The notes below the pieces were generated by a model, which was not told the DNA's origin, made no database searches, and saw nothing but the letters and a program-made list of their open reading frames with translations. The position numbers and the translations under genes are program-made. Below are positions 1-64,000 of a stretch of 64,000 bases of DNA, piece by piece. Positions within the stretch are counted from its first letter, which is position 1; each line of letters opens with the position of its first letter. Source of the DNA: Pedobacter arcticus A12 (GTDB lineage Bacteria > Bacteroidota > Bacteroidia > Sphingobacteriales > Sphingobacteriaceae); the NCBI RefSeq assembly GCF_000302595.1, contig NZ_JH947126.1, positions 525,223 to 589,222 on the forward strand, read 5' to 3'.

Positions 1-220
1 GAAAAAGCTTCAGAATTACACAGCTACTTTTCAGTCTATTGTTGCAGAACAAGATAAAAAGGAACAAGACCGTATGGGGCTGGGTGTAAAAGTGAGATCT
101 ATTCTTGTAAATCTTGGTGCACTAACCATAGATGAGCTCTATACACAAGCAGATATACAAGAGGGCATCAAAAAAAACAAAGCAGGCAGGAAATTCTATT
201 ACCCGAAAGAAATTCAGTAG
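1..220 (+). CDS. C-terminal end of an unidentified protein (partial)
   Basis: An open frame runs from the window edge (first full codon at base 2) to a TAG at 218-220, giving about 72 residues that end in YYPKEIQ. The fragment is charged, lysine-rich and has no motif I recognise. It lies 64 bases before a secreted toroid-type enzyme and a sulfatase on the same strand, so it could be another member of a polysaccharide-degradation operon, but that is context only. The N-terminal part and the function are outside the window. Confidence 0.6.
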   Translation, partial: KKLQNYTATFQSIVAEQDKKEQDRMGLGVKVRSILVNLGALTIDELYTQADIQEGIKKNKAGRKFYYPKEIQ

Positions 221-284
221 GTGATTATGATATTGCCAACAGATGATATCAGTTTATTTATTATAAAAATAATTGATAGATATT

Positions 285-2186
285 ATGAAATCGAAAATAA
301 ATAATAAGATGAAACCGTTCGCTTTTTTTCTATTTATCATTTCAATCAGCAATGTATCGGCACAGGTGAATACATACCAGGCTACCTTAAGGTCTTTGTG
401 TGATGTGCTACTCACCACTCAAATAAACTCCCCTACCGACCCTAATTTTGGCGCTTTAGTTTGTCCGTCCGTAAATCCTGATGATCATCCTATACACTCC
501 CGTTCAGCGGAGGCAGTTTATCCGTTTTCAGTAGCTTATAAACTTACCAATAAACCAGAATATCGGGATGCGGCGATTAAATTAGGTAATTGGCTGATAA
601 AAAACCAGGATCTTCGCGGTGAGAAAAAAGGAGGATGGAGCGAAAGTTGGCCAGATCCCCAACAAAAAGGTTGGTATGGAACTACTACAGATCAATTGAT
701 ATCGCTAGCCGGCTCATATGCAATTTTAAAGCCTTGGTTAAGTCCAGCCGAAATTAACGAATGGAATTATGCCATGACGCTGGCTGCCGATTATATTGTT
801 AGAACATTTCCAATCGGGAATGTAAACTATAACCCCACAGGTGCTGCTACTTTACTATACACTTACCACGTTACCGATAAACCAAAACAAATATGGTTGC
901 TAAAAGCAGACTCGTTAATGAACAGCAGTACATTAAATCAAATTACCGCTGATAACCTTTTACATGGCGAAGGAAAAGGCGTTGACGAGGGTTATAATAT
1001 TGCGCAAAGCATTGGTTATATCGCTCTTTACGCTATCTTAAAAAATGATTTAAAAATTAAAAGAATTGCTGCCGACCTACTTAAAACACATAGCTTATTC
1101 GTTTACCCCAACGGATCTGTTGATAACTCTTGGGGAACCCGATCTTTTAAGTGGAATTACGAAAGTGGAACAAAAACTGCACCCGGTGTTTATTTCAGTT
1201 TCGCCTTACTGGCAGATATGGACCCAGAATTCGAAAAGCTCGGTTTACGATGCTTGAACTATTTAAATACTCAATCCCTGCAAAATGGCTGGATTGGTTA
1301 TGGTCCAAGCGCAATAAACCACATAAGCACTTCGCCACCCTGCAATTACAGTACTTTTGCTAGAGCACAAAGTATTGCCTTAGCCATAGAATACGGTTCA
1401 AAGTCGAAAACACAGCGTGAGTCTTCCTTAAACACCCAAACAGATAGCTGGTATAAATTTTTCCCTGATATTAAAGTTGCCGTTATCCGTACACCTAAAA
1501 TGATGGCTACTGTTTCTGCATACGGCGAAATAAGAAGATATCCTCGCGAATCTGTTTGTAGAGGTGGAAGTGTCACCAATTTATGGTATGATGGATTTGG
1601 AGCGAATGGCTTTTTACAGTCTTCATCCACTTCCGTGTATCAAAGAATTGAGGAAATGCACATGCCCATTGAAACTGAGCTTCTGCCCCTTACACCACGG
1701 GTCGAATTTAACCAAGACACTAACCTTTATTCAAATTTATTCGAAGCAGAAGCTTCCATGGATGTATCCAAAGAAGCTGATCATATTAAAGTACTAACTA
1801 TTGGAAATATGCAGACCATCAAGGGCTCTAAATCTGATGTTAGATACAACATAATAAACCGCTTTTATAATACGCATTTGGTAAAAGAAATAACTTTAAA
1901 TGGAACCCAACAAAATTATCGCATTATCGAACCTATTGTAAAAAGTGAAGGATCAACATTTCATCTAAAAAACCGCCGTACTGTTATCATCAAATCGGCT
2001 TCATCAAAAAATGAGTGGAAACTAAAAATATTAAGCAGCACCGCACCATACAAAATAGTATTAGGCGTAGATGAAGATAAATATTGGTCGCCGTTTCCTG
2101 GTGTAGAAGCATATCCAATTACCATTAACTTTACTACGGCTTCTGATAAACCTCAGACCATAAAAATATCTCTGGGTAAAAAATAA
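285..2186 (+). CDS. Putative secreted (alpha/alpha)-toroid polysaccharide-degrading enzyme
   Basis: About 633 residues. The N-terminus has a basic stretch, a hydrophobic core (PFAFFLFIISISNVSA) and a likely signal-peptidase site before QVN, so the protein is exported. Residues about 60-370 are helical with repeated W/Y/G-rich segments (GGWSESWPD, GWYGTTTDQ, SWGTRSFKWNYES), like the (alpha/alpha) toroid domains of polysaccharide lyases and unsaturated-uronidase-type enzymes. The last 250 residues look beta-rich, as in heparinase II/III-type lyases. I cannot assign a CAZy family. ATG at 285 was chosen; ATG 309 would give a shorter signal peptide and an upstream TTG at 273 is less likely. It is 5 bases ahead of a sulfatase, so the two probably act together on a sulfated glycan. 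Confidence 0.6.
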   Translation: MKSKINNKMKPFAFFLFIISISNVSAQVNTYQATLRSLCDVLLTTQINSPTDPNFGALVCPSVNPDDHPIHSRSAEAVYPFSVAYKLTNKPEYRDAAIKLGNWLIKNQDLRGEKKGGWSESWPDPQQKGWYGTTTDQLISLAGSYAILKPWLSPAEINEWNYAMTLAADYIVRTFPIGNVNYNPTGAATLLYTYHVTDKPKQIWLLKADSLMNSSTLNQITADNLLHGEGKGVDEGYNIAQSIGYIALYAILKNDLKIKRIAADLLKTHSLFVYPNGSVDNSWGTRSFKWNYESGTKTAPGVYFSFALLADMDPEFEKLGLRCLNYLNTQSLQNGWIGYGPSAINHISTSPPCNYSTFARAQSIALAIEYGSKSKTQRESSLNTQTDSWYKFFPDIKVAVIRTPKMMATVSAYGEIRRYPRESVCRGGSVTNLWYDGFGANGFLQSSSTSVYQRIEEMHMPIETELLPLTPRVEFNQDTNLYSNLFEAEASMDVSKEADHIKVLTIGNMQTIKGSKSDVRYNIINRFYNTHLVKEITLNGTQQNYRIIEPIVKSEGSTFHLKNRRTVIIKSASSKNEWKLKILSSTAPYKIVLGVDEDKYWSPFPGVEAYPITINFTTASDKPQTIKISLGKK

Positions 2187-2191
2187 AAATC

Positions 2192-3799
2192 ATGATTATA
2201 AGACCCAAAATAACATGGCTAGCTTGTTTACTAGTTTTAATTACAAATAGTTTTGTAACCCTTGCTCAAAAATCAAATAAACCCAATATTCTATTTATTG
2301 CGATTGATGATTTAAAGCCTGTTTTAGGATGCTATGGCGACCAGCTAATTAAAACACCCAATATTGACCGCTTGGCTAAACGAGGAACCGTTTTTAAAAG
2401 TAATTATTGTCAGCAAGCCATCTGTGGACCAACCAGAGCAAGTATTATGACCGGAATGCGTCCGGATGTAACTAAAATATGGGATCTCAAAACAAGAATG
2501 CGAGATGTTAATCCAGATATACTTACCATCCCACAATATTTTGCTAGTCAAGGCTACTCAACTCAAGCCATTGGTAAAATTTACGATCCACGGTGCGTAG
2601 ATGAATATCTGGATAAGCCAAGTTGGACCGTTCCGCATTACAGAACGGACAAAAAATATTACGCTGTCTCTACAGGTGAGCCCGTTTTAAATTATTACCA
2701 GGCTAAAGAAACTAAAGCTATTGTTGAAAAGCGGAGAAGCGATTCTCCTGAAAAATATTTAACCGACAAAGATTTATTAGCTACCATAAGACCGTCAATG
2801 GAAACCGTTGACGTACCTGATAATGCCTACATTGATGGAGCAAATACCCTGCAGGCAATAGATATTTTAAAACAACTCAATCAAAAAGAACAACCATTTT
2901 TTTTCGCGATGGGTTTTTTTAAACCGCACTTACCGTTTAATGCGCCGAAGAAATACTGGGACCTCTACCGCCAAGATGAAATGCCGGTTGCCGAATTTCA
3001 AGAAAAATCCAAAAATGGAGTGGATGTTGCCTATCATAATTCTGGAGAGTTAAGGGCTTACTCGGATATCCCTCCTTTACTCTCTTTCACAGATCAAAAA
3101 GATTTCGGCGTAACCCTACCCTTAAACAGACAAAAGCAATTAATACAAGGATATTACGCTGCGGTTTCATACGTTGATGCTCAAGTTGGAATTTTGCTAA
3201 ACACACTTGATTCATTGGGATTAACTGAAAACACAATTATTGTATTGTGGGGCGATCATGGCTGGCACTTAGGTGATCATAATCTTTGGTGTAAACACTC
3301 CAATTTTGAACAAGCAGCGCACAGCCCTTTAATTTTTTCGGCTCCAAGTATCAAACCTTCATCGACAACTTCTATTTCAGAGTTTGTAGATGTTTTTCCA
3401 ACGCTGTGTAATTTAGCAGGCCTCCCCGTTCCTTCTCATCTTGATGGTAAAAACCTTGTCCCATTAATGCGAAACAATAAAGCGTCGATAAAAAAGTTTG
3501 CCATGAGTCAATATCCGCGGAGTTCAAACGCAGAGGAAACGGAAAGAATGATAGATTCAACTGCTAAAGTGATGGGTTATTCTTTGCGTACAAAAAGGTA
3601 TCGCTACACCATCTGGATGGATAATTTTAGAAGTAACCAACCGTTTAAGGCTTCTTCTGTGGTTGGAGATGAACTATATGATTACCAGAAAGACCCTTTG
3701 GAGAAAGTTAATGTGGTACAAGACAAAGCATATGCTTCAGTTACAAGAAAACTAAAAAAAGCAATGCTTAAATACTTCCGTAGTAAGGAAACAATCTAA
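2192..3799 (+). CDS. Secreted sulfatase, iduronate-2-sulfatase-like
   Basis: 535 residues with a signal peptide ending near TLAQ. PNILFIAIDD (31-40) supplies the two metal-binding aspartates. CGPTR (78-82) is the CxPxR sulfatase signature, in which Cys78 must be oxidised to formylglycine by a maturase that is not in this window. WGDHGWHLGDH and the following KHSNFE carry further metal and sulfate ligands. The CGPTR context, the WDLKTRMRD segment and overall length resemble iduronate-2-sulfatases of family S1 more than generic arylsulfatases. It probably removes ester sulfate from a polysaccharide in the periplasm. It is co-transcribed with the preceding secreted enzyme. Substrate is not determined by sequence alone. 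Confidence 0.88.
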   Translation: MIIRPKITWLACLLVLITNSFVTLAQKSNKPNILFIAIDDLKPVLGCYGDQLIKTPNIDRLAKRGTVFKSNYCQQAICGPTRASIMTGMRPDVTKIWDLKTRMRDVNPDILTIPQYFASQGYSTQAIGKIYDPRCVDEYLDKPSWTVPHYRTDKKYYAVSTGEPVLNYYQAKETKAIVEKRRSDSPEKYLTDKDLLATIRPSMETVDVPDNAYIDGANTLQAIDILKQLNQKEQPFFFAMGFFKPHLPFNAPKKYWDLYRQDEMPVAEFQEKSKNGVDVAYHNSGELRAYSDIPPLLSFTDQKDFGVTLPLNRQKQLIQGYYAAVSYVDAQVGILLNTLDSLGLTENTIIVLWGDHGWHLGDHNLWCKHSNFEQAAHSPLIFSAPSIKPSSTTSISEFVDVFPTLCNLAGLPVPSHLDGKNLVPLMRNNKASIKKFAMSQYPRSSNAEETERMIDSTAKVMGYSLRTKRYRYTIWMDNFRSNQPFKASSVVGDELYDYQKDPLEKVNVVQDKAYASVTRKLKKAMLKYFRSKETI

Positions 3800-3986
3800 A
3801 AATTGGTTTCATTGTTGTTTAAGCTACGCAAAAAACGAGTTATTTCTCTTCAGAAAGATGACTCTATAAACCCTTTTATTGCTGGATAGACTCTACTACA
3901 ACAGTTAATATGGTTCTGTTAAACAGACTAGCCTTATTTCATAAACTGCGAATAATGGTTTGCTAGAATAATTTCCTACTAAACAG

Positions 3987-4015
3987 AAAAGGTTTTGCAG
4001 ATTGCAAAACCTTTT
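3987..4015. terminator. Bidirectional intrinsic terminator between sulfatase and susD
   Basis: A perfect 13-bp inverted repeat, AAAAGGTTTTGCA / TGCAAAACCTTTT, with a 3-base loop. A/T runs lie on both sides, so it can stop transcription from both converging genes. The remaining 3800-3986 holds nothing else I can recognise. Confidence 0.8.
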
Positions 4016-4037
4016 CTCTTTGTAAACCTTTCTAATA

Positions 4038-5615
4038 TTAAGGGTTCCACCAAAGTTTTGTAGTTACTTTATCCGGACCTCCTAGTTTAGCTATACCAGA
4101 CGCTAAGCCATTTGCATTTGAAGACGCTTCAATAGGTGGATAAGTAAGTCTTTTGATACTCGTTGGGTCACTAGCAGGTGCATCTATATTATCTGAATTT
4201 AAGCGAGGGTACAATCTCGGAAAACCTGTTCTCCTAACCTCTGCCCAAGCTTCTTGTCCGTATGGATAAAGTGCCAACCACTTTTGAGTAGCTATTTGTT
4301 CTCGCTGTACAGGTTCAGTACTTCCAAAAGCAACTGGAGTGCCTACCATTCCAGGTGTGCTGTAAATATCACCCAAAGCGGCTGGTGTAGTTGTACCTGC
4401 TTTATAAGTGCTAATTACGCTGGCATCGGTAACTCCCCATTGTGCCATAGACGCATCAATACCTTGTTGGTAATAAGTTTGCACAGTTAACGACCCGGTA
4501 TTCCAGTTATTTAACTTTGCTTCAGCAAGCAGCAAAAGGGTTTCTGATGCAGTAAAAATTTTCCATGGAGCAACACCACGATTAGCAAAACCAAACGAAG
4601 AATTAATATTACTATTATTTGCAACCGCGTTTTGTGCAATTCCTAGCTGAACCTGTGACAAACCATTTCTGATGCCTTTATAAGTCCCTGAACTTGTTGG
4701 GTCAAAAAACTTTTGTAAACGAGGGTCGTTATAGCCTTTTAATACACTTTCCATTGCAGCACTCATCCTAAACTCATTAAATGATGATATGGATGCAGTA
4801 AGGTTAGGTGTTGAAGAACTAACTTTCATAAATGCATTATCAGCATTGGTGATAATCATTCCTCCCGCTGCTGCAACCGCAGCCTCAGCTTGTTGTTTAC
4901 CTAGCGCAGGTGCTTTTTTAGAAACCCTGATAGCGGCTCTTAACCAAAGAGAATTACAGAATTTTGTCCATTTCTTTACATCGCCACCGTAAATAAGATC
5001 GCCTTTTTCAAAAAATTTAGTCGGACCGCTGTAGGCAGATAAAGTTGCATTGGCTTCTTTCAGTAATTTAAAGAAATCATTGTAAATATCTTCTTGGCTA
5101 TCATACATAACTTCGGTTTCGCCATTACCTGCTTGAAAATACGGAATAGCGCCAAAATTATCTGTCACGGGCATAAACATGTAAACTTTCCAAACTTTTG
5201 CAATAGCATGTTTGATGGGATCTTGCAATGGACCACCATCTTTAGTTTGCTCCATAACCACACTCAATTGAGCGTTAGCATTGCTGTAAAAATGCACCCA
5301 GCCGTAATCAAGCCAGCTACCTACCATTACATTCCGGTCTGATTCTGCCGATTGAGAAGTGTTTGCAAAGTATTGCGCCTGTGCATCCGAATAACGATGA
5401 GAGAAACGCTGATATGATGTAGCTCCAGCATTGGTGGTATTTAAACCAAAAACACCTCTGTATTGTGCGGCTGAAAACAAATATTCAAGCGTTGCATTAT
5501 CAACCGTAGAAATTTTAGTTTTATTGGTATTTAAATCCTCGAAGTTTTTAGTACATGAAAGGAGTACGGTTGCCATAAGCAACGCACTCAACGTGTTTTT
5601 TATATAAGATCTCAT
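4038..5615 (-). CDS. SusD/RagB-family nutrient-binding outer-membrane lipoprotein
   Basis: 525 residues. A type II signal peptide ends in LLSC with lipidated Cys21, and the sequence then reads TKNFEDLNTNKT, the usual SusD start. The pattern of GSWLDYGWVHFYSNANAQL, KVWKVYMFMPVTDNFGAIPYF and a helical TPR-like body fits the SusD-like_2 subfamily. It sits on the cell surface as a lid over its SusC partner and captures the ligand. The gene is 32 bases downstream of susC on the same strand. The ligand is unknown; this subfamily is not restricted to glycans, so a link to the neighbouring sulfatase is unproven. Confidence 0.92.
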   Translation of the reverse strand: MRSYIKNTLSALLMATVLLSCTKNFEDLNTNKTKISTVDNATLEYLFSAAQYRGVFGLNTTNAGATSYQRFSHRYSDAQAQYFANTSQSAESDRNVMVGSWLDYGWVHFYSNANAQLSVVMEQTKDGGPLQDPIKHAIAKVWKVYMFMPVTDNFGAIPYFQAGNGETEVMYDSQEDIYNDFFKLLKEANATLSAYSGPTKFFEKGDLIYGGDVKKWTKFCNSLWLRAAIRVSKKAPALGKQQAEAAVAAAGGMIITNADNAFMKVSSSTPNLTASISSFNEFRMSAAMESVLKGYNDPRLQKFFDPTSSGTYKGIRNGLSQVQLGIAQNAVANNSNINSSFGFANRGVAPWKIFTASETLLLLAEAKLNNWNTGSLTVQTYYQQGIDASMAQWGVTDASVISTYKAGTTTPAALGDIYSTPGMVGTPVAFGSTEPVQREQIATQKWLALYPYGQEAWAEVRRTGFPRLYPRLNSDNIDAPASDPTSIKRLTYPPIEASSNANGLASGIAKLGGPDKVTTKLWWNP

Positions 5616-5647
5616 TTTGTATGAATTATTTTTCGGGTATGATAATA

Positions 5648-8600
5648 TTAAAAAGAAAGATTTAGAGATAATCCGAAACTACGCGTAGTTGGTGGCGAAA
5701 AAGCTTCAATACCTACTGTTGAATTTCCACTTCCAATTACTTGTTCAGGGTCAAAGCCATCAGCCTTGTTTAACAAAAAGAATAAATTACGGCCTGTAAG
5801 GGAAATACTAGCCGATTGAAACGGCGTTCCGTTCACTAACTTACCGCTTAAGTTATACCCAAGCACAAATTCTCTTAACCTAATATTAGACGCATCATAA
5901 GTAAACACTTCACCGGCTGGCGTATTTTTTCCACCAACTTTTTTCCAGTACTGCTCTGCAGTAATCTGCTTAGTGTTTTGAGTACCGTTAGCAAGCACAC
6001 CGTCAAACACAAATCCATCTCTGTTTTCTGCTGTTTTTGCTGCAACTCCATCAGCGTAAATATTAGCATTGGTAAACGATGAAACCACACCTCCCATGCG
6101 GGCGCTGATTACAAAACTTGTATAAAAACTTTTATAGGAGAACTTATTGATTAAACTTCCAGTCCAATCTGGACGGGTGTTCCCTACATATACATTCTGT
6201 GCACCACTAATCATTGGAAGACCGTTACCATCAACCATAATTTGACCAGTTGCGTTACGTATATAACCACGGCTATATAACTCACCAAAAGGTTTGCCCT
6301 TTACGATCTTAACGCTATTCATAAAATCTCCACCAGTTGTAAGTAGAAACTCGTTTAGCGTTGGGGATATCTCTAACACTTTATTATTGTTTTTCGCATA
6401 ATTAACTGCAACATCCCATTTAAAACTCTTGGTCTTTACTGGTGTGCCGTTTAGCGTTACTTCAATACCATCGTTTTTGATATTACCTGCGTTAATGTAT
6501 TGACTAGCCCAACCAGAACCAGCTGGAAGTGTTATGGCTAACAATTGATTTTTAGAGTTACTATTGTACCAAGTAAAATCAAAACCCAAGCGGTTGTTAA
6601 AAAACTTAGCTTCTAAACCCACCTCTTGAGCAGTGGTAATTTCAGGTTTTAGTCCCGGTATAGGTTTTGAAGGATCTCTACCAATTGTAACGCTGTTACC
6701 ACCCTGAAAAGAAGTATACGTTTGAGAAAGGTTATACGGGTCGGCATCATTACCTGTTTGCGCAACAGAGCCTCTCACTTTAGCAAAGCTGATAAAGTTT
6801 GGTAAACGAAAGATATCGGACACTACACTGCTAATACCCGCCGACGGGAAAAAATAACTATTATTTTCTTTCGGCAACGTTGATGACCAGTCGTTTCTAC
6901 CAGTAAGCGTTAAAGTTAAATAATCCTTATACGTTAAATCTGTTGTTAAGTAAATAGCCTGTTTCTCCTTCTGATAAATATCTCTTGTGGGAGTTGATAA
7001 GGGAGTATTACCTACTGTAAATACGTTTTCGATGATTAAACTATTGTTTCGCGTACCAGTACTAATAATATTATTTTTTTGAATGTTACCGCCAAAGTTT
7101 GCACTCAAGTTAAAGTCTTTTGATAAGCTTTTATTGTAAGAAAATAAGATGTCGTGATTAACTTCTCTAACATCTCTTCTACTAAGCTGATAGTCTCCAA
7201 GTGGCGCAATTGTATAAGTATCGTTGTAAAACTTAAATTCACCATCGTCGTTATAGCTATCAATACCCGAACGTAACATTACATTTAATACTGGGGAAAT
7301 TTTATAAGTTAACGATGCGAATCCTGTTATTCTGTTTCTTTCTTCATCAGACAGATTTCGATTTTTTGTCCAGTATGGATTTGCACCCCCAGTGGCTCCA
7401 GGATTCCAATAGTTTTGACGTAAAAACCCAGAACCGGTTAGGTAATCGTAATTTAAAAGGTTTTCGGGATCAATATTTCGTGGCACCCTGTATATACCAA
7501 GATTAGGATTATCATTTCCGCCACCAATAGCTTGTCTGTTTGCAATTTGTTGATTTAGGTAAGTAGCTTTTACATCAGCAGTAAACCGTTCGCCAAGCTT
7601 TCCGCTGGCTCTTAGGTTAAAATTATTACGGGTTAAAGTATTATTATCAATTATACCCGTAGCATCTGTGTTGGTATACGAGAAATAAACCTGTGCCTGC
7701 TCTGAACCAGCATTTAACGCGATACTATTCACTAGGTTAGTACCGTTGCTGTAAAAATCTTTGTAATTATCCGGATGCGCAATATAGCTGTTTGTTTTTC
7801 CGGCATCGGCTGGGTCATTGCTCCAAGTTGGTACCATTCTTCCATCTAATTTTGGACCCCAGCTTTGTTCGTTTGTGGTACTAAAAACTCCAGAAGCGCC
7901 CTGTCCGTACTCATTCTGAAATTTTTGCAAGAAAATTGGCTGTTCAACTTGCAAACCGCCAGTATAACTTATACCAACGCCTTTGCGTTGTTTCCCCTTT
8001 TTTGTAGTAATAATAATTGCCCCGTTAGAAGCCCTACTTCCATACAATGCGGTTGCTGAGGCACCTTTTAAAACGTTGATAGACTCTATATCATCAGGGT
8101 TTAAACTGGAAATACCATCGCCCGAGTCTCTTCCTCCGCTATTCACACGAGTAGCTTGAGTGCTCGAGTTATCAATTGGTACGCCATCAACTACCATTAA
8201 CGCTTGGTTATTACCACTTATAGATCGGTCGCCACGTAAAGTAACTCTTGAAGAACCGCCTAATCCAGAGGAAGAACGAACAACATCAAGCCCTGCCACC
8301 TTTCCGGTGAGCGAGTTTACTACGTTCAACTCTCTAGCTTTTGTAAGTTCATCAGTACCTACTGTTTGCGTAGCGTAAACAAGGGTTTTTGTTTTTTTGG
8401 TGATGCCTAATGCGGTAACTACTACTTCATTAAGTGCCTTAACATCATCAACAAGTACAACAGAAATAGTGTTGCCATTTGCCTTTTTCTCTTGTTGGAT
8501 AAATCCGATATAAGAAAAAACCAATGTTGATCCTGACGGGGCATTGATAGAGAAAGCTCCATTTAGATCTGATACGGTTGCGCTTTTACCGTCTTTTACG

Positions 8601-8719
8601 GTAACAGAAACGCCTGGCAGAGGTGTTTGTTTTTCATCTATAACCTTGCCCTTGATTTGAGCAAGCACAATTACTGACATACAACAAAGCCCTAGCAATA
8701 AGGTTAGTTTTTTTTTCAT
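5648..8719 (-). CDS. SusC/RagA-family TonB-linked outer-membrane transporter
   Basis: 1023 residues. A signal peptide (to about residue 20, VLAQ) is followed by a carboxypeptidase-regulatory-like domain (about 22-97, beginning IKGKVIDEKQTPLPGV), a plug domain (about 115-230, with the typical VVDGVPIDN and INVLKGASATALYGSRASNGAIIITTK-type core), and a 22-strand barrel ending in SFGLSLNLSF with a terminal Phe. It imports the ligand caught by SusD, using TonB energy. No sigma/anti-sigma (FecI/FecR) or hybrid two-component gene is adjacent. Start at ATG 8719. It is encoded divergently from nothing: the upstream 400 bases are non-coding. Confidence 0.95.
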   Translation of the reverse strand: MKKKLTLLLGLCCMSVIVLAQIKGKVIDEKQTPLPGVSVTVKDGKSATVSDLNGAFSINAPSGSTLVFSYIGFIQQEKKANGNTISVVLVDDVKALNEVVVTALGITKKTKTLVYATQTVGTDELTKARELNVVNSLTGKVAGLDVVRSSSGLGGSSRVTLRGDRSISGNNQALMVVDGVPIDNSSTQATRVNSGGRDSGDGISSLNPDDIESINVLKGASATALYGSRASNGAIIITTKKGKQRKGVGISYTGGLQVEQPIFLQKFQNEYGQGASGVFSTTNEQSWGPKLDGRMVPTWSNDPADAGKTNSYIAHPDNYKDFYSNGTNLVNSIALNAGSEQAQVYFSYTNTDATGIIDNNTLTRNNFNLRASGKLGERFTADVKATYLNQQIANRQAIGGGNDNPNLGIYRVPRNIDPENLLNYDYLTGSGFLRQNYWNPGATGGANPYWTKNRNLSDEERNRITGFASLTYKISPVLNVMLRSGIDSYNDDGEFKFYNDTYTIAPLGDYQLSRRDVREVNHDILFSYNKSLSKDFNLSANFGGNIQKNNIISTGTRNNSLIIENVFTVGNTPLSTPTRDIYQKEKQAIYLTTDLTYKDYLTLTLTGRNDWSSTLPKENNSYFFPSAGISSVVSDIFRLPNFISFAKVRGSVAQTGNDADPYNLSQTYTSFQGGNSVTIGRDPSKPIPGLKPEITTAQEVGLEAKFFNNRLGFDFTWYNSNSKNQLLAITLPAGSGWASQYINAGNIKNDGIEVTLNGTPVKTKSFKWDVAVNYAKNNNKVLEISPTLNEFLLTTGGDFMNSVKIVKGKPFGELYSRGYIRNATGQIMVDGNGLPMISGAQNVYVGNTRPDWTGSLINKFSYKSFYTSFVISARMGGVVSSFTNANIYADGVAAKTAENRDGFVFDGVLANGTQNTKQITAEQYWKKVGGKNTPAGEVFTYDASNIRLREFVLGYNLSGKLVNGTPFQSASISLTGRNLFFLLNKADGFDPEQVIGSGNSTVGIEAFSPPTTRSFGLSLNLSF

Positions 8720-8741
8720 GAATTTTATTAATTGGTTACTC

Positions 8742-8776
8742 CAAACTTATCCAGAAGCAGTCATTTCGTCTTCCAA
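8742..8776 (-). promoter_or_regulatory. Candidate susC promoter
   Basis: On the minus strand TAAGTTTG (8749-8742) matches the Bacteroidota -7 consensus TAnnTTTG, and a TTG lies 24 bases upstream (8776-8774). The spacer is a little longer than the usual 19-21, so the -33 assignment is weak. Confidence 0.35.
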
Positions 8777-9035
8777 TTTTGGTTATTTTAATTTCAATTT
8801 TGACTATATGGCTTTGTAAATACCGTGTTTAAGAGAAATAGAAACAGAAAACATGAATAATCTATCGTGATTATATGCTTAATATATCTTAAGATTGAAA
8901 TTGGTAAAAAAACACAGTTCCTGATTACTGCGTATGGCTTGAGATGCTAGATCGATTTATCCAAATTGAAGCAGATTCAAAACACTTCATATTCAATATA
9001 ACTATGAAATAAGTTTTGCCTAACTCATCTATACG

Positions 9036-9080
9036 AAAAAGTCCCTTAAAAATAATTCTTAGAATTATTTTTAAGGGACT
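9036..9080 (-). terminator. Intrinsic terminator of kdsA
   Basis: Two complementary 20-base arms (9040-9059 and 9061-9080) contain GTCCCTTAAAAA and its complement. On the minus strand the hairpin is followed by a run of T, 40 bases after the kdsA stop. Confidence 0.75.
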
Positions 9081-9120
9081 TTGTTTATTGTTAAATGGTA
9101 CTAAACCGGATATTAAAGAA

Positions 9121-9933
9121 TTAAATCACCGCCTGTCTAACTCTTACCAACTTCTCTAGCAAAACTTCCAATAAATCCAATTGCAACATATTTGCCGCGT
9201 CAGATTTTGCATTTGCTAAATCAGGATGGGTTTCTATAAATAAACCATCAGCCCCAACAGCGATAGCTGCTTTAGCAATGGTTTCAATTAAAGCTGGTTT
9301 TCCACCAGTAATGCCCGAAGCCTGATTTGGTTGCTGTAGAGAGTGTGTACAATCCATAATTACCGGAACGTTGAAAGCCCGCATTTCTGGAATTCCTCTA
9401 AAATCTACAATCAAATCTTGATAACCGAAGGTATTTCCCCTATCCGTTAGTAAAACATTTGGATTCCCGTTTTCGGTGATTTTATCAACCGCATATTTCA
9501 TTGATCCAGCTGACAAAAACTGCCCTTTCTTTACGTTGACAACTTTACCCGTTTTTGCTGCAGCAATCAATAAGTCTGTCTGTCTACACAAGAACGCTGG
9601 GATTTGCAACACATCAACATACGCGGCCGCCATTTCAGCTTCTCCACTTTCGTGAATATCGGTTACTGTTGCAACACCAAATTCTTTTCCAATCTTCTCT
9701 AGAATCATCAATGCTTTTTCATCTCCAATTCCGGTAAAAGAATCTAATCTTGAACGGTTTGCCTTACGGTATGAACCTTTAAAAACGTAGGGAATATTTA
9801 GTTTATCAGTGATTTTTACAATTTTTTCGGCTATTCTAAATGCTATTTCCTCGCCTTCTATTGCACAAGGCCCAGCCATTAAAAAGAAATTATTTGAATC
9901 TGTATTTTTTAGTTTTGGAATGTTTAAGGTCAT
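9121..9933 (-). CDS. kdsA: 3-deoxy-8-phosphooctulonate synthase (Kdo-8-phosphate synthase)
   Basis: 270 residues, the usual length. It condenses arabinose-5-phosphate with phosphoenolpyruvate to Kdo-8-phosphate, the committed step to the Kdo of lipid A/LPS. Motifs: MAGPCAIE near the N-terminus, KGSYRKANRSR (phosphate binding), TDIHE, QIPAFLCRQTDL, LTDRGNTFGY, IMDCTHSLQQP and the late ETHPDLANAKSDAANML. Cys23 in GPCAIE occupies the metal-ligand position that is Asn in the metal-independent E. coli enzyme, so this should be a metal-dependent KdsA. The arabinose-5-phosphate isomerase that supplies its substrate, kdsD, lies 2.4 kb away across recQ. Confidence 0.95.
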   Translation of the reverse strand: MTLNIPKLKNTDSNNFFLMAGPCAIEGEEIAFRIAEKIVKITDKLNIPYVFKGSYRKANRSRLDSFTGIGDEKALMILEKIGKEFGVATVTDIHESGEAEMAAAYVDVLQIPAFLCRQTDLLIAAAKTGKVVNVKKGQFLSAGSMKYAVDKITENGNPNVLLTDRGNTFGYQDLIVDFRGIPEMRAFNVPVIMDCTHSLQQPNQASGITGGKPALIETIAKAAIAVGADGLFIETHPDLANAKSDAANMLQLDLLEVLLEKLVRVRQAVI

Positions 9934-10041
9934 TTTGAATAAGTGAATGAATGCTTTTTTGTAATTATTTTAATGAGTGAATGATTGTTTCTCACCGCAG
10001 TCTGCGTTAAGCTTTTGACTTTCTACTTTAAACTTAGCGAA

Positions 10042-12237
10042 CTAATTCCCCAGTTCAGACATAAACTTAATACGCATCAACTGAATTTCTTCAAAATTGT
10101 AATCATCAGTTCCTAACTCTTCAAGCGCTTTTTCTATAGAATCAACATCAGCAGTTCTGAAATAGTCAAAAACTTCGTCTTGCCTATCATCATCAATAAC
10201 TTCGTCAATAAAATAGTTAAGATTTAGTTTGGTTCCGGAGCCTACAATAGATTCCACTTCTTTTAAAATATCCTCGTAAGAAATACCTTTTGAAGCTGCA
10301 ATGTCTTCTAAAGAAATCTGTCGGTCAATATTTTGGATAATTGAAACCTTTAATGCTGACTTATTTGCGGTTGTTTTTACCACAAAATCAATAGGGCGGT
10401 CAATATCATTATCGTCGACGTATTTTTTAATCAGTTCTATAAAAGCCGAACCAAACTTTGCTGCTTTACCATTTCCAACACCCGAAATATGCTTCAGCTC
10501 ATCCATATTTATTGGATAATGCGTACACATTTCTTCTAAAGATGGATCTTGAAAAACAACAAACGGCGGTAGATTTTTCTGCTTGGCTAGTTTTTTTCGC
10601 AAATCTTTTAACATTTGTAAAAGTTGCGTATCTACTGCCCCGCCCTGCTGACCATGGTCATCTTCATCATCCTTGATTGCCTCCATTTCTCGATTTAAAA
10701 TAAAACGAAACGAGTGAGGGTTTTCTAAATAATTACGACCAGATTTTGCAAGTCTTAATAATCCAAAATTATCTACGTCTTTTGCAATGTAATTATCTAA
10801 TAAAGCTTGGCGCAAAACAGATTTCCATACCAGAATTCCATCTTCTTTACCCGAGCCAAAATATTCTGTTTGGTGGTGCTTGTATGATTGAATCTGAGCT
10901 GTCTCCACACCCATCAATACATTAATAATATAATGGTCGTCAAACTTTTCGCCAAATTCTTTAATCATGGTTAAAACCTTGGTCAAAGGTGCATCTGCAC
11001 TAAAATATTGTTTCTGTGCCCTACAATTATCGCAATTGTTGTTACAGCCTACCTCGTTAAAGTTCTCGCCGAAGTAATGTAAAATCTGCTTTCTTCTGCA
11101 AACTGCAGATTCAGCGTAATCTATAACCTCTTTTAATATCTGTGTACCAATTTCACGTTCAGAAACCGGCTTATCTTTCATAAATTTGGCCAGTTTATCA
11201 ATATCCTTTTCCGAGTAAAAAGCTACACAAACACCTTCTCCGCCATCTCTACCCGCCCTACCGGTTTCTTGGTAATAGCCTTCCATACTTTTAGGTATAT
11301 CATGGTGAATTACGTACCTAACATCTGGCTTATCAATCCCCATCCCAAACGCAATTGTAGCTACAATCACATCTACATCTTCCATCAAAAACTTATCCTG
11401 TGTGTCTGCCCTCACTTTTGGATCTAAGCCTGCGTGATAAGGCAAAGATTTTATACCGTTGATGGCTAAAGCATTGCTCACTTCTTCCACCTTTTTACGG
11501 CTTAGGCAATAAACAATCCCGGATTTGCCTTGGTGATTTTTGATGTATTTGACAATTTCTTTGATGACGTTGTTTTTCGGGCGTACATCATAATAAAGAT
11601 TAGGTCGGTTAAAAGAAGATTTAAACAGATTGGCGTTTGTCATCTGTAAATTCTTCTGTATATCATATTGTACTTTAGGCGTTGCGGTGGCAGTTAAAGC
11701 AATTAAAGCTATACTATCGTCAATATTATTAATTACTTGGCGTATTTTACGGTATTCGGGTCTAAAATCATGTCCCCACTCAGAAATACAGTGCGCCTCA
11801 TCAATAGCTACAAAAGAAACTTTCAAAAGCTTCAAAAAGTCAATATTATCTTGCTTTGTCAAAGACTCTGGCGCAACATATAACAACTTGGTTTCTCCGG
11901 CAAGCACATCTTGCTTCACCTTAGCAATCTCCGTTTTATTTAAAGATGAGTTTAAAAAATGCGCAATACTTTCTCGACCTCCAAAAGCCCTTAATTGGTC
12001 CACTTGGTTTTTCATCAACGCAATTAATGGAGAGATCACCAAAGCCGTACCTTCACTCATTAAAGCGGGCAACTGATAACAAATAGATTTGCCGCCACCC
12101 GTGGGCATAATTACAAAGGTATCATTTCCCTCTAATACACTGTCTATGATAGCTTCTTGGTCACCTTTGAAATTATCAAATCCAAAAAATGTTTGTAAAT
12201 TGTCTATTAACGATTTCTTAATCTGCATTTTTATCAT
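10042..12237 (-). CDS. recQ: ATP-dependent DNA helicase RecQ
   Basis: About 731 residues. A 3'-5' helicase in recombination and fork repair. Domains in order: DEAH helicase core with Walker A MPTGGGKS (about 44-51) and IDEAHCISEWGHDFRPEYR, second RecA-like domain with GMGIDKPDVRYVIHHDIPKSMEGYYQETGRAGRDG-type motifs V-VI, RecQ zinc-binding domain with four cysteines (VCRR, VGC, NNC, DNC), winged helix, and an HRDC domain (about 530-610). A C-terminal acidic extension of about 110 residues follows, as in other Bacteroidota RecQ proteins. ATG at 12237 was chosen; ATG 12228 (MQIKKSL) is equally plausible. Confidence 0.95.
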   Translation of the reverse strand: MIKMQIKKSLIDNLQTFFGFDNFKGDQEAIIDSVLEGNDTFVIMPTGGGKSICYQLPALMSEGTALVISPLIALMKNQVDQLRAFGGRESIAHFLNSSLNKTEIAKVKQDVLAGETKLLYVAPESLTKQDNIDFLKLLKVSFVAIDEAHCISEWGHDFRPEYRKIRQVINNIDDSIALIALTATATPKVQYDIQKNLQMTNANLFKSSFNRPNLYYDVRPKNNVIKEIVKYIKNHQGKSGIVYCLSRKKVEEVSNALAINGIKSLPYHAGLDPKVRADTQDKFLMEDVDVIVATIAFGMGIDKPDVRYVIHHDIPKSMEGYYQETGRAGRDGGEGVCVAFYSEKDIDKLAKFMKDKPVSEREIGTQILKEVIDYAESAVCRRKQILHYFGENFNEVGCNNNCDNCRAQKQYFSADAPLTKVLTMIKEFGEKFDDHYIINVLMGVETAQIQSYKHHQTEYFGSGKEDGILVWKSVLRQALLDNYIAKDVDNFGLLRLAKSGRNYLENPHSFRFILNREMEAIKDDEDDHGQQGGAVDTQLLQMLKDLRKKLAKQKNLPPFVVFQDPSLEEMCTHYPINMDELKHISGVGNGKAAKFGSAFIELIKKYVDDNDIDRPIDFVVKTTANKSALKVSIIQNIDRQISLEDIAASKGISYEDILKEVESIVGSGTKLNLNYFIDEVIDDDRQDEVFDYFRTADVDSIEKALEELGTDDYNFEEIQLMRIKFMSELGN

Positions 12238-12279
12238 CAAAAAAAACAGCTCATGCTGATTTTAGCAATCAAAATAACA

Positions 12280-12287
12280 TATTTTTG
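12280..12287 (+). promoter_or_regulatory. Candidate kdsD promoter (-7 element)
   Basis: TATTTTTG matches TAnnTTTG in the 85-base gap between the divergent recQ and kdsD genes, about 35 bases before the kdsD start. No clear -33 TTTG is present at the expected distance. Confidence 0.4.
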
Positions 12288-12322
12288 TGAAATAAATAGA
12301 TTTAATTATAAACTTTTACAAT

Positions 12323-13288
12323 TTGAAGTCATCTAAAGAAATTTTAGAGATTGCACATCGCACAATTTCCATTGAAACAGAGGCTCTTAAAAAACTGTCC
12401 ACTCAAATAACCGATGATTTTGAAAAGCTCGTAAAAAAAATATTAAAGATAAAAGGACGGGTGATTGTTACAGGTGTTGGCAAAAGCGCCATCATCGCTC
12501 AAAAATTAGTTGCAACTTTTAACTCTACCGGAACCCCCGCTATTTTTATGCATGCTGCGGATGCCGTTCATGGCGATTTGGGCATTATACAGAAAGACGA
12601 CTTAGTGCTTTGCTTATCAAAAAGCGGAAATACAGCCGAAATAAAAGTCCTTATTCCATTGCTTAAACAAGGCAACAACCCTTTGGCTTGTATTGTTGGC
12701 GAAAAAGAATCATACTTAGCCCAACAGTCCGATTATGTTTTAGATGCAAGTATCGATAAAGAAGCATGTCCAAATAATTTAGCACCAACCACCAGTACCA
12801 CCGCTCAACTGGTTTTAGGTGATGCTTTGGCTATTTGTTTGGTAGAATGCAGGGCTTTCTCAAAAGAAGATTTCGCAAAGTATCATCCGGGTGGAGCTTT
12901 AGGGAAAAAATTATATTTAAAAGTGGCTGATTTAAGCAGACTTAACGAGAAACCAACAATCGGCATCAACGCATCTATAAAGGAAGCGATACTAGAAATC
13001 ACCAAAAAGCGATTAGGGGTTGTGGCTATTGTAGAAAATCTTGAACTTAGCGGCGTTATTACCGATGGTGATTTAAGAAGAATGATGGAGAAGTATCAAT
13101 CTTTTGAAAATTTGAAAGCCGTTGACATTATGAACCGAAGCCCAAAAACGATAGACGAAGGCGAGATGGCAGTTGTTGCGCTTAACCGGATGAAAGAATT
13201 TAACATCACCCAGTTAATTGTTACAAAAAACAATAAATACGAAGGCGTGGTACATTTACACGACTTATTACGAGAAGGAATTATATAA
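12323..13288 (+). CDS. kdsD: Arabinose-5-phosphate isomerase, SIS plus CBS domains
   Basis: 321 residues. Converts ribulose-5-phosphate to arabinose-5-phosphate, the KdsA substrate. An N-terminal SIS domain (about 40-180) has VTGVGKSAIIAQKL, HAADAVHGDLG and SKSGNT, then the family-typical HPGGALGKKL, followed by two CBS domains (about 205-320, with GVITDGDLRR and GVVHLHDLLREG). The start is a TTG: the frame upstream closes at a TAA 28 bases before it without any ATG, and residues from MKSSKEILEIA match the family N-terminus. Eight bases separate it from the GDP-mannose gene downstream, so the two are one transcript. Confidence 0.93.
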   Translation: MKSSKEILEIAHRTISIETEALKKLSTQITDDFEKLVKKILKIKGRVIVTGVGKSAIIAQKLVATFNSTGTPAIFMHAADAVHGDLGIIQKDDLVLCLSKSGNTAEIKVLIPLLKQGNNPLACIVGEKESYLAQQSDYVLDASIDKEACPNNLAPTTSTTAQLVLGDALAICLVECRAFSKEDFAKYHPGGALGKKLYLKVADLSRLNEKPTIGINASIKEAILEITKKRLGVVAIVENLELSGVITDGDLRRMMEKYQSFENLKAVDIMNRSPKTIDEGEMAVVALNRMKEFNITQLIVTKNNKYEGVVHLHDLLREGII

Positions 13289-13295
13289 AATACCT

Positions 13296-14381
13296 ATGAA
13301 TAAGAATAATTATGCCCTGATCATGGCAGGTGGTATCGGTAGCAGGTTTTGGCCTGTAAGCAGAACCACATACCCTAAACAGTTTTTAGATGTTTTGGGA
13401 ACAGGGAAAAGCTTAATCCAGAATACTTTTGAACGATTCAAAAAAATTGTCCCTGTTGAAAACATCTACATCCTTACCAACGAAAACTATTTTGACTTAG
13501 TAAAAGAACAGTTACCAGAATTAATTGACAACCAGATTATTGGCGAGCCAATTATGCGTAATACAGCACCTTGTATTGCTTATGGTTGTTATAAAATAAA
13601 GCAGTTAAATCCTGATGCACAAATTGTTGTAGCGCCATCAGACCATTTGATTTTAGAAACAGAGAATTTTGTAAACATCATTAACACCGCTTTAGACGCT
13701 AGTAAAGCGCATAACTGTTTAATTACTTTAGGTATTAAGCCTTCTCGTCCGGATACGGGTTACGGCTATATCCAATACTCAGAAGCAAGTATCGAGGATA
13801 ATTTACACAAGGTTAAAACATTTACCGAAAAACCTTCGCTAGAAATTGCCCAAACCTTTTTAGCAAGTGGCGATTTTTTATGGAATTCTGGGATTTTTAT
13901 TTGGAGTGTTTCTGCGATCATTGATGCTTTTGACAAGCATCTATCAGAAATGAGCGAGATTTTTAGAAGTGGAAAAAACCACTATAACTCTGCTTCAGAA
14001 AAAGATTTTATACAATCTGCTTTTCAGCGATGCACCAATATCTCTATTGATTATGGGATTATGGAAAAAGCAGAAAATGTATATGTAATGCCTTCCGAGT
14101 TTGGCTGGTCTGATTTAGGAACATGGGCATCTGTTTACGAATTAGCAGAAAAGGATTACGTAGGCAATGCGGTAATTAACCAAGAAGGCGTGATGATGTA
14201 CAACTCCTCTAACTGTATGGTTAACGTACCTAAAGACAAGCTGGTTATTTTACAAGATCTACACGATTTTATTGTGGTAGAATCTAACAACACCTTAATG
14301 ATTTGTCCGCGAGATAAAGAACAGCATGTTAAGCAGGTAGTTGCCGATGTAAAACAGAAATTCGGCAATAAATACATCTAA
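13296..14381 (+). CDS. manC: Mannose-1-phosphate guanylyltransferase
   Basis: 361 residues, a single nucleotidyltransferase domain without the C-terminal mannose-6-phosphate isomerase domain of bifunctional ManC/AlgA proteins. MAGGIGSRFWPVSRTTYPKQFL is the GTP-binding signature. PSDHLI, GYGYIQ and FTEKPSLE follow in the expected order. It makes GDP-mannose for exopolysaccharide, O-antigen or GDP-fucose. The frame stays open upstream, but ATG 13296 just after the kdsD stop places the signature near the N-terminus as in the family. It is the second gene of the kdsD transcript, tying Kdo and GDP-mannose supply together. Confidence 0.93.
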   Translation: MNKNNYALIMAGGIGSRFWPVSRTTYPKQFLDVLGTGKSLIQNTFERFKKIVPVENIYILTNENYFDLVKEQLPELIDNQIIGEPIMRNTAPCIAYGCYKIKQLNPDAQIVVAPSDHLILETENFVNIINTALDASKAHNCLITLGIKPSRPDTGYGYIQYSEASIEDNLHKVKTFTEKPSLEIAQTFLASGDFLWNSGIFIWSVSAIIDAFDKHLSEMSEIFRSGKNHYNSASEKDFIQSAFQRCTNISIDYGIMEKAENVYVMPSEFGWSDLGTWASVYELAEKDYVGNAVINQEGVMMYNSSNCMVNVPKDKLVILQDLHDFIVVESNNTLMICPRDKEQHVKQVVADVKQKFGNKYI

Positions 14382-14388
14382 AAAAACG

Positions 14389-14419
14389 ATATGCCCAAAT
14401 CCACAAAGTTTGGGCATAT
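14389..14419 (+). terminator. Hairpin after manC
   Basis: ATATGCCCAAA and TTTGGGCATAT pair over 11 bp with a 9-base loop, 8 bases after the manC stop. The T-run after it is poor (TACTTATAC), so termination may be incomplete and the MFS gene 43 bases on could be partly co-transcribed. Confidence 0.6.
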
Positions 14420-14461
14420 TACTTATACAACATTACAACCCAAAAATCATCAATACATTAA

Positions 14462-15673
14462 ATGGCTAAAAACGGCAAAGCGGCCTTAGGTTTTATCTTC
14501 GTAACGTTATTATTGGATGTTACCGGCTTAGGAATAATTATCCCGGTATTACCAACTTTAATCAAAGAACTTATCAAAGGCGATTTAAGCCAGGCAGCCA
14601 GCTACGGCGGTTGGTTAACTTTTGCCTACGCATTTACACAGTTTATTTTTGCACCCATACTCGGCAATTTAAGCGATCGGTTTGGCAGACGCCCAGTTTT
14701 ATTGCTTTCCTTATTCGGATTTGGAATTGATTACCTGTTTTTAGCGCTTGCGCCAACAATATGGTGGCTTTTTGTGGGTAGAATTATTGCAGGGATATTT
14801 GGTGCAAGTTTTACTACCGCTTCTGCATATATAGCAGATATTAGCACACCAGAAAAGAGAGCGCAAAATTTCGGGATCATTGGTGCAGCCTTTGGTTTGG
14901 GATTTATTTTGGGTCCAGTTATAGGTGGGTTGTTGGGCCAATTTGGTTCTCGCGTTCCGTTTTTTGCAGCAGCAGGCGTTAGTTTTTTAAATACGCTTTA
15001 CGGATTTTTTGTGCTGCCAGAATCCTTACCGGTAGAATCCAGGCGTCCGTTTGAACTCAAAAGAGCAAATCCAATAGGTTCTTTAATGGCCTTGAAAAAA
15101 TATCCGGCCGTAAGTGGTTTAATTATAACCCTAATTTTGATTTATACCGCAAATAATGGTTTGCAAAGTGTATGGTCATACTACGGAATGGAGAAGTTTA
15201 GTTGGAACGAAGCTTGGGTTGGTTACTCTTTAGGATTTATTGGTTTAGTGGTTGGTATTGTACAGGGTGGTTTAATTAGATGGGCAATACCCAAGTTTGG
15301 ACAGGAACGAAGTCTTTACATTGGGTTAACTTTATACAGCATTGGCTTTTTACTATTCGCATTTGCTCCAAATGGCATATATATGTTTGCTTTTATAATC
15401 CCCTACTCTTTAGGTGGAATTGCTAACCCAGCTTTACAAAGCATCATCAGCAGTCATGCACCGGCTAACGAACAGGGCGAATTACAAGGAGCCTTAACAA
15501 GTTTAATGAGTGCAACTACTATATTTGCGCCACCGTTAATGACGGGGATATTTTCTTATTTTACAGCAGATGACACACCAATTCATTTTCCTGGAGCGCC
15601 ATTTTTACTCTGTTCAATATTGGTTTTAATTAGTGTAATATTAGCAAACAGAAGCTTAAATCGCACAAACTAA
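14462..15673 (+). CDS. MFS transporter, TetA-like drug:H+ antiporter family
   Basis: 403 residues with 12 predicted membrane segments. The motif-A copy [14 protein letters not shown] sits between segments 2 and 3 and the N-terminal [19 protein letters not shown] carries the acidic residue typical of the TCR/Tet subfamily. [13 protein letters not shown] in segment 5 matches motif C of the proton antiporters (DHA1). Such proteins export tetracyclines or other small molecules, but most chromosomal members in Bacteroidota have no demonstrated drug phenotype. The substrate is not predicted. It is followed 30 bases later by a GtrA-like gene. Confidence 0.88.
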
Positions 15674-15703
15674 AAATAAAGAAAACAAACAATCCATTTT
15701 CTG

Positions 15704-16210
15704 ATGATCAGTAGCTTAAACAAACAATTTCAGAAATTCCTTTTAATGATCATCGATAGCTTTTATCCGCTATTTAAAAAGCTGATGCCTTTACAAACGT
15801 ACCGTTACGCAGTTTGTGGCGGAGGAAATGCGGTGTTAAACTTCATCATTTTTGCGGTAACAGAAAACTTTATTGTAAAAAAGCAGATTGTTCATGTGCT
15901 ACCAAACATCGCAATCAGCTCACACATTTTCTCGTTTTTGGTAGCTTTTGGCATTACATTCCCAATTGGATTTTATTTAAATACTTACGTAGTTTTTGGT
16001 GGCTCTTATTTACTCAAAAGAATTCAGCTAATTCGTTATTTTTCGGTAGTTAGCGTATGTATTCTGCTGAATTACGTATTTATGAAACTGTTTGTAGATC
16101 TGTGGGGATGGTACCCAACGCCGTCTTATATGCTCACATTTGTAGTAGTAACCTTATTCAGCTATTTTTCGCAACGTAATTTCTCTTTTAAAAAAGAACG
16201 GATAGTTTAA
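15704..16210 (+). CDS. GtrA-family membrane protein
   Basis: 168 residues with four predicted membrane helices in the GtrA arrangement: YRYAVCGGGNAVLNFIIF in helix 1, a central FLVAFGITFPIGFYLNTYVVF, a third helix after RYFSVVSVCILLNY, and a C-terminal helix ending in FSYFSQRNFSFKK, the usual GtrA close. GtrA proteins are thought to help move polyprenyl-linked sugars for surface-glycan modification. It probably shares a transcript with the MFS gene. Its stop overlaps the end of the opposite-strand DUF3820 gene by 4 bases. Confidence 0.85.
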   Translation: MISSLNKQFQKFLLMIIDSFYPLFKKLMPLQTYRYAVCGGGNAVLNFIIFAVTENFIVKKQIVHVLPNIAISSHIFSFLVAFGITFPIGFYLNTYVVFGGSYLLKRIQLIRYFSVVSVCILLNYVFMKLFVDLWGWYPTPSYMLTFVVVTLFSYFSQRNFSFKKERIV

Positions 16211-16419
16211 CCTCTTCTAAAAGGCTTCAACAAGTCCTCTAAACCATTAATCTTAATTTCATAAATGGTTGCTAATTGATGTCCTAATTTTCCGGGAGGC
16301 CAACCTTTGGATGCAAACCACTCGAGGTAAGAAACCGGTAAATCGCAAAGTAAACGTCCTTTATACTTTCCAAAGTGCATTCGTTCTTTAACTAAATCCA
16401 ATAATATTTGTTTGTCCAT
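16207..16419 (-). CDS. DUF3820-family small protein
   Basis: 70 residues. The core MHFGKYKGRLLCDLPVSYLEWF...GWPPGKLG is the hallmark of DUF3820 and of the related QxxGKYKG-type modules found at the C-terminus of some exonucleases. No catalytic residues are evident and the family function is unknown. Start at ATG 16419. It lies 9 bases after the VOC gene on the same strand, so they form a small operon, and converges on the GtrA gene. Confidence 0.8.
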   Translation of the reverse strand: MDKQILLDLVKERMHFGKYKGRLLCDLPVSYLEWFASKGWPPGKLGHQLATIYEIKINGLEDLLKPFRRG

Positions 16420-16428
16420 GTGTTTTAA

Positions 16429-16776
16429 TTACAAAGATTGTCCAAAAGTGAGTAAGTTATGGTCAGGATCTAAAACGGCGAATTCCTTTTGGCCCCAAGG
16501 CTTTTGCTGTAAGGCTCCGTTTGGGTGAATTAAAACATTGCTATCTAAAAGTATTTGGTAATATTTTGCAATATCTTCCACTCTGATATAAACCTGTCCG
16601 TAATTCTCTAAAGGATTAAGATTTTTGTACTCAAAAAAATGAATTTCTATTTCATCTTTCGTTACCATCAAATATCCCTCGTAATTACCGATAATGTTGA
16701 AGCCTAACTTCTCATAATACCCAATAGTGATTGCTTTATCACGCATTGGTAATTTAGGGCATATACTTTTTAGCAC
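16429..16776 (-). CDS. VOC-family protein (glyoxalase/bleomycin-resistance fold)
   Basis: 115 residues, one VOC domain made of two beta-alpha-beta-beta-beta halves. IGYYEKLGFNIIGNYEGYLMV and VYIRVEDIAKYYQILL mark the two halves, and PWGQKEFAVLDPDHNLLTFGQ is the common C-terminal strand pair. Such proteins bind hydrophobic drugs such as bleomycin or act as small metal enzymes; which applies here is unclear. The start is a GTG at 16776, chosen because MLKSICPKLPMRD matches the family N-terminus and no upstream ATG is in frame. Confidence 0.8.
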   Translation of the reverse strand: MLKSICPKLPMRDKAITIGYYEKLGFNIIGNYEGYLMVTKDEIEIHFFEYKNLNPLENYGQVYIRVEDIAKYYQILLDSNVLIHPNGALQQKPWGQKEFAVLDPDHNLLTFGQSL

Positions 16777-16927
16777 TTTTAAAAAATAAATTTAAAGGTT
16801 GAAGGTAATAAGATAATCAGTGGATTATTAGAAAATCGCAATGAAAATTCAGAAAAGCTTTCCACAATTCCTTAGTCGAAAAGACTTTTTTCATATCTTG
16901 AAGCGATATAAAAACGAAGGTTAATTT

Positions 16928-17017
16928 GCGTAAGGGATAGTAGTGAAAATCCTTTATCAGCCAGCGGCAGATAAAGATTGTAACGAATAGCCCGACCCGA
17001 CCTAAGGAGGGTTACGC
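16928..17017 (+). ncRNA. Structured three-hairpin RNA-like element before recD
   Basis: An outer stem GCGTAA/TTACGC (16928-16933 with 17012-17017) closes over two inner hairpins. The first is CTTTATC-A-GCC-AGC-GGC-A-GATAAAG (16952-16976), a 7-bp plus 3-bp stem. The second is C/G-rich, CCC-GA-CC-TAA-GG-A-GGG (16996-17011). The conserved-looking single-stranded parts include GATAGTAGTGAAAATC and AACGAATAGCCCGA. The element ends 14 bases before the recD ATG. It may be a dispersed structured repeat of Bacteroidota or a leader acting on recD. The strand is assigned from orientation toward recD only. Confidence 0.45.
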
Positions 17018-17031
17018 CAACATTTAAAAAC

Positions 17032-18801
17032 ATGCAAACCTACAACGATATTCACCAGCAATTTGCGTCCTTTTTTAAAAGCGAATCGTTAAAACCTTTG
17101 GCTTATTTAGTTTCTAAAAAACTATCAGAAGGGCATATTTGCATCGATTTAAAAGATAAAGACATCCAAGAAAGCGAGCTCCCACCTTATTATTTAGATT
17201 TTGAACAGGCAATTAAAAGTTTGCCCAATAATAAATTAGTGACACAAAATCCTCAAGCAAAACAGCCTTTTGTGTTACACCAAAATCGCTTGTATTTGCA
17301 ACGTTATTTTAATTACGAAAGCAAAATTTTAGACCGGATAAAAGCTTTTGTCGCTAGCGAAAACGAGACTGAAGAAAACAGAGTTTCCGAACTTTTGGAG
17401 ATTAAAGATTTTATAAGTTCACTGTTTTTAAATAAACCTAACGTTACCAATTGGCAACTGGTGGCTACACTAAGTAGTTATATCAATAATTTCAGCATCA
17501 TTACCGGCGGACCGGGAACGGGAAAAACCACTACCGTCGCCAATATTTTAGCCATCCTTTTTCACCTAAACCCCGATTTAAAAGTCGGTTTAGCGGCGCC
17601 TACCGGAAAGGCTTCTGCAAGGATGGCAGAATCTTTGAAAAATGCAAAGCTCAACGTTTCCGAAAGCATCAAACAAAAATTTCAAGAAATACAGCCTTCT
17701 ACATTGCACCGTTTATTGGGTTACATACCGGATTCGCCGTATTTTAAGCATAGCGCAGCCAATACTTTAAACTACGATGTGATTATTGTAGACGAATCGT
17801 CCATGATTGATGTTGCTCTATTTTCGAAACTGTTAGACGCTGTTGATCGCAAAACTAGGATTATTTTACTTGGTGATAAAAACCAGTTGGCATCTGTAGA
17901 AGCAGGAAGCTTGTTTGGTGATTTATGTATGGCACAACCCGAATTGAACATTTTCAACACCGAAAGGCAAATGTTTATCAATTCGTTTATCACAGACGCG
18001 TCCTCGCAAATCAGAACCGAACCCCAACAGTCGCAGCACCCACTTTTTCAACATATTGTAGAACTACAATTTAGCCATCGCTTTAATAGTGAAGAAGGTA
18101 TTGGTAAATTTAGCAATGCCATTATCAGCAACAACGTTCAGGAACTAAACAATTTTATAAAGCTGAATGATGATGAACGCGTGTTGATTGATACGGAGTT
18201 TAAACCATCGGTTTTTGAAGAGTTTATTTTGGGTTACGAAGCTTACATTAAAGAAATAGATATATACGAAGCTTTAAAAAAGTTTAACCAGTTACGCGTT
18301 TTATGTGCCATACGCGAAGGTGAACATGGCTTATACATGACCAACAAAAAAATTGAACAATACTTAGCCAAAAAAAACCTGCTGACCTTAGATAAAGAGT
18401 TTTATGAGAATAGACCTATTATTATGAACAAAAACAATTATGAATTAGGTTTATTTAACGGCGATATCGGGATTGTGAGGACAGATAAAAACGGTGTTTT
18501 AAAGGCACACTTTGAACCTAGCGACGGTGAAGAACGCATTTTTTTACCTGGTTTATTGGCAGGCGCAGAAACGGTTTTTGCGATGACAATACATAAAAGT
18601 CAAGGTTCGGAGTTTGAAAAAGTACTGATTGTATTGCCAGAAAGTGAAGGTATTAACATTTTAACGCGAGAACTGCTTTATACAGGCGTTACACGAGCAA
18701 AAAACAAAGTGGTTTTACAAGCTACCACAAATTCAATTTTAGATGCGGCCAATGCACAAGTAAAAAGAGCATCGGGCATAAGTAACAGATTTTTAAATTA
18801 A
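17032..18801 (+). CDS. recD: Exodeoxyribonuclease V alpha subunit (RecD-type helicase)
   Basis: 589 residues. RecD is the fast 5'-3' motor of RecBCD, the nuclease-helicase that processes double-strand ends. An N-terminal domain (1-140) is followed by Walker A GGPGTGKTTT (about 159-168), APTGKASARM (motif Ia), STLHRLLG, VDESSMIDVALF (Walker B), LGDKNQLASVEAG and, near the C-terminus, the UvrD_C_2 module AMTIHKSQGSEF and LLYTGVTRAKNKV. ATG 17032 is the first in-frame start. It leads the cluster recD-recC-recB, but a 333-base gap with repeat-like hairpins separates it from recC. Confidence 0.94.
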   Translation: MQTYNDIHQQFASFFKSESLKPLAYLVSKKLSEGHICIDLKDKDIQESELPPYYLDFEQAIKSLPNNKLVTQNPQAKQPFVLHQNRLYLQRYFNYESKILDRIKAFVASENETEENRVSELLEIKDFISSLFLNKPNVTNWQLVATLSSYINNFSIITGGPGTGKTTTVANILAILFHLNPDLKVGLAAPTGKASARMAESLKNAKLNVSESIKQKFQEIQPSTLHRLLGYIPDSPYFKHSAANTLNYDVIIVDESSMIDVALFSKLLDAVDRKTRIILLGDKNQLASVEAGSLFGDLCMAQPELNIFNTERQMFINSFITDASSQIRTEPQQSQHPLFQHIVELQFSHRFNSEEGIGKFSNAIISNNVQELNNFIKLNDDERVLIDTEFKPSVFEEFILGYEAYIKEIDIYEALKKFNQLRVLCAIREGEHGLYMTNKKIEQYLAKKNLLTLDKEFYENRPIIMNKNNYELGLFNGDIGIVRTDKNGVLKAHFEPSDGEERIFLPGLLAGAETVFAMTIHKSQGSEFEKVLIVLPESEGINILTRELLYTGVTRAKNKVVLQATTNSILDAANAQVKRASGISNRFLN

Positions 18802-19134
18802 AGGTGAGTTTTGGTTTAATTGTGATCATATAGAATATGATATGTTTAGAATAATGCAAGTTACGACTGTTTTCCGTTCAATCCAGACCAAGCACAGACC
18901 AATGTTAACGTCTTTTTCGACATTAGAACTTTGCGGTATAGATGAGGGGAGTAAAAACACTCCCTTTGTAGCAAAGGGCGTAGTCGAGAGTTTTTTGTTT
19001 ACTTTTTTGCGGAAAAAAAGTAAATGCCGATGCCCGGCATGAGGGCAGGCAAGGCTGTGCTGAAAAGGCAACAGAGGTGAAATTCACATTTAAATAAGAT
19101 CCAAAACTCACGGTTAAATTATCAGGTATTTTTT
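18802..19134. repeat. recD-recC gap with clustered hairpins, likely decayed intergenic repeat
   Basis: No credible gene lies in these 333 bases. It holds a string of inverted repeats: GGGAGT/ACTCCC (18947-18964), the overlapping CCCTTTG/CAAAGGG (18962-18978), and TTTACTTTTTT/AAAAAAGTAAA around a GCGGA loop (18998-19024), followed by ATGCCG/CGGCAT (19024-19040). The first two share CCC and cannot form together. Similar poly-A/poly-T hairpins occur between genes in other Bacteroidota, from memory, so I read this as a repeat remnant. One of the hairpins could attenuate recC transcription. Confidence 0.5.
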
Positions 19135-22100
19135 ATGGCACTCCGTTTACAGGTTTCCAATTCCTTATCCATACTAGCAAAGTATTTTTGCGAAGACTTA
19201 AAGCAGCAAAATACCGCTGTTTTTAAACCTTATTATCTGGTTACCCAAACCGAGGGAATGAATAATTGGTTGCGTTTACAACTGGCAGAAAACCTGGGTA
19301 TTGCAGCCAACTACAAGTTTTTAAAGCCAAATGATTTAGTTAACCAGATTTACGCAGCCTTAGGCGGCGAGTTTTTGCAAGCGCTTACACAAGAAAACTT
19401 AGCTTGGCTGATTTTTAAGATCTTAGGTGAAAAAGATTTTATTAAGCGCTTTAAAGATATTTCTACTTATTACACCACCGACACTCCAGACAAAGATTTA
19501 AAACGCATTGCCTTAGCAGAAAAAATTGCCGATTTGTTTGACCAGTATCAAATTTATCGTCAGGAAATTATCCAAAAATGGAATACCGAAGGGTTAAACA
19601 ATATTGGTGTCGACGACTGGCAACAATACCTTTGGGTAAAGGCAAACCAGCTGACTAATGATAACATTCCAGATAAAACTAGAATTGGCGATTACATTTT
19701 AGCGCAGTTAAAAGATCCGGCAAAGCAACAGCAATTAAAAAATAAAATGCCTGCTGTTTTTCTTTTTGGTTTATCCGTAACTACCGATTTCCACTTGCAT
19801 ATTTTTCATGAAGTTGGGCATGTTATCGACTTTTCGTACTACCTCATCAATCCTTCTCCAAACATTTATTGGTTCGAGGATTTAAGCGAGAAACAAGCTT
19901 ACCGCTTGCAACGGAAAGGCATTATGCAAAAAGCCGACAGTAACCTCGGCAACAATTTATTGACCAGTTGGGGCAAAGTAATTCAGCACACTTTCTCCAT
20001 GCTTTTTAAAAGTGACGACCTAATTAACAATTACGAAGAAGTTGCACTGTTAGCACCCAGAAAAGATAGTTTACTGCATAAAATTCAAAGTGATATTTTC
20101 TATAATTTAAGTGATGCAGAAAGAGAGAATTTAAATTTCGCGGACATTAATGACGGTTCTTTAAGCATCCACGCTTGCTACACTCCTGCCCGCGAAGTTG
20201 AAGCTTTGTACAACTTTTTAGTTGGACTTGTAGACCAGAAGAAGGAGGCGCTTTCGCCACGAGATATTGTGGTAATGGTTAGTGATATTGATACCTACGC
20301 ACCTTACATTAAAGCCATTTTTAGGAATGCACCCTACCAGTTTTATTTCAGCATTGCCGATGAAAGTTTTAGTTCAAATGACACCATTGCAGCTTCCCTT
20401 ATTGCATTGATGGAAATGAACCTCCAAAACTTAAAAGCGGAGGAAGTTTTACAGCTTTTGGATTTTGGCTACATCAGAAAACGGTTTGGTATTACTGATT
20501 TGGCTTTGATAAGAAAAGTAGTAAACCACGCAAATATTAGGTTTGGTGTAAATGGCGACCTTTCCGATGACAGCGTTTACGTAAGCTGGAATTATGGACT
20601 ACAACGTATTATCTATGGCATTTGCATGAGTGGCGAAGAAGAATATTTTACCGAAGATAATAGCTTATTTCCCTTGGATATGGTTGAGGGAAGTGCATCG
20701 TACGAGTTGATTAAGTTTGTACATTTTGTGGAAGTGCTAATTGCTACACTCACCGATAGGGATAAAAACCGCAGCATCAGCGACTGGGTGAAATATGTGG
20801 AACGCTTACTTATTGATTTGGTTTTTGACCCCGGAGAAAATGCCGACGAAGATTATACCGTTTTAATAAAGCAATTAGAAAAATACAACGTAGTAAACGA
20901 TTTGGTGACTGATGAAATAAGCTATCCTTTATTTAGTCACAGTTTTTTAGGTGCTGTTAGCGCTTCAGTGCGTTCGGGCTCATTTGCTGGGGGCGGGATT
21001 ACATTCTGTTCGCTCATTCCCATGCGAAGCATCCCTTTTAAAGTGGTTGCATTGTTGGGTTTAAATTTCGATAAATTCCCAAGGAAAGAGAATCAGATCA
21101 ACTTCAATTTAATTACTCAAAATCCCCGTAAGGGCGATAGAAACGTAAAAGAAAACGACAAACACTTGTTTTTAGAAACCCTACTTTCTGCACAGGATTA
21201 CCTTTACATCAGTTACATCGGGCAAAGTGTAAAAGATAACGGAACCATTCCGCCATCTGCTTTGGTTGATGAGCTAATTGATTACCTGCAGGCAAAATTC
21301 CCAGAAAGTGATGAGTTAGCGAACACCATCGTTCAAAAACACAGCTTACATAGTTTTAGCCCTAAAAACAACAAAAACGGGAAAATCAATTATATAGAAA
21401 CAAGCGAAACTGCCAAACGCGAATTTTTGGTAACGCAACAGAAAGAAACTTTAAGCTTCGCCAACATCAGTATCAACGAGTTTATCAATTTTTTCAAAAA
21501 TCCATTTAAAGCATATTTCAACAAAGTTTTATCGATCAATTATTATTCAGAAGATTCGCTTTTAACAGAGACTGAAATATTTGGTTTAGACAACTTACAA
21601 AGCTGGAATTTGAAGCAAAACCTGCTTTTAACCGATGTAAATGATCAAAGTTCTTTACAGCAGCGCTTGTTAAAAACAGGTAGTTTACCACTTAAAAACA
21701 TGGCAAAAGTGGTTTTTACAAATACAGAAGAAACGGTAGCCGAGATTAGAGATTTATTTAAAGCATGTATAGGTAAGGATGGTGAAGAAACCATAACTAT
21801 TGATTTAAATATCGAAGAAGCTAGCACTCGTTTTTCTGGAAAAATCGATGGAATTTATGGAGATAAAATGATAATGATTTCTTGGTCTAAAAATGAAACT
21901 AAATATCTGTTAGAAGCATATTTAAAATACCTTATGGCGCAGGCATCTGGTTTAAACCTGGAACTAAACTTTATCAGTAGTAACCACGCAACGGTTTATA
22001 AAGCAAGTAAAATTGACTCCGCCACAGCCAAAAACAAATTACTGGAGCTTAGTGATTTATACATTAAAGGACATGATGAAATCCTTTCTTTTTACCCCGA

Positions 22101-22353
22101 TTTCAAAATTGAACCAAAAGATATTGAAACAATAACTTATACAAAGTTCAGAAAAGCGGTGGATGACAAACTAAACAATTTCCAGTTCCCTTGTAATGAT
22201 CCCTATATTTTACAAAAATACAGAGACGGCTTTTTCGACAATGAACTAGCTGTTGATGAGCAGGATGAAAACGAAGTTTTCGTAAGTTTTAAAGAGAACT
22301 ACAATAAAATCATAAGCCCCTTAGTACAAGTTTTTCCTTCTTATTATAAGTAG
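19135..22353 (+). CDS. recC: Exodeoxyribonuclease V gamma subunit (RecC)
   Basis: 1072 residues, close to the RecC family length. RecC is the scaffold of RecBCD that splits the DNA strands and scans for Chi with an inactivated helicase/nuclease fold. Recognisable segments: YYLVTQTEGMNNWLRLQLAE at the N-terminus, FLFGLSVTTDFHLHIFHEVG, HACYTPAREVEALYNFLVGL, and ITFCSLIPMRSIPFKVVALLGLNFDKFPR, all typical of RecC. No Walker motifs are intact, as expected. It is 91 bases ahead of recB on the same strand. Confidence 0.92.
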   Translation: MALRLQVSNSLSILAKYFCEDLKQQNTAVFKPYYLVTQTEGMNNWLRLQLAENLGIAANYKFLKPNDLVNQIYAALGGEFLQALTQENLAWLIFKILGEKDFIKRFKDISTYYTTDTPDKDLKRIALAEKIADLFDQYQIYRQEIIQKWNTEGLNNIGVDDWQQYLWVKANQLTNDNIPDKTRIGDYILAQLKDPAKQQQLKNKMPAVFLFGLSVTTDFHLHIFHEVGHVIDFSYYLINPSPNIYWFEDLSEKQAYRLQRKGIMQKADSNLGNNLLTSWGKVIQHTFSMLFKSDDLINNYEEVALLAPRKDSLLHKIQSDIFYNLSDAERENLNFADINDGSLSIHACYTPAREVEALYNFLVGLVDQKKEALSPRDIVVMVSDIDTYAPYIKAIFRNAPYQFYFSIADESFSSNDTIAASLIALMEMNLQNLKAEEVLQLLDFGYIRKRFGITDLALIRKVVNHANIRFGVNGDLSDDSVYVSWNYGLQRIIYGICMSGEEEYFTEDNSLFPLDMVEGSASYELIKFVHFVEVLIATLTDRDKNRSISDWVKYVERLLIDLVFDPGENADEDYTVLIKQLEKYNVVNDLVTDEISYPLFSHSFLGAVSASVRSGSFAGGGITFCSLIPMRSIPFKVVALLGLNFDKFPRKENQINFNLITQNPRKGDRNVKENDKHLFLETLLSAQDYLYISYIGQSVKDNGTIPPSALVDELIDYLQAKFPESDELANTIVQKHSLHSFSPKNNKNGKINYIETSETAKREFLVTQQKETLSFANISINEFINFFKNPFKAYFNKVLSINYYSEDSLLTETEIFGLDNLQSWNLKQNLLLTDVNDQSSLQQRLLKTGSLPLKNMAKVVFTNTEETVAEIRDLFKACIGKDGEETITIDLNIEEASTRFSGKIDGIYGDKMIMISWSKNETKYLLEAYLKYLMAQASGLNLELNFISSNHATVYKASKIDSATAKNKLLELSDLYIKGHDEILSFYPDFKIEPKDIETITYTKFRKAVDDKLNNFQFPCNDPYILQKYRDGFFDNELAVDEQDENEVFVSFKENYNKIISPLVQVFPSYYK

Positions 22354-22444
22354 TAAAAAGATTCAACAGCAAAGATTCAAGAAACAAGACAAAACATTCA
22401 TTTAAAATTCAATCCTTCTATCATTCAAAATTCAATCATTAAAT

Positions 22445-25400
22445 ATGCCCAAAGAATTTTTAGATTTTAACGCGAGCAACGTAGAATTAGCAGGTAGCAA
22501 TTTAATTGAAGCAAGTGCCGGAACCGGAAAAACTTACTCCATTGCGGTTTTGGTGTTGCGTTTATTATTAGAGAAAAACATTGCCATTAGAGAAATTTTA
22601 ATGGTCACGTTTACCAAGGCCGCTGTTGCCGAATTAGAAGAACGCATTCGTTTATTTGTGCGTTTGGCGTATAAAGTAGCTCAAGGCGAAACAATTAAAG
22701 ACGCTACAATTACCGCTTTGGTAAAAAACGTAAGCGATAAAAGTCCGCAAGAAATTGAAGAACTTTTAAAAGAAGCCATTTTGTTTTTAGATGAAACATC
22801 GGTATTAACCATCCACAGTTTTTGCCAACAGACTTTAGGCGAATTTGCATTCGAGACCGACCAGCTTTTCGGTATCGACCTGATGCAAGATGGTTCTGCA
22901 ATTTTAGAGGATGAAACCAATAAATTTTGGCGGCAATTTGTTACTACAATCCCCACAGAAATGTTAGGGATCTTGATTAATGATGGACTTGCTAAAGGCG
23001 CAATTAAAAATAAAGTCCGTAGCCATCTTTCTGGGCAAAACTATTACCACTATAAGGTGGGAGAAAACTACACCATGTGCGACGCCGATTACGAATATGC
23101 AGCGAAAGAAATAGATTTAAAACAGCAGGAGATTGATAAGCATTGGGAAAGTATTGTTGATTATTGCCAAAACAATAAGGCAGATCTTGTAAAAAGTTGT
23201 GAAGGAAATGCTTATTGCAGAAAAGATATACTTCCTTACATCAATGATGCAGAAAGTTTTATCGAAGCGGTTAACAGCAAACGCGATAAAGCTAACGTAC
23301 AAAAAACTTTACCCGAAATTATAAACTTTTTAGCTGAATTAGACGAGCTAAAAAAGCAAAAAATTGCCATAACTAAAAAAGTAATTGTTAAAATAACCTG
23401 TAACGGAATCCAACAGATTTCTGCCGGTATTGCCTATTACAAAAACCGTTACAATCAAATTAGTTTCGATGATTTGATCTCAAAACTTCACCATGCATTG
23501 GTAAAACGAGAAAGCACCAAGCTGGTTGACTGTTTACAGCAAAAATACAAAGCTGTTTTTATTGATGAGTTTCAAGATACAGACCGTTTACAATATGAGA
23601 TTTTCGAAAAAGCATTTGGCACAAACACCATTTTATTTTACATAGGCGATCCAAAGCAATCCATATACGCTTTTAGAAAAGCAGACATCTACACTTATTT
23701 TGAAGCAAAAAACGCAGTCGATAAAAAGTATGGAATGAATCAGAACTATCGATCATCAACAAAATTGATTGATGCGATGAATACTTTTTTTAAACCTGAA
23801 GAAAACTTTGACACTTTTCATTTTGGCAATGCATCGCTAGAACAGCGTATAAATTATTTGGAAGTAGCGTCCCCAAGCAACAACAAAAAAGGAAATCTGT
23901 TGTACAATAATTCGCCAACAACACCTATCGAAATCACAGAATGTGCTAAAAATGATGGTATATACGAGGCTGTTGCTACTCAGATTATTACCTTGTTTAA
24001 CGATAAAAACTTCCAGATTGAAGCTGATGGCGTAACGAGAGGTATTTTGCCCAAAGATATTGGCATATTAATCCGCAATAAGGCAGCGGGCATCAAGATC
24101 AAAAAACTACTGACGAGACATGGGATTCCGGCAATAACCATTGATGATGGAAAAGTTTTACAGTCTGAAGAAGCGCTATATTTGCTTTATTTTTTACAAG
24201 CAATTACAGACATCAGTGGAGCAAGTATAAACAAAGCCTTGCTCTCCCCTTTCACCGGTTTTACCGCCGACAATATTTTAGCCTTAGATCATGATCTAAT
24301 TATTGAGCTGTTTAGGCGCTACAAACTAGCTTGGGATAAAGATGGGATTTACACCGCGTTAAAAGCTTTTACTAAAGATTTCTCGATAGAAAGTCAGCTA
24401 CTAAACGCACAAAACAGCGATGGCGAAAGAACCATCACCAATCTGTATCAGTTAATTGAACTTTTGCACAAAACCCAAAGCCGTAAAAACTTAAATAGCT
24501 TAGAACTAATCAGCTGGTTAAAACGTGGAATTGAAGGCATGGAAACCGATGGCGACGAGTTTGAACAGCGTATTGAAAATGATGAAGATGCGATTAAAAT
24601 TGTAACAATACACAAAAGCAAAGGCTTAGAATATAAAATTGTATTTGCGCCAACTTTGGATTTAGTAACCAACACCAAACATACCGACTGTAGTTTTAGG
24701 AGCGAAAATGGAGATTATATTTCGGCCGAAAAAGCTGATTTAACACCAGAGGAATTAGCCGAGGTTGTTAAACAGGCAGAACAAGAAAACCGAAGATTGG
24801 TTTATGTTGCAATCACCAGAGCAGTGTCTCAATGCTACATCTACAAAAGCAATTATTATAAAACATCGTCGCTCAGCTTTTTTACCGATACTTTAAAAAA
24901 GCTGGAAACCAAGCTCATTAGGTTTAAATCAAGCGACGACTTAGCTATCCCGGCGGGCTATAAATACAAAAAAACCGGTGCAGACGAAACAACCCATCCA
25001 ATAAAGCCAATCGATTTTAAGCTATCGCAAGAAAATTGGCGGAGAATGAGTTATTCTATGCTTCGGGCAGATCACCCGATGAGCATCAAACTAAAACAAC
25101 AAACTGAGTTAAAAGGTTATGATGATTTCATTTTCAACCAATTAAGAAAAGGAGCAAAAACAGGTAACATGCTTCATTTTATCTTCGAAAACATCCATTT
25201 TCATGATAATTCAAAGTGGCCAAACGTAATTGAACAAGCCATACAAAGGTTTGTACCTCAACAAGAAAACGTTTACCAACCCATGTTAATGGAAATGTTG
25301 CACCATGTTTTAGGCGCTACCATAAGCATCGATGACGAGTCTTTTAAGTTATCCGAAGTAAATTCTTTTAAATGTATCCACGAATTAGAATTCGACTTTA

Positions 25401-25834
25401 ACGTAGAAAACTTTATTCCGGGAAATTTAAACCAGCTGAGCACTACCGATATATTGGTTGATGCCAAACCCTTCCCAATTTTAGAAGGTGTTATGAATGG
25501 AAAAATCGATTTATTTTTTGAGCACAATAATAAGTACTATGTTTTAGATTGGAAATCAAACTTTTTAGGCGATTCTGTAGCTGATTATGAACAAGGGAAT
25601 CTAAACTTAGCAATGAACGAAAGCAACTACCATTTGCAATATCTTATTTACGCTTTAGCAATAAAAAAATACTTAGAAAGCCGTTTACCTAACTTCAACT
25701 ACAAATATCAATTTGGCGGCGTAATCTATCTTTTTTTAAGAGGAATACGCAGTGATTTGCAAACAGGGATTTTTACGGCAAAGCCTGATATTTCTACTAT
25801 TGGAAATTTAAATGCGAGGTTATCTGCTCAATAG
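22445..25834 (+). CDS. recB: Exodeoxyribonuclease V beta subunit (RecB)
   Basis: 1129 residues. RecB is the 3'-5' helicase and the only nuclease of RecBCD. Walker A is EASAGTGKTYSI (about 23-34); then MVTFTKAAVAELEERIR, VLTIHSFCQQTL, VFIDEFQDTDRLQYEIF (Walker B), GDPKQSIYAFRKAD, LLIRNKAAG-like motif, VTIHKSKGLEYKIVF and RRLVYVAITRA. The C-terminal nuclease domain keeps the catalytic pattern GKIDLFFEHNNKYYVLDWKSN, matching the D...DxK triad of RecB nucleases. The protein should therefore be an active helicase-nuclease. The 91-base spacer before it contains two imperfect copies of an AAAATTCAATC-type sequence. Confidence 0.94.
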   Translation: MPKEFLDFNASNVELAGSNLIEASAGTGKTYSIAVLVLRLLLEKNIAIREILMVTFTKAAVAELEERIRLFVRLAYKVAQGETIKDATITALVKNVSDKSPQEIEELLKEAILFLDETSVLTIHSFCQQTLGEFAFETDQLFGIDLMQDGSAILEDETNKFWRQFVTTIPTEMLGILINDGLAKGAIKNKVRSHLSGQNYYHYKVGENYTMCDADYEYAAKEIDLKQQEIDKHWESIVDYCQNNKADLVKSCEGNAYCRKDILPYINDAESFIEAVNSKRDKANVQKTLPEIINFLAELDELKKQKIAITKKVIVKITCNGIQQISAGIAYYKNRYNQISFDDLISKLHHALVKRESTKLVDCLQQKYKAVFIDEFQDTDRLQYEIFEKAFGTNTILFYIGDPKQSIYAFRKADIYTYFEAKNAVDKKYGMNQNYRSSTKLIDAMNTFFKPEENFDTFHFGNASLEQRINYLEVASPSNNKKGNLLYNNSPTTPIEITECAKNDGIYEAVATQIITLFNDKNFQIEADGVTRGILPKDIGILIRNKAAGIKIKKLLTRHGIPAITIDDGKVLQSEEALYLLYFLQAITDISGASINKALLSPFTGFTADNILALDHDLIIELFRRYKLAWDKDGIYTALKAFTKDFSIESQLLNAQNSDGERTITNLYQLIELLHKTQSRKNLNSLELISWLKRGIEGMETDGDEFEQRIENDEDAIKIVTIHKSKGLEYKIVFAPTLDLVTNTKHTDCSFRSENGDYISAEKADLTPEELAEVVKQAEQENRRLVYVAITRAVSQCYIYKSNYYKTSSLSFFTDTLKKLETKLIRFKSSDDLAIPAGYKYKKTGADETTHPIKPIDFKLSQENWRRMSYSMLRADHPMSIKLKQQTELKGYDDFIFNQLRKGAKTGNMLHFIFENIHFHDNSKWPNVIEQAIQRFVPQQENVYQPMLMEMLHHVLGATISIDDESFKLSEVNSFKCIHELEFDFNVENFIPGNLNQLSTTDILVDAKPFPILEGVMNGKIDLFFEHNNKYYVLDWKSNFLGDSVADYEQGNLNLAMNESNYHLQYLIYALAIKKYLESRLPNFNYKYQFGGVIYLFLRGIRSDLQTGIFTAKPDISTIGNLNARLSAQ

Positions 25835-25971
25835 CAAAAAAACAGAAACTTAGGTTTTGGATTTTCACAAAATTTGATTTTTTACGTAATTGCCTATGAT
25901 GCCCGTCATTTATGCTCAGCAAAAGATTCAATACTTTTGAATAATCAGTTAACCCATTAAATGCCTCGGTC

Positions 25972-26439
25972 ATGGAAAATCTAGAAAACAAAGAAAATCT
26001 CAGTTTATTAAACGAGAATTATATAGGTCATATAGCATTTATTGCTGACAACAAACCATTTACAATTCCGATTACTTATTATTACAACCAAAAAGATTCG
26101 ATTTTGGCATACGCTAGCGAAGGTCATAAAATCGAAGCCATGCGGAAAAATCCCAATGTTTCACTTCAGGTTAACGAAATCATCGACGTTGACCAGTGGC
26201 GTTCTGTTTTGGTTCATGGTACTTTTGAGGAAATGCATGGACCAGAAGCTAAATTTATACTGCATGAATTTGCCGAAGGTGTTAAAAGAGTAATCAGCAA
26301 AAAAGAAAATAGAAAACCACAGTTTATCAGCGAATTTACGAGTGATGTTTATTCAACAGGCGTTACTGTAGTTTATCGGATTAAAATCTCTCAAATGACG
26401 GGAAAGAAAATGGCCGAGGAGAAAAATTTAGTGCTATAA
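25972..26439 (+). CDS. Pyridoxamine-5'-phosphate-oxidase-like flavin-binding protein (NimA-type)
   Basis: 155 residues, a single split-barrel FMN-binding domain. IGHIAFIADNKPFTIPITYYYN, ILAYASEGHKIEAMRKNPNVSLQVNEI and WRSVLVHGTFEEM are the usual three blocks of this family, which includes 5-nitroimidazole reductases such as NimA. Many chromosomal members have only a presumed redox function. The C-terminal 30 residues (VYRIKISQMTGKK) fit the NimA-like subgroup. Monocistronic; it ends just before a bidirectional terminator. Confidence 0.82.
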   Translation: MENLENKENLSLLNENYIGHIAFIADNKPFTIPITYYYNQKDSILAYASEGHKIEAMRKNPNVSLQVNEIIDVDQWRSVLVHGTFEEMHGPEAKFILHEFAEGVKRVISKKENRKPQFISEFTSDVYSTGVTVVYRIKISQMTGKKMAEEKNLVL

Positions 26440-26454
26440 AAACGGAGCAAAAAG

Positions 26455-26497
26455 CAAGGCCCGATTGGAAGCTATCCAATCGGGCCTTGTTGTTTAT
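26455..26497. terminator. Bidirectional terminator between the flavin protein and the RND pump
   Basis: CAAGGCCCGATTGGA and its complement (26455-26469 and 26475-26489) form a 15-bp perfect stem with a 5-base loop, followed by TTGTTT on the plus strand and by a T-rich stretch on the minus strand. Confidence 0.85.
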
Positions 26498-26507
26498 CAT
26501 AAAATTA

Positions 26508-29500
26508 CTATTCTTCGATTAATTTAACTGATTCTTTGTTTCTCCATTTTGCAATTCTGGCTTTAACCTTAGCCCTAATCAGGTACATAGAAGGTACCAA
26601 AATCAAGGTTAAAAAAGTGGCAAAGCTTAATCCAAAAATCATTGTCCACGATAATGGACCCCAGAAAGCAACGTTATCTCCACCAAAATAAAGATGTGGA
26701 TTTCCGGTTGTTAATAGTAACGTGAAATCGAGGTTTAAACCAACTGCTAAAGGTATTAAACCTAACATCGTTGCTGTTGCTGTTAAAATTACAGGTGTCA
26801 TTCTGGTTCTTCCTGCCTCTAAAATAGCATCATACGGGGTCATTCCTTGCTCAATCATTAAATCGGCAAATTCTACCAGCAAGATACCGTTACGCACCAC
26901 AATCCCCGCAAGGGCTACAATACCAATACCCATCATTACTATCGACATTTCCATTTGGAAGATAGTGATCCCAAGTAGCACTCCAATGATGCTGAATAAT
27001 ATTTCACTCAAAATAATCAAAGGTTTACCAATAGAATTGAACTGGATTACCAAAATAATCAAGATTAAAAAGAAAGCTACACCCAAAGCCATACCCAAGA
27101 AAGCAGAAGTTTCTGCTTGTTCTTCCTCTGCACCGCCCATCTTAATCACCACTCCGTCTGGTCCATTAAAATCGCGAATAGCGCTTTCAATATTCTTATT
27201 TACCTCTCCTGGATTAAAATCGGTAAGTACGTTAGACGATAAAATCACGATACGTTTACCTTGCTTACGCTTGATACCACCGTATGTATTTACATAATCG
27301 ATATCTGCGAAAGAAGAAATTGGGACTTGACGGATTGCACCGCCCATCGCCATATCTCTAAACGTCATCTGAATATTTCTGAGCGCCTCCAAACTGTTTC
27401 TTTGGTCTTCTTTTGCTCTTACATTAATCTTATAATCTTCGTCCAAATCTCTAAACTTCGAAGCTTCCATCCCAAACAATGCAGTTCTTACATTGTAAAC
27501 CACACTCTGTGTTGCAATTCCTTGTCTATTGGCTCTTTCTCTATTAATATCGAAAATGATTTCGGGCTTGTTATTCTGAAAATCCGACTTTAACTCCTCA
27601 ATACCCCCAATACTTTTTGCAACCAAATAACTTTTTAAACGTTCGGAAGTGGTTACCAAACTATCCAAATCGTCGCCAGTAATTTCTATACTGATTGGCT
27701 TTGCAGTTGGCGGACCGGATTGTTCCTGCGTAACCGAAATTTCGGCACCTGGAATTCCCTTAATCGCATTACGGATTGCCGTTAAATATTCTGTAGAAGG
27801 TCTTCCTTTTCGCTTTCCAAACTCTTTAAAAGCAACAGTAACCTTACTTTTATTTGGATAATTCCCTTGATCTTCATCTTGTGGATCTGTTACGCCAACT
27901 GTTACATTAGATATAATAGACGACACGTTTTGATTACCTAGACTATCTACCACTGCCGTTACTCTCTTCTCAATCTTTTTGGTAATCTCGTTAGTGTATG
28001 CTTGATCTGTACCAACAGGTAGGGAAGTATAAACGTAAACGAAATTTGGATCAGATGAGGGAAAGAAAACAAACTTAGGCGGAAAAACACCGGTGAGTAC
28101 AACGGAAAAAATCAGTAGCCCAAGCGTACTACCCAAAATAGTGTAAGGGCGATGCAAGGCCCAGTCTAAAAACCTACCGTATTTTGCTTGTGCCCGTGGC
28201 CAAAGTTCGGTCTGAAATCTGCGTATTACTTTCTCTAACACAAAGTGCTGCAACAAGTAGAACAGCGCTATAATTACTACAAAATTCCCAAAAGCAAAGC
28301 TGATTAAGTAAGCAATTATCGCTACGATAGCAAAGCATATTAAAACCTTTTTAACTTTTTTATCAAAACTTGGCTTATGCGCTTCGTGTCCGTCATGAGA
28401 TTCCATAAAATCAACCGCAAAAACAGGGTTGATAATATAAGCAACCACTAACGACGCTAACAATGTAATAATAAGGGTAATTGGCAAAAAGAACATAAAA
28501 TCGCCAATAACACCCGGCCAAAATGCCAGTGGAACAAAAGGTGCAAGCGTTGTCATTGTACCAGAAAACACTGGTAAAAATACTTCCCCCGCGGCCATTT
28601 TTGCTGCATGCTTAATGCTCACCTTTCCATTTTCAAATATCCTATGGGTGTTTTCAATCACCACAATGGCATCATCCACTACAATTCCCAAAGCCAAAAG
28701 GAAAGAAAAAAGTACAATCATGTTCATGGTAAACCCGAGGACTGGCATCACTAAAAATGCAACACACATTGATAAAGGAACAGACATTGCCACAAACAAT
28801 GCGTTGGTTATTCCCATAAAGAACATCAAAATCAATGTTACCAAAATAAATCCTATAATAATGGTATTGATTAAATCATGCAGGGTAACACGTGTTTGAT
28901 CGGATTGGTCGCCAGTTATTACAATGTCCAAACCTTTTGGAAACTGCTTGGCTTCCATCTCCGCAATAATCTCTCTAATTTTATCAGATGCCTCAATCAG
29001 ATTCTCGCCAGATCGCTTTTTAACATTTAACGTAATTACGTTTTTACCGTTAAGTCTCGCAAAAGATTCCTGTTCTTTAAAACCATCAACCACTTCGGCA
29101 ATGTCTCGTAAATAAACAGACCCACCCGTTGGTGTTTTGATTATGGTATTTGCAATTTCTTCTGCAGATTTATACTCTTTTTTAATATTTAAAGTCCTTC
29201 TAACCCCATCTATAGGTACAGTTCCGCCAGAAGCAGATTTGTTTTCATAACCTATGGCAGTTTGAATATCCATGAACGAAATCTGGGCAGCAGCCATTTT
29301 GTTCATGTCCACGTTAATCTGCATTTCTGGATCTAAAGCACCCACAATATCCACTCCCGATATTTCTGGAAGCGTTTCTATCCTATCCTTTAAATCATCA
29401 GCGTAACGCTTAATGGTTTTTAGGTCAAAATCTCCAGAAATATTTAAAAACATAATTGGCAGATCAGATAAGTTTATATCCATAACCACGGGATCATCTG

Positions 29501-29891
29501 GCATATCCGATGGTAAATCTGTTTTTGCTTTGTCTACAGCATCTTTAATACGCTGTTTGGCAACCACAATATCAACGTTAGAGTTAAACTCTGCGGTGAT
29601 GATCGAAAAATCCTGATAAGAATTAGAGGTTACCTTTTTTAAACCTTGCGTAGATCTAATCTGCTTTTCAATTTGTTTGGTTACCAAATTCTCCATATTA
29701 CCCGGAGAGGTTCCCGGATAAACGGTTTGTACAAAAATCTTAGGGATAGATATTTCTGGAAAATTTTCTTTTGGTAAATTCAAATAGGCGATATAACCCG
29801 CTATCAATAGCATAAAGGTTAAAACATATATCGCTGTTTTATTTTCAATGGCCCAACTTGAGGGCTTAAATTCTTTATCTAAATCTTTCAC
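26508..29891 (-). CDS. RND efflux pump permease (AcrB/MexB family)
   Basis: 1127 residues with the RND plan: membrane segment 1 at about 18-36, a large periplasmic domain, segments 2-6, a second periplasmic domain and segments 7-12. LPKENFPEISIPKIFVQTVYPG is the usual N-terminal periplasmic start. LGIVVDDAIVVIENTHRIF carries the two proton-relay aspartates of segment 4. A cytoplasmic loop of about 60 residues after segment 6 (ESHDGHEAHKPSFDKKVKK) is somewhat long and His/Lys-rich. The start is a GTG at 29891. Last gene of the tetR-tolC-adaptor-pump operon, so it should export drugs or toxic lipophiles; the substrates are not predicted. Confidence 0.94.
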   Translation of the reverse strand: MKDLDKEFKPSSWAIENKTAIYVLTFMLLIAGYIAYLNLPKENFPEISIPKIFVQTVYPGTSPGNMENLVTKQIEKQIRSTQGLKKVTSNSYQDFSIITAEFNSNVDIVVAKQRIKDAVDKAKTDLPSDMPDDPVVMDINLSDLPIMFLNISGDFDLKTIKRYADDLKDRIETLPEISGVDIVGALDPEMQINVDMNKMAAAQISFMDIQTAIGYENKSASGGTVPIDGVRRTLNIKKEYKSAEEIANTIIKTPTGGSVYLRDIAEVVDGFKEQESFARLNGKNVITLNVKKRSGENLIEASDKIREIIAEMEAKQFPKGLDIVITGDQSDQTRVTLHDLINTIIIGFILVTLILMFFMGITNALFVAMSVPLSMCVAFLVMPVLGFTMNMIVLFSFLLALGIVVDDAIVVIENTHRIFENGKVSIKHAAKMAAGEVFLPVFSGTMTTLAPFVPLAFWPGVIGDFMFFLPITLIITLLASLVVAYIINPVFAVDFMESHDGHEAHKPSFDKKVKKVLICFAIVAIIAYLISFAFGNFVVIIALFYLLQHFVLEKVIRRFQTELWPRAQAKYGRFLDWALHRPYTILGSTLGLLIFSVVLTGVFPPKFVFFPSSDPNFVYVYTSLPVGTDQAYTNEITKKIEKRVTAVVDSLGNQNVSSIISNVTVGVTDPQDEDQGNYPNKSKVTVAFKEFGKRKGRPSTEYLTAIRNAIKGIPGAEISVTQEQSGPPTAKPISIEITGDDLDSLVTTSERLKSYLVAKSIGGIEELKSDFQNNKPEIIFDINRERANRQGIATQSVVYNVRTALFGMEASKFRDLDEDYKINVRAKEDQRNSLEALRNIQMTFRDMAMGGAIRQVPISSFADIDYVNTYGGIKRKQGKRIVILSSNVLTDFNPGEVNKNIESAIRDFNGPDGVVIKMGGAEEEQAETSAFLGMALGVAFFLILIILVIQFNSIGKPLIILSEILFSIIGVLLGITIFQMEMSIVMMGIGIVALAGIVVRNGILLVEFADLMIEQGMTPYDAILEAGRTRMTPVILTATATMLGLIPLAVGLNLDFTLLLTTGNPHLYFGGDNVAFWGPLSWTMIFGLSFATFLTLILVPSMYLIRAKVKARIAKWRNKESVKLIEE

Positions 29892-29929
29892 TTAGCGTAT
29901 TTTTTATGGAGGATAAATAAAATGTAAAA

Positions 29930-31018
29930 TTATATTCTTACCGTATCACCTTCGTTTAAACCGTTTAACCCAACGGTTATCACTTTATCGCCAGCCTTAA
30001 TACCGCTTAAAATTTCGGCCTGTCCGTTATAAATATTTCCAACTTTTACGGGTACTTTTTTCGCTTTTCCACCTTCGTCTACCATTAAGTAATCACCTGC
30101 TTCAGATTTCAATAACGCTTTGATAGGTACAGTAGTGGCTTTTGCATTGGTGTACTCTACAATTTTTAAAACCGAAATCATATTAGGTCTAAAGCTTTTT
30201 CTGCTGGGTAATTTGGCCTCTACATTAAAGCTTCTGCTCATTGGATCAATGGTTTTTGATGCAAAAGAAATTTTTGCTTTAACAGAGTCAGCCGCATCTG
30301 GTAAAATCACCAAAACATCGTCGCCTTGGCTAATTTTTCCTGCGTAAGCTTCAGAAACCTGTGCTTTGGCTTTCAGATCATCTGCGTTAACTACTCTAAT
30401 TCCGGGAGCTCCAGGCTGTACCGCTTGGCCTACTTTATAGTCCATTTGATCAATGGTACCAGAAATTGGAGATTTAATTTTATACATAGATGCCTGTTGT
30501 TTTAAAACAGCCATCTGCTTCTCTAAACCTTCTTTTTGAGTTTTAGCATTTAAAAACTGTACTTCGGTACCAATTTTTTGGTCCCATAAGTTTTTCTGAC
30601 GGCCATATAAATTGTTGGCTAAATCTAAAGAAGTCTGTAGCTGCGCTATATTTTGGCGCAATACTGCATCATCAATCTGTGCAAGCACTTGTCCTTTAGA
30701 AACATTTTGACCAATTGTTGCATAAACCTTGGTAATTACACCCATTGCTTCTGGGTTAACCTGCACATTTTGCTCCGCATCAATTTTGCCTTGTATCTCT
30801 ATATAATTTCTAAAAGTGCTAAGCGCTACCGTGTAAATTTCAACATCTTTAGAAACTGCTGTCTTTTGTGTACCAATTTCAGCCTCCAACTCAGCAACCT
30901 GTTCGTTGATTTTAGCCTGCTCCTTTTTTAGTTTTTCCAGCTTTGCTTTTTTATCGTTCGGATTGTTTCCGCAAGCTGCTAAAAACAGAACTAGTGATGC
31001 TATTAATAATTTTTTCAT
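29930..31018 (-). CDS. RND periplasmic adaptor lipoprotein (membrane fusion protein)
   Basis: 362 residues. The signal peptide ends in LAAC, with Cys16 as lipidated residue. A coiled-coil start (KKAKLEKLKKEQAKINEQVAELEAEI-type heptads, about 24-52) precedes a lipoyl/barrel-sandwich domain (PEAMGVITKVYATIGQNVSKGQVLAQID, and KSPISGTIDQMDYKVGQAVQPGAPGIRV) split by an alpha-helical hairpin, then beta-barrel and membrane-proximal domains. It joins the inner-membrane pump to the TolC-like channel. It is 38 bases ahead of the pump gene and 29 bases behind the tolC gene. Confidence 0.93.
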   Translation of the reverse strand: MKKLLIASLVLFLAACGNNPNDKKAKLEKLKKEQAKINEQVAELEAEIGTQKTAVSKDVEIYTVALSTFRNYIEIQGKIDAEQNVQVNPEAMGVITKVYATIGQNVSKGQVLAQIDDAVLRQNIAQLQTSLDLANNLYGRQKNLWDQKIGTEVQFLNAKTQKEGLEKQMAVLKQQASMYKIKSPISGTIDQMDYKVGQAVQPGAPGIRVVNADDLKAKAQVSEAYAGKISQGDDVLVILPDAADSVKAKISFASKTIDPMSRSFNVEAKLPSRKSFRPNMISVLKIVEYTNAKATTVPIKALLKSEAGDYLMVDEGGKAKKVPVKVGNIYNGQAEILSGIKAGDKVITVGLNGLNEGDTVRI

Positions 31019-31047
31019 TGTTTTATATTATTCTAAAATGTGAATCT

Positions 31048-32388
31048 CTATTTAATTAATCCGGTTGCTTTTTCGGTATCTACTTTAGATACCAATGCAT
31101 CATATAATGCGTTGATATAATTGTTCTCTGCTTCTTTAAGCGATGTTTGCGCCTGAGTAACTTCTATGGATGAACCTACACCTTGCTCGTACTTAATTTT
31201 GGTAACCCGTAATACTTCGTTGGCTAAATTCAGATTACTTTGTTGGCTTTCTAAAGAATTTATGCTGTTGGTATAATTGGTAATGCTGTTCTCGATATCG
31301 AAATTGATGGCGTTTTTTGCTTGGAACAGATCGTTTTGTGACTTCTTTACCGCAAACTCAGCTTGTTTTACTTTTTGGTAGCGTTGCCCTCCACTAAAAA
31401 TTGGAACGTTTAGCTGTAAACCAACCAAAACCGAGGGGAAACTTTGATCGTACAGGTCTTTAAAATTATCATTTTGATAGTTATAAGATCCAGAACCAAA
31501 AGCCGACAAGCTTGGTAAATATTGAGACTTATATCTTTTCAAATCTAACTGATTCAATTTTATAGCGGTTTGTGCTAAAGAATATTCAATTCTGTTGGCA
31601 TATGCAGTGCTATCCTTATTAAAAGCAGTTTTATCTAATTTAACATCCTCAATACTGCCAGATAAAACTAAACGATCTGTTACCGGCATTCCCATTTGAA
31701 ACTTCAGTGTAGTAATGCCCAAACCTAAGGAGCGTTCGATATTCTGTTTCTCAGTCAACAGATTGTTGTAGATTACTCTTAAACGATCCGCATCAATTTT
31801 CTCGGCAAAACCATTATCAAATAAAGCTGTAGTTTGATCCAATTGTAGCTTAAGTTGCGAAACATTTGCATTTAGCAAGTCTAACTGTTTGTTACTCACC
31901 AAAACCATATAATATGCCTTGGTAACGGCTACGTTAGTTTCAATCTGTGTTCTGTTAAATGTTTTTTGCGATAATTCTTTATAAGTTTTTGATGCCTGTA
32001 AACCAACCAGATAACTTCCATCGAAAATCAACTGGTTTACTGATGCTCCCAAGGTAGAGTTATATTTTACTCCAAATTTTACCGGAACGTAGGTTCCCGG
32101 CTGATTGAAAAATTCACCTGGTAATAAGGACGTTGGCACTTTAAGAAAGTCTTTCAAGTCAGCCGTTCCACTAATCTGTGGCAAACCTATCCCAATTGTC
32201 TCCTTAACCTTTGCATCGGCTATTTTCTGGTCTATTGCTGCATTTAACATGGTTGTTTGATGCTCGTAAGCATAGGTTACACATTGTTCTAAATTAAAAG
32301 TATAGGTTTTAGGGGTTTCTGTTTGTGCCCATAAACCCAAAACTGTAAAACTTAAAACAGCGGTAAATAACATTGTTTTTGTTTTCAT
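31048..32388 (-). CDS. TolC-family outer-membrane efflux channel
   Basis: 446 residues with a Sec signal peptide ending near LWAQ. Two tandem OEP (outer membrane efflux protein) repeats: the first begins YTFNLEQCVTYAYEHQTTMLNAAID, the second includes VGLQLNVPIFSGGQRYQKVKQAEFAVKKSQ, the usual strand-and-helix signature. It forms the trimeric outer-membrane exit duct for the RND pump. The gene starts immediately after the tetR stop codon with no spacer, so the two are translationally linked. Confidence 0.93.
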   Translation of the reverse strand: MKTKTMLFTAVLSFTVLGLWAQTETPKTYTFNLEQCVTYAYEHQTTMLNAAIDQKIADAKVKETIGIGLPQISGTADLKDFLKVPTSLLPGEFFNQPGTYVPVKFGVKYNSTLGASVNQLIFDGSYLVGLQASKTYKELSQKTFNRTQIETNVAVTKAYYMVLVSNKQLDLLNANVSQLKLQLDQTTALFDNGFAEKIDADRLRVIYNNLLTEKQNIERSLGLGITTLKFQMGMPVTDRLVLSGSIEDVKLDKTAFNKDSTAYANRIEYSLAQTAIKLNQLDLKRYKSQYLPSLSAFGSGSYNYQNDNFKDLYDQSFPSVLVGLQLNVPIFSGGQRYQKVKQAEFAVKKSQNDLFQAKNAINFDIENSITNYTNSINSLESQQSNLNLANEVLRVTKIKYEQGVGSSIEVTQAQTSLKEAENNYINALYDALVSKVDTEKATGLIK

Positions 32389-33009
32389 TTATATGGCTTC
32401 TTTGCTTCTGTTTGTATAATTGTTAATTAATATATGTCCACTTAATGTGCAAATTCCAAAAAGAAAATGCGTGGTAAGTTCCTCTATCACTTGGTATAAA
32501 CTGTATTTCCCGCTCCTTACCAAATCAGACTGAAAAACCCAGTTGATATGCGCCACACGGGCTGTTGCTAGAATATCTACGTTTATGTCGCTTCTAAAAA
32601 TATTTTCTCTAATACCCCGCTCTAATCCAGCTTTCACCAAACTGTAAATCCGCACTTCATGAAAATTCATCATCATTTTATACGCTTCGTTATGATATTT
32701 TTCTAAATCGTAAAACACAATAGGATTAATTGCAGACAGCATTTCTTTCAAAAAATCCATAACCAAGAAAATCTCATCAATTGCATTCTCCGCTTTAGCG
32801 TGGCATTCGTTTATATTACACTCATCTTTGATCAGCATATTCGAAACCATGTTCAGCACCAACTCATTCTTATCTTTAAAGTTTGCGTAAATGGTTTTTT
32901 TACTGATGCTCAAGTGCTTTGCAATATCATCCATGGTAACGCTTCGCATCCCAAACTTCATGAACAACTTCTCTGCTTCATCTAAAATGTAATTATCAAC
33001 TTTCACCAT
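32389..33009 (-). CDS. TetR/AcrR-family regulator of the efflux operon
   Basis: 206 residues. The N-terminal helix-turn-helix (about 8-55) reads AEKLFMKFGMRSVTMDDIAKHLSISKKTIYANFKDKNELV, with the TetR recognition helix. The rest is a variable helical ligand-binding domain. It is the first gene of the operon, and the 30-bp inverted repeat that overlaps its promoter is its likely operator, giving autorepression and control of the pump. The inducer is unknown. Confidence 0.9.
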   Translation of the reverse strand: MVKVDNYILDEAEKLFMKFGMRSVTMDDIAKHLSISKKTIYANFKDKNELVLNMVSNMLIKDECNINECHAKAENAIDEIFLVMDFLKEMLSAINPIVFYDLEKYHNEAYKMMMNFHEVRIYSLVKAGLERGIRENIFRSDINVDILATARVAHINWVFQSDLVRSGKYSLYQVIEELTTHFLFGICTLSGHILINNYTNRSKEAI

Positions 33010-33027
33010 GCGTTATTTATTTCGGCG

Positions 33028-33065
33028 TAAAACTATGGAAACTTTTTTCATTCCCAAAGTTTCCA
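33028..33065 (-). promoter_or_regulatory. Efflux operon promoter with overlapping TetR-type operator
   Basis: A perfect 10-10-10 inverted repeat, TGGAAACTTT (33036-33045) and AAAGTTTCCA (33056-33065), lies 27 bases upstream of the tetR start. On the minus strand TTTG (33058-33055) and TAGTTTTA (33035-33028) are separated by exactly 19 bases, matching TTTG-N19-TAnnTTTG except for the final base. The operator therefore covers the whole promoter spacer and the -33 box, an arrangement suited to repression by steric block. Confidence 0.65.
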
Positions 33066-33151
33066 AGAAAATAAATTACATTACAATTACGCTGTTTAAG
33101 CGATAATCGCTACAAAACCTCAAACAAAGTTTACAAAGCCACTCATTTTTG

Positions 33152-33159
33152 TATTTTTG
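33152..33159 (+). promoter_or_regulatory. Candidate purB promoter (-7 element)
   Basis: TATTTTTG is an exact TAnnTTTG match ending 16 bases before the purB ATG, implying a 5' leader of about 10 bases. No convincing -33 TTTG is found at 19-21 bases upstream. Confidence 0.45.
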
Positions 33160-33175
33160 CGTACAAAAAAACACA

Positions 33176-34519
33176 ATGAACATTTCGACTTTAAATGCTA
33201 TTTCTCCTATAGACGGACGCTACCACCAACAAACTGCAGATTTAGGTGCTTATTTTTCTGAAGCTGCTTTAATTAAATACAGAATATTTGTTGAGGTTGA
33301 ATACTTTATTGCGCTTTGCGAATTGCCATTACCTGCATTAAAAGGATTAGCTCAATATAACTTTGACGCAATTAGATTAGCCATAAACGACCTTAGTGAA
33401 GAAGATATTTTAGCGGTAAAAGAAATTGAAAAAACAACAAACCACGATGTTAAAGCAGTTGAATATTTTATCAAACGAAAATTCGACGAATTAGGCTTAT
33501 CTGAATATAAGGAGTATATCCATTTCGGTTTAACCTCACAAGATATAAACAATACCGCAATTCCTTATTCATTTAAAGCGGGAATGATGGTTACTTATTA
33601 CCCACAACTACAGGAGCTGGTAAATATCCTAACTGATCTTGCAAAAGAATGGAAGCATATTTCTATGCTTGCACATACGCATGGCCAGCCTGCATCTCCT
33701 ACCCGTTTAGGTAAAGAAGTAATGGTTTTTGTTGAACGATTAGAAAACCAGATCGAACTTTTAAAAGCAATTCCTTACGGTGCGAAATTTGGTGGCGCAA
33801 CGGGAAACTTTAATGCGCACCACGTAGCTTTTCCTTTAATTAACTGGAAAAATTTTGGAAACAACTTTGTCGACAAAAAATTAAACCTTAAACGTTTACA
33901 AAATACCACCCAAATTGAGCACTATGATTATATGGCTGCACAGTTTGATGGTTTAAAGAGAATAAACAACATTATTTTAGACTTAAACCGTGATTTTTGG
34001 ACTTATATTTCCATGAACTACTTTAAGCAGAAAATCAAAGAAGGCGAAGTTGGTTCGTCTGCAATGCCTCATAAAGTAAATCCAATTGATTTTGAGAACT
34101 CGGAAGGAAATATTGGAATTGCGAATGCTCTTTTTGAGCACTTGGCGGCTAAGTTACCGGTGAGCAGGATGCAACGTGATTTAACAGATTCTACCGTTTT
34201 AAGAAATATCGGGGTGCCAATTGCACACACCATCATCGCATTAAAATCAACCATAAAGGGATTAAATAAACTATTGCTTAACCAAAAAGAAATCCAAGCA
34301 GATCTGGAAAACAACTGGGCAGTAGTTGCCGAAGCTATACAAACCGTATTGCGACGAGAAAACTATCCAAATCCTTACGAAGCATTGAAAGATTTAACGC
34401 GTACCAACACACAGATAAATGCACAGGTGATGAGCGATTTTATAGAAACCTTAGCTGTAAGCGATAGTATAAAAATGGAGTTAAAAGCAATTTCACCATC
34501 AAATTATACGGGAATTTAA
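33176..34519 (+). CDS. purB: Adenylosuccinate lyase
   Basis: 447 residues. Catalyses two beta-eliminations in purine synthesis: SAICAR to AICAR and adenylosuccinate to AMP. The fumarase/aspartase-superfamily signature SSAMPHKVNPIDFEN is present, with the mobile catalytic Ser loop just before it, as are FGLTSQDINNTA and MLAHTHGQPASPTRLGKE. Length and motifs match the E. coli-type (longer) PurB group. ATG 33176 was preferred over the in-frame TTG at 33149 because it precedes the conserved MNISTLNAISPIDGRY start. Confidence 0.96.
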   Translation: MNISTLNAISPIDGRYHQQTADLGAYFSEAALIKYRIFVEVEYFIALCELPLPALKGLAQYNFDAIRLAINDLSEEDILAVKEIEKTTNHDVKAVEYFIKRKFDELGLSEYKEYIHFGLTSQDINNTAIPYSFKAGMMVTYYPQLQELVNILTDLAKEWKHISMLAHTHGQPASPTRLGKEVMVFVERLENQIELLKAIPYGAKFGGATGNFNAHHVAFPLINWKNFGNNFVDKKLNLKRLQNTTQIEHYDYMAAQFDGLKRINNIILDLNRDFWTYISMNYFKQKIKEGEVGSSAMPHKVNPIDFENSEGNIGIANALFEHLAAKLPVSRMQRDLTDSTVLRNIGVPIAHTIIALKSTIKGLNKLLLNQKEIQADLENNWAVVAEAIQTVLRRENYPNPYEALKDLTRTNTQINAQVMSDFIETLAVSDSIKMELKAISPSNYTGI

Positions 34520-34601
34520 AAAAGTCATCAAGAGGTAAAAACAGGTTAAGGCATGCATTGTTTATCGTAATGATAAGTACTTTTACAAAAAAAAGCATAA
34601 A

Positions 34602-35153
34602 ATGAATATCACAGTATATACAGAGTCAACACCGAACCCAGCAACAATGAAGTTTATTGTAAATAAGCTTTTGATTAATGGCAGTGTAGATTTCGCAACT
34701 AAAGAAAGTGCCGAACACTCTAAATTTGCATCTGAGCTTTATAAATTCAATTTTGTTAACGGTGTATTTTTTGCAAGTAATTTTGTAACTGTTACCAAAA
34801 CAGAAGACGCTGACTGGGCGGATATTGAACCTTTATTGAAGGAGTTTGTAAAAGGAGCCATCGAATCTGAATACGCCGTACAGGATAAAGAACAAGAGGA
34901 AGATCTGGATTTCCAAGGAACAGAAACAGAGATAAAGATTCAGCAGATTTTGAACGATTATGTAAGGCCAGCTGTTGAGCAAGATGGCGGTGCAATTACG
35001 TATAGATCTTATGTTGACGGAATTGTAACCGTAGAACTTAGAGGTTCTTGCAGTGGTTGCCCTTCTTCAACCATCACGCTTAAATCTGGTATACAAAGTT
35101 TGTTGCAGAGAATGATTCCGGAGGTTAAAGAAGTAGTTTCTGAAGCTTTATAA
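34602..35153 (+). CDS. NifU/Nfu-family iron-sulfur cluster carrier
   Basis: 183 residues. An N-terminal Nfu_N domain (about 1-90, starting VYTESTPNPATMKFIVNK) is joined to a C-terminal NifU domain (about 105-180) with the cluster-binding CSGCPSS motif. Such proteins carry Fe-S clusters to apo-targets, which in this window would include the NuoB cluster. It follows purB by 82 bases, a gap without a recognised terminator, so it may be co-transcribed; its own terminator lies 20 bases downstream. Confidence 0.9.
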   Translation: MNITVYTESTPNPATMKFIVNKLLINGSVDFATKESAEHSKFASELYKFNFVNGVFFASNFVTVTKTEDADWADIEPLLKEFVKGAIESEYAVQDKEQEEDLDFQGTETEIKIQQILNDYVRPAVEQDGGAITYRSYVDGIVTVELRGSCSGCPSSTITLKSGIQSLLQRMIPEVKEVVSEAL

Positions 35154-35173
35154 TCGGTAAATAAAAACCACAG

Positions 35174-35211
35174 AAAAGGTCCTGAGAATTTAATTTCAGG
35201 ACCTTTTTTTT
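35174..35211 (+). terminator. Intrinsic terminator after nfu
   Basis: AAAAGGTCCTGA and TCAGGACCTTTT (35174-35185 and 35196-35207) pair over 12 bp with a 10-base loop and run straight into a T-tract. Confidence 0.88.
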
Positions 35212-35414
35212 GTTCCGAAAAAAGTAGACCTATAGTGTATTTTAGATTAGTTTGGCAACGTAAAAGTCTAGTTTTTACAGAAACAACCCCCAACAAAACC
35301 ACATCTATACATTAACAGGCCATCTTTTAGCCTCAATTCACATCGATGATTTTTTATAGATTTCGGGATAAAAAAAACCAGATATTTTATCAAATTAAAC
35401 TTATTTTAGACGGC

Positions 35415-35432
35415 GATTATCAAGTGATAATC
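35415..35432 (+). promoter_or_regulatory. Short hairpin in the leader of the amino-acid permease
   Basis: GATTATC-AAGT-GATAATC is a 7-bp perfect stem with a 4-base loop, ending 20 bases before the permease ATG. A TATTTTAG upstream (35402-35409) resembles a -7 element, so the hairpin would lie in the 5' leader. It could be an operator or a translational control structure. The rest of 35212-35410 shows nothing recognisable. Confidence 0.3.
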
Positions 35433-35452
35433 TTAAAATCAACATCCCTAAA

Positions 35453-36970
35453 ATGAGTCTATTCATAAAAAAGTCAATCAACCAACTGTTGCTAGATGCG
35501 GCAGAATCGGAAAAAAGTTTAAAAAGGACTCTTTCGGCCAGTTCTTTGGTTGCCTTAGGAATTGGAGCTATTATTGGCGCTGGTTTATTTGTTAGAACCG
35601 CTTCTGCAGCTGCACAACACGCCGGACCAGCTGTAACAATAGGTTTTATAGTTGCTTCAATTGGTTGTGCCTTGGCCGGACTTTGCTATGCAGAACTTTC
35701 CTCCTCTATTCCAATTGCAGGAAGTGCATACACTTACAGTTACGCTACAATGGGCGAACTGGTTGCCTGGATTATCGGTTGGGATTTGATTTTAGAGTAT
35801 GCCGTAGGTGCTGCAACAGTTGGTATTGCCTGGACAGAGTATCTGAATAACTTATTGGTTACCGTTGTGGGTGTAAAACCCATACCTTTTGAACTTAGTC
35901 ATTCGCCTTTTGAAACCAGTTTAGACGGTTTACGTACCGGCTTTATAAACTTACCTGCCTTATTTATTGTAACGATGCTTACGCTTTTGCTGATTAAAGG
36001 AACGCAAGAATCTGCATTGGTTAACGGTATTATTGTGGTGGTAAAGGTTTCTATCGTAATATTAATTATTGTTATTGGCTGGGGATTTATAAATCCTGCG
36101 AACCACACTCCTTATATCCCAGCAGCAAGTACCTACACCGACACACAGGGAGTTACTTATGATTATGGAGGTATTATGGGAATTTTAGGTGCCGCAGGTG
36201 TAGTTTTCTTTGCGTTTATCGGGTTCGATGCGGTAAGTACAACAGCTCAGGAAGCAAAAAATCCAAAACGCGATATGCCGATAGGTATTTTGGGCTCCTT
36301 GGTAATCTGTACTATTTTATATGTTTTGTTTGGACACGTATTAACAGGCGTTGCAACTGTAGAAGATTTTAGAACTACCGGAAAAGAAGCTTCTGTAGCT
36401 TTCGCAATTAATAAATACATGATAGGTTATACGTGGCTTGGCCAGGCCGTAACTGTAGCTATATTATTTGGATTTTCATCCGTTATCTTAGTAATGCTTT
36501 TAGGGCAATCTCGAGTTTTTTACGCCATGAGTGCTGATGGATTAATGCCTAAAATGTTCAGTGATTTACATCCGAAATATAAAACGCCTTATAAAGCCAA
36601 TTTGATGATTTTGGTTTTGGTAGGTCTATTTGCAGCTTTTGTTCCGGGTGATATTGTTGGCGACATGACAAGTATAGGTACATTGTTCGCGTTTATGCTA
36701 GTTTGTGCAGCGGTTATTATCCTTAGAAAAACCAATCCAGATTTACCTCGACAATTTAAAACGCCTTGGGTTCCGTTTGTTCCAATTGCAGGGATAATTG
36801 TTTGTGGAGCTATGATTTACGGTTTAGGATGGATCAACTGGTTACGATTGTTTATATGGCTATTGATAGGCTTAATTATTTATTTTGTTTACAGCAAAAA
36901 GCATTCAAAATTGCAAAAAGGAATTTTAGTTGACCCTAAAGATCCACCAGCACCAAAAATCGAAGAATAA
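35453..36970 (+). CDS. APC-family amino-acid permease
   Basis: 505 residues with about 12 membrane helices. SLVALGIGAIIGAGLFVRTASAAAQHAGPAV is the conserved helix-1 unwound segment (GAIIGAGLF) where substrate binds, followed by CALAGLCYAELSSSIPIAGSAYTYSYATMGELVAWIIGWDL. GFIGFDAVSTTAQEAKNPKRDMPIGI is helix 6 with the expected loop. These features point to the cationic-amino-acid/YfnA-type subgroup of APC permeases, but specificity cannot be fixed from sequence. Its terminator is shared with the convergent nnr gene. Confidence 0.92.
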   Translation: MSLFIKKSINQLLLDAAESEKSLKRTLSASSLVALGIGAIIGAGLFVRTASAAAQHAGPAVTIGFIVASIGCALAGLCYAELSSSIPIAGSAYTYSYATMGELVAWIIGWDLILEYAVGAATVGIAWTEYLNNLLVTVVGVKPIPFELSHSPFETSLDGLRTGFINLPALFIVTMLTLLLIKGTQESALVNGIIVVVKVSIVILIIVIGWGFINPANHTPYIPAASTYTDTQGVTYDYGGIMGILGAAGVVFFAFIGFDAVSTTAQEAKNPKRDMPIGILGSLVICTILYVLFGHVLTGVATVEDFRTTGKEASVAFAINKYMIGYTWLGQAVTVAILFGFSSVILVMLLGQSRVFYAMSADGLMPKMFSDLHPKYKTPYKANLMILVLVGLFAAFVPGDIVGDMTSIGTLFAFMLVCAAVIILRKTNPDLPRQFKTPWVPFVPIAGIIVCGAMIYGLGWINWLRLFIWLLIGLIIYFVYSKKHSKLQKGILVDPKDPPAPKIEE

Positions 36971-36977
36971 TCATATA

Positions 36978-37017
36978 AAAAACCAGAGGCTTCCAAACTA
37001 GGAAGCCTCTGGTTTTT
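36978..37017. terminator. Bidirectional terminator between the permease and nnr
   Basis: A perfect 17-bp stem, AAAAACCAGAGGCTTCC with its complement (36978-36994 and 37001-37017), a 6-base loop and T/A runs on both sides. Confidence 0.88.
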
Positions 37018-37026
37018 AACAAGGTT

Positions 37027-38520
37027 TTATTTCAGAAAAAATTCCCTCAGTGCGTAGGGCAGTTGTTTTATTAAAACACTAGCGGGTACTACATACATTT
37101 TTTGTGCAAGCTGTTCTCCCACAAATCCGTGGGTAAATACAGCCAATTGTACTGCTCTTTCCACCTCATAACCTTGAGAAAGCATACTTGTAATCATTCC
37201 TGTTAAAGCATCGCCCATACCACCACTTGCCATTGCTGGCGAACCAGACGAATTGAAATAACAGATCCCTTCTGGCGTAAAAATCATGGTATATCTGTTC
37301 TTTAAAACGATATATACTTTTAATGTTACCGATTGCTGTAATGCAGTTTCTATGCGTTTCCACCAACTGTCATGCGTTCCAAACAAGCGATCAAACTCTT
37401 TCATATGTGGTGTAAACACCGATTTTTCTGGCACCTGCTTGATCAAATCTTGGTTTTCACTGATAAGATTGATCGCATCAGCATCAATTACCATTGGCTT
37501 TTTAAAGTTTTTCAACACGGTTTTCAAAAGCGATAGACTTTCTTCACCAGTGCCCAAACCGGGACCAATTCCAACGGTTTTAAATTTATTCCAATCTAAC
37601 GTTTCATATTGCTGGCGGTTAGTAAACATCGCTTCGGGGAGGCGACAGTTTAACGATTGCAAACCACTGTGTGGAATCATGGCTGTTGTTAAACCAGCGC
37701 CACATTTAACGCAAGCTTCGGCCGCAATTAATGCAGCACCCATAGTATCATCACTACCTGCAATTATTAACGCATGTCCTAACAGTCCTTTATGTTCAAA
37801 CGGTTGACGAGCTTTGATAAAGCGTTGCACACCACCTTTCCACAGCCAATAAAACGGAGAACTGGTGCTTTGTATAAAATTTTCATCTAAACCAATGTTG
37901 GCTACCTTCCACTCTTTGATATAAGCGCTAGAAATCGGTAATAAAAAATTGAGTTTGGGTCTTTGAAAGGTGATGGTAAAGTCGGATTTTACAATCACAT
38001 CATCAAACAGTTCGCCTTCGCAAGGCATTCCTGTTGGCACATCTACGGCAATCCGATAGCCAGAAAACTGATTAATTTTTTTGACCAAGTTACGCCATTC
38101 TCCTGTTAAAGCCTTATTTAAGCCAGAGCCTAATAAGGCATCTATTAAAAAATCAGCTTCTAAAAATTCGATATCACTAGCTTGTTTCAGGTAAAAAATC
38201 GAAACATCTTTTTCCTGCAAACGCTCAAGATTTAAGTCAAAATCTTCGCTGGATTTTTCTGTAAAATCTGCTATAAAGGTCTGTATCTGATGATAACCTT
38301 CATCAAATAACAACCTCGAGATTACCAATCCATCTCCACCGTTGTTTCCTTTACCACAAAATATTAAAATACTCTTCTTTTTATCCGGAAACTTGTCAGT
38401 AAAAATCTTGGTAAAAGCAACGGCAGCTCTCTCCATCAATTCCGATGACTGCATCGGCTCGCTTTGTATGGTAAAATTATCTGCATCACGCGTTTGAGCA
38501 GCTGTTAGTAGTTTAAGCAT
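37027..38520 (-). CDS. nnr: Bifunctional NAD(P)H-hydrate epimerase and ADP-dependent dehydratase
   Basis: 497 residues, the length of the fused YjeF_N-YjeF_C enzyme. It repairs damaged NAD(P)HX. The N-terminal epimerase domain (about 1-215) shows ILIFCGKGNNGGDGLVISRLL and IDALLGSGLNKALTG. The C-terminal ribokinase-like dehydratase domain (about 235-497) shows GHALIIAGSDDTMGAALIAAEA, VGIGPGLGTGEE and SGSPAMASGGMGDALTGMI with the catalytic Asp. Monocistronic, convergent on the permease. Confidence 0.95.
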   Translation of the reverse strand: MLKLLTAAQTRDADNFTIQSEPMQSSELMERAAVAFTKIFTDKFPDKKKSILIFCGKGNNGGDGLVISRLLFDEGYHQIQTFIADFTEKSSEDFDLNLERLQEKDVSIFYLKQASDIEFLEADFLIDALLGSGLNKALTGEWRNLVKKINQFSGYRIAVDVPTGMPCEGELFDDVIVKSDFTITFQRPKLNFLLPISSAYIKEWKVANIGLDENFIQSTSSPFYWLWKGGVQRFIKARQPFEHKGLLGHALIIAGSDDTMGAALIAAEACVKCGAGLTTAMIPHSGLQSLNCRLPEAMFTNRQQYETLDWNKFKTVGIGPGLGTGEESLSLLKTVLKNFKKPMVIDADAINLISENQDLIKQVPEKSVFTPHMKEFDRLFGTHDSWWKRIETALQQSVTLKVYIVLKNRYTMIFTPEGICYFNSSGSPAMASGGMGDALTGMITSMLSQGYEVERAVQLAVFTHGFVGEQLAQKMYVVPASVLIKQLPYALREFFLK

Positions 38521-38824
38521 ATATTCAGATAATAACCTCTTGAGAATTAAAACTAGTTCTTATTTAGGATTAAAACTTTTTTTTTGAAAGTAAATCGATT
38601 TATAAATCAACTAAATTAATTAAAATTTAGTCCAAAACAAATGCCAAGTTTTGTAGGTAACGTCACATTTACCAAGCATTGAAAAATAATTTTTAAAATG
38701 AGATAAACCACTCATTCTGAAAACACAAAGACAACAAAATTTGTTTTAATTATTGATGATATTATACTTCCCAAAACAAATTCAAAAAACTATTTTGCAA
38801 AATATTTCAAGCTTATTAAATTAT
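38521..38824. other. Intergenic region between divergent nnr and RidA genes
   Basis: About 300 A/T-rich bases that must carry the promoters of both divergent genes. I find no exact TAnnTTTG match, no repeat and no structure. An in-frame ATG at 38756 could lengthen the RidA gene, but the extra residues do not look like the family. Confidence 0.5.
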
Positions 38825-39211
38825 ATGAAAAACAGACAAAATTTCACATCCGGATCTCCATGGGAGGATATTATCGGTTATTGCAGAGCCGTAAAAGTGG
38901 GTAACACCATTGAAATTGCGGGAACAACTGCATCAAAAGATGAAGACGGCAACAGCCTAACAACCATGTACGACCAAACCAAAGCCATTTTAGACAAACT
39001 GACAAAGGTATTGGAAGAGGCCGGTGCTTCTTTGGAAAATGTAGTGAGAACACGGATGTTTTTAACGGATATTAGCCAATGGGAAGAAGCGGCCAAAGCT
39101 CATGGTTTGTTCTTTAAAGATATCAAGCCCGTTACTACAATGGTTGAAGTTTCGAAACTAATAGATCCCGAGATTTTAATAGAAATTGAGATTACAGCAA
39201 TCTTAGGATAA
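38825..39211 (+). CDS. RidA/YjgF-family imine deaminase
   Basis: 128 residues, the normal size. RidA proteins hydrolyse reactive enamine/imine intermediates from PLP enzymes. NFTSGSPWEDIIGYCRAVKVGNTIEIAGTTA is the usual N-terminal strand, and ENVVRTRMFLTDISQWEEAAKAHGLFF contains the conserved Arg of the RTR motif. PVTTMVEVSKLIDPEILIEIEITAI forms the last strand. ATG 38825 is favoured over 38756. The variant PWEDIIGY start suggests a RidA subfamily rather than the archetype, so enzymatic activity should be treated as probable. Confidence 0.85.
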   Translation: MKNRQNFTSGSPWEDIIGYCRAVKVGNTIEIAGTTASKDEDGNSLTTMYDQTKAILDKLTKVLEEAGASLENVVRTRMFLTDISQWEEAAKAHGLFFKDIKPVTTMVEVSKLIDPEILIEIEITAILG

Positions 39212-39217
39212 ATCATT

Positions 39218-39256
39218 GAAAAACCAGTCGCTTTTTTTGTTACCGACTGGTTTTTC
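39218..39256 (+). terminator. Terminator hairpin after the RidA gene
   Basis: GAAAAACCAGTCG and CGACTGGTTTTTC (39218-39230 and 39244-39256) form a 13-bp stem with a T-rich 13-base loop and end in a T-rich tract. Confidence 0.75.
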
Positions 39257-39289
39257 ATTTTTAAAATGTATATAAAAAATCTAAACCCG

Positions 39290-39868
39290 ATGAACCCAAA
39301 AGTTGATACACTCTTAAGCAGTACCATAAATTGGAAACCAGAAATGGAGAAACTGAGAACCGTTATTCTTCAATGTGCCTTGGTTGAAGATATAAAATGG
39401 GGACAACCTTGCTACACTTTCAACAATAGTAACGTTGTTTTAATTCACGGTTTTAAAGAATACTGTGCCGTTCTGTTTTTCAAAGGCGCTTTATTGAAAG
39501 ACAATGATAACGTGTTAATTCAGCAGAGTGAGAATGTGCAAGCTGCCCGTCAAATGCGATTTACCAGTTTAGATCAAATCTTAGCCATTGAAAAAACGCT
39601 AAAAACTTATGTTTATGAAGCTATTGAAGTTGAAAAAGCTGGATTAAAAGTTGAACTAAAAAAACACACTGATTTGGTTTTTCCGGCAGAATTTCAAAAC
39701 AAGCTAGACCAAAACATACCGTTAAAAACAGCTTTTGAAGCACTAACACCGGGTAGACAGCGGGCTTACAACCTTTTCTTTTCTCAACCCAAACAAGCCA
39801 AGACCCGTGAAGCAAGAGTTGAAAAAACTATTCCTCAGATTTTGGAAGGAAAGGGTTTGAATGATTAA
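39290..39868 (+). CDS. YdeI/OmpD-associated-like protein (DUF1801 plus YdeI C-terminus)
   Basis: 192 residues. The N-terminal DUF1801 part (about 15-120) has PEMEKLRTVILQC and VEDIKWGQPCYTFNNSNVVLIHGFKEYCAVLFFKGALL, the family's iron-chaperone-like fold of unknown role. The C-terminal part (about 145-190) has ALTPGRQRAYNLFFSQPKQAKTREARVEKTIPQILEGKGLND, the OmdA/YdeI segment. The start is at ATG 39290; residues upstream from 39266 are not conserved-looking and overlap the terminator region. Its stop abuts the stop of the convergent LRR gene with no base between them. Function unknown. Confidence 0.83.
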   Translation: MNPKVDTLLSSTINWKPEMEKLRTVILQCALVEDIKWGQPCYTFNNSNVVLIHGFKEYCAVLFFKGALLKDNDNVLIQQSENVQAARQMRFTSLDQILAIEKTLKTYVYEAIEVEKAGLKVELKKHTDLVFPAEFQNKLDQNIPLKTAFEALTPGRQRAYNLFFSQPKQAKTREARVEKTIPQILEGKGLND

Positions 39869-42010
39869 CTACTCAATAACCAATCTACCATATTGCGTTC
39901 TCACTTGGTTATAAATCTTTTTATCCGCTATTTGGTTATTGTAGAAAGTAAACTCTGATATATGATGACTTTTCAACAATTCAGGTGGGATTTCGCTTAG
40001 TAAATTCCCATTTAAATTTAAGCTTTTTAGTTTCGGGAGTTTAGCTAAACCAGCTGGTAAAATGCTTATTTTATTATTAGACAAGTCCAAAACTTCTAAA
40101 TTCTTCAGTTCATTAATATCAGCAGGAATTTTTGAAATTGAATTTCTCCCAAAACTTAAAAATTTAAGATTTTCCAATGCGCAGATTTCCTCGGGGAAAA
40201 CTTTTATTTTATTCATCGCAAGATTTAAGGATTTAAGATTTTTCATCTTACCGAGATTAACGTTGATGTTGTTCAATCTGGCATGAACCATGGATATTAT
40301 TTTAAGCCCACTGCAATCTTTAATTCCATCAGGTATAGATGTTATTTTTGAACCGGATAAATTCAATTCTTCCAAAGTTTTTAGATTTCCAATATTTTCA
40401 GGTATGGCGGTTAAATTGGTGTCTAAAACAAAATTTATCCCAAATCGATAAAATGGGAATGCCATTTCGTTTGACGCTACATAAATTGGTTTGTTGTAGT
40501 TTAAAAATGAACCACAAAGTGCATTAAAAGCTATATTCGGGTTCTTACTGACATTAATCCCTATTAAAGAACTTAGTTTAGAAACCTCTGGAGATATTTT
40601 ATCGATCTTATTATTGCTTAAATCCAGCGATTTCAACTTTGTCAAATATTTAATATCGTCAGGAATTTCTTGAATCTGATTACCTCTTAAATTCAAATAA
40701 GTTAAATTAGTAAAGCTAAAAACAGATTTAGGGATTTGTCTCAATCCTCTATATGTCAAACTTAGTCCTTTCAACTTCGGAAAATTCAATAACAAATTGT
40801 AACTATAGCCTTTTACTTTATATGGAACATCAAGGCTTTCTAAATTACTCAGTTTTGTGACGGAACTCGGAATTTCTTTAATCTTTGTATCTCCAAAATC
40901 CAAACGCTTTAATTTTGTTAGTGTTGTAAGTTCATCAGTAAAACTTTCTATTGGGTTACTGTATACATCAAAATCTTCCAGATTCTTCAAATCTCCAATT
41001 TCTTTCGGAATTTCTTTAATCAAATTATTTCTAAGGAACAATGACTTTAAGGATGTCATTCTAAAAAACACTTCTGGTATTTCCTCTACATTGCAACGAC
41101 TTAAATCTATGCTTTCCAAATTTTTCAAATGAGAAAATTCAACCGGAAAAAAGTCTTTCTCAAACACCAACTTTTCGTTAGAAATCCCAAATCTCAGTTT
41201 TTTTAAATTCTTTAACTCACAAAATTGTTTTGGAATAATTAAACCATAAAATTTGCTAAGCGTTAATTCTTCAAGTGAATTAAGTCGATTAATATCATCA
41301 GGTAATCGAATATAACTAAACAGTAAGTTAAGCTTCTTAAGCTTCGCTAGTTTATACAAGATTTTCGGGAATACTGTAAACTTATTGGCTCGCAAATTAA
41401 TATCCTCCAAATTATTTAACAGCCCAAACTCCTTAGGAAATTCTGAAATATTGTTATTATATAAGTTAAGTACTTTTAAATTTCGTAGTTTACCTATCAA
41501 AAAGGAGATTTCATTGATACCTAAACTTGGTAATATCAACTCTTCTAGCGAAGTTTCATCATAAATTTCTCTAGGTATTCTACTCATCGTCAATCTGTAC
41601 TCACCACCCCAACTCTCCCTAATTGCAAAATATTTCAATCCCTTTAAAGAAAAAACATCTTTAACCCGGTCAAATTTATAATAGTTCAATTCCACTCCCT
41701 TTATTTTACTCCTAAGTGAAACGGGAATCTGCCCTAAAGAATCAACCGAAACACGCAAATCTGTAAGCAGCGTAAGTGAGTTTAATAGCTTTTCTTCTTT
41801 ATATAAATCTACCTGCGAGTTGTCCAATAAATTTAAATAAGTGATTTTTCTGTTTCTGAAAGAATCTACAGGTAAATCTTTCAATCTTAAACCTCGTAGG
41901 TCTAAGCTATCTGAACTAGGAAAAATTCGAACTTGTTCGTTAACAGAATTGCGGTTGAATTTGCACCCTAAAAGACTGATAATCAGCAAAAATAATATAG
42001 GTAAATTCAT
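39869..42010 (-). CDS. Leucine-rich-repeat lipoprotein
   Basis: 713 residues. The signal peptide ends in LLGC, with lipidated Cys16. From about residue 35 to the end the sequence is a string of about 25-28 leucine-rich repeats of 22-24 residues, for example NLRGNQIQEIPDDIKYLTKLKS-type units with the LxxLxLxxN core and frequent IP. The repeats are broken near residues 480-520, where a CGSFLNYNKPIYVASNEMAFPFYRFG insertion occurs. Such a solenoid is a binding surface, here probably anchored in the envelope. The ligand is unknown. Monocistronic; not a typical PUL or adhesin neighbour. Confidence 0.88.
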   Translation of the reverse strand: MNLPILFLLIISLLGCKFNRNSVNEQVRIFPSSDSLDLRGLRLKDLPVDSFRNRKITYLNLLDNSQVDLYKEEKLLNSLTLLTDLRVSVDSLGQIPVSLRSKIKGVELNYYKFDRVKDVFSLKGLKYFAIRESWGGEYRLTMSRIPREIYDETSLEELILPSLGINEISFLIGKLRNLKVLNLYNNNISEFPKEFGLLNNLEDINLRANKFTVFPKILYKLAKLKKLNLLFSYIRLPDDINRLNSLEELTLSKFYGLIIPKQFCELKNLKKLRFGISNEKLVFEKDFFPVEFSHLKNLESIDLSRCNVEEIPEVFFRMTSLKSLFLRNNLIKEIPKEIGDLKNLEDFDVYSNPIESFTDELTTLTKLKRLDFGDTKIKEIPSSVTKLSNLESLDVPYKVKGYSYNLLLNFPKLKGLSLTYRGLRQIPKSVFSFTNLTYLNLRGNQIQEIPDDIKYLTKLKSLDLSNNKIDKISPEVSKLSSLIGINVSKNPNIAFNALCGSFLNYNKPIYVASNEMAFPFYRFGINFVLDTNLTAIPENIGNLKTLEELNLSGSKITSIPDGIKDCSGLKIISMVHARLNNINVNLGKMKNLKSLNLAMNKIKVFPEEICALENLKFLSFGRNSISKIPADINELKNLEVLDLSNNKISILPAGLAKLPKLKSLNLNGNLLSEIPPELLKSHHISEFTFYNNQIADKKIYNQVRTQYGRLVIE

Positions 42011-42074
42011 TTGTAAATAGTTGAATTGGCAAGTAAATATAACGGAAAATAGTGATTATTTCTCTGTATCGACC

Positions 42075-43151
42075 TTAATCCGCAACAACCATTTTATCTA
42101 TATAATTCGAATTCATCATACCTAAAACTCCCATGTATTTAAGTTTAAAACTGATTAACCCTCCAACCTTATAGTTTTTCTCGTTTTGGCAAACATCCAC
42201 CACCAACATATCAGAACTTGCTTCAATAATTACAATATCTTCGTCATCAGCAATCAAATACGCCGGGTTACAGTCTAATAATCCGATGTCTAAAATAGCT
42301 CGGTAAGATTTTTTCCCATAATCTTCTTGCGGATAGCTAGGTGTTTCACCCGATACATTAAAGCCTTGGTTACCGTTGGGAATCTTTGGTTTTTCGTACA
42401 ACTCTATAATTTCTGCATAAAGTTTGAAAACATCATCGTTCATACCTACAATGGTTCGGTTGGTAAATAAATCCAGACCAAAAAACAACACCTCTCCTAC
42501 TCTAAAATGGTTAATCTGCTTGGGCAATTGCTCTTTGATCAGCAACGGTACGGTAACACTTGTACCACCAGAAACCCAAGGAATTTCGATATCAAACTTT
42601 GCTTCGATCAACTGTTTATAAAGGCAAAGCTGAATCAACTTATCCTGTGATGGCATTATCCCGTTAAGACAATTCAAATTTGTACCCAAACCCACAATAT
42701 TGATATTTGGCAAATGGATAATCTGCTCATAAAATTCCATCAGATGCTCTCCCACAACACCTTCACGTAAATCGCCCATCTCAATCATGATGATTATTTT
42801 ATGGACTTTCCCTTGCTTCACGCCTTCGTCGCTCAACATCTCAATCGTAAAATAGTCTGTATTAAAACTAACATCTGCAAATTTTATAATGCTAGAAATG
42901 CTACGTTTTGCGGGAGGCTTGATATAAACAGTTTGAGCATTTGGAGCTACCTGTTTAATCATCTTTAAATTACTGATGCGGGTATCATGAAACTCTTTAA
43001 CACCCAAACGTACCAATTCTTCTAGGTAAAGGCGGTTTCCACAAAGCACTTTAGAAACTACACCCCATTCAATTTCATTTTCTTTAAACCAACTTTGCAA
43101 CATATTATAGTTGTGTTGCAGTTTGCTTCTATATAAATTAATATAAGCCAT
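42075..43151 (-). CDS. Fold-type III PLP enzyme, alanine/ornithine-racemase-like
   Basis: 358 residues. An alanine-racemase N-terminal TIM barrel: IEWGVVSKVLCGNRLYLEELVRLGVKEFHDTRISNL gives PLP-lysine Lys34. MIEMGDLREGV, VGLGTNLNCLNGIMPSQDKL, IPWVSGGTSVTVPLL and FRVGEVLFFG follow in the order seen in ornithine-racemase-like proteins (Orr family). The C-terminal beta domain (about 240-355) is present. It could be an amino-acid racemase acting on ornithine, lysine or a related residue. Lone gene, so context does not identify the substrate. Not the cell-wall Alr: length and the C-terminal part differ. Confidence 0.75.
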   Translation of the reverse strand: MAYINLYRSKLQHNYNMLQSWFKENEIEWGVVSKVLCGNRLYLEELVRLGVKEFHDTRISNLKMIKQVAPNAQTVYIKPPAKRSISSIIKFADVSFNTDYFTIEMLSDEGVKQGKVHKIIIMIEMGDLREGVVGEHLMEFYEQIIHLPNINIVGLGTNLNCLNGIMPSQDKLIQLCLYKQLIEAKFDIEIPWVSGGTSVTVPLLIKEQLPKQINHFRVGEVLFFGLDLFTNRTIVGMNDDVFKLYAEIIELYEKPKIPNGNQGFNVSGETPSYPQEDYGKKSYRAILDIGLLDCNPAYLIADDEDIVIIEASSDMLVVDVCQNEKNYKVGGLISFKLKYMGVLGMMNSNYIDKMVVAD

Positions 43152-43280
43152 TAATTTTTTGATCTATTTTTTTGGGTAAGATTTTTCAACCACATACGCA
43201 ACCAGTCAATTTTACAAGAAAGACTTTTTTAGGTAAAGTGATTTTTATAGAACCTACTATATAAACGTTCTTACGATTTT

Positions 43281-43709
43281 CTAACGTTGCAAGCGCATTT
43301 CTAAATACTTATTGGTAAAACCTAAACGCTCGTAAAGTTTTTTAGCTGGGTTATCTGCCTCTACATGTAATGCGACACTCCCTTTTGCATGGTCTAAGGC
43401 TTTTTGCATCAACAGTTTCCCAACACCTTTACCTCTTTGGCTGGCATCAACCGCTATGTAAACCAAAATATTTTCTGGAATATAGCCATCCATACCTGTC
43501 TCATTTAAAACAGTTGCGCCAATAAGTGCATGATCTTCAATGGCTACCGCGATAAATCCACCTTTGTTAAACACATAAGCAATACATTTTAATATATCCT
43601 CTTTTTTATCACCATAATGTTCTAAGTGAAGCTCTAAAAAGCCAGCAATCCTATCATTGGTGAAGATTTTGTCTTCTCCGCTGGTTTTATCTATAATTCT
43701 AAATTCCAT
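43281..43709 (-). CDS. GNAT-family N-acetyltransferase
   Basis: 142 residues, one GNAT domain. VYIAVDASQRGKGVGKLLMQKALDHAK is motif A with the acetyl-CoA pyrophosphate loop (QRGKGVG), and LHVEADNPAKKLYERLGFTNKYLEMRL is motif B with the usual C-terminal strand. The substrate cannot be inferred. It is 129 bases downstream of nothing on its own strand and precedes the racemase-like gene by a similar distance, so the two may or may not be co-transcribed. Confidence 0.88.
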   Translation of the reverse strand: MEFRIIDKTSGEDKIFTNDRIAGFLELHLEHYGDKKEDILKCIAYVFNKGGFIAVAIEDHALIGATVLNETGMDGYIPENILVYIAVDASQRGKGVGKLLMQKALDHAKGSVALHVEADNPAKKLYERLGFTNKYLEMRLQR

Positions 43710-43948
43710 TTTTTACATTTTAAAACCGCTATCGTTATTCCAACACACTGCTATTCTATTTCCATCGACATAAAAACAAAATCAGCTAAAAACTGCTTCG
43801 AGTGCACATCCAAACAATAAATCGATTATTATTAAAAGAAAGATGCCTTACTGAATACTCAGGCATGAAAGTCTTCAAATTTAAGAAAATAATTTAATTA
43901 TTAATTACTAAACATCAAAATAATGCTACACAGAGCGGTTTCTACTAA

Positions 43949-43963
43949 AAACTAATCCATAAT
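43949..43963 (+). repeat. 15-bp repeat before the antiporter gene (copy 1)
   Basis: AAACTAATCCATAAT, 45 bases before the antiporter ATG. An identical copy is at 45341-45355 before mreC, 67 bases from that start. The surrounding 60 bases are weakly similar too. The rest of 43710-44007 shows no gene. Confidence 0.55.
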
Positions 43964-44007
43964 CACAAAATTCATTTATATTTATCCATTAAAGGTTTGC
44001 TTAATTT

Positions 44008-45189
44008 ATGACGACATATACCATACTCATTATACTTAGTGGATTAGTTATTTTCTCATATCTTTTTGATATGATTGCTAAAAAAACTAAAGTACCATCG
44101 GTTTTACTTTTGCTTTTTTTGGGTATCGGGTTAAAACAGGTTGTTACCTATTTCAAAATTGAAACATTTGATTTTTTAACAATCTTACCTACATTGGGTA
44201 CTGTCGGGCTGATATTGATCGTTTTTGAGGGTGCCTTAGATTTAAAGTACGATAAGGAAAAAAATAAACTGATTAAAAAAACCTTATTCTCTGCCGTTAC
44301 AATATTGCTTTTAACAACCGTAGCAATTACCTTTATTTTACACGAACTTACTGGGAACACCTATTACTTATGCTTCGTAAATGCAATTCCTTTTAGTGTA
44401 ATTAGTTCTGCAATAGCCATACCGTCCGCCGCCAATATTAACAGAAAGGATCGAGAATTTGTGATTTACGAGTCTTCCTTTTCTGATATAGCTGGAATTA
44501 TTTTATTCAATTTTGCGATAAGCAACGACAGTTTTCACGTCTCGGCATTTGCATCATTAGGAGCGGAATTGGTGATGATTTTTCTATTTGCTTCCGTTTC
44601 TTGTTTGCTATTGCTTTACCTAATTGGTAAAATAAGCCACAACATAAAATTCTTCCTAATTATCTCTATTTTGATATTGGTGTACGCAATTGGGCAAAGT
44701 TACCATCTTTCTGCACTGATTATTGTTTTAGCATTTGGCTTGTTTTTAAATAACTCTGACGAGATCAGGATACCAATTTTTAGAAAATACTTTATCTATC
44801 CTAATCTCTCTAAAGATCTAGTGCAACTGCACCAATTATCTGCAGAAAGTGCGTTTTTAATGCGGACATTCTTTTTTGTAATATTCGGTTTTACCATTGT
44901 AATTGATCAATTTCAAGACATCACTTTACTACAGTATGGCTTATTAATTTTAGTAGCTACCTATCTAATACGCCTACTATATTTAAAATTTGTAGCCAAA
45001 ATGCCAATAAGTCCAACGTTATTCATCACGCCAAGGGGCTTAATTAGCATATTGTTATTTTATAACTTACCGAAAGAAATGCGAATCAATGGTGTTGAAA
45101 CCGGGCTATTATTTCTCATGATTTTAGCCACCAGCATTATTATGAGTGTGGGTTTATTGGGTGCAAAAAAAGAAAAACAGGTAGTTTAG
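44008..45189 (+). CDS. Cation/proton antiporter, CPA superfamily (NhaP/NhaK-like)
   Basis: 393 residues, almost entirely membrane-embedded (about 11-12 helices). VPSVLLLLFLGIGLKQV (helix 2), LPTLGTVGLILIVFEGALDL (helix 3) and FSVISSAIAIPSAANINRKDREFVIYESSFSDIAGIILFNF (helices 4-5, with the ESSFSD block carrying the conserved Asp) match the CPA1 Na+/H+ exchangers, though the protein is shorter than most. There is no cytoplasmic TrkA or UspA domain. It is flanked by the 15-bp repeat shared with the mreC upstream region. NhaA at 55.9 kb is a second, unrelated antiporter in this window. Confidence 0.82.
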   Translation: MTTYTILIILSGLVIFSYLFDMIAKKTKVPSVLLLLFLGIGLKQVVTYFKIETFDFLTILPTLGTVGLILIVFEGALDLKYDKEKNKLIKKTLFSAVTILLLTTVAITFILHELTGNTYYLCFVNAIPFSVISSAIAIPSAANINRKDREFVIYESSFSDIAGIILFNFAISNDSFHVSAFASLGAELVMIFLFASVSCLLLLYLIGKISHNIKFFLIISILILVYAIGQSYHLSALIIVLAFGLFLNNSDEIRIPIFRKYFIYPNLSKDLVQLHQLSAESAFLMRTFFFVIFGFTIVIDQFQDITLLQYGLLILVATYLIRLLYLKFVAKMPISPTLFITPRGLISILLFYNLPKEMRINGVETGLLFLMILATSIIMSVGLLGAKKEKQVV

Positions 45190-45340
45190 GGTAAGAAATT
45201 GAATCAAACCAATTCTTGCATTTTTCTAATCATATGTATTTTCATATCTTTGAACACATCGATATAAACGCTTATTTTTATGGAGATGATTACACGCCAA
45301 CACACATAATATTACGATGCTTCGCAATAAAAGCCACCAT

Positions 45341-45355
45341 AAACTAATCCATAAT
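45341..45355 (+). repeat. 15-bp repeat before mreC (copy 2)
   Basis: AAACTAATCCATAAT, identical to 43949-43963. The copies flank the antiporter gene as direct repeats 1.39 kb apart. The remaining 45190-45421 holds no gene or clear promoter. Confidence 0.55.
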
Positions 45356-45421
45356 TGCAATTTGCTTAGTATTTATAACGTTTTAAAACCTTCTTACTAA
45401 TATCATATTTAGCAAAAAACT

Positions 45422-46261
45422 ATGTTAAATCTTTGGAGGTTCATTAACAAATACAACGCTTTTTTCTTTCTAATTATCTATTTAACCATTTCGTTTATAT
45501 TACTTATTCGTAATAACGATTTTCAACGAGCAAGTACTTTTAATACCTCCAATCAGATTGTGGGCAGTATTTACCAGGAAGTTAATTCCGTAAATAAATA
45601 CCTAGATCTTAATTTGGTTAACGATAGCCTTGCACAAGAGAATATTAGGTTAAGAAATCAGCTTAAATCTTCTTTTTTAGATGATAGCATCGTCACCAAG
45701 CTGGTAACCGACACAGTGCATCGCGTAAAATATGAGTATATTTTAGCCGAGGTCATCAATAAATCCATCACCTCGAGAAATAATTACATCACGATAAACC
45801 GTGGTTCTAGAGAGGGTATTAAAAAGGGAATGGGTGTTATTGGCCCCAGTGGCGTTGTAGGTATTGTTTGGAATGTATCAGAGAATTTCGCGTCTATCCA
45901 GTCTATTTTACATGAGGATACCCGAATTACTTCGTCAATTGAAGGTACACCATATTTTGGGCCCCTGATTTGGGAAGGAAAAGATCCTAGCACTGTAACA
46001 CTAACTGACATACCTAACCAATTAGATTTAAAACCTAAAGCGAGAGTGATTACATCTGGTTTAGGTGTTATTTTTCCAAAAGGAATATTAATTGGAACTG
46101 TTTTGAAATCGGGTGTTAAAGGTGGCGGAAGCTTTTTAGATATTTCGGTAAAACTGGCGACTAACTTTTACGCATTACAATACGTTTACGTGATAAAAAA
46201 CAACTTTCAAACAGAGCAGGAAGTATTAGAGCAGGCAAATAAGGAGAGCTTAAATGAATAG
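45422..46261 (+). CDS. mreC: Rod shape-determining protein MreC
   Basis: 279 residues. One N-terminal membrane helix (about 11-30, FFFLIIYLTISFILLI), a coiled coil (about 55-85, ending SLAQENIRLRNQL) and the periplasmic double beta-barrel (about 105-265) with ITINRGSREGIKKGMGVIGPSGVVGIVW, the MreC signature. It organises the elongasome and activates PBP2. Its end overlaps mreD by 8 bases. mreB, usually directly upstream, is absent here. Confidence 0.93.
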   Translation: MLNLWRFINKYNAFFFLIIYLTISFILLIRNNDFQRASTFNTSNQIVGSIYQEVNSVNKYLDLNLVNDSLAQENIRLRNQLKSSFLDDSIVTKLVTDTVHRVKYEYILAEVINKSITSRNNYITINRGSREGIKKGMGVIGPSGVVGIVWNVSENFASIQSILHEDTRITSSIEGTPYFGPLIWEGKDPSTVTLTDIPNQLDLKPKARVITSGLGVIFPKGILIGTVLKSGVKGGGSFLDISVKLATNFYALQYVYVIKNNFQTEQEVLEQANKESLNE

Positions 46262-46769
46262 TATCATCAAAAATATCATCCGGTACATTTTATTGGTATT
46301 GATTCAGGTTTTTCTACTTAAAAACACCGTTTTATTTGGGTTAAATACTCCTTACCTGTACATTCTTTTTATTCTTTTATTACCTTTCGAAACTCCAAAC
46401 TGGCTATTGTTCTTCCTTTCTTTTTTGATTGGATTAAACATCGATATTTTCAACGACACGGTTGGTTTACACGCCGCTTCTTGTGTAATTACTGCATTTG
46501 TAAGGGTATCTATTACCAGCATAACGGTGCAAAAAGACAATTACGAAAGTGACCCAGAGCCTACTTTGGCTATAATGGGCTTTCGTTGGTTTTTCTTTTA
46601 TGCATTGGTTTTAACCTTTGTTCACCATTTCTTTCTTTTAAATTTTGAAGTATTTCGTTTTTCAGAAATTCCGGCTACAATAAGCAGGGTATTCCTCAGT
46701 TCTTTATTTACCTTAACTTTGATTTTTATAGCTGAGCTATTATTCTTTAGAAAGAAACAACGTAAATGA
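46254..46769 (+). CDS. mreD: Rod shape-determining protein MreD
   Basis: 171 residues, five to six predicted membrane helices, with LLPFETPNWLLFFLSFLIGLNIDIFNDTVGLHAASCVITAF as the most family-like stretch. MreD is poorly conserved, so the call rests on topology, length and its position between mreC and the PBP2 gene with overlaps at both ends (8 bases and ATGA). Confidence 0.88.
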   Translation: MNSIIKNIIRYILLVLIQVFLLKNTVLFGLNTPYLYILFILLLPFETPNWLLFFLSFLIGLNIDIFNDTVGLHAASCVITAFVRVSITSITVQKDNYESDPEPTLAIMGFRWFFFYALVLTFVHHFFLLNFEVFRFSEIPATISRVFLSSLFTLTLIFIAELLFFRKKQRK

Positions 46770-48691
46770 ACAGTTTTTTTAAGCGTAGATACATTATTCA
46801 AGGCATCTTTATACTTGTCGCCCTAATTTTATTGGGCAAACTGTACTACATTCAGGTTGTTGATGATTCTTATAAACTATCTGCTGATAACAACGTACTC
46901 CGCAAACTCATCATTTACCCAGCTCGTGGAGTTATTTTAGATAGAAATCATAAAATCCTGGTACAAAATGAACCGGTGTACGATTTAATGGTTATCCCAG
47001 GACAAGTAAAGGAAATGGATACCCTTGAATTTTGTAAGCTCATTAAAATCGATAAGTCAGACTTCGATAAAGCTTTCAAAAAAGCAAAGAACTACTCTTT
47101 ATACCGAGCATCTTTATTTCAGAAACAATTGTCTGCTTTAACTTACGCAGCTTTTCAAGAAAAACTTTTCGAATTCCCAGGTTTCTATGTACAAAACAGG
47201 TCGGTAAGGTTTTACCCCGATTCCACCTCTGCGCAGTTTTTAGGTTACATAGGTGAGGTAAACGAAAGAGAGATAGAAAAATTCGATGGCTTTTATAGTC
47301 AGGGAGATTATATCGGTAAAACCGGAATAGAAAAATCATACGAAGAACTACTTAGAGGCCAACGCGGTGTACGTAATATCATGGTTGATGTACACAACCG
47401 TGAACAAGGCAGTTTTTTTGATGGAAAATACGATACCACTGCCGTTTCTGGAGAAAAACTAATCTCATCTTTAGATAAAAAACTACAGATGTACGGCGAA
47501 ATGCTGATGCAGAATAAAATTGGTAGTGTGGTAGCCATTGAGCCCGCAACCGGAGAGATTTTAGCTTCAATAAGTAGTCCAGGCTACAATCCAAACATTA
47601 TGGTGGGCAGGCAAAGGGGAAATAATTATATGAAATTATTGAAAGACCCTTTCAAACCCATGTTTATCCGCCCAATCCAAGCAGAATATCCACCAGGTTC
47701 TATATTTAAAGTAATTAATGCTTTAGTTGCACAACAGTTTGGCCTAATTAGTTCCAATACTTATTATAATTGCCCCGGCGGTTATCGTTATGGCCGACGA
47801 GGTTTTATGGGCTGTACCCACGTACATGGAACCATAAACCTAGCACAATCTATAGAAACTTCGTGTAACACCTATTATGGCTACACTTACGCTCGTATGA
47901 TTGACCAAACCGGTGCTAAACCTGTTAATGCTTATAAAAGATGGCGAGAAGCTGTAATGAAATTTGGGATTGGCGCTACCTTAGACATTGATTTACCAGC
48001 AGAGCGAAAAGGTTTAATACCAACATCAGATTATTACACCAAATCGTTTGGAAACGATAAATGGACATCGGCGTTCAATATTTCCTTATCTATCGGGCAA
48101 GGAGAGCTGGGGATTACACCGCTACAGATGGCAAACGTAACTGCTATTATAGCAAATCGAGGGTTTTATTACAAACCCCATTTGATTAAAGCAATTGGCG
48201 ACAAACAGATTATTAAAGAAGAATATACCAAAAAGAATTCTGCAGGTGTAGATACAAAATATTTTGACGCAGTTATTGAAGGGATGAGCCGTGTGGTTAA
48301 CGTACCTAACGGAACGGCTTATAATGCCAGAATCAACGACATTGAGGTTTGTGGAAAAACAGGAACTGTACAAAACCCCCATGGAGAAAACCACTCGGTT
48401 TTTATAGCATTTGCACCGAGGATAAACCCAAAAATCGCAATCGCTGTAGTAGTAGAAAATGCTGGCTATGGTTCTACATGGTCTGCTCCTATTGCCAGTT
48501 TAATCATTGAAAAATATTTGAGAGATTCAATCAGCAGGCCAAAATATTATACCGATAGGTTGGTACATGCAAACCTTTTACCGGGGCAAAAGAAACTTTA
48601 CGTACGTCCGGGTGTAAAACCAGACACCACTAAAAGCAACCGTATCCTTGTACAACCTGCAACATTACCAGAAAATAAAAAATCATTGTAA
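46766..48691 (+). CDS. mrdA: Penicillin-binding protein 2, elongation transpeptidase
   Basis: 641 residues. N-terminal membrane anchor (about 8-30), pedestal/dimerisation domain beginning IIYPARGVILDRN, then the transpeptidase domain with YPPGSIFK (SxxK, Ser312 and Lys315), SCN (SxN) in ETSCNTYYGY, and VCGKTGT (KTGT) in the expected order. It cross-links peptidoglycan during side-wall growth with RodA as glycosyltransferase partner. Start at ATG 46766 overlapping the mreD stop. It is the target of amdinocillin-type beta-lactams by family. Confidence 0.95.
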   Translation: MNSFFKRRYIIQGIFILVALILLGKLYYIQVVDDSYKLSADNNVLRKLIIYPARGVILDRNHKILVQNEPVYDLMVIPGQVKEMDTLEFCKLIKIDKSDFDKAFKKAKNYSLYRASLFQKQLSALTYAAFQEKLFEFPGFYVQNRSVRFYPDSTSAQFLGYIGEVNEREIEKFDGFYSQGDYIGKTGIEKSYEELLRGQRGVRNIMVDVHNREQGSFFDGKYDTTAVSGEKLISSLDKKLQMYGEMLMQNKIGSVVAIEPATGEILASISSPGYNPNIMVGRQRGNNYMKLLKDPFKPMFIRPIQAEYPPGSIFKVINALVAQQFGLISSNTYYNCPGGYRYGRRGFMGCTHVHGTINLAQSIETSCNTYYGYTYARMIDQTGAKPVNAYKRWREAVMKFGIGATLDIDLPAERKGLIPTSDYYTKSFGNDKWTSAFNISLSIGQGELGITPLQMANVTAIIANRGFYYKPHLIKAIGDKQIIKEEYTKKNSAGVDTKYFDAVIEGMSRVVNVPNGTAYNARINDIEVCGKTGTVQNPHGENHSVFIAFAPRINPKIAIAVVVENAGYGSTWSAPIASLIIEKYLRDSISRPKYYTDRLVHANLLPGQKKLYVRPGVKPDTTKSNRILVQPATLPENKKSL

Positions 48692-48696
48692 AGAAA

Positions 48697-49956
48697 ATGA
48701 ACAACCAGAACAGAAACTTTTTCTTCAACGTAGATTTTTTAACCATCGTATTATACCTGTGTTTATTGGCCATTGGGTGGTTTAGCATTCATGCCGCAGT
48801 GTATAATGAAGACGAAGCGCTTATTACCCTTGCGAATAACTCTGGTAAACAGCTCATTTTCATCATTGTTGCCATTATTGTAGGTGCAGTTATTCTATTG
48901 CTCGATAGCAAATTTATGTTTGCCTTCTCTCCCGTTTTTTACGGAATCACCATTTTTTTATTGATACTCGTTTTAATTGTGGGCAGAAATGTAGGTGGAA
49001 ACCAAGCTTGGATCCCGATAGGCAGTTTTAGGTTACAACCTTCGGAGTTTGCAAAGTGGGCAACCTCCCTGCTTTTAGCTCGGCATTTAAGCGTAAACAA
49101 TGCCAAGCTTACCGAATTCCGCACTTTACTTCCTACGCTAGCCATATTAGGCGTACCTGTTATTCTAATTATCATGCAACCAGATGCTGGTTCAGCTTTG
49201 GTATTTATATCTCTAATTTTTGTTTTATACCGAGAAGGTTTATCGCCATTATATTTAGTTGCGGGTGTAATGATGGTTCTTTTATTCATCTTAACCCTTT
49301 TATATTCAAAGCTCTACATCATTTTAGGTTTAGTTTTTGTTTTAGCAATCTTGATTTATAATTACCGCCGGTACAGGTCTTTAATTGCCACTTTCGTGGG
49401 AGGATTTATCCTGTGCCTACTTTTTATTTTCAGTGTTGATTTTGTTTACAACAACATTTTAAAACCACATCAAAAAGTTAGGATTGAGCTGTTACTTGGT
49501 TTGGTAAAAGATCCTCGAGGCGCTGGTTACAACGTAAATCAGTCTAAAATCGCCATTGGTTCGGGCGGGTTATGGGGAAAAGGATATCTGCAGGGAACAC
49601 AAACCAAATTCAACTTTGTACCAGAACAAAGTACCGACTTTATATTTTGTACCGTGGGCGAGGAATGGGGTTTTGCTGGCAGTTTTGTGGTGGTTGGGCT
49701 CTACTTATTTCTGCTGATGCGGATTATCCACTTGGCAGAACGGCAACGTTCGCCATTTAGCAGAATTTATGGCTATGCCGTTGCCTGTATTATATTTTGC
49801 CACTTCTTTGTAAACATCGCGATGACGGTTGGCTTAATGCCCGTAATTGGTATTCCTTTGCCTTTTGTAAGTTATGGCGGCTCGTCTTTGCTAAGCTTTA
49901 CCATCCTACTTTTTATATTGATTAAGCTAGATTCGAACCGAATGGGAATTGTTTAG
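48697..49956 (+). CDS. rodA: Peptidoglycan glycosyltransferase RodA (SEDS family)
   Basis: 419 residues with about ten membrane helices. GRNVGGNQAWIPIGSFRLQPSEFAKWATSLLLARHL is the SEDS block with the QPSE motif, MQPDAGSALVFISLIFVLY carries the catalytic Asp, and GLMPVIGIPLPFVSYGGSSLLSFTILLFIL is the C-terminal SEDS signature. It polymerises glycan strands together with PBP2. It starts 5 bases after the mrdA stop; a heptamer repeat begins on the base after its own stop codon. Confidence 0.95.
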   Translation: MNNQNRNFFFNVDFLTIVLYLCLLAIGWFSIHAAVYNEDEALITLANNSGKQLIFIIVAIIVGAVILLLDSKFMFAFSPVFYGITIFLLILVLIVGRNVGGNQAWIPIGSFRLQPSEFAKWATSLLLARHLSVNNAKLTEFRTLLPTLAILGVPVILIIMQPDAGSALVFISLIFVLYREGLSPLYLVAGVMMVLLFILTLLYSKLYIILGLVFVLAILIYNYRRYRSLIATFVGGFILCLLFIFSVDFVYNNILKPHQKVRIELLLGLVKDPRGAGYNVNQSKIAIGSGGLWGKGYLQGTQTKFNFVPEQSTDFIFCTVGEEWGFAGSFVVVGLYLFLLMRIIHLAERQRSPFSRIYGYAVACIIFCHFFVNIAMTVGLMPVIGIPLPFVSYGGSSLLSFTILLFILIKLDSNRMGIV

Positions 49957-50075
49957 AGTATTAAGTAGCGAGTATTAAGTAGTGAGTAGTAAGTAGTAAG
50001 TATTAAGTATTAAGTATTAAGTAGTGAGTAGTGAGTAGTAAGTAACGAGTATTAAGTATCAAGTGGCAAGTCGTG
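49957..50075 (+). repeat. Heptamer tandem repeat, 17 units
   Basis: Seventeen consecutive 7-base units of the form AGTANTA or AGTAGTG (for example AGTATTA, AGTAGTG, AGTAGTA) start on the first base after the rodA stop codon. Copies 7-9 are identical AGTATTA; the last three degenerate. The period of 7 gives stop-rich reading frames. The convergent flavoprotein gene ends 48 bases later. Confidence 0.9.
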
Positions 50076-50090
50076 AGAATCTAGTATAAC

Positions 50091-50108
50091 AGCCTTACAG
50101 GCTTCTTT
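50091..50108 (+). terminator. Small hairpin after the heptamer repeat
   Basis: AGCCT-TAC-AGGCT followed by TCTTT. A 5-bp stem is short, so this is a weak candidate terminator for rodA or, in reverse, for the flavoprotein gene. Confidence 0.3.
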
Positions 50109-50123
50109 ACTCTTATTCAAAAT

Positions 50124-51314
50124 CTAAATATTTTGCGCAATAACAAAACCCGAAGCCCAAGCCCATTGGAAGTTATAGCCACCCAGCCAGCCTGTAACAT
50201 CCACACATTCGCCACCAAAAAACAAACCGGGCACTTTTTTAGCTTCTAAAGTTTTTGAGGAAAGTTCGTCCGTAGAAACACCTCCTCGCATCACCTCCGC
50301 TTTATCGTAACCTTTATCGCCCGCAGGCTTCACTTTGAAATGATGGATAAAGTTCTCAATAGTTGTAAAATCATCTTTACTCAAAGATGCCAGATTTTTT
50401 GGCGTCGGAATAAAATCTGCAATAGCATCTACAAATTTGCGGGTATAAAAATTACTCAAAAAAGTGGAAAGCTGTTTTTTTCCGTTGATGCTCCGCTCCT
50501 CTTCAATTAAATCCACAATATTCTGTTGAGGCAATAAATCAATAACGATACTATCTCCAGGCTTCCAATAAGACGATATCTGCAAAATAGCTGGTCCACT
50601 CAATCCCCAATGTGTAAAAAGAATATTTTCTTCAAAACTAATGTGAGGCAAAATCACGTTAGAGAAAATAGCATTCCCAGATAAGCCAGCAAAAAAGGCT
50701 TCCTCTTTCCCAGTTACAGTTAAAGGGACTAAAGCAGGGGCAGTTTTCTCTATTTTCAAACCGAAATTTTGCGCCACCTTTAACGCAAAATCCGTGGCTC
50801 CCATTTTTGCAATGGGTAAACCACCACTTGCCATTACTATACTTTTGGCCGAAACCGTTTGGATTTTCCCGTTTTTCTCGAACGTAATACCAAAACCGCT
50901 TTCTATTTGTTTAACCGATTTAACGTCGCTATCTAAGGAAATAGTTTGATCCAGTTGTTCGCATAAATCGGTAAATATATTTACAATGTCTTTTGCTTTA
51001 TTGGAGGTTGGGAATAGCTGACCTAAAGTTTTCTCTTGCCCAGTAATGCCATAAGTTTCAAAAAATGAAACAGAATCGTCCACCGTCCACTGTGACAAGG
51101 CCGATTTTGCGAAATGTTGGTTTGCAGAGATAAAATTCTTTGGTTCGGTATAAAGGTTAGTGTAATTACAACGCCCGCCACCAGAAATCAAAATTTTAGC
51201 ACCAACTTGGTTATTCTTTTCCAAAACTAAGGTGCGTTTACCTAAATAACCAGCCTGTACCGCACACATTAACCCACAAGCACCACCACCAATAATAACC
51301 GCGTCGTAATTCAT
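50124..51314 (-). CDS. HI0933/BaiN-family FAD-dependent oxidoreductase
   Basis: 396 residues. An N-terminal Rossmann FAD-binding motif IIGGGACGLMCAVQAGYLGKRTLVLEK is followed by the family-typical GAKILISGGGRCNYTN. QLFPTSNKAKDIVNIF and the C-terminal PAGDKGYDKAEVMRGGVSTDELSSKTLEAKKVPGLFFGGECVDVTGWLGGYNFQWAWASG complete the HI0933 pattern. The family includes the flavoprotein BaiN, but most members have no known substrate. ATG 51314 was chosen because residues upstream to 51341 precede the FAD motif without family match. It converges on rodA. Confidence 0.88.
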   Translation of the reverse strand: MNYDAVIIGGGACGLMCAVQAGYLGKRTLVLEKNNQVGAKILISGGGRCNYTNLYTEPKNFISANQHFAKSALSQWTVDDSVSFFETYGITGQEKTLGQLFPTSNKAKDIVNIFTDLCEQLDQTISLDSDVKSVKQIESGFGITFEKNGKIQTVSAKSIVMASGGLPIAKMGATDFALKVAQNFGLKIEKTAPALVPLTVTGKEEAFFAGLSGNAIFSNVILPHISFEENILFTHWGLSGPAILQISSYWKPGDSIVIDLLPQQNIVDLIEEERSINGKKQLSTFLSNFYTRKFVDAIADFIPTPKNLASLSKDDFTTIENFIHHFKVKPAGDKGYDKAEVMRGGVSTDELSSKTLEAKKVPGLFFGGECVDVTGWLGGYNFQWAWASGFVIAQNI

Positions 51315-51351
51315 ACTCCAAAAATGGCATTTTAAAATCATATCTGTAATA

Positions 51352-51385
51352 TTTGCTAAAAATATGCGCTCATTAATTAACTTTG
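51352..51385 (+). promoter_or_regulatory. Candidate nuoA promoter, possibly leaderless
   Basis: TTTG (51352-51355) and TAACTTTG (51378-51385), an exact TAnnTTTG match, are separated by 22 bases. Transcription would begin at about 51390-51393, on or next to the ATG at 51392. Confidence 0.45.
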
Positions 51386-51391
51386 TCTGAT

Positions 51392-51961
51392 ATGGAAGAA
51401 GTCTCCAGTATTACCGAATTTGGCAAAGTCTTAATCTTTTTGATTACTGGCTTATTGGCTGTTGGCGGGGCATTTGCGGTTAACAAATTAATTGCACCAC
51501 ATCATCCTAATCCAGAAAAAAACAGCTCATACGAATGTGGCGAAGAGCCAACCGGAAGTTCTTGGATTCAATTCAACAGTCGCTTCTATGTAATTGCACT
51601 AATCTTTTTACTGTTTGATGTAGAGATGATTTTCGTTTTTCCATGGGCAACCATTTTTGCAGATAAGCAATTAATTGCGATAGACGGACGCTGGGGCTGG
51701 TTAGCATTCACAGAAATGTTAGCTTTTTTAAGTGTACTGATATTAGGTTTAGTTTATGTATGGCGTAAAAAAGATTTGGATTGGATAAAACCTAATAGCA
51801 TCACGCCTACTGTTCACACCGCTATCCCATTAAGTGCGTACGCTAAAATCAATCAGGAAAAATACATTCCTTTTCAAAATAAACAAGTAGTAACTGTGGA
51901 AGATCAACCAAAAGGTGTGGTTGCTAAACCCAAGTTTACGCCAAGATTTAAAAAAGCATGA
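51392..51961 (+). CDS. nuoA: NADH-quinone oxidoreductase subunit A
   Basis: 189 residues. NuoA is a membrane-arm subunit of complex I. It has three helices (about 11-31, 65-89, 103-124); [17 protein letters not shown] contains the conserved YECG loop and [12 protein letters not shown] (76-87) the conserved acidic pair. The common family length is about 120-150; here a soluble C-terminal tail of about 65 residues ([16 protein letters not shown] to the end) is added. ATG 51392 is used rather than the TTG at 51383. It overlaps nuoB by ATGA. Confidence 0.93.
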
Positions 51962-52440
51962 GTTTAGAAAAACAATTAGAAAACACCGGAATTGTAGTGA
52001 CTAAGCTTGATGATTTAATGAATTGGGCAAGGTTATCTTCCTTATGGCCGTTAAGTTTCGGTTTAGCATGCTGTGCCATCGAAATGATGGGTTCCATGGC
52101 TTCGAACTTTGATTTAGACAGGTTTGGCGTTTTCCCTAGGCCTTCGCCACGGCAAGCAGATGTTATTATTATCGCCGGAACGGTGACTTTTAAAATGGCC
52201 GAACGTATCAAGAAGCTATACGAACAAATGCCAGAACCTAAATATGTGATTTCGATGGGATCGTGTTCTAACTGCGGTGGCCCATATTGGGAACATGGTT
52301 ATCATGTAGTTAAAGGTGTTGACCGGATTATCCCTGTTGATATCTACGTACAAGGTTGTCCCCCTCGCCCAGAAGCATTAATTGGCGGAATCTTGGAATT
52401 ACAAAAGCTAATTGAAAAAGAAGTTTTAGCTAATATTTAA
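51958..52440 (+). CDS. nuoB: NADH-quinone oxidoreductase subunit B
   Basis: 160 residues. NuoB holds the terminal N2 [4Fe-4S] cluster. The four cysteine ligands are Cys38-Cys39 in [10 protein letters not shown], Cys103 in MGSCSNCGG and Cys134 in [34 protein letters not shown] is the standard quinone-side loop. nuoC should follow, but purK is 35 bases downstream instead. The remaining complex I genes are not in this window. Confidence 0.96.
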
Positions 52441-52475
52441 GCTTTTATCATTACAAAAAATCATACAAACATAAA

Positions 52476-53612
52476 ATGAAATCAATATCACAAACCCGAT
52501 TAGGAATATTAGGCGGCGGACAATTGGGACGAATGCTGATTCAGGAAACCATTAACTACAATATTTCGGTAAGCGTTTTAGATCCAGATGCTGATGCACC
52601 TTGTAAAAACATTTGCGATTACTTCGAAATTGGCTCTTTAAGCGATTATGAAACGGTTTACAATTTCGGTAAAAACCTTGATTTACTTACGATAGAAATT
52701 GAAAAAGTTAATATCGAAGCACTAGAAGAACTAGAAAAACAAGGTGTTACAATCTACCCACAACCGCGTATTATTCGATTAATTCAGGATAAAGGATTAC
52801 AAAAACAATTTTTTAAAGAAAACGATATTCCAACTTCAGCTTTTCAACTATTTAATTCTAAAGAACAGCTAGCAGAGGCAAATATTAGTTTTCCGTTTAT
52901 ACAAAAACTAAGAAAAGACGGCTACGATGGCAAAGGTGTTAAAAGAATTGCTAACGAAAAAGATTTAGAGGAAGCATTTGACCAACCATCGCTGGCAGAA
53001 AACTTGGTCGATTTCGAAAAAGAAATTGCTGTAATTGTCGCAAGAAATGCCAATGGCGAAATGAAAACCTTCCCGATGGTGGAAATGGATTTTAACCCCG
53101 AAGCTAACCTAGTTGAGTTTTTAATTTCTCCATCTACCTACAGTTTCGAGATTCAGCAAAGAGCAGAAGAAATTGCTAAAAATATTGCTTCGGGACTAAA
53201 TATGGTGGGCATTTTAGCTGTGGAGATGTTTTTAACTCCAGATCTTCAGATTTTAGTTAACGAATTGGCTCCACGTCCACACAATAGCGGGCATCAAACT
53301 ATAGAAGGCAATTACACATCTCAGTTCGATCAGCATTTGAGAGCAATTTTCAACCTTCCTTTAGGGAGTACAAAAGCTATTGCTAACGCGATTATGTTGA
53401 ACTTATTAGGAGAAAATGGGCATAATGGTATTGCAGAATACGAAGGTTTAGAAGAGATTTTAAAACACGAAGGTGTTTACGTTCATCTTTACGGGAAAAA
53501 ATACACCAAACCGTTCCGTAAAATGGGCCATGTAACCATCATTAACGAAGACCGTCAAAAAGCCATTGAAACTGCAAAATATATTAAAGAAACTATAAAA
53601 GTAAAAGCATAA
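52476..53612 (+). CDS. purK: N5-carboxyaminoimidazole ribonucleotide synthase
   Basis: 378 residues. An ATP-grasp enzyme that makes N5-CAIR from AIR, bicarbonate and [18 protein letters not shown] is the N-terminal PurK dinucleotide-like motif, [14 protein letters not shown] the ATP-grasp loop, and [29 protein letters not shown] the signature near the C-terminus. It is one base from purE, so they are surely co-transcribed, and 35 bases behind nuoB. Confidence 0.95.
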
Positions 53613-53613
53613 T

Positions 53614-54126
53614 ATGAGCACAGCAAAAGTAGGTATCATCATGGGTAGCAAGTCTGATTTAAATATCATGGCCGAAGCTGCAGACGTACTTAAAACCTTA
53701 GGAGTAGATTTTGAACTTACTGTTGTTTCGGCGCACCGTACGCCAGAAAGAATGTTCGAATACGCTAAAACAGCTGTTGACAGAGGTATAAAGGTGATTA
53801 TTGCGGGTGCTGGTGGCGCAGCGCATTTACCAGGGATGGTTGCATCAATCACATCGTTACCTGTAATTGGGGTACCGGTAAAGTCAAGTAATTCTATTGA
53901 TGGTTGGGATTCGGTATTGTCTATTTTGCAGATGCCCAATGGAATTCCGGTTGCAACAGTTGCCTTAAACGCGGCTAAAAATGCAGGAATATTAGCAGCT
54001 CAAATATTAGCTATAGCCGATGAGAAAATCGCTAAAAATGTTATTGCATTCAAACAAGATCTTAAAGTAAAAGTAGAAGAGTCTGCCGAAAGTTTAAAAT
54101 CAGAGGGATATCCTTCTGTATTTTAA
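53614..54126 (+). CDS. purE: N5-carboxyaminoimidazole ribonucleotide mutase
   Basis: 170 residues. Converts N5-CAIR to [46 protein letters not shown] is the class I PurE active-site segment with the catalytic His in SAHRTP, and [18 protein letters not shown] follows. The presence of PurK identifies it as the bacterial mutase class rather than the animal carboxylase class. Its stop overlaps the opposite-strand YqgE gene by 4 bases. Confidence 0.96.
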
Positions 54127-54686
54127 TTAAGCGTAGGATCTTGAGGGAAATTTGTAATGTGGGCGTATTTTACGCCCATATTCAATACTGCCTCTTTCCA
54201 GATATCGATATCAGAAACGTCTAAAACCATTGCAGTATCAAAGCTGTTAGAAACAATCCAGGCGTTCATTTCCAATTCGTTAGTTAATTGATCTTTTGAC
54301 CAGCCAGAATAACCGATGAAAAACTTCACTTCCTCTTCTTTAATGTTATAGGCATTTATCTGCGATTTTAATTCCTCAAAATCGCCTCCCCAAAACAAAC
54401 CATTTCCTAAATTAGCACCGCCACTTATCTTTTCTGGCACCGTATGTACAAAATGTAAAGTATCGTTTGCCACCGGTCCCCCTATAAAAATATGCATATT
54501 TGCATCCCAACATTCCGAAATAACATCTTTCAATAGCAAATCACTTTTTTGATTAAGTACATAACCAACTGTTCCTTCTCCATTGTTTTCAGTAACCAAA
54601 ACTACAGTGCGTTTAAAATTAGGATCAGCCATAAATGGTTCTGATATTAACAAGGTTCCTTTTGTAGGCAAAATAGTGCTAAGCAT
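54123..54686 (-). CDS. YqgE/AlgH-family protein (UPF0301)
   Basis: 187 residues. [37 protein letters not shown] is the hallmark N-terminal block, followed by [14 protein letters not shown] and [22 protein letters not shown]. The fold is known from structures of the family, but the molecular function is not established; AlgH in Pseudomonas affects alginate expression. ATG 54686 was chosen over a TTG two codons earlier. Convergent with purE; a small gene follows 62 bases upstream on the same strand. Confidence 0.9.
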
Positions 54687-54754
54687 ATCCAAATTAACGG
54701 ATTTTTAAACTAATTAATCTGGCAAATATATTTTAAGATACAGCTTGATAAAAA

Positions 54755-54988
54755 CTATCCAGCTTGTGCTAAATCATTCTGCGTATTATTGATTGCTTGT
54801 TTTAACTTTTGGATATCGGCTTTTACAATAGCAAGTAATTGATTATCGTAAGTCCTAGTTGCCATGTTTATAAGCGTAGTATTTACTTTTTGCTGTTGCC
54901 TACGTAAATCTTCTTTTAAAATATTCACCAATTGCATATCAAAATTTGACAATAAATTCTTGATGTTTTGAGTTGAGGTGGTTTTCAT
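54755..54988 (-). CDS. Small helical hypothetical protein
   Basis: 77 residues from ATG 54988 (an ORF extends upstream to 55036 but ATG 54988 reads MKTTSTQNIKNLL). The sequence is highly helical, with Gln/Lys/Asn-rich repeats such as LKEDLRRQQQKV and IVKADIQKLKQAINN, suggesting a coiled coil. No cysteine and no membrane segment. I know no family. It could be a genuine small cytoplasmic protein, but coding is judged only from composition and lack of overlap. Confidence 0.45.
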   Translation of the reverse strand: MKTTSTQNIKNLLSNFDMQLVNILKEDLRRQQQKVNTTLINMATRTYDNQLLAIVKADIQKLKQAINNTQNDLAQAG

Positions 54989-55208
54989 AATATTTATTTT
55001 TATTGGTTTAAAAGTCAAATACCAATTAAGTGCCAAATACGTAACTTCCGTCGATATTAAGTCAAAAACATGTTTTACTGCTTTTAAACACAGATTTTAC
55101 TGTATCAAATTATATACAATAACACACGAATATTATTTTTACTAATAAAAAAACAGATAACTAAACGCAATTAAAAATCCATAACTTTAACCCATATTAA
55201 ATTAAGCA

Positions 55209-55829
55209 ATGTTAATCCGCCTGTACGAAGAAAACCCCAACGAAAAAGTTTTAGAACAGGTGGTAGATGTTTTAAGAAAAGGCGGTATTATTATTTACCC
55301 TACAGACACCGTTTATGGTTTGGGCTGTGATATCACCAATCATAAAGCCATCGAAAAAATCGCAAAACTACGTGGGATTAAACCAGATAAGGCAAATTTT
55401 TCTTTCATCTGTCACGATTTAAGTCACATAGCCGATTTTATAAAACCGATTGATAATCCTACTTTCCGAGTTTTAAAAAAGGCTCTGCCTGGACCGTTTA
55501 CATTCATCTTTAATGCAAACGGTCATGTTCCTAAGCTATTATCAAGTAAAAAGAAAACCGTTGGTATCCGTGTTCCTGATAATAATATAGCCCGCCAAAT
55601 CGTAAAAATGTTGGGCAATCCTATTTTATCCACTTCTATTAGAGATGAAGATGAGATTCTGGAATACACCACAGATCCAGAATTGATACATGAGAAATAC
55701 GAAGACAAAGTAGATTTGGTGATCGATGGTGGCTATGGCGACAATCAGGCATCTACCGTGATCGACTGTACATCAGGCGATTTTGAAATTATTAGAGAAG
55801 GAAAAGGTGTGTTAGAGGACTATCTTTAA
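55209..55829 (+). CDS. TsaC/YciO-like Sua5-YrdC domain protein
   Basis: 206 residues, one YrdC-type domain. GGIIIYPTDTVYGLGCDITNHKAIEKIAKLRGI has the N-terminal nucleotide-binding block and LPGPFTFIFNANG the middle block. Later come VGIRVPDNNIARQIV and the Asn-lacking ILSTSI. Family members make L-threonylcarbamoyladenylate for the t6A tRNA modification. The KANFSFICHDL region and ILSTSI motif resemble the YciO branch, whose exact role is less certain than TsaC. A 110-base gap leads to nhaA. Confidence 0.85.
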   Translation: MLIRLYEENPNEKVLEQVVDVLRKGGIIIYPTDTVYGLGCDITNHKAIEKIAKLRGIKPDKANFSFICHDLSHIADFIKPIDNPTFRVLKKALPGPFTFIFNANGHVPKLLSSKKKTVGIRVPDNNIARQIVKMLGNPILSTSIRDEDEILEYTTDPELIHEKYEDKVDLVIDGGYGDNQASTVIDCTSGDFEIIREGKGVLEDYL

Positions 55830-55941
55830 AACTTAGCTGGTCAAAACGGACAGCAATAACCATCAAAAAAAATACAACCTAAGCTATTTTTTTAAGCTAA
55901 TTCTAACAGTTTTTCTAAGCCTATTTCTTATTTTAGCAGAT

Positions 55942-57126
55942 ATGGCAAACATTATCAATTTAAAACCTTTTAAAAGTTTTTTCCAATCAGAATCTACCGG
56001 CGGTGTAATACTCATGGTCTGCGTAGTGCTAAGTTTAATTATTGCGAATTCGTCACTTGGTCAAAGCTTTTCCGATTTTTTAGCCCTTAACCTAGGCTTC
56101 GAAAACAGTACTATCGACTTAAAATATCCTGTTATTCTATGGATTAACGATGGTTTAATGGCAATTTTCTTTTTAATGGTTGGTTTAGAAATCAAAAGAG
56201 AGCTAGTGGAAGGTGAACTTTCTAGCATTAAACAAGCTAGTTTACCTATTATGGCCGCTTTAGGAGGAATGTTAGTGCCTGCATTAATTTACTTCGCGAT
56301 TGACCATAGTCCAGAAACTGGACACGGCTGGGGCATACCAATGGCTACGGATATTGCGTTTGCAATTGCTGTTCTTTCAATTTTGGGAAGCAAAGTACCA
56401 AACTCATTAAAAATATTTTTAACAGCCTTAGCTATTGTTGATGATTTAGGCGCCATATTGGTAATTGCGGTTTTCTATTCTAAAGAAATGCATTTAGCCT
56501 ATTTAGGCTATGCTGGAATTGTATTCGCTATATTGATTGCTTTCAATTATTTCGGTGTAAAGAAAATCTATTTCTATATCATTCCAGGAATAGTGATGTG
56601 GTATTTCATTCATCATTCTGGGGTTCATGCAACCATTGCCGGTGTTTTAACCGCCTTAACACTTCCAACAAACGACACAGCAAAAGCATCTCCCTTAGAG
56701 CGCTTAGAACACATGCTTGTTAAGCCTGTCAACTTTTTAATTATGCCTATTTTTGCAATCGCAAATACAAACATCAAATTCGAATCAGAGATGGTTTCAA
56801 ATATCACTTCTGGAGTAAGTGTTGCTATTATTTGTGGCTTAGTGCTGGGAAAACCGTTAGGCATTTTATCTTTCTCATGGCTATCTGTAAAACTTAAATT
56901 GAGCAAATTACCCGAACAAACTAAATGGTCGCAAATTGCAGGTTTAGGCTTGTTGGGAGGTATTGGTTTTACGATGTCGATATTTATCGCTTTACTTTCT
57001 TTCAACGATGTAGAACATCAAACACAAGCAAAATTTTCTATTCTTATTGCTTCTATAAGTGCTGGGGTTTTAGGTTATGTGGTTTTGAGCTACCTTGGAA
57101 AAAAACGCAAAAGAGTAGTAATGTAA
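55942..57126 (+). CDS. nhaA: Na+/H+ antiporter NhaA
   Basis: 394 residues, 12 helices. GGVILMVCVVLSLIIANS is helix 1, FFLMVGLEIKRELVEGEL the helix-2/3 loop, ATDIAFAIAVLSILG helix 4, and ALAIVDDLGAILVIAVFY carries the essential Asp pair of helix 5. GGIGFTMSIFIALLSF is helix 11 with the conserved GIGFTMS. It exchanges Na+ or Li+ for protons at alkaline pH in the inner membrane. Monocistronic. Confidence 0.96.
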   Translation: MANIINLKPFKSFFQSESTGGVILMVCVVLSLIIANSSLGQSFSDFLALNLGFENSTIDLKYPVILWINDGLMAIFFLMVGLEIKRELVEGELSSIKQASLPIMAALGGMLVPALIYFAIDHSPETGHGWGIPMATDIAFAIAVLSILGSKVPNSLKIFLTALAIVDDLGAILVIAVFYSKEMHLAYLGYAGIVFAILIAFNYFGVKKIYFYIIPGIVMWYFIHHSGVHATIAGVLTALTLPTNDTAKASPLERLEHMLVKPVNFLIMPIFAIANTNIKFESEMVSNITSGVSVAIICGLVLGKPLGILSFSWLSVKLKLSKLPEQTKWSQIAGLGLLGGIGFTMSIFIALLSFNDVEHQTQAKFSILIASISAGVLGYVVLSYLGKKRKRVVM

Positions 57127-57374
57127 TTTTTCAAGGGGTTCCGTGGAAAGTATTCTTTGCTTAGAAAGCTTAATTTTGAAGTAGATGAAACCTGTATAAG
57201 TTTGTATAAACGAAACGCCTTTTATTATGGCTACGAAAACTTGCGAGTGAGGTATCGCTATCCTTGATATGACGCGATTTTTTGTTCACGCGTTCTCACT
57301 CATTCCCATTCGTCATCTCGAGGAACACTAGAGGTCTCACAAACAAGGTTAGTGCTTGGAAAACTGGAATTAAC
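57127..57374. repeat. nhaA-trpA intergenic region, degenerate dispersed repeat
   Basis: About 250 bases without a credible gene. CGTCATCTCGAGGAACACTA with the following GAGGTCTCAC resembles, from memory, the CGTCAT-TCGA...GAGATCTC intergenic repeats common in this family, decayed. Other pieces such as GACGCGATTTTTTGTTCACGCG hold a short CGCG-bounded palindrome. The last part runs into the trpA terminator. Confidence 0.35.
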
Positions 57375-57404
57375 AAGATAAAGGGATTAAACTCCCTTTA
57401 TCTT
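57375..57404 (-). terminator. trp operon terminator embedded in the trpA end
   Basis: On the minus strand AAGATAAAGGGA pairs with TCCCTTTATCTT (12 bp, perfect). The 6-base loop GTTTAA is the last Val codon and the TAA stop of trpA. The 5' arm is therefore coding sequence. Confidence 0.65.
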
Positions 57405-58163
57405 ACCTATAAATTCTGGAATGTGCGAAAGATAATCTTCCTTATTTCCGATAGTTTTCACAAAAGCAGTTCCCATAATTGCACCATCAACGTATTTGTT
57501 GGCTCTATCAAAACTGGCTTTATCAGAAATCCCGAAACCTATAATTAAAGGATTTTTGAGGTTCATTGCTTTTACCCTTTCGTAGTATTTACTTATTTTA
57601 TCTGATTGATCTAAATCTTTTCCGGTAGTTGCAGAAGAAGATAAAAGGTAAATAAAACCAGTTGAAAGCTCATCAATTTTACGGATACGTTCTTCGGAAG
57701 TATTTGGAGTAACCAAAAAGATATTGCTCAGTCCGTTTTTAATGAACTCATCTTTATACAATTCTTCATATTCGTACAAAGGCAAATCCGGAACAATAAT
57801 TCCATCTACACCAGCTTCTGCTACATCTTTACAAAAATTTGCTACCCCATATTGTAACATGGGGTTCACGTAACCCATCAATAAAATCGGAATACTAACC
57901 TGCGGACGTAAATCTTTCAATTGCTGAAAAAGCACTTTTAAAGTCATTCCGTTTTCGATAGATACCTGTGAGCTATGCTGTATGGTTGGTCCATCGGCCA
58001 CAGGATCTGAATACGGAAAACCGATTTCTAAAAAATCAGCTCCAGCTTTTTCTAAAGCCTGAGCAATCTTCAAAGTCGCTCCTATTTCCGGATAACCAGC
58101 TGTATAATAAATGGATAGTATATTTTCTTTCTTCTCTGTGAAGAGTTTTTTTAGTCTGTTCAT
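57387..58163 (-). CDS. trpA: Tryptophan synthase alpha subunit
   Basis: 258 residues. Cleaves indole-3-glycerol phosphate to indole, which passes to TrpB. GADFLEIGFPYSDPVADGPTIQ holds the catalytic Glu, and GVDGIIVPDLPLYEYEEL the catalytic Asp. LIIGFGISDKASFDRANKYVDGAIMGTAFVK is the phosphate-binding end. It is the last gene of the trp operon, 103 bases after trpB, and its coding end forms half of a terminator. Confidence 0.96.
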   Translation of the reverse strand: MNRLKKLFTEKKENILSIYYTAGYPEIGATLKIAQALEKAGADFLEIGFPYSDPVADGPTIQHSSQVSIENGMTLKVLFQQLKDLRPQVSIPILLMGYVNPMLQYGVANFCKDVAEAGVDGIIVPDLPLYEYEELYKDEFIKNGLSNIFLVTPNTSEERIRKIDELSTGFIYLLSSSATTGKDLDQSDKISKYYERVKAMNLKNPLIIGFGISDKASFDRANKYVDGAIMGTAFVKTIGNKEDYLSHIPEFIGKIKGV

Positions 58164-58266
58164 TGTTTTTATTTTTTAAGAGCAAGGAATAATGACAAAA
58201 GGGACAAAGACTGGTGAAAAATTAATCTTTGTTCTTTAATCTTTTCATCCTTATTCTTCAAATTCA

Positions 58267-59448
58267 TTAAAGGTTAAAATATTTCATAAAAGTGTCCAGG
58301 TCTTTATCTCCCCTTCCGGAAAGGCAAACCACTACTACATCATCCTTTTTAAAAGTCATTTTCTCTAATTGTGCCAACGCATGAGCTGATTCAATGGCTG
58401 GAATAATCCCTTCCATTTTAGCCAATAACAAACTTGCTTGCATTGCCTCGTCATCCGTAATACTCACATATTCCACTCTTTTAACTTTATGTAAATGCGC
58501 ATGTTGAGGACCGATGCCAGGATAATCCAAACCTGCGGAAATCGAATATGGCTCTACTACCTGCCCATCATTAGTCTGCATTAAAATGGTACGTGAACCA
58601 TGCAGAACACCTTCTTTACCTAAAGCGGAAGTCGCAGCGGAATGTCCAGAATTCACACCCAAACCCGCAGCTTCAGCAGCAATTAGTTTTACATTTTCAT
58701 CATCCAAGAAATGATAAAACATTCCCATTGCATTACTTCCACCGCCTACACAAGCCAACACATAATTTGGTTGGTCGTTACCGGTATGCTCAATCAATTG
58801 CTTTTTTGTTTCTTCAGATATGATGGATTGAAACTTAGAAACCATTTCTGGATAAGGATGTGGACCAACCACAGACCCAATGATGTAATGGGTATCTTCT
58901 GGATTATTGATCCAGTCTCGCATGGCTTCGTTGGTGGCATCTTTTAGCGTTTTACTTCCAGAAGTTGCCGGAACAACCTTTGCGCCCATCATTTTCATAC
59001 GAGCAACATTTGGCGCTTGGCGCTCAATATCCACCTCGCCCATGTAAACCACGCATTCCAAACCTTTAAGCGCACAAACTGTTGCCGTTGCTACACCATG
59101 CTGACCAGCGCCAGTTTCGGCAATAATTCGCTTTTTACCTAGTTTTTCTGCGAGGATAATTTGACCAATGGTGTTGTTGATTTTATGTGCACCGGTATGG
59201 TTTAAATCTTCACGTTTCAGATAAATTTGCGCTCCGTATTTTTCTGATAAGCGTTGTGCTAAAAACAAAGGCGAAGGGCGACCCACGTAATCTTTCATCA
59301 AAGAATCAAACTCTGCTTTAAATTCAGGAAGGGCAATAATATCCAAATATTTGGTTCTTAATTCCTCCACGTTAGGATATAGCATTTCGGGAATGTATGC
59401 ACCTCCGAAATCTCCATAATATCCTCTATCATCAATTCTATAATTCAT
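58267..59448 (-). CDS. trpB: Tryptophan synthase beta subunit
   Basis: 393 residues, TrpB1 type. Joins indole to serine with PLP. The PLP lysine is Lys89 in [36 protein letters not shown] and [15 protein letters not shown] (phosphate loop) match the family. It starts 3 bases upstream of nothing and follows trpF by 3 bases, a tight operon spacing. Start at ATG 59448. Confidence 0.97.
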
Positions 59449-59451
59449 TTT

Positions 59452-60084
59452 CTATCTTTTTAATTTTTTAAATGCTGTTTCCAGCTTCTCCATATCTTTT
59501 AATCCGGGTTCAATCTCGAACTTCGAATTTATGTCAATTCCATAAAACTGCGGATGGTTTAAAGTTAAAACTTCGTCGAGGTTTTCTAAGCTAATTCCTC
59601 CGCTCAGCATAAACGGTTTTTCTAGTTGATAATTCTCCAAGAGTTGCCATCGGAAAGTCCTTCCACTTCCGCCGTGTTGCTCAGTTTTTGTATCGAACAA
59701 AAATAAGTCAACGTTGTTTTGGTAAGGGTTTAAAATACTAAAATCAAAAGCATCGTCTACACCAAAAGCTTTTATTGTAAAAAAACCTGCGTCTTTTACC
59801 TGTTGGCAAAATTCCGGACTTTCACTTCCTTGAAGCTGGATGGCTTGCATTCCATAAACCTTGGCAAACTCGATTACTTCATCAATTGTAGCGTTGACAA
59901 AAACCGCGGTTTTAATAATTTCTTTATCGACAGCGTTTAGGTGATTTCTTTCCAGCTCCAATCCTATAAATCTTTTGGATGGCGGATAAAATATAAAACC
60001 CATTAAGTTCGGTTTTAAATCAGAAACCGCTTTTATATTTTCGGGGATTTTCATCCCACATACTTTAATTTTTAAATCGCTCAT
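59452..60084 (-). CDS. trpF: Phosphoribosylanthranilate isomerase
   Basis: 210 residues, a TIM barrel. KVCGMK holds the catalytic Cys, QLQGSESPEFC the middle strand, PFMLSGGISLENLDEVL the phosphate loop and YGIDINSKFEIEPGLKDMEKL the catalytic Asp and C-terminal loop. It isomerises PRA to CdRP. Its start overlaps the trpD stop by one base, and trpB follows 3 bases on. The indole-glycerol-phosphate synthase gene trpC, often fused or next to trpF, is missing here. Confidence 0.94.
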   Translation of the reverse strand: MSDLKIKVCGMKIPENIKAVSDLKPNLMGFIFYPPSKRFIGLELERNHLNAVDKEIIKTAVFVNATIDEVIEFAKVYGMQAIQLQGSESPEFCQQVKDAGFFTIKAFGVDDAFDFSILNPYQNNVDLFLFDTKTEQHGGSGRTFRWQLLENYQLEKPFMLSGGISLENLDEVLTLNHPQFYGIDINSKFEIEPGLKDMEKLETAFKKLKR

Positions 60085-61079
60085 TATTTTACCTGTAATA
60101 AAGAAGTAAAAGACGACTTCGCTTTGCCAGATAGAAGCGATTGTTCAGCTTCGTAAAAACAATCTGCAAAGGATTTATCCGGATTAATGGTTTGGATAGC
60201 CAGTGCGGCGTTACAGAGTACCACGTTATTTTGGTTAACGGTTGCTTTATTATCTAAAACTTCCATAAATATTTTTGCAGAATCTTCAACCGTTGACCCA
60301 CCTTTAATCGTGTCAGCATCAATCTTCTCGAAACCTAAAAGCTTCAAATCATTCATTTTTTCGCCTTTGTTAGAGAAAGTTTTGAAATTACAAGTCAGTG
60401 AAACCTCATCATAACCTTCTAAAGCGTGAAGAATGGTATAATTACTATTAGAGTTTTGGTATAAATATGCGTAAAGCCTTGCAAGCTCTAAACTAAAAAC
60501 ACCCACCAATTGGTTTTGTGGATTTGCCGGGTTAGACATTGGACCTAACATATTGAAGAACGTTTTTACGCCCAACTCTCTACGAATTGGAGCAACATTT
60601 TTCATCGCCGGATGAAAAAGCGGTGCATGTAAAAAGCAAATCCCTGCTTTATCCAAAGATTGCTTCAATAAACCTTCGTTATTCGTAAAAGTATAGCCCA
60701 AAAACTCCATTACGTTGGATGAACCACAACCGGAGGAAACGCCATAATTACCATGTTTGGCTACATGATATCCAGCTCCTGCTACTACAAAAGATGCCAG
60801 AGTAGAAATGTTAAAAGTATCTTTTCCATCGCCACCAGTTCCGCATAAATCCACCAAATTAAAGTCTGAGTTTAAGCTGATAGGTAAACAAAGTTCTAAC
60901 ATGGCTTCTCGGAAACCCTGAAGTTCTTCTACGGTGATATTCCGCATGCAATAAGCCGTCATAAAAGCAGCCATTTGCGACGTGTTGTATTTACCTGATG
61001 ATATATTAGTCAGAATTTCTTTAGATTCTGCTTGGCTGAATGTTTTATGTTCAAATAAGTGATTTAAAATCGCTTTCAT
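60084..61079 (-). CDS. trpD: Anthranilate phosphoribosyltransferase
   Basis: 331 residues. Transfers phosphoribose from PRPP to anthranilate. DLCGTGGDGKDTFNISTLASFVVAGAGYHVAKHGNYGVSSGCGSSNVMEFLG is the PRPP and anthranilate binding region with the GTGGD and KHGN motifs. GPMSNPANPQNQLVGVFSLELARLYA follows in order. It is the first structural gene after the attenuator, whose terminator hairpin lies 26 bases upstream of the ATG. Confidence 0.96.
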   Translation of the reverse strand: MKAILNHLFEHKTFSQAESKEILTNISSGKYNTSQMAAFMTAYCMRNITVEELQGFREAMLELCLPISLNSDFNLVDLCGTGGDGKDTFNISTLASFVVAGAGYHVAKHGNYGVSSGCGSSNVMEFLGYTFTNNEGLLKQSLDKAGICFLHAPLFHPAMKNVAPIRRELGVKTFFNMLGPMSNPANPQNQLVGVFSLELARLYAYLYQNSNSNYTILHALEGYDEVSLTCNFKTFSNKGEKMNDLKLLGFEKIDADTIKGGSTVEDSAKIFMEVLDNKATVNQNNVVLCNAALAIQTINPDKSFADCFYEAEQSLLSGKAKSSFTSLLQVK

Positions 61080-61097
61080 TTTCTTGATTTATATCAT

Positions 61098-61127
61098 AAA
61101 AAAAGGGTCACCACCTGGCAACCCTCT
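61098..61127 (-). terminator. trp attenuator terminator
   Basis: On the minus strand GGGTTGCC-AGGT-GGTGACCC (61124-61105) forms an 8-bp stem, with two G-U type pairs, and is followed by seven T (61104-61098). It stands between the leader peptide and trpD, with no other gene upstream to terminate, so its role is attenuation. Confidence 0.85.
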
Positions 61128-61155
61128 TATGTATCTATTTAAAAATATAAAATAT

Positions 61156-61163
61156 GGTTTGCC
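61156..61163 (-). promoter_or_regulatory. trp antiterminator arm
   Basis: GGCAAACC begins on the base after the leader-peptide stop codon. It can pair with GGTTGCC (61123-61117), the 5' arm of the terminator, over seven pairs with one bulged A. If it does, the terminator cannot form. A ribosome sitting at the stop codon would cover it; one stalled at the Trp codons would leave it free. Confidence 0.7.
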
Positions 61164-61217
61164 CTACGAATTTTCGTAATGCCACCACCAAATTGTATTT
61201 ATATTTATTCTTATCAT
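61164..61217 (-). CDS. trpL: trp operon leader peptide
   Basis: Seventeen codons, MIRININTIWWWHYENS, then TAG. Three consecutive TGG codons (61190-61182) sit at positions 10-12, a very unlikely run by chance and located exactly upstream of the attenuator. A short stem, TACGA-AAAT-TCGTA, covers the last codons and stop as a candidate pause hairpin. A CATATTTG (61236-61229) near the start matches 7 of 8 bases of the -7 consensus, so the leader RNA may begin only a few bases before the ATG. It senses charged tRNA-Trp by ribosome stalling. Confidence 0.85.
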   Translation of the reverse strand: MIRININTIWWWHYENS

Positions 61218-61535
61218 TTTCTGTGTAGCAAATATGGCGATTTTTTAAATATCTAAAAAATTAAAAGCGAAATTATTATACTCTTCAGTCTAAAATACTA
61301 TCCTGCCAGCCTATGTATAATGGTTATACTGGGAAGTTATGGAAAGTCGATTTATTGGCTAACCTTCCAATTTCATACTTTCAAAATGGAAAGATATCCT
61401 ATCAAAATGGAAAGGTAACAAAAAATAGAAACACCATAAATGAATACATAAATCTGATTAACAACTACTTAACACACGTGTAAACGATATGGTATTTCGA
61501 TTGTATATCTATTTAAAATTTTAAATACAATAGTC
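61218..61535. other. Region upstream of the trp leader with 13-bp direct repeats
   Basis: TCAAAATGGAAAG occurs twice (61381-61393 and 61402-61414), 21 bases apart, i.e. two turns of DNA, in an otherwise A/T-rich, gene-free stretch. A nearby CTTCCAATTTC is a partial reverse copy. The repeats could bind a regulator of the trp leader or of the small membrane protein on the other side. Confidence 0.4.
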
Positions 61536-61676
61536 ATGGAACTTATTCATAATAAAATGAAAATCGTTGAAAAAGGCAAACTAGTTGCTGGAGAGATTGT
61601 TACTTTCGCATTTATATTTATTGCAATTTTTATATTGTATTGGTTTTTCGGGATTTTCTTGGAAGCTTGCTTCTAA
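61536..61676 (+). CDS. Small single-pass membrane protein, hypothetical
   Basis: 46 residues from ATG 61536 to TAA. A short charged N-terminus (MELIHNKMKIVEKGKLVAGE) is followed by a continuous hydrophobic segment (about 21-42, IVTFAFIFIAIFILYWFFGI) and a Cys-containing end (FLEACF). The charged-then-hydrophobic layout is that of a real small membrane protein. I know no family. It stands alone, divergent from the trp leader. Confidence 0.45.
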   Translation: MELIHNKMKIVEKGKLVAGEIVTFAFIFIAIFILYWFFGIFLEACF

Positions 61677-61857
61677 TAGGTAATAAAAAATTTATTTAAT
61701 GAATAACCCCGAAGTAAGGCTATCGGGATATCAAACCGGAATTTATTTTTCCTGGATGCAGAGCATCTTGGAATTAAACCATCATTGATTAAAACAAGAG
61801 TTTATAGGATCAAAGCATTAAATTCAAAAAACAAATTCGCTAGTTTATACCTCTTAT

Positions 61858-62694
61858 CTAAGTTTTATCCATAAACCGAATAATCTTATCGTAAAGCTGG
61901 TTACACCCAAAAATCATTTGCGTAATCATGCCGATGTGCTTTTTTCCTTTAATCTCTTCCAAGCTTACTATTTTACCCTGTTTCAGCATTTCATCGCGGA
62001 AAGTAGGTGTCTGCAGTTTGATGGACTCAAAAGTTTTTCCGCCCATAAACATCAAATATGGATTTCTGATGTTGGCGATGTTATTATAGGGCGAAGCTTT
62101 CTGCCAGGTTGCCGGCTCACTAGTAAAAACCTTTAAAAAACCAGGAATATACGCATCATCGGTATTAATTTGATGTTCCAAATATTGGTGAATATCCAAC
62201 CCAAATGGATCGTTTAAAATCACTCCTTTTATAGGATTTGGGGAACCCAATTTACCGAAATACGTTGGATCAGCATCAATTAACGCTGCCAAATGCCCGC
62301 CGGCAGAATGTCCCATTACAAAAATACGATCGGGATTACCGCCGTACTTAGCGATGTTCTGCTTTACCCACGTTACTGCTCTGGCGCAATCAAATGCCAT
62401 TTCTTGGTATTTTGCATCTGGAGAAAGTGGATAATTTATGATAACGGCAACTTTTCCTTTTCGGGCAAAGGCTCTTCCTAAAAACCAATAAGTATCTTTT
62501 TTACCGCTATTCCAGGATCCTCCGTGAATAAAAATGATGACATCTTGCTGGGTTTTTATATTTCTCTGATGGTAAATATCTAAAAGGTTAGCTGTTCCTT
62601 TATCAGCGTAAGCGATGTCTTTTTCTTTTTTAACTTTTGAAAAGCACAAAATGGTAACGAGTAGTAAAGTGGAAAATATAGCGAAGAATTTCAT
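61858..62694 (-). CDS. Secreted alpha/beta-hydrolase (esterase/lipase-like)
   Basis: 278 residues. An N-terminal signal-like segment (FFAIFSTLLLVTILCFS) precedes the hydrolase. DVIIFIHGGSWNSGKKDTYWFLG is the oxyanion HGG block, and VMGHSAGGHLAAL carries the nucleophile Ser in GHSAG. The acid (in NDPFG or after) and the His of KKHIGM are plausible partners. The family resembles carboxylesterases of the BD-FAE/kynurenine-formamidase-like group. The substrate is unknown; the export signal suggests a periplasmic or surface ester. Confidence 0.82.
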   Translation of the reverse strand: MKFFAIFSTLLLVTILCFSKVKKEKDIAYADKGTANLLDIYHQRNIKTQQDVIIFIHGGSWNSGKKDTYWFLGRAFARKGKVAVIINYPLSPDAKYQEMAFDCARAVTWVKQNIAKYGGNPDRIFVMGHSAGGHLAALIDADPTYFGKLGSPNPIKGVILNDPFGLDIHQYLEHQINTDDAYIPGFLKVFTSEPATWQKASPYNNIANIRNPYLMFMGGKTFESIKLQTPTFRDEMLKQGKIVSLEEIKGKKHIGMITQMIFGCNQLYDKIIRFMDKT

Positions 62695-62935
62695 TTTTAT
62701 TGATGTATGGTAGCTTATTTAATTTAAACACAGCGTTAACACGTTAACCCATAATTATGCCATACCTAGTTTACGAAATTTGATTAAGGTTTGGTTTTTT
62801 GAATGACGTTAAACTAGATAGAAACAGATTTTGCTTATTTGTTATGCAAATTCAAAAAGAGTCTGGAGACTGTAATCTATTCGTAAAATCTGTAGAACGC
62901 TTCGCTTAATTCTACAGACAGACAAGCGATAAACA

Positions 62936-63751
62936 TTATCTAATCAAAGGATCTTTCTCCTTTTTAAAATGGTTATAAACCAACTTATCTAAAAATGCAG
63001 GGATAAATTTTTGAAGTGTTACCGTCAATTTTCCTTGTCCGGTCATCACTAACAAACGTTTTCTTGCCTCAACACCATCTACAATGCGTTTAGCCACCTC
63101 GTCACTACTCATCATTTTGCCCTCATCCATAGACGTTTCTCCCTGAGGCTGTGCGCTATCATTCAGCGCAACATTACGGATGTTGGAAGCCGTAAACCCT
63201 GGGCAAGCAACCATTACATGTAAATTGTTTTTTAGGTTTTCCGTTCTCAACGATTCAAAAAAGCCATTTATCGCAAATTTAGAAGCCGAATAACCTGTAC
63301 GACCTGGCAACCCCTTAAAACCAGCGATTGACGAAACGCCAACTACAGATCCTCCCCTATTTAAAAGTTCATTAAGCGCATATTTGGTGCAATAAATTGT
63401 ACCCCAAAAGTTAATATCCATTACTTTTTTCAGTACTTCTAAATCCAGATCTTTAAACAAAGCCCGCATAGAAATACCTGCGTTATTTATTAAAATATCA
63501 ATCCCGCCAAAAGCAGAAACGGTTTGTAGCATTAAATGCTTACAATCTTCCTCAACGCTCACGTCTGTTTGTACAGCTAAAGTTTTTACGCCATATTGAT
63601 TATGAATCTGTTGGGTAATTTCGCAAAGCTTCACATATTGACGGGCAGCGAGAACTACATGTGCGCCTCTTTTAGCAAATTCATAAGCGCAAGATTCGCC
63701 AATACCACTTGATGCACCGGTAATTACAACAACTTTACCTTTTAAACTCAT
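62936..63751 (-). CDS. Short-chain dehydrogenase/reductase (SDR)
   Basis: 271 residues. VVVITGASSGIGESCAYEFAKRGAHVVLAAR is the NAD(P)-binding start; ILINNAGISM and GVSSIAGFKGLPGRTGYSASKFAINGF give the NNAG motif and the catalytic Ser-Tyr-Lys. The C-terminal ETSMDEGKMMSSDEVAKRIVDGVEARKRLLVMTGQGK segment resembles the classical DltE/YkvO-like group. Substrate unknown. One base separates it from the glycosyltransferase on the same strand, so they share an operon. Confidence 0.9.
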   Translation of the reverse strand: MSLKGKVVVITGASSGIGESCAYEFAKRGAHVVLAARQYVKLCEITQQIHNQYGVKTLAVQTDVSVEEDCKHLMLQTVSAFGGIDILINNAGISMRALFKDLDLEVLKKVMDINFWGTIYCTKYALNELLNRGGSVVGVSSIAGFKGLPGRTGYSASKFAINGFFESLRTENLKNNLHVMVACPGFTASNIRNVALNDSAQPQGETSMDEGKMMSSDEVAKRIVDGVEARKRLLVMTGQGKLTVTLQKFIPAFLDKLVYNHFKKEKDPLIR

Positions 63752-63752
63752 A

Positions 63753-64000
63753 TTAAAATTTTAAAAAATACTTTTTTGCAAAGATAAACATTGAGCCGTA
63801 AAAGCTCTTAATATATCGCACACTCAGTTTATGAGTACTTTGGCCTTTAAAATGCGTAATGTAAACTTCTGGGAAATAATAGTTTTTATAACCGGCTAAA
63901 GTTAGCCTGTAAGATAAATCAACATCTTCTCCGTACATGAAAAAATGCTCATCAAACAAACCGATTTTTTCTAATACATTTTTCCGCAACAGCATAAATG
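63753..64000 (-). CDS. Family 2 glycosyltransferase, C-terminal part (partial)
   Basis: The frame runs off the window at 64000 and ends at 63753. The visible 80-odd residues, FMLLRKNVLEKIGLFDEHFFMYGEDVDLSYRLTLAGYKNYYFPEVYITHFKGQST, show the second half of a GT2 (rhamnosyltransferase-like) enzyme with the ED(V/I)D acceptor-side motif. The N-terminal nucleotide-sugar domain is beyond the edge. It probably acts in surface polysaccharide synthesis. SDR and GT2 genes are one base apart. Confidence 0.85.
   Translation of the reverse strand, partial: FMLLRKNVLEKIGLFDEHFFMYGEDVDLSYRLTLAGYKNYYFPEVYITHFKGQSTHKLSVRYIKSFYGSMFIFAKKYFLKF

Follow-up and report, generated by a model that had tools for sequence, protein, structure and literature searches.

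The leader in front of the trpDFBA genes of Pedobacter arcticus A12 is, with a probability of about 93%, a ribosome-mediated transcription attenuator of the Bacteroid-trp family, judged from its sequence, its relatives and modelled RNA folding. It is a further case of that known family and not new in kind. The same genome appears to carry a second, unlinked attenuator before trpE. Three things go beyond the known device: the trpE attenuator, which a search with the RF01692 model did not report; a broader model of the leader; and promoter-like boxes close to the start of the leader. Coordinates without a contig name refer to the window, the whole stretch of 64,000 nucleotides that was analysed.

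Parts of the trpD Leader

All parts lie on the minus strand. The leader peptide is encoded by MIRININTIWWWHYENS, an open reading frame of 17 codons that occupies 61217-61164, stop included, with its ATG at 61217 and its TAG at 61166-61164. Three consecutive TGG codons for tryptophan (TGGTGGTGG, 61190-61182) form arm 1, which can pair with arm 2 if no ribosome is present. A small covarying hairpin, UUACGA AAAU UCGUAG (61164..61179), separates the Trp codons from arm 2. Arm 2 (GGCAAACC, 61163-61156), the 5' half of the antiterminator, starts at the base after the TAG. Arm 3 (GGGTTGCC, 61124-61117) is common to the antiterminator and the terminator. It is separated by the loop AGGT from arm 4 (GGTGACCC, 61112-61105), the 3' half of the terminator, and seven T follow (61104-61098). 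The terminator with its T run thus takes up 61124-61098, just before the trpD ATG at 61079. No Shine-Dalgarno sequence is seen before the leader.

The sequence-only reading had proposed, from pairings made by hand, a 17-residue leader with three consecutive TGG codons, an antiterminator arm directly after its stop codon and a terminator with seven T just before trpD. All three are confirmed, and its pairings and coordinates were right apart from one refinement. By eye, the duplex of GGCAAACC with GGGTTGCC is made of GGCAA/UUGCC and CC/GG and has a single A-G mismatch; it is worth -10.9 kcal/mol.

The whole element folds better than any of 200 shuffled versions (0/200 equally good, z -3.71). 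A simple terminator scan also picks a terminator-like site at 61128-61101, before trpD. By itself this match is not significant, since the surrounding 5 kb hold 3 such sites against 3.7 in shuffles, which is no excess.

The genes after the attenuator follow in the order trpD, trpF, trpB, trpA, all on the minus strand. The first, trpD (60084..61079), matches NCBIfam TIGR01245 with 296.3 bits (cut-off 199.05). The best matches of trpF (59452..60084) are phosphoribosylanthranilate isomerase models, below their curated cut-offs. Both trpB (58267..59448; TIGR00263) and trpA (57387..58163; TIGR00262) score above the cut-offs of their models.

Relationship to a Known RNA Family

We take the Bacteroid-trp family, RF01692, to be defined by a short open reading frame with two or more UGG codons. 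The trpD leader has a short frame with at least two UGG codons, these regulatory codons form a run, and the element stands before tryptophan biosynthesis genes in a member of the Bacteroidota. In a covariance-model search it matches RF01692 at 61117..61237 on the minus strand with 54.7 bits, above the gathering score of 49, and over the full length of the model (1-131 of 131). Nine matches were listed between 60900 and 61600, and the only one to attain its gathering score was that to RF01692; none to a T-box or another Rfam leader did so. The other eight were far below theirs and were rejected.

The model and the element share a full-length match, a place among Bacteroidota Trp leader RNAs and the stem between the Trp codons and the arm that follows the stop codon. 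As aligned here, however, the model ends within arm 3 and draws the 1:2 stem only; terminator and antiterminator are absent from it.

The family is catalogued as the "Bacteroidete tryptophan peptide leader RNA" and goes back to Weinberg et al. 2010 (PMC2864571), where the row for Bacteroid-trp in Table 1 gives RNA y, cis-reg y and Bacteroidetes. For Flavobacterium psychrophilum, a member of the same phylum, a paper of 2021 gave strong clues that leader peptides ahead of amino-acid operons act in attenuation, and it reported structured 5' elements for pheA and hisG (PMC9723704). That evidence comes from a transcriptome, unlike the evidence here, and the word 'trp' is absent from the main text of the paper. 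An earlier hint that an attenuator would be unexpected in Bacteroidota is not supported, given the Rfam entry, the 2010 paper and the F. psychrophilum clues. No literature was found that links ribosome-mediated attenuation or transcription-translation coupling with Bacteroidota leader peptides; wording varies in such texts, so this is weak evidence of absence.

Conservation among Relatives

The best 80 of 586 trpD relatives were taken (loci L012-L091). The closest TrpD among them is that of Pelobium manganitolerans (88%). A TrpG-like motif occurs within 900 nt before trpD in 26 of the 28 loci L064-L091 and in none of the 52 loci L012-L063. Each of those 52 has a Trp-rich leader before trpD, within 420 nt in 50 of them and about 490-500 nt upstream in L022 and L026. 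Their names are Pelobium, Pedobacter, Mucilaginibacter and Pararcticibacter, or they come from MAGs. Loci L064-L091 show no such leader in the 500 nt before trpD. Two of them, L069 (named Sphingobacteriaceae) and L077 (Xanthocytophaga), have neither motif nor leader there. Short Trp-containing frames about 300-440 nt upstream in L072 and L073, where a TrpG-like motif is also present, look like chance.

The Trp-rich leader is therefore found in 52 of the 54 fetched trpD loci that lack a TrpG-like sequence just upstream. The sequence-only reading had named the absence of Trp codons and paired arms from related genomes as grounds for giving it up, and it survived this comparison.

Pairing, covariation, folding and promoter boxes were counted in 51 leaders, that of the window and those of 50 relatives, with L022 and L026 left out. 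Each was taken to start at the farthest ATG in frame within 60 nt. Three Trp codons are present in 49 of these leaders and two in the other 2.

Pairing and Covariation of the Arms

Across the 51 leaders, the native duplex of arm 2 with arm 3 ranges from -8.7 to -15.9 kcal/mol (mean -11.7), against a mean of -4.9 for shuffled arm 2. In every leader (51/51) the native arm 2 lies below the 5th percentile of its own shuffles. Alignments made with MAFFT shift arm 2 between clades; the pairing was therefore counted per sequence.

Arm 3 is nearly fixed and pairs with both of its partners. Two positions of arm 3 are occupied by G or A, and there the 43 distinct arm combinations have C-G, U-G or U-A in the antiterminator. 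The matching positions of the 42 distinct terminators have G-C, A-U or, at one of them, G-U. The small hairpin after the Trp codons also varies in step: ACGA/UCGU in the window stands as ACGC/GCGU in some Pedobacter relatives, and CAU/AUG alternates with CAC/GUG among leaders. Swapping arm 2 among relatives costs a mean of only 0.9 kcal/mol (-10.7 versus -11.7), which indicates that most relatives share their arms by descent. The covariation accordingly rests on a few clade-level changes.

Folding Model and Proposed Mechanism

Escherichia coli trpL consists of tandem Trp codons, arms 1-4 and a terminator ahead of the first structural gene, and the operon it serves begins with trpE. The P. arcticus leader shares the codons, the arms and the place of the terminator. 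It differs in that trpD comes first, the transcript is predicted to be near-leaderless, the box upstream resembles that of sigma-ABfr, and no Shine-Dalgarno sequence is seen.

In the proposed mechanism, when charged Trp-tRNA is scarce, the ribosome would stall on the three TGG codons and leave arm 2 free. Arm 2 would then pair with arm 3, the terminator would be blocked, and RNA polymerase would proceed into trpD. With ample charged Trp-tRNA, it is the TAG that the ribosome would reach, where it would cover arm 2, arm 3 would pair with arm 4, and transcription would stop near 61098. If the leader is not translated at all, arm 1 could hold arm 2, and the terminator would form as well. Computation shows the parts, their conservation, some covariation and, in a folding model, pairing that depends on the state of the ribosome; that the leader is translated, that ribosomes stall on it and are coupled to the polymerase, and that transcripts end early is inferred.

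A state model was used to follow the pairing. Only ribosome-free RNA was folded, on the assumption that the front edge of the ribosome is 16 nt away from the P site's first base. An antiterminator was counted as formed from 4 expected pairs upward. At the moment when arm 3 has emerged, all 51 leaders form it if a ribosome occupies W1, W2 or W3; 2 of 51 do so if the ribosome has moved on to the stop codon, and 19 of 51 if there is no ribosome. Under this assumed footprint, geometry and model agree that arm 2 is masked by a ribosome at the stop codon and is not masked by one at the Trp codons. Once arm 4 is transcribed, equilibrium favours the terminator, again with 4 or more expected pairs, in 50 or 51 leaders out of 51, whatever the state of the ribosome. 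The switch must therefore be kinetic and be decided before arm 4 is made. Other attenuators are also thought to decide before the 3' half of the terminator exists.

By computation, the antiterminator and the intrinsic terminator are mutually exclusive. The sequence-only reading had held that the arm after the stop codon and the 5' half of the terminator exclude each other, and duplex energies, covariation and the folding model bear this out. Its general reading of the geometry, as that of ribosome-mediated attenuation, is supported by the sequence, the relatives and the same model.

The Trp Codon Run in the Genome

The run TGGTGGTGG is common in the genome, with 97 copies against 83 for a reversed control pattern, and was rejected as evidence when taken alone. 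All 97 copies were examined. They gave 21 rows inside a mechanically defined reading frame of at most 45 codons, and a terminator-like hairpin follows in 2 of the 21, the trpD leader and the trpE leader. Two further copies lie in the 64-kb window, at 42197-42205 and at 51283-51291 on the minus strand. Both are in short mechanical frames, and no terminator-like hairpin was found after either.

Other Explanations

The leader could be a plain, constitutive terminator with a Trp-rich frame beside it by chance, and the frequency of TGGTGGTGG and of terminator-like sites, which are no commoner here than in shuffles, would allow for that. This is hardly credible when 52 loci preserve the frame and the arms in the same order, when a promoter-like box stands 5-16 nt before the leader frame in 51 of the 51 tested, and when only 2 of 97 runs combine a short frame with a terminator-like hairpin, both before trp genes. 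A regulated alternative is nascent-peptide arrest, in which the WWW peptide, like TnaC, would sense free tryptophan in the ribosome tunnel and not charged tRNA. A short frame adjoining a conditional terminator would suit such a device, and certain residues next to the Trp codons appear repeatedly (NNNWWWLNE, WWWHNA). Across the 51 leaders, however, the Trp run is almost constant and the rest of the peptide mostly variable, and the residues that recur downstream of the run overlap with the hairpin that covaries. TnaC logic is also the reverse of switching on biosynthesis by lack of tryptophan, and biosynthetic genes should turn on without it. Arrest of this kind is accordingly very improbable.

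Attenuation by a translating ribosome might be joined by a further role, in which the terminated leader RNA or its peptide acts in trans, like rnTrpL and peTrpL of Sinorhizobium meliloti. In that organism, which belongs to another phylum, the trp genes are split and the leader transcript starts at the leader ATG, as is predicted, nearly, for P. arcticus; the published account (PMC7298713) places the attenuator at trpE(G) and has its RNA act in trans on the trpDC mRNA, whereas trpD of P. arcticus has its own attenuator. The likeness speaks for such a role, but most of the leader peptide is not conserved. A trans role is unlikely, though less so than the two explanations above.

A Probable Second Attenuator before trpE

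The trpE and trpC genes lie on another contig (C4) of the same genome, and the trpE attenuator is thus unlinked to that of trpD. Near 527715-527884 of that contig stands the leader MNNKNNTNRWWWQGKNLASATVFVY, followed by AACCCGACG-CTAACC-CGTCGGGTT and a T run. Its fold has a z of -3.15, with 1 of 200 shuffles as good. The RF01692 search of the genome, in which 150 of 1213 candidates were scored, reported only the trpD element and not this one. Between trpE and a trpG-like frame there is a frame of 98 codons that by eye resembles chorismate mutase (L009 2373-2669).

Leaders before trpE were read in 29 of 30 loci (L122-L151), which are the best-scoring places and not all of them; L130 has no clear start. 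In three of the 29, the start was set by GTG or by choice of box. All 29 have at least two Trp codons, and 21 have WWW. The arm core is UCGG/CCGA in many and CCGG/CCGG in others, with a long perfect GCGUCGGGCU/AGCCCGACGU in L148. The pairing passes a 5% shuffle test in 14 of 29, and P. arcticus itself fails it (0.125).

Thirteen further trpE regions were read, ten of them outside the host's family (two from one genome) and three inside (L152, L153, L164). All 13 have a terminator-like hairpin. By eye, two Trp codons are adjacent or one codon apart in 10, counting L159 and L164, whose starts are uncertain. The two Trp codons of L153 are far apart, and L155 and L162 have one each. By a crude test, the arm pairing passes at 5% in 6 of the 13, and in 3 of the 10 outside the family. 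In the trpE leader of L152 (G021), MNNKNTNIFAWWRCNN, the arms are of a wholly different sequence, UGCGAC and GUCGCA, and nevertheless match. Two other trpE leaders, L229 and L230 (G061 and G072), were seen to share this arm type and the same layout.

A Broader Model

Model R1 was built from the 51 trpD leaders, and its structure holds the terminator's 10 pairs only. At E <= 0.001 with strict filters it matches 70 relatives out of 120: 58 of the 73 in the host's family and 12 of the 47 outside it. RF01692 at the same threshold and filters matches 7 of 120, all in the host's family (7/73), and 4 of these are above its cut-off. The gain within the family is expected, since R1 was built from that family. 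A comparison of positions puts the best R1 match away from trpE in 27 of the 29 genomes with a trpE leader.

In P. arcticus, R1 also matches contig C4 at 520024-520165. This candidate for a third attenuator was rejected, being by eye the 3' end of a gene with its terminator. Seven other extra matches were read, and five (L229, L230, L232, L234, L235) are trpE leaders. The other two, L231 and L233, are not trp leaders, which means that weak R1 matches, above all the 12 outside the host's family, include matches by chance.

Predicted Near-Leaderless Starts and Promoter-Like Boxes

A promoter-like -7 element, CATATTTG, of the sigma-ABfr type TAnnTTTG with C at -12, lies at 61229..61236 on the minus strand. 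The box is 11 nt 5' of the trpD-leader ATG, so that a 5' UTR of about 6-7 nt is predicted. In all 51 leaders AT.TTTG ends 5-16 nt before the leader ATG, as against 0 of 51 at trpD ATGs and 0.9% of shuffles; the leaders are related by descent and are not independent cases. The position of the box implies 5' UTRs of about 0-12 nt. By a 4-nt rule the predicted median is 6 nt; 47 of the 51 UTRs would be no longer than 10 nt, and 7 no longer than 2 nt. Each of the 29 trpE leaders has a TTTG box whose end is 4-10 nt from the chosen start, and 27 of the boxes are TAnnTTTG; the shuffle comparison covers the trpD boxes. Some of the trpE starts were chosen for the best box, and the trpD starts as the farthest ATG, so that the distances in both sets lean short.

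In Flavobacterium johnsoniae the last base of the box is at -5, the distance to the start site is 4 or 5 nt in probable promoters, and leaders longer than 10 nt are found on 87% of transcripts (PMC6847099). In Bacteroides thetaiotaomicron about 3.7% of 5' UTRs are shorter than 10 nt (PMC7366714), and leaderless mRNAs make up 5.5% in F. psychrophilum (PMC9723704). A trp leader RNA that starts at its ATG is already known from Sinorhizobium (PMC7298713). No description of near-leaderless trp leaders in Bacteroidota was found in the literature searched.

The chances are roughly even that, in much of the host's family, trpDFBA and trpE-(mutase-like ORF)-trpG-trpC each have an attenuator of their own, with both leader frames translated from almost leaderless messages that have no conserved Shine-Dalgarno sequence. 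On such messages the ribosome would have to load at a start codon about 0-12 nt from the 5' end, and early enough to match the polymerase. If so, dual near-leaderless attenuators would be genetic evidence for close coupling of transcription and translation in a phylum largely without Shine-Dalgarno signals. The trp attenuators offer a simple reporter for such coupling in Bacteroidota, which can be addressed codon by codon.

Two other biosynthetic genes of P. arcticus are also preceded by short frames. A His-rich one, MKLILTPTHHLHHR, stands before hisG on contig C2 near 227.7 kb (L226 1225-1269). It differs from the trp leaders in that it starts 41 nt after its box, TATATTTG, and by eye no clear intrinsic terminator follows. 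Before pheA, on contig C3 near 473.3 kb (L227 1354-1483), there is a Phe/Tyr-rich leader, MNTNTTYYFGYFYFRNKSRVSMS, with a hairpin AACCCGGC..GCCGGGTT and a T run; a TACATTTG box lies 14 nt before its ATG.
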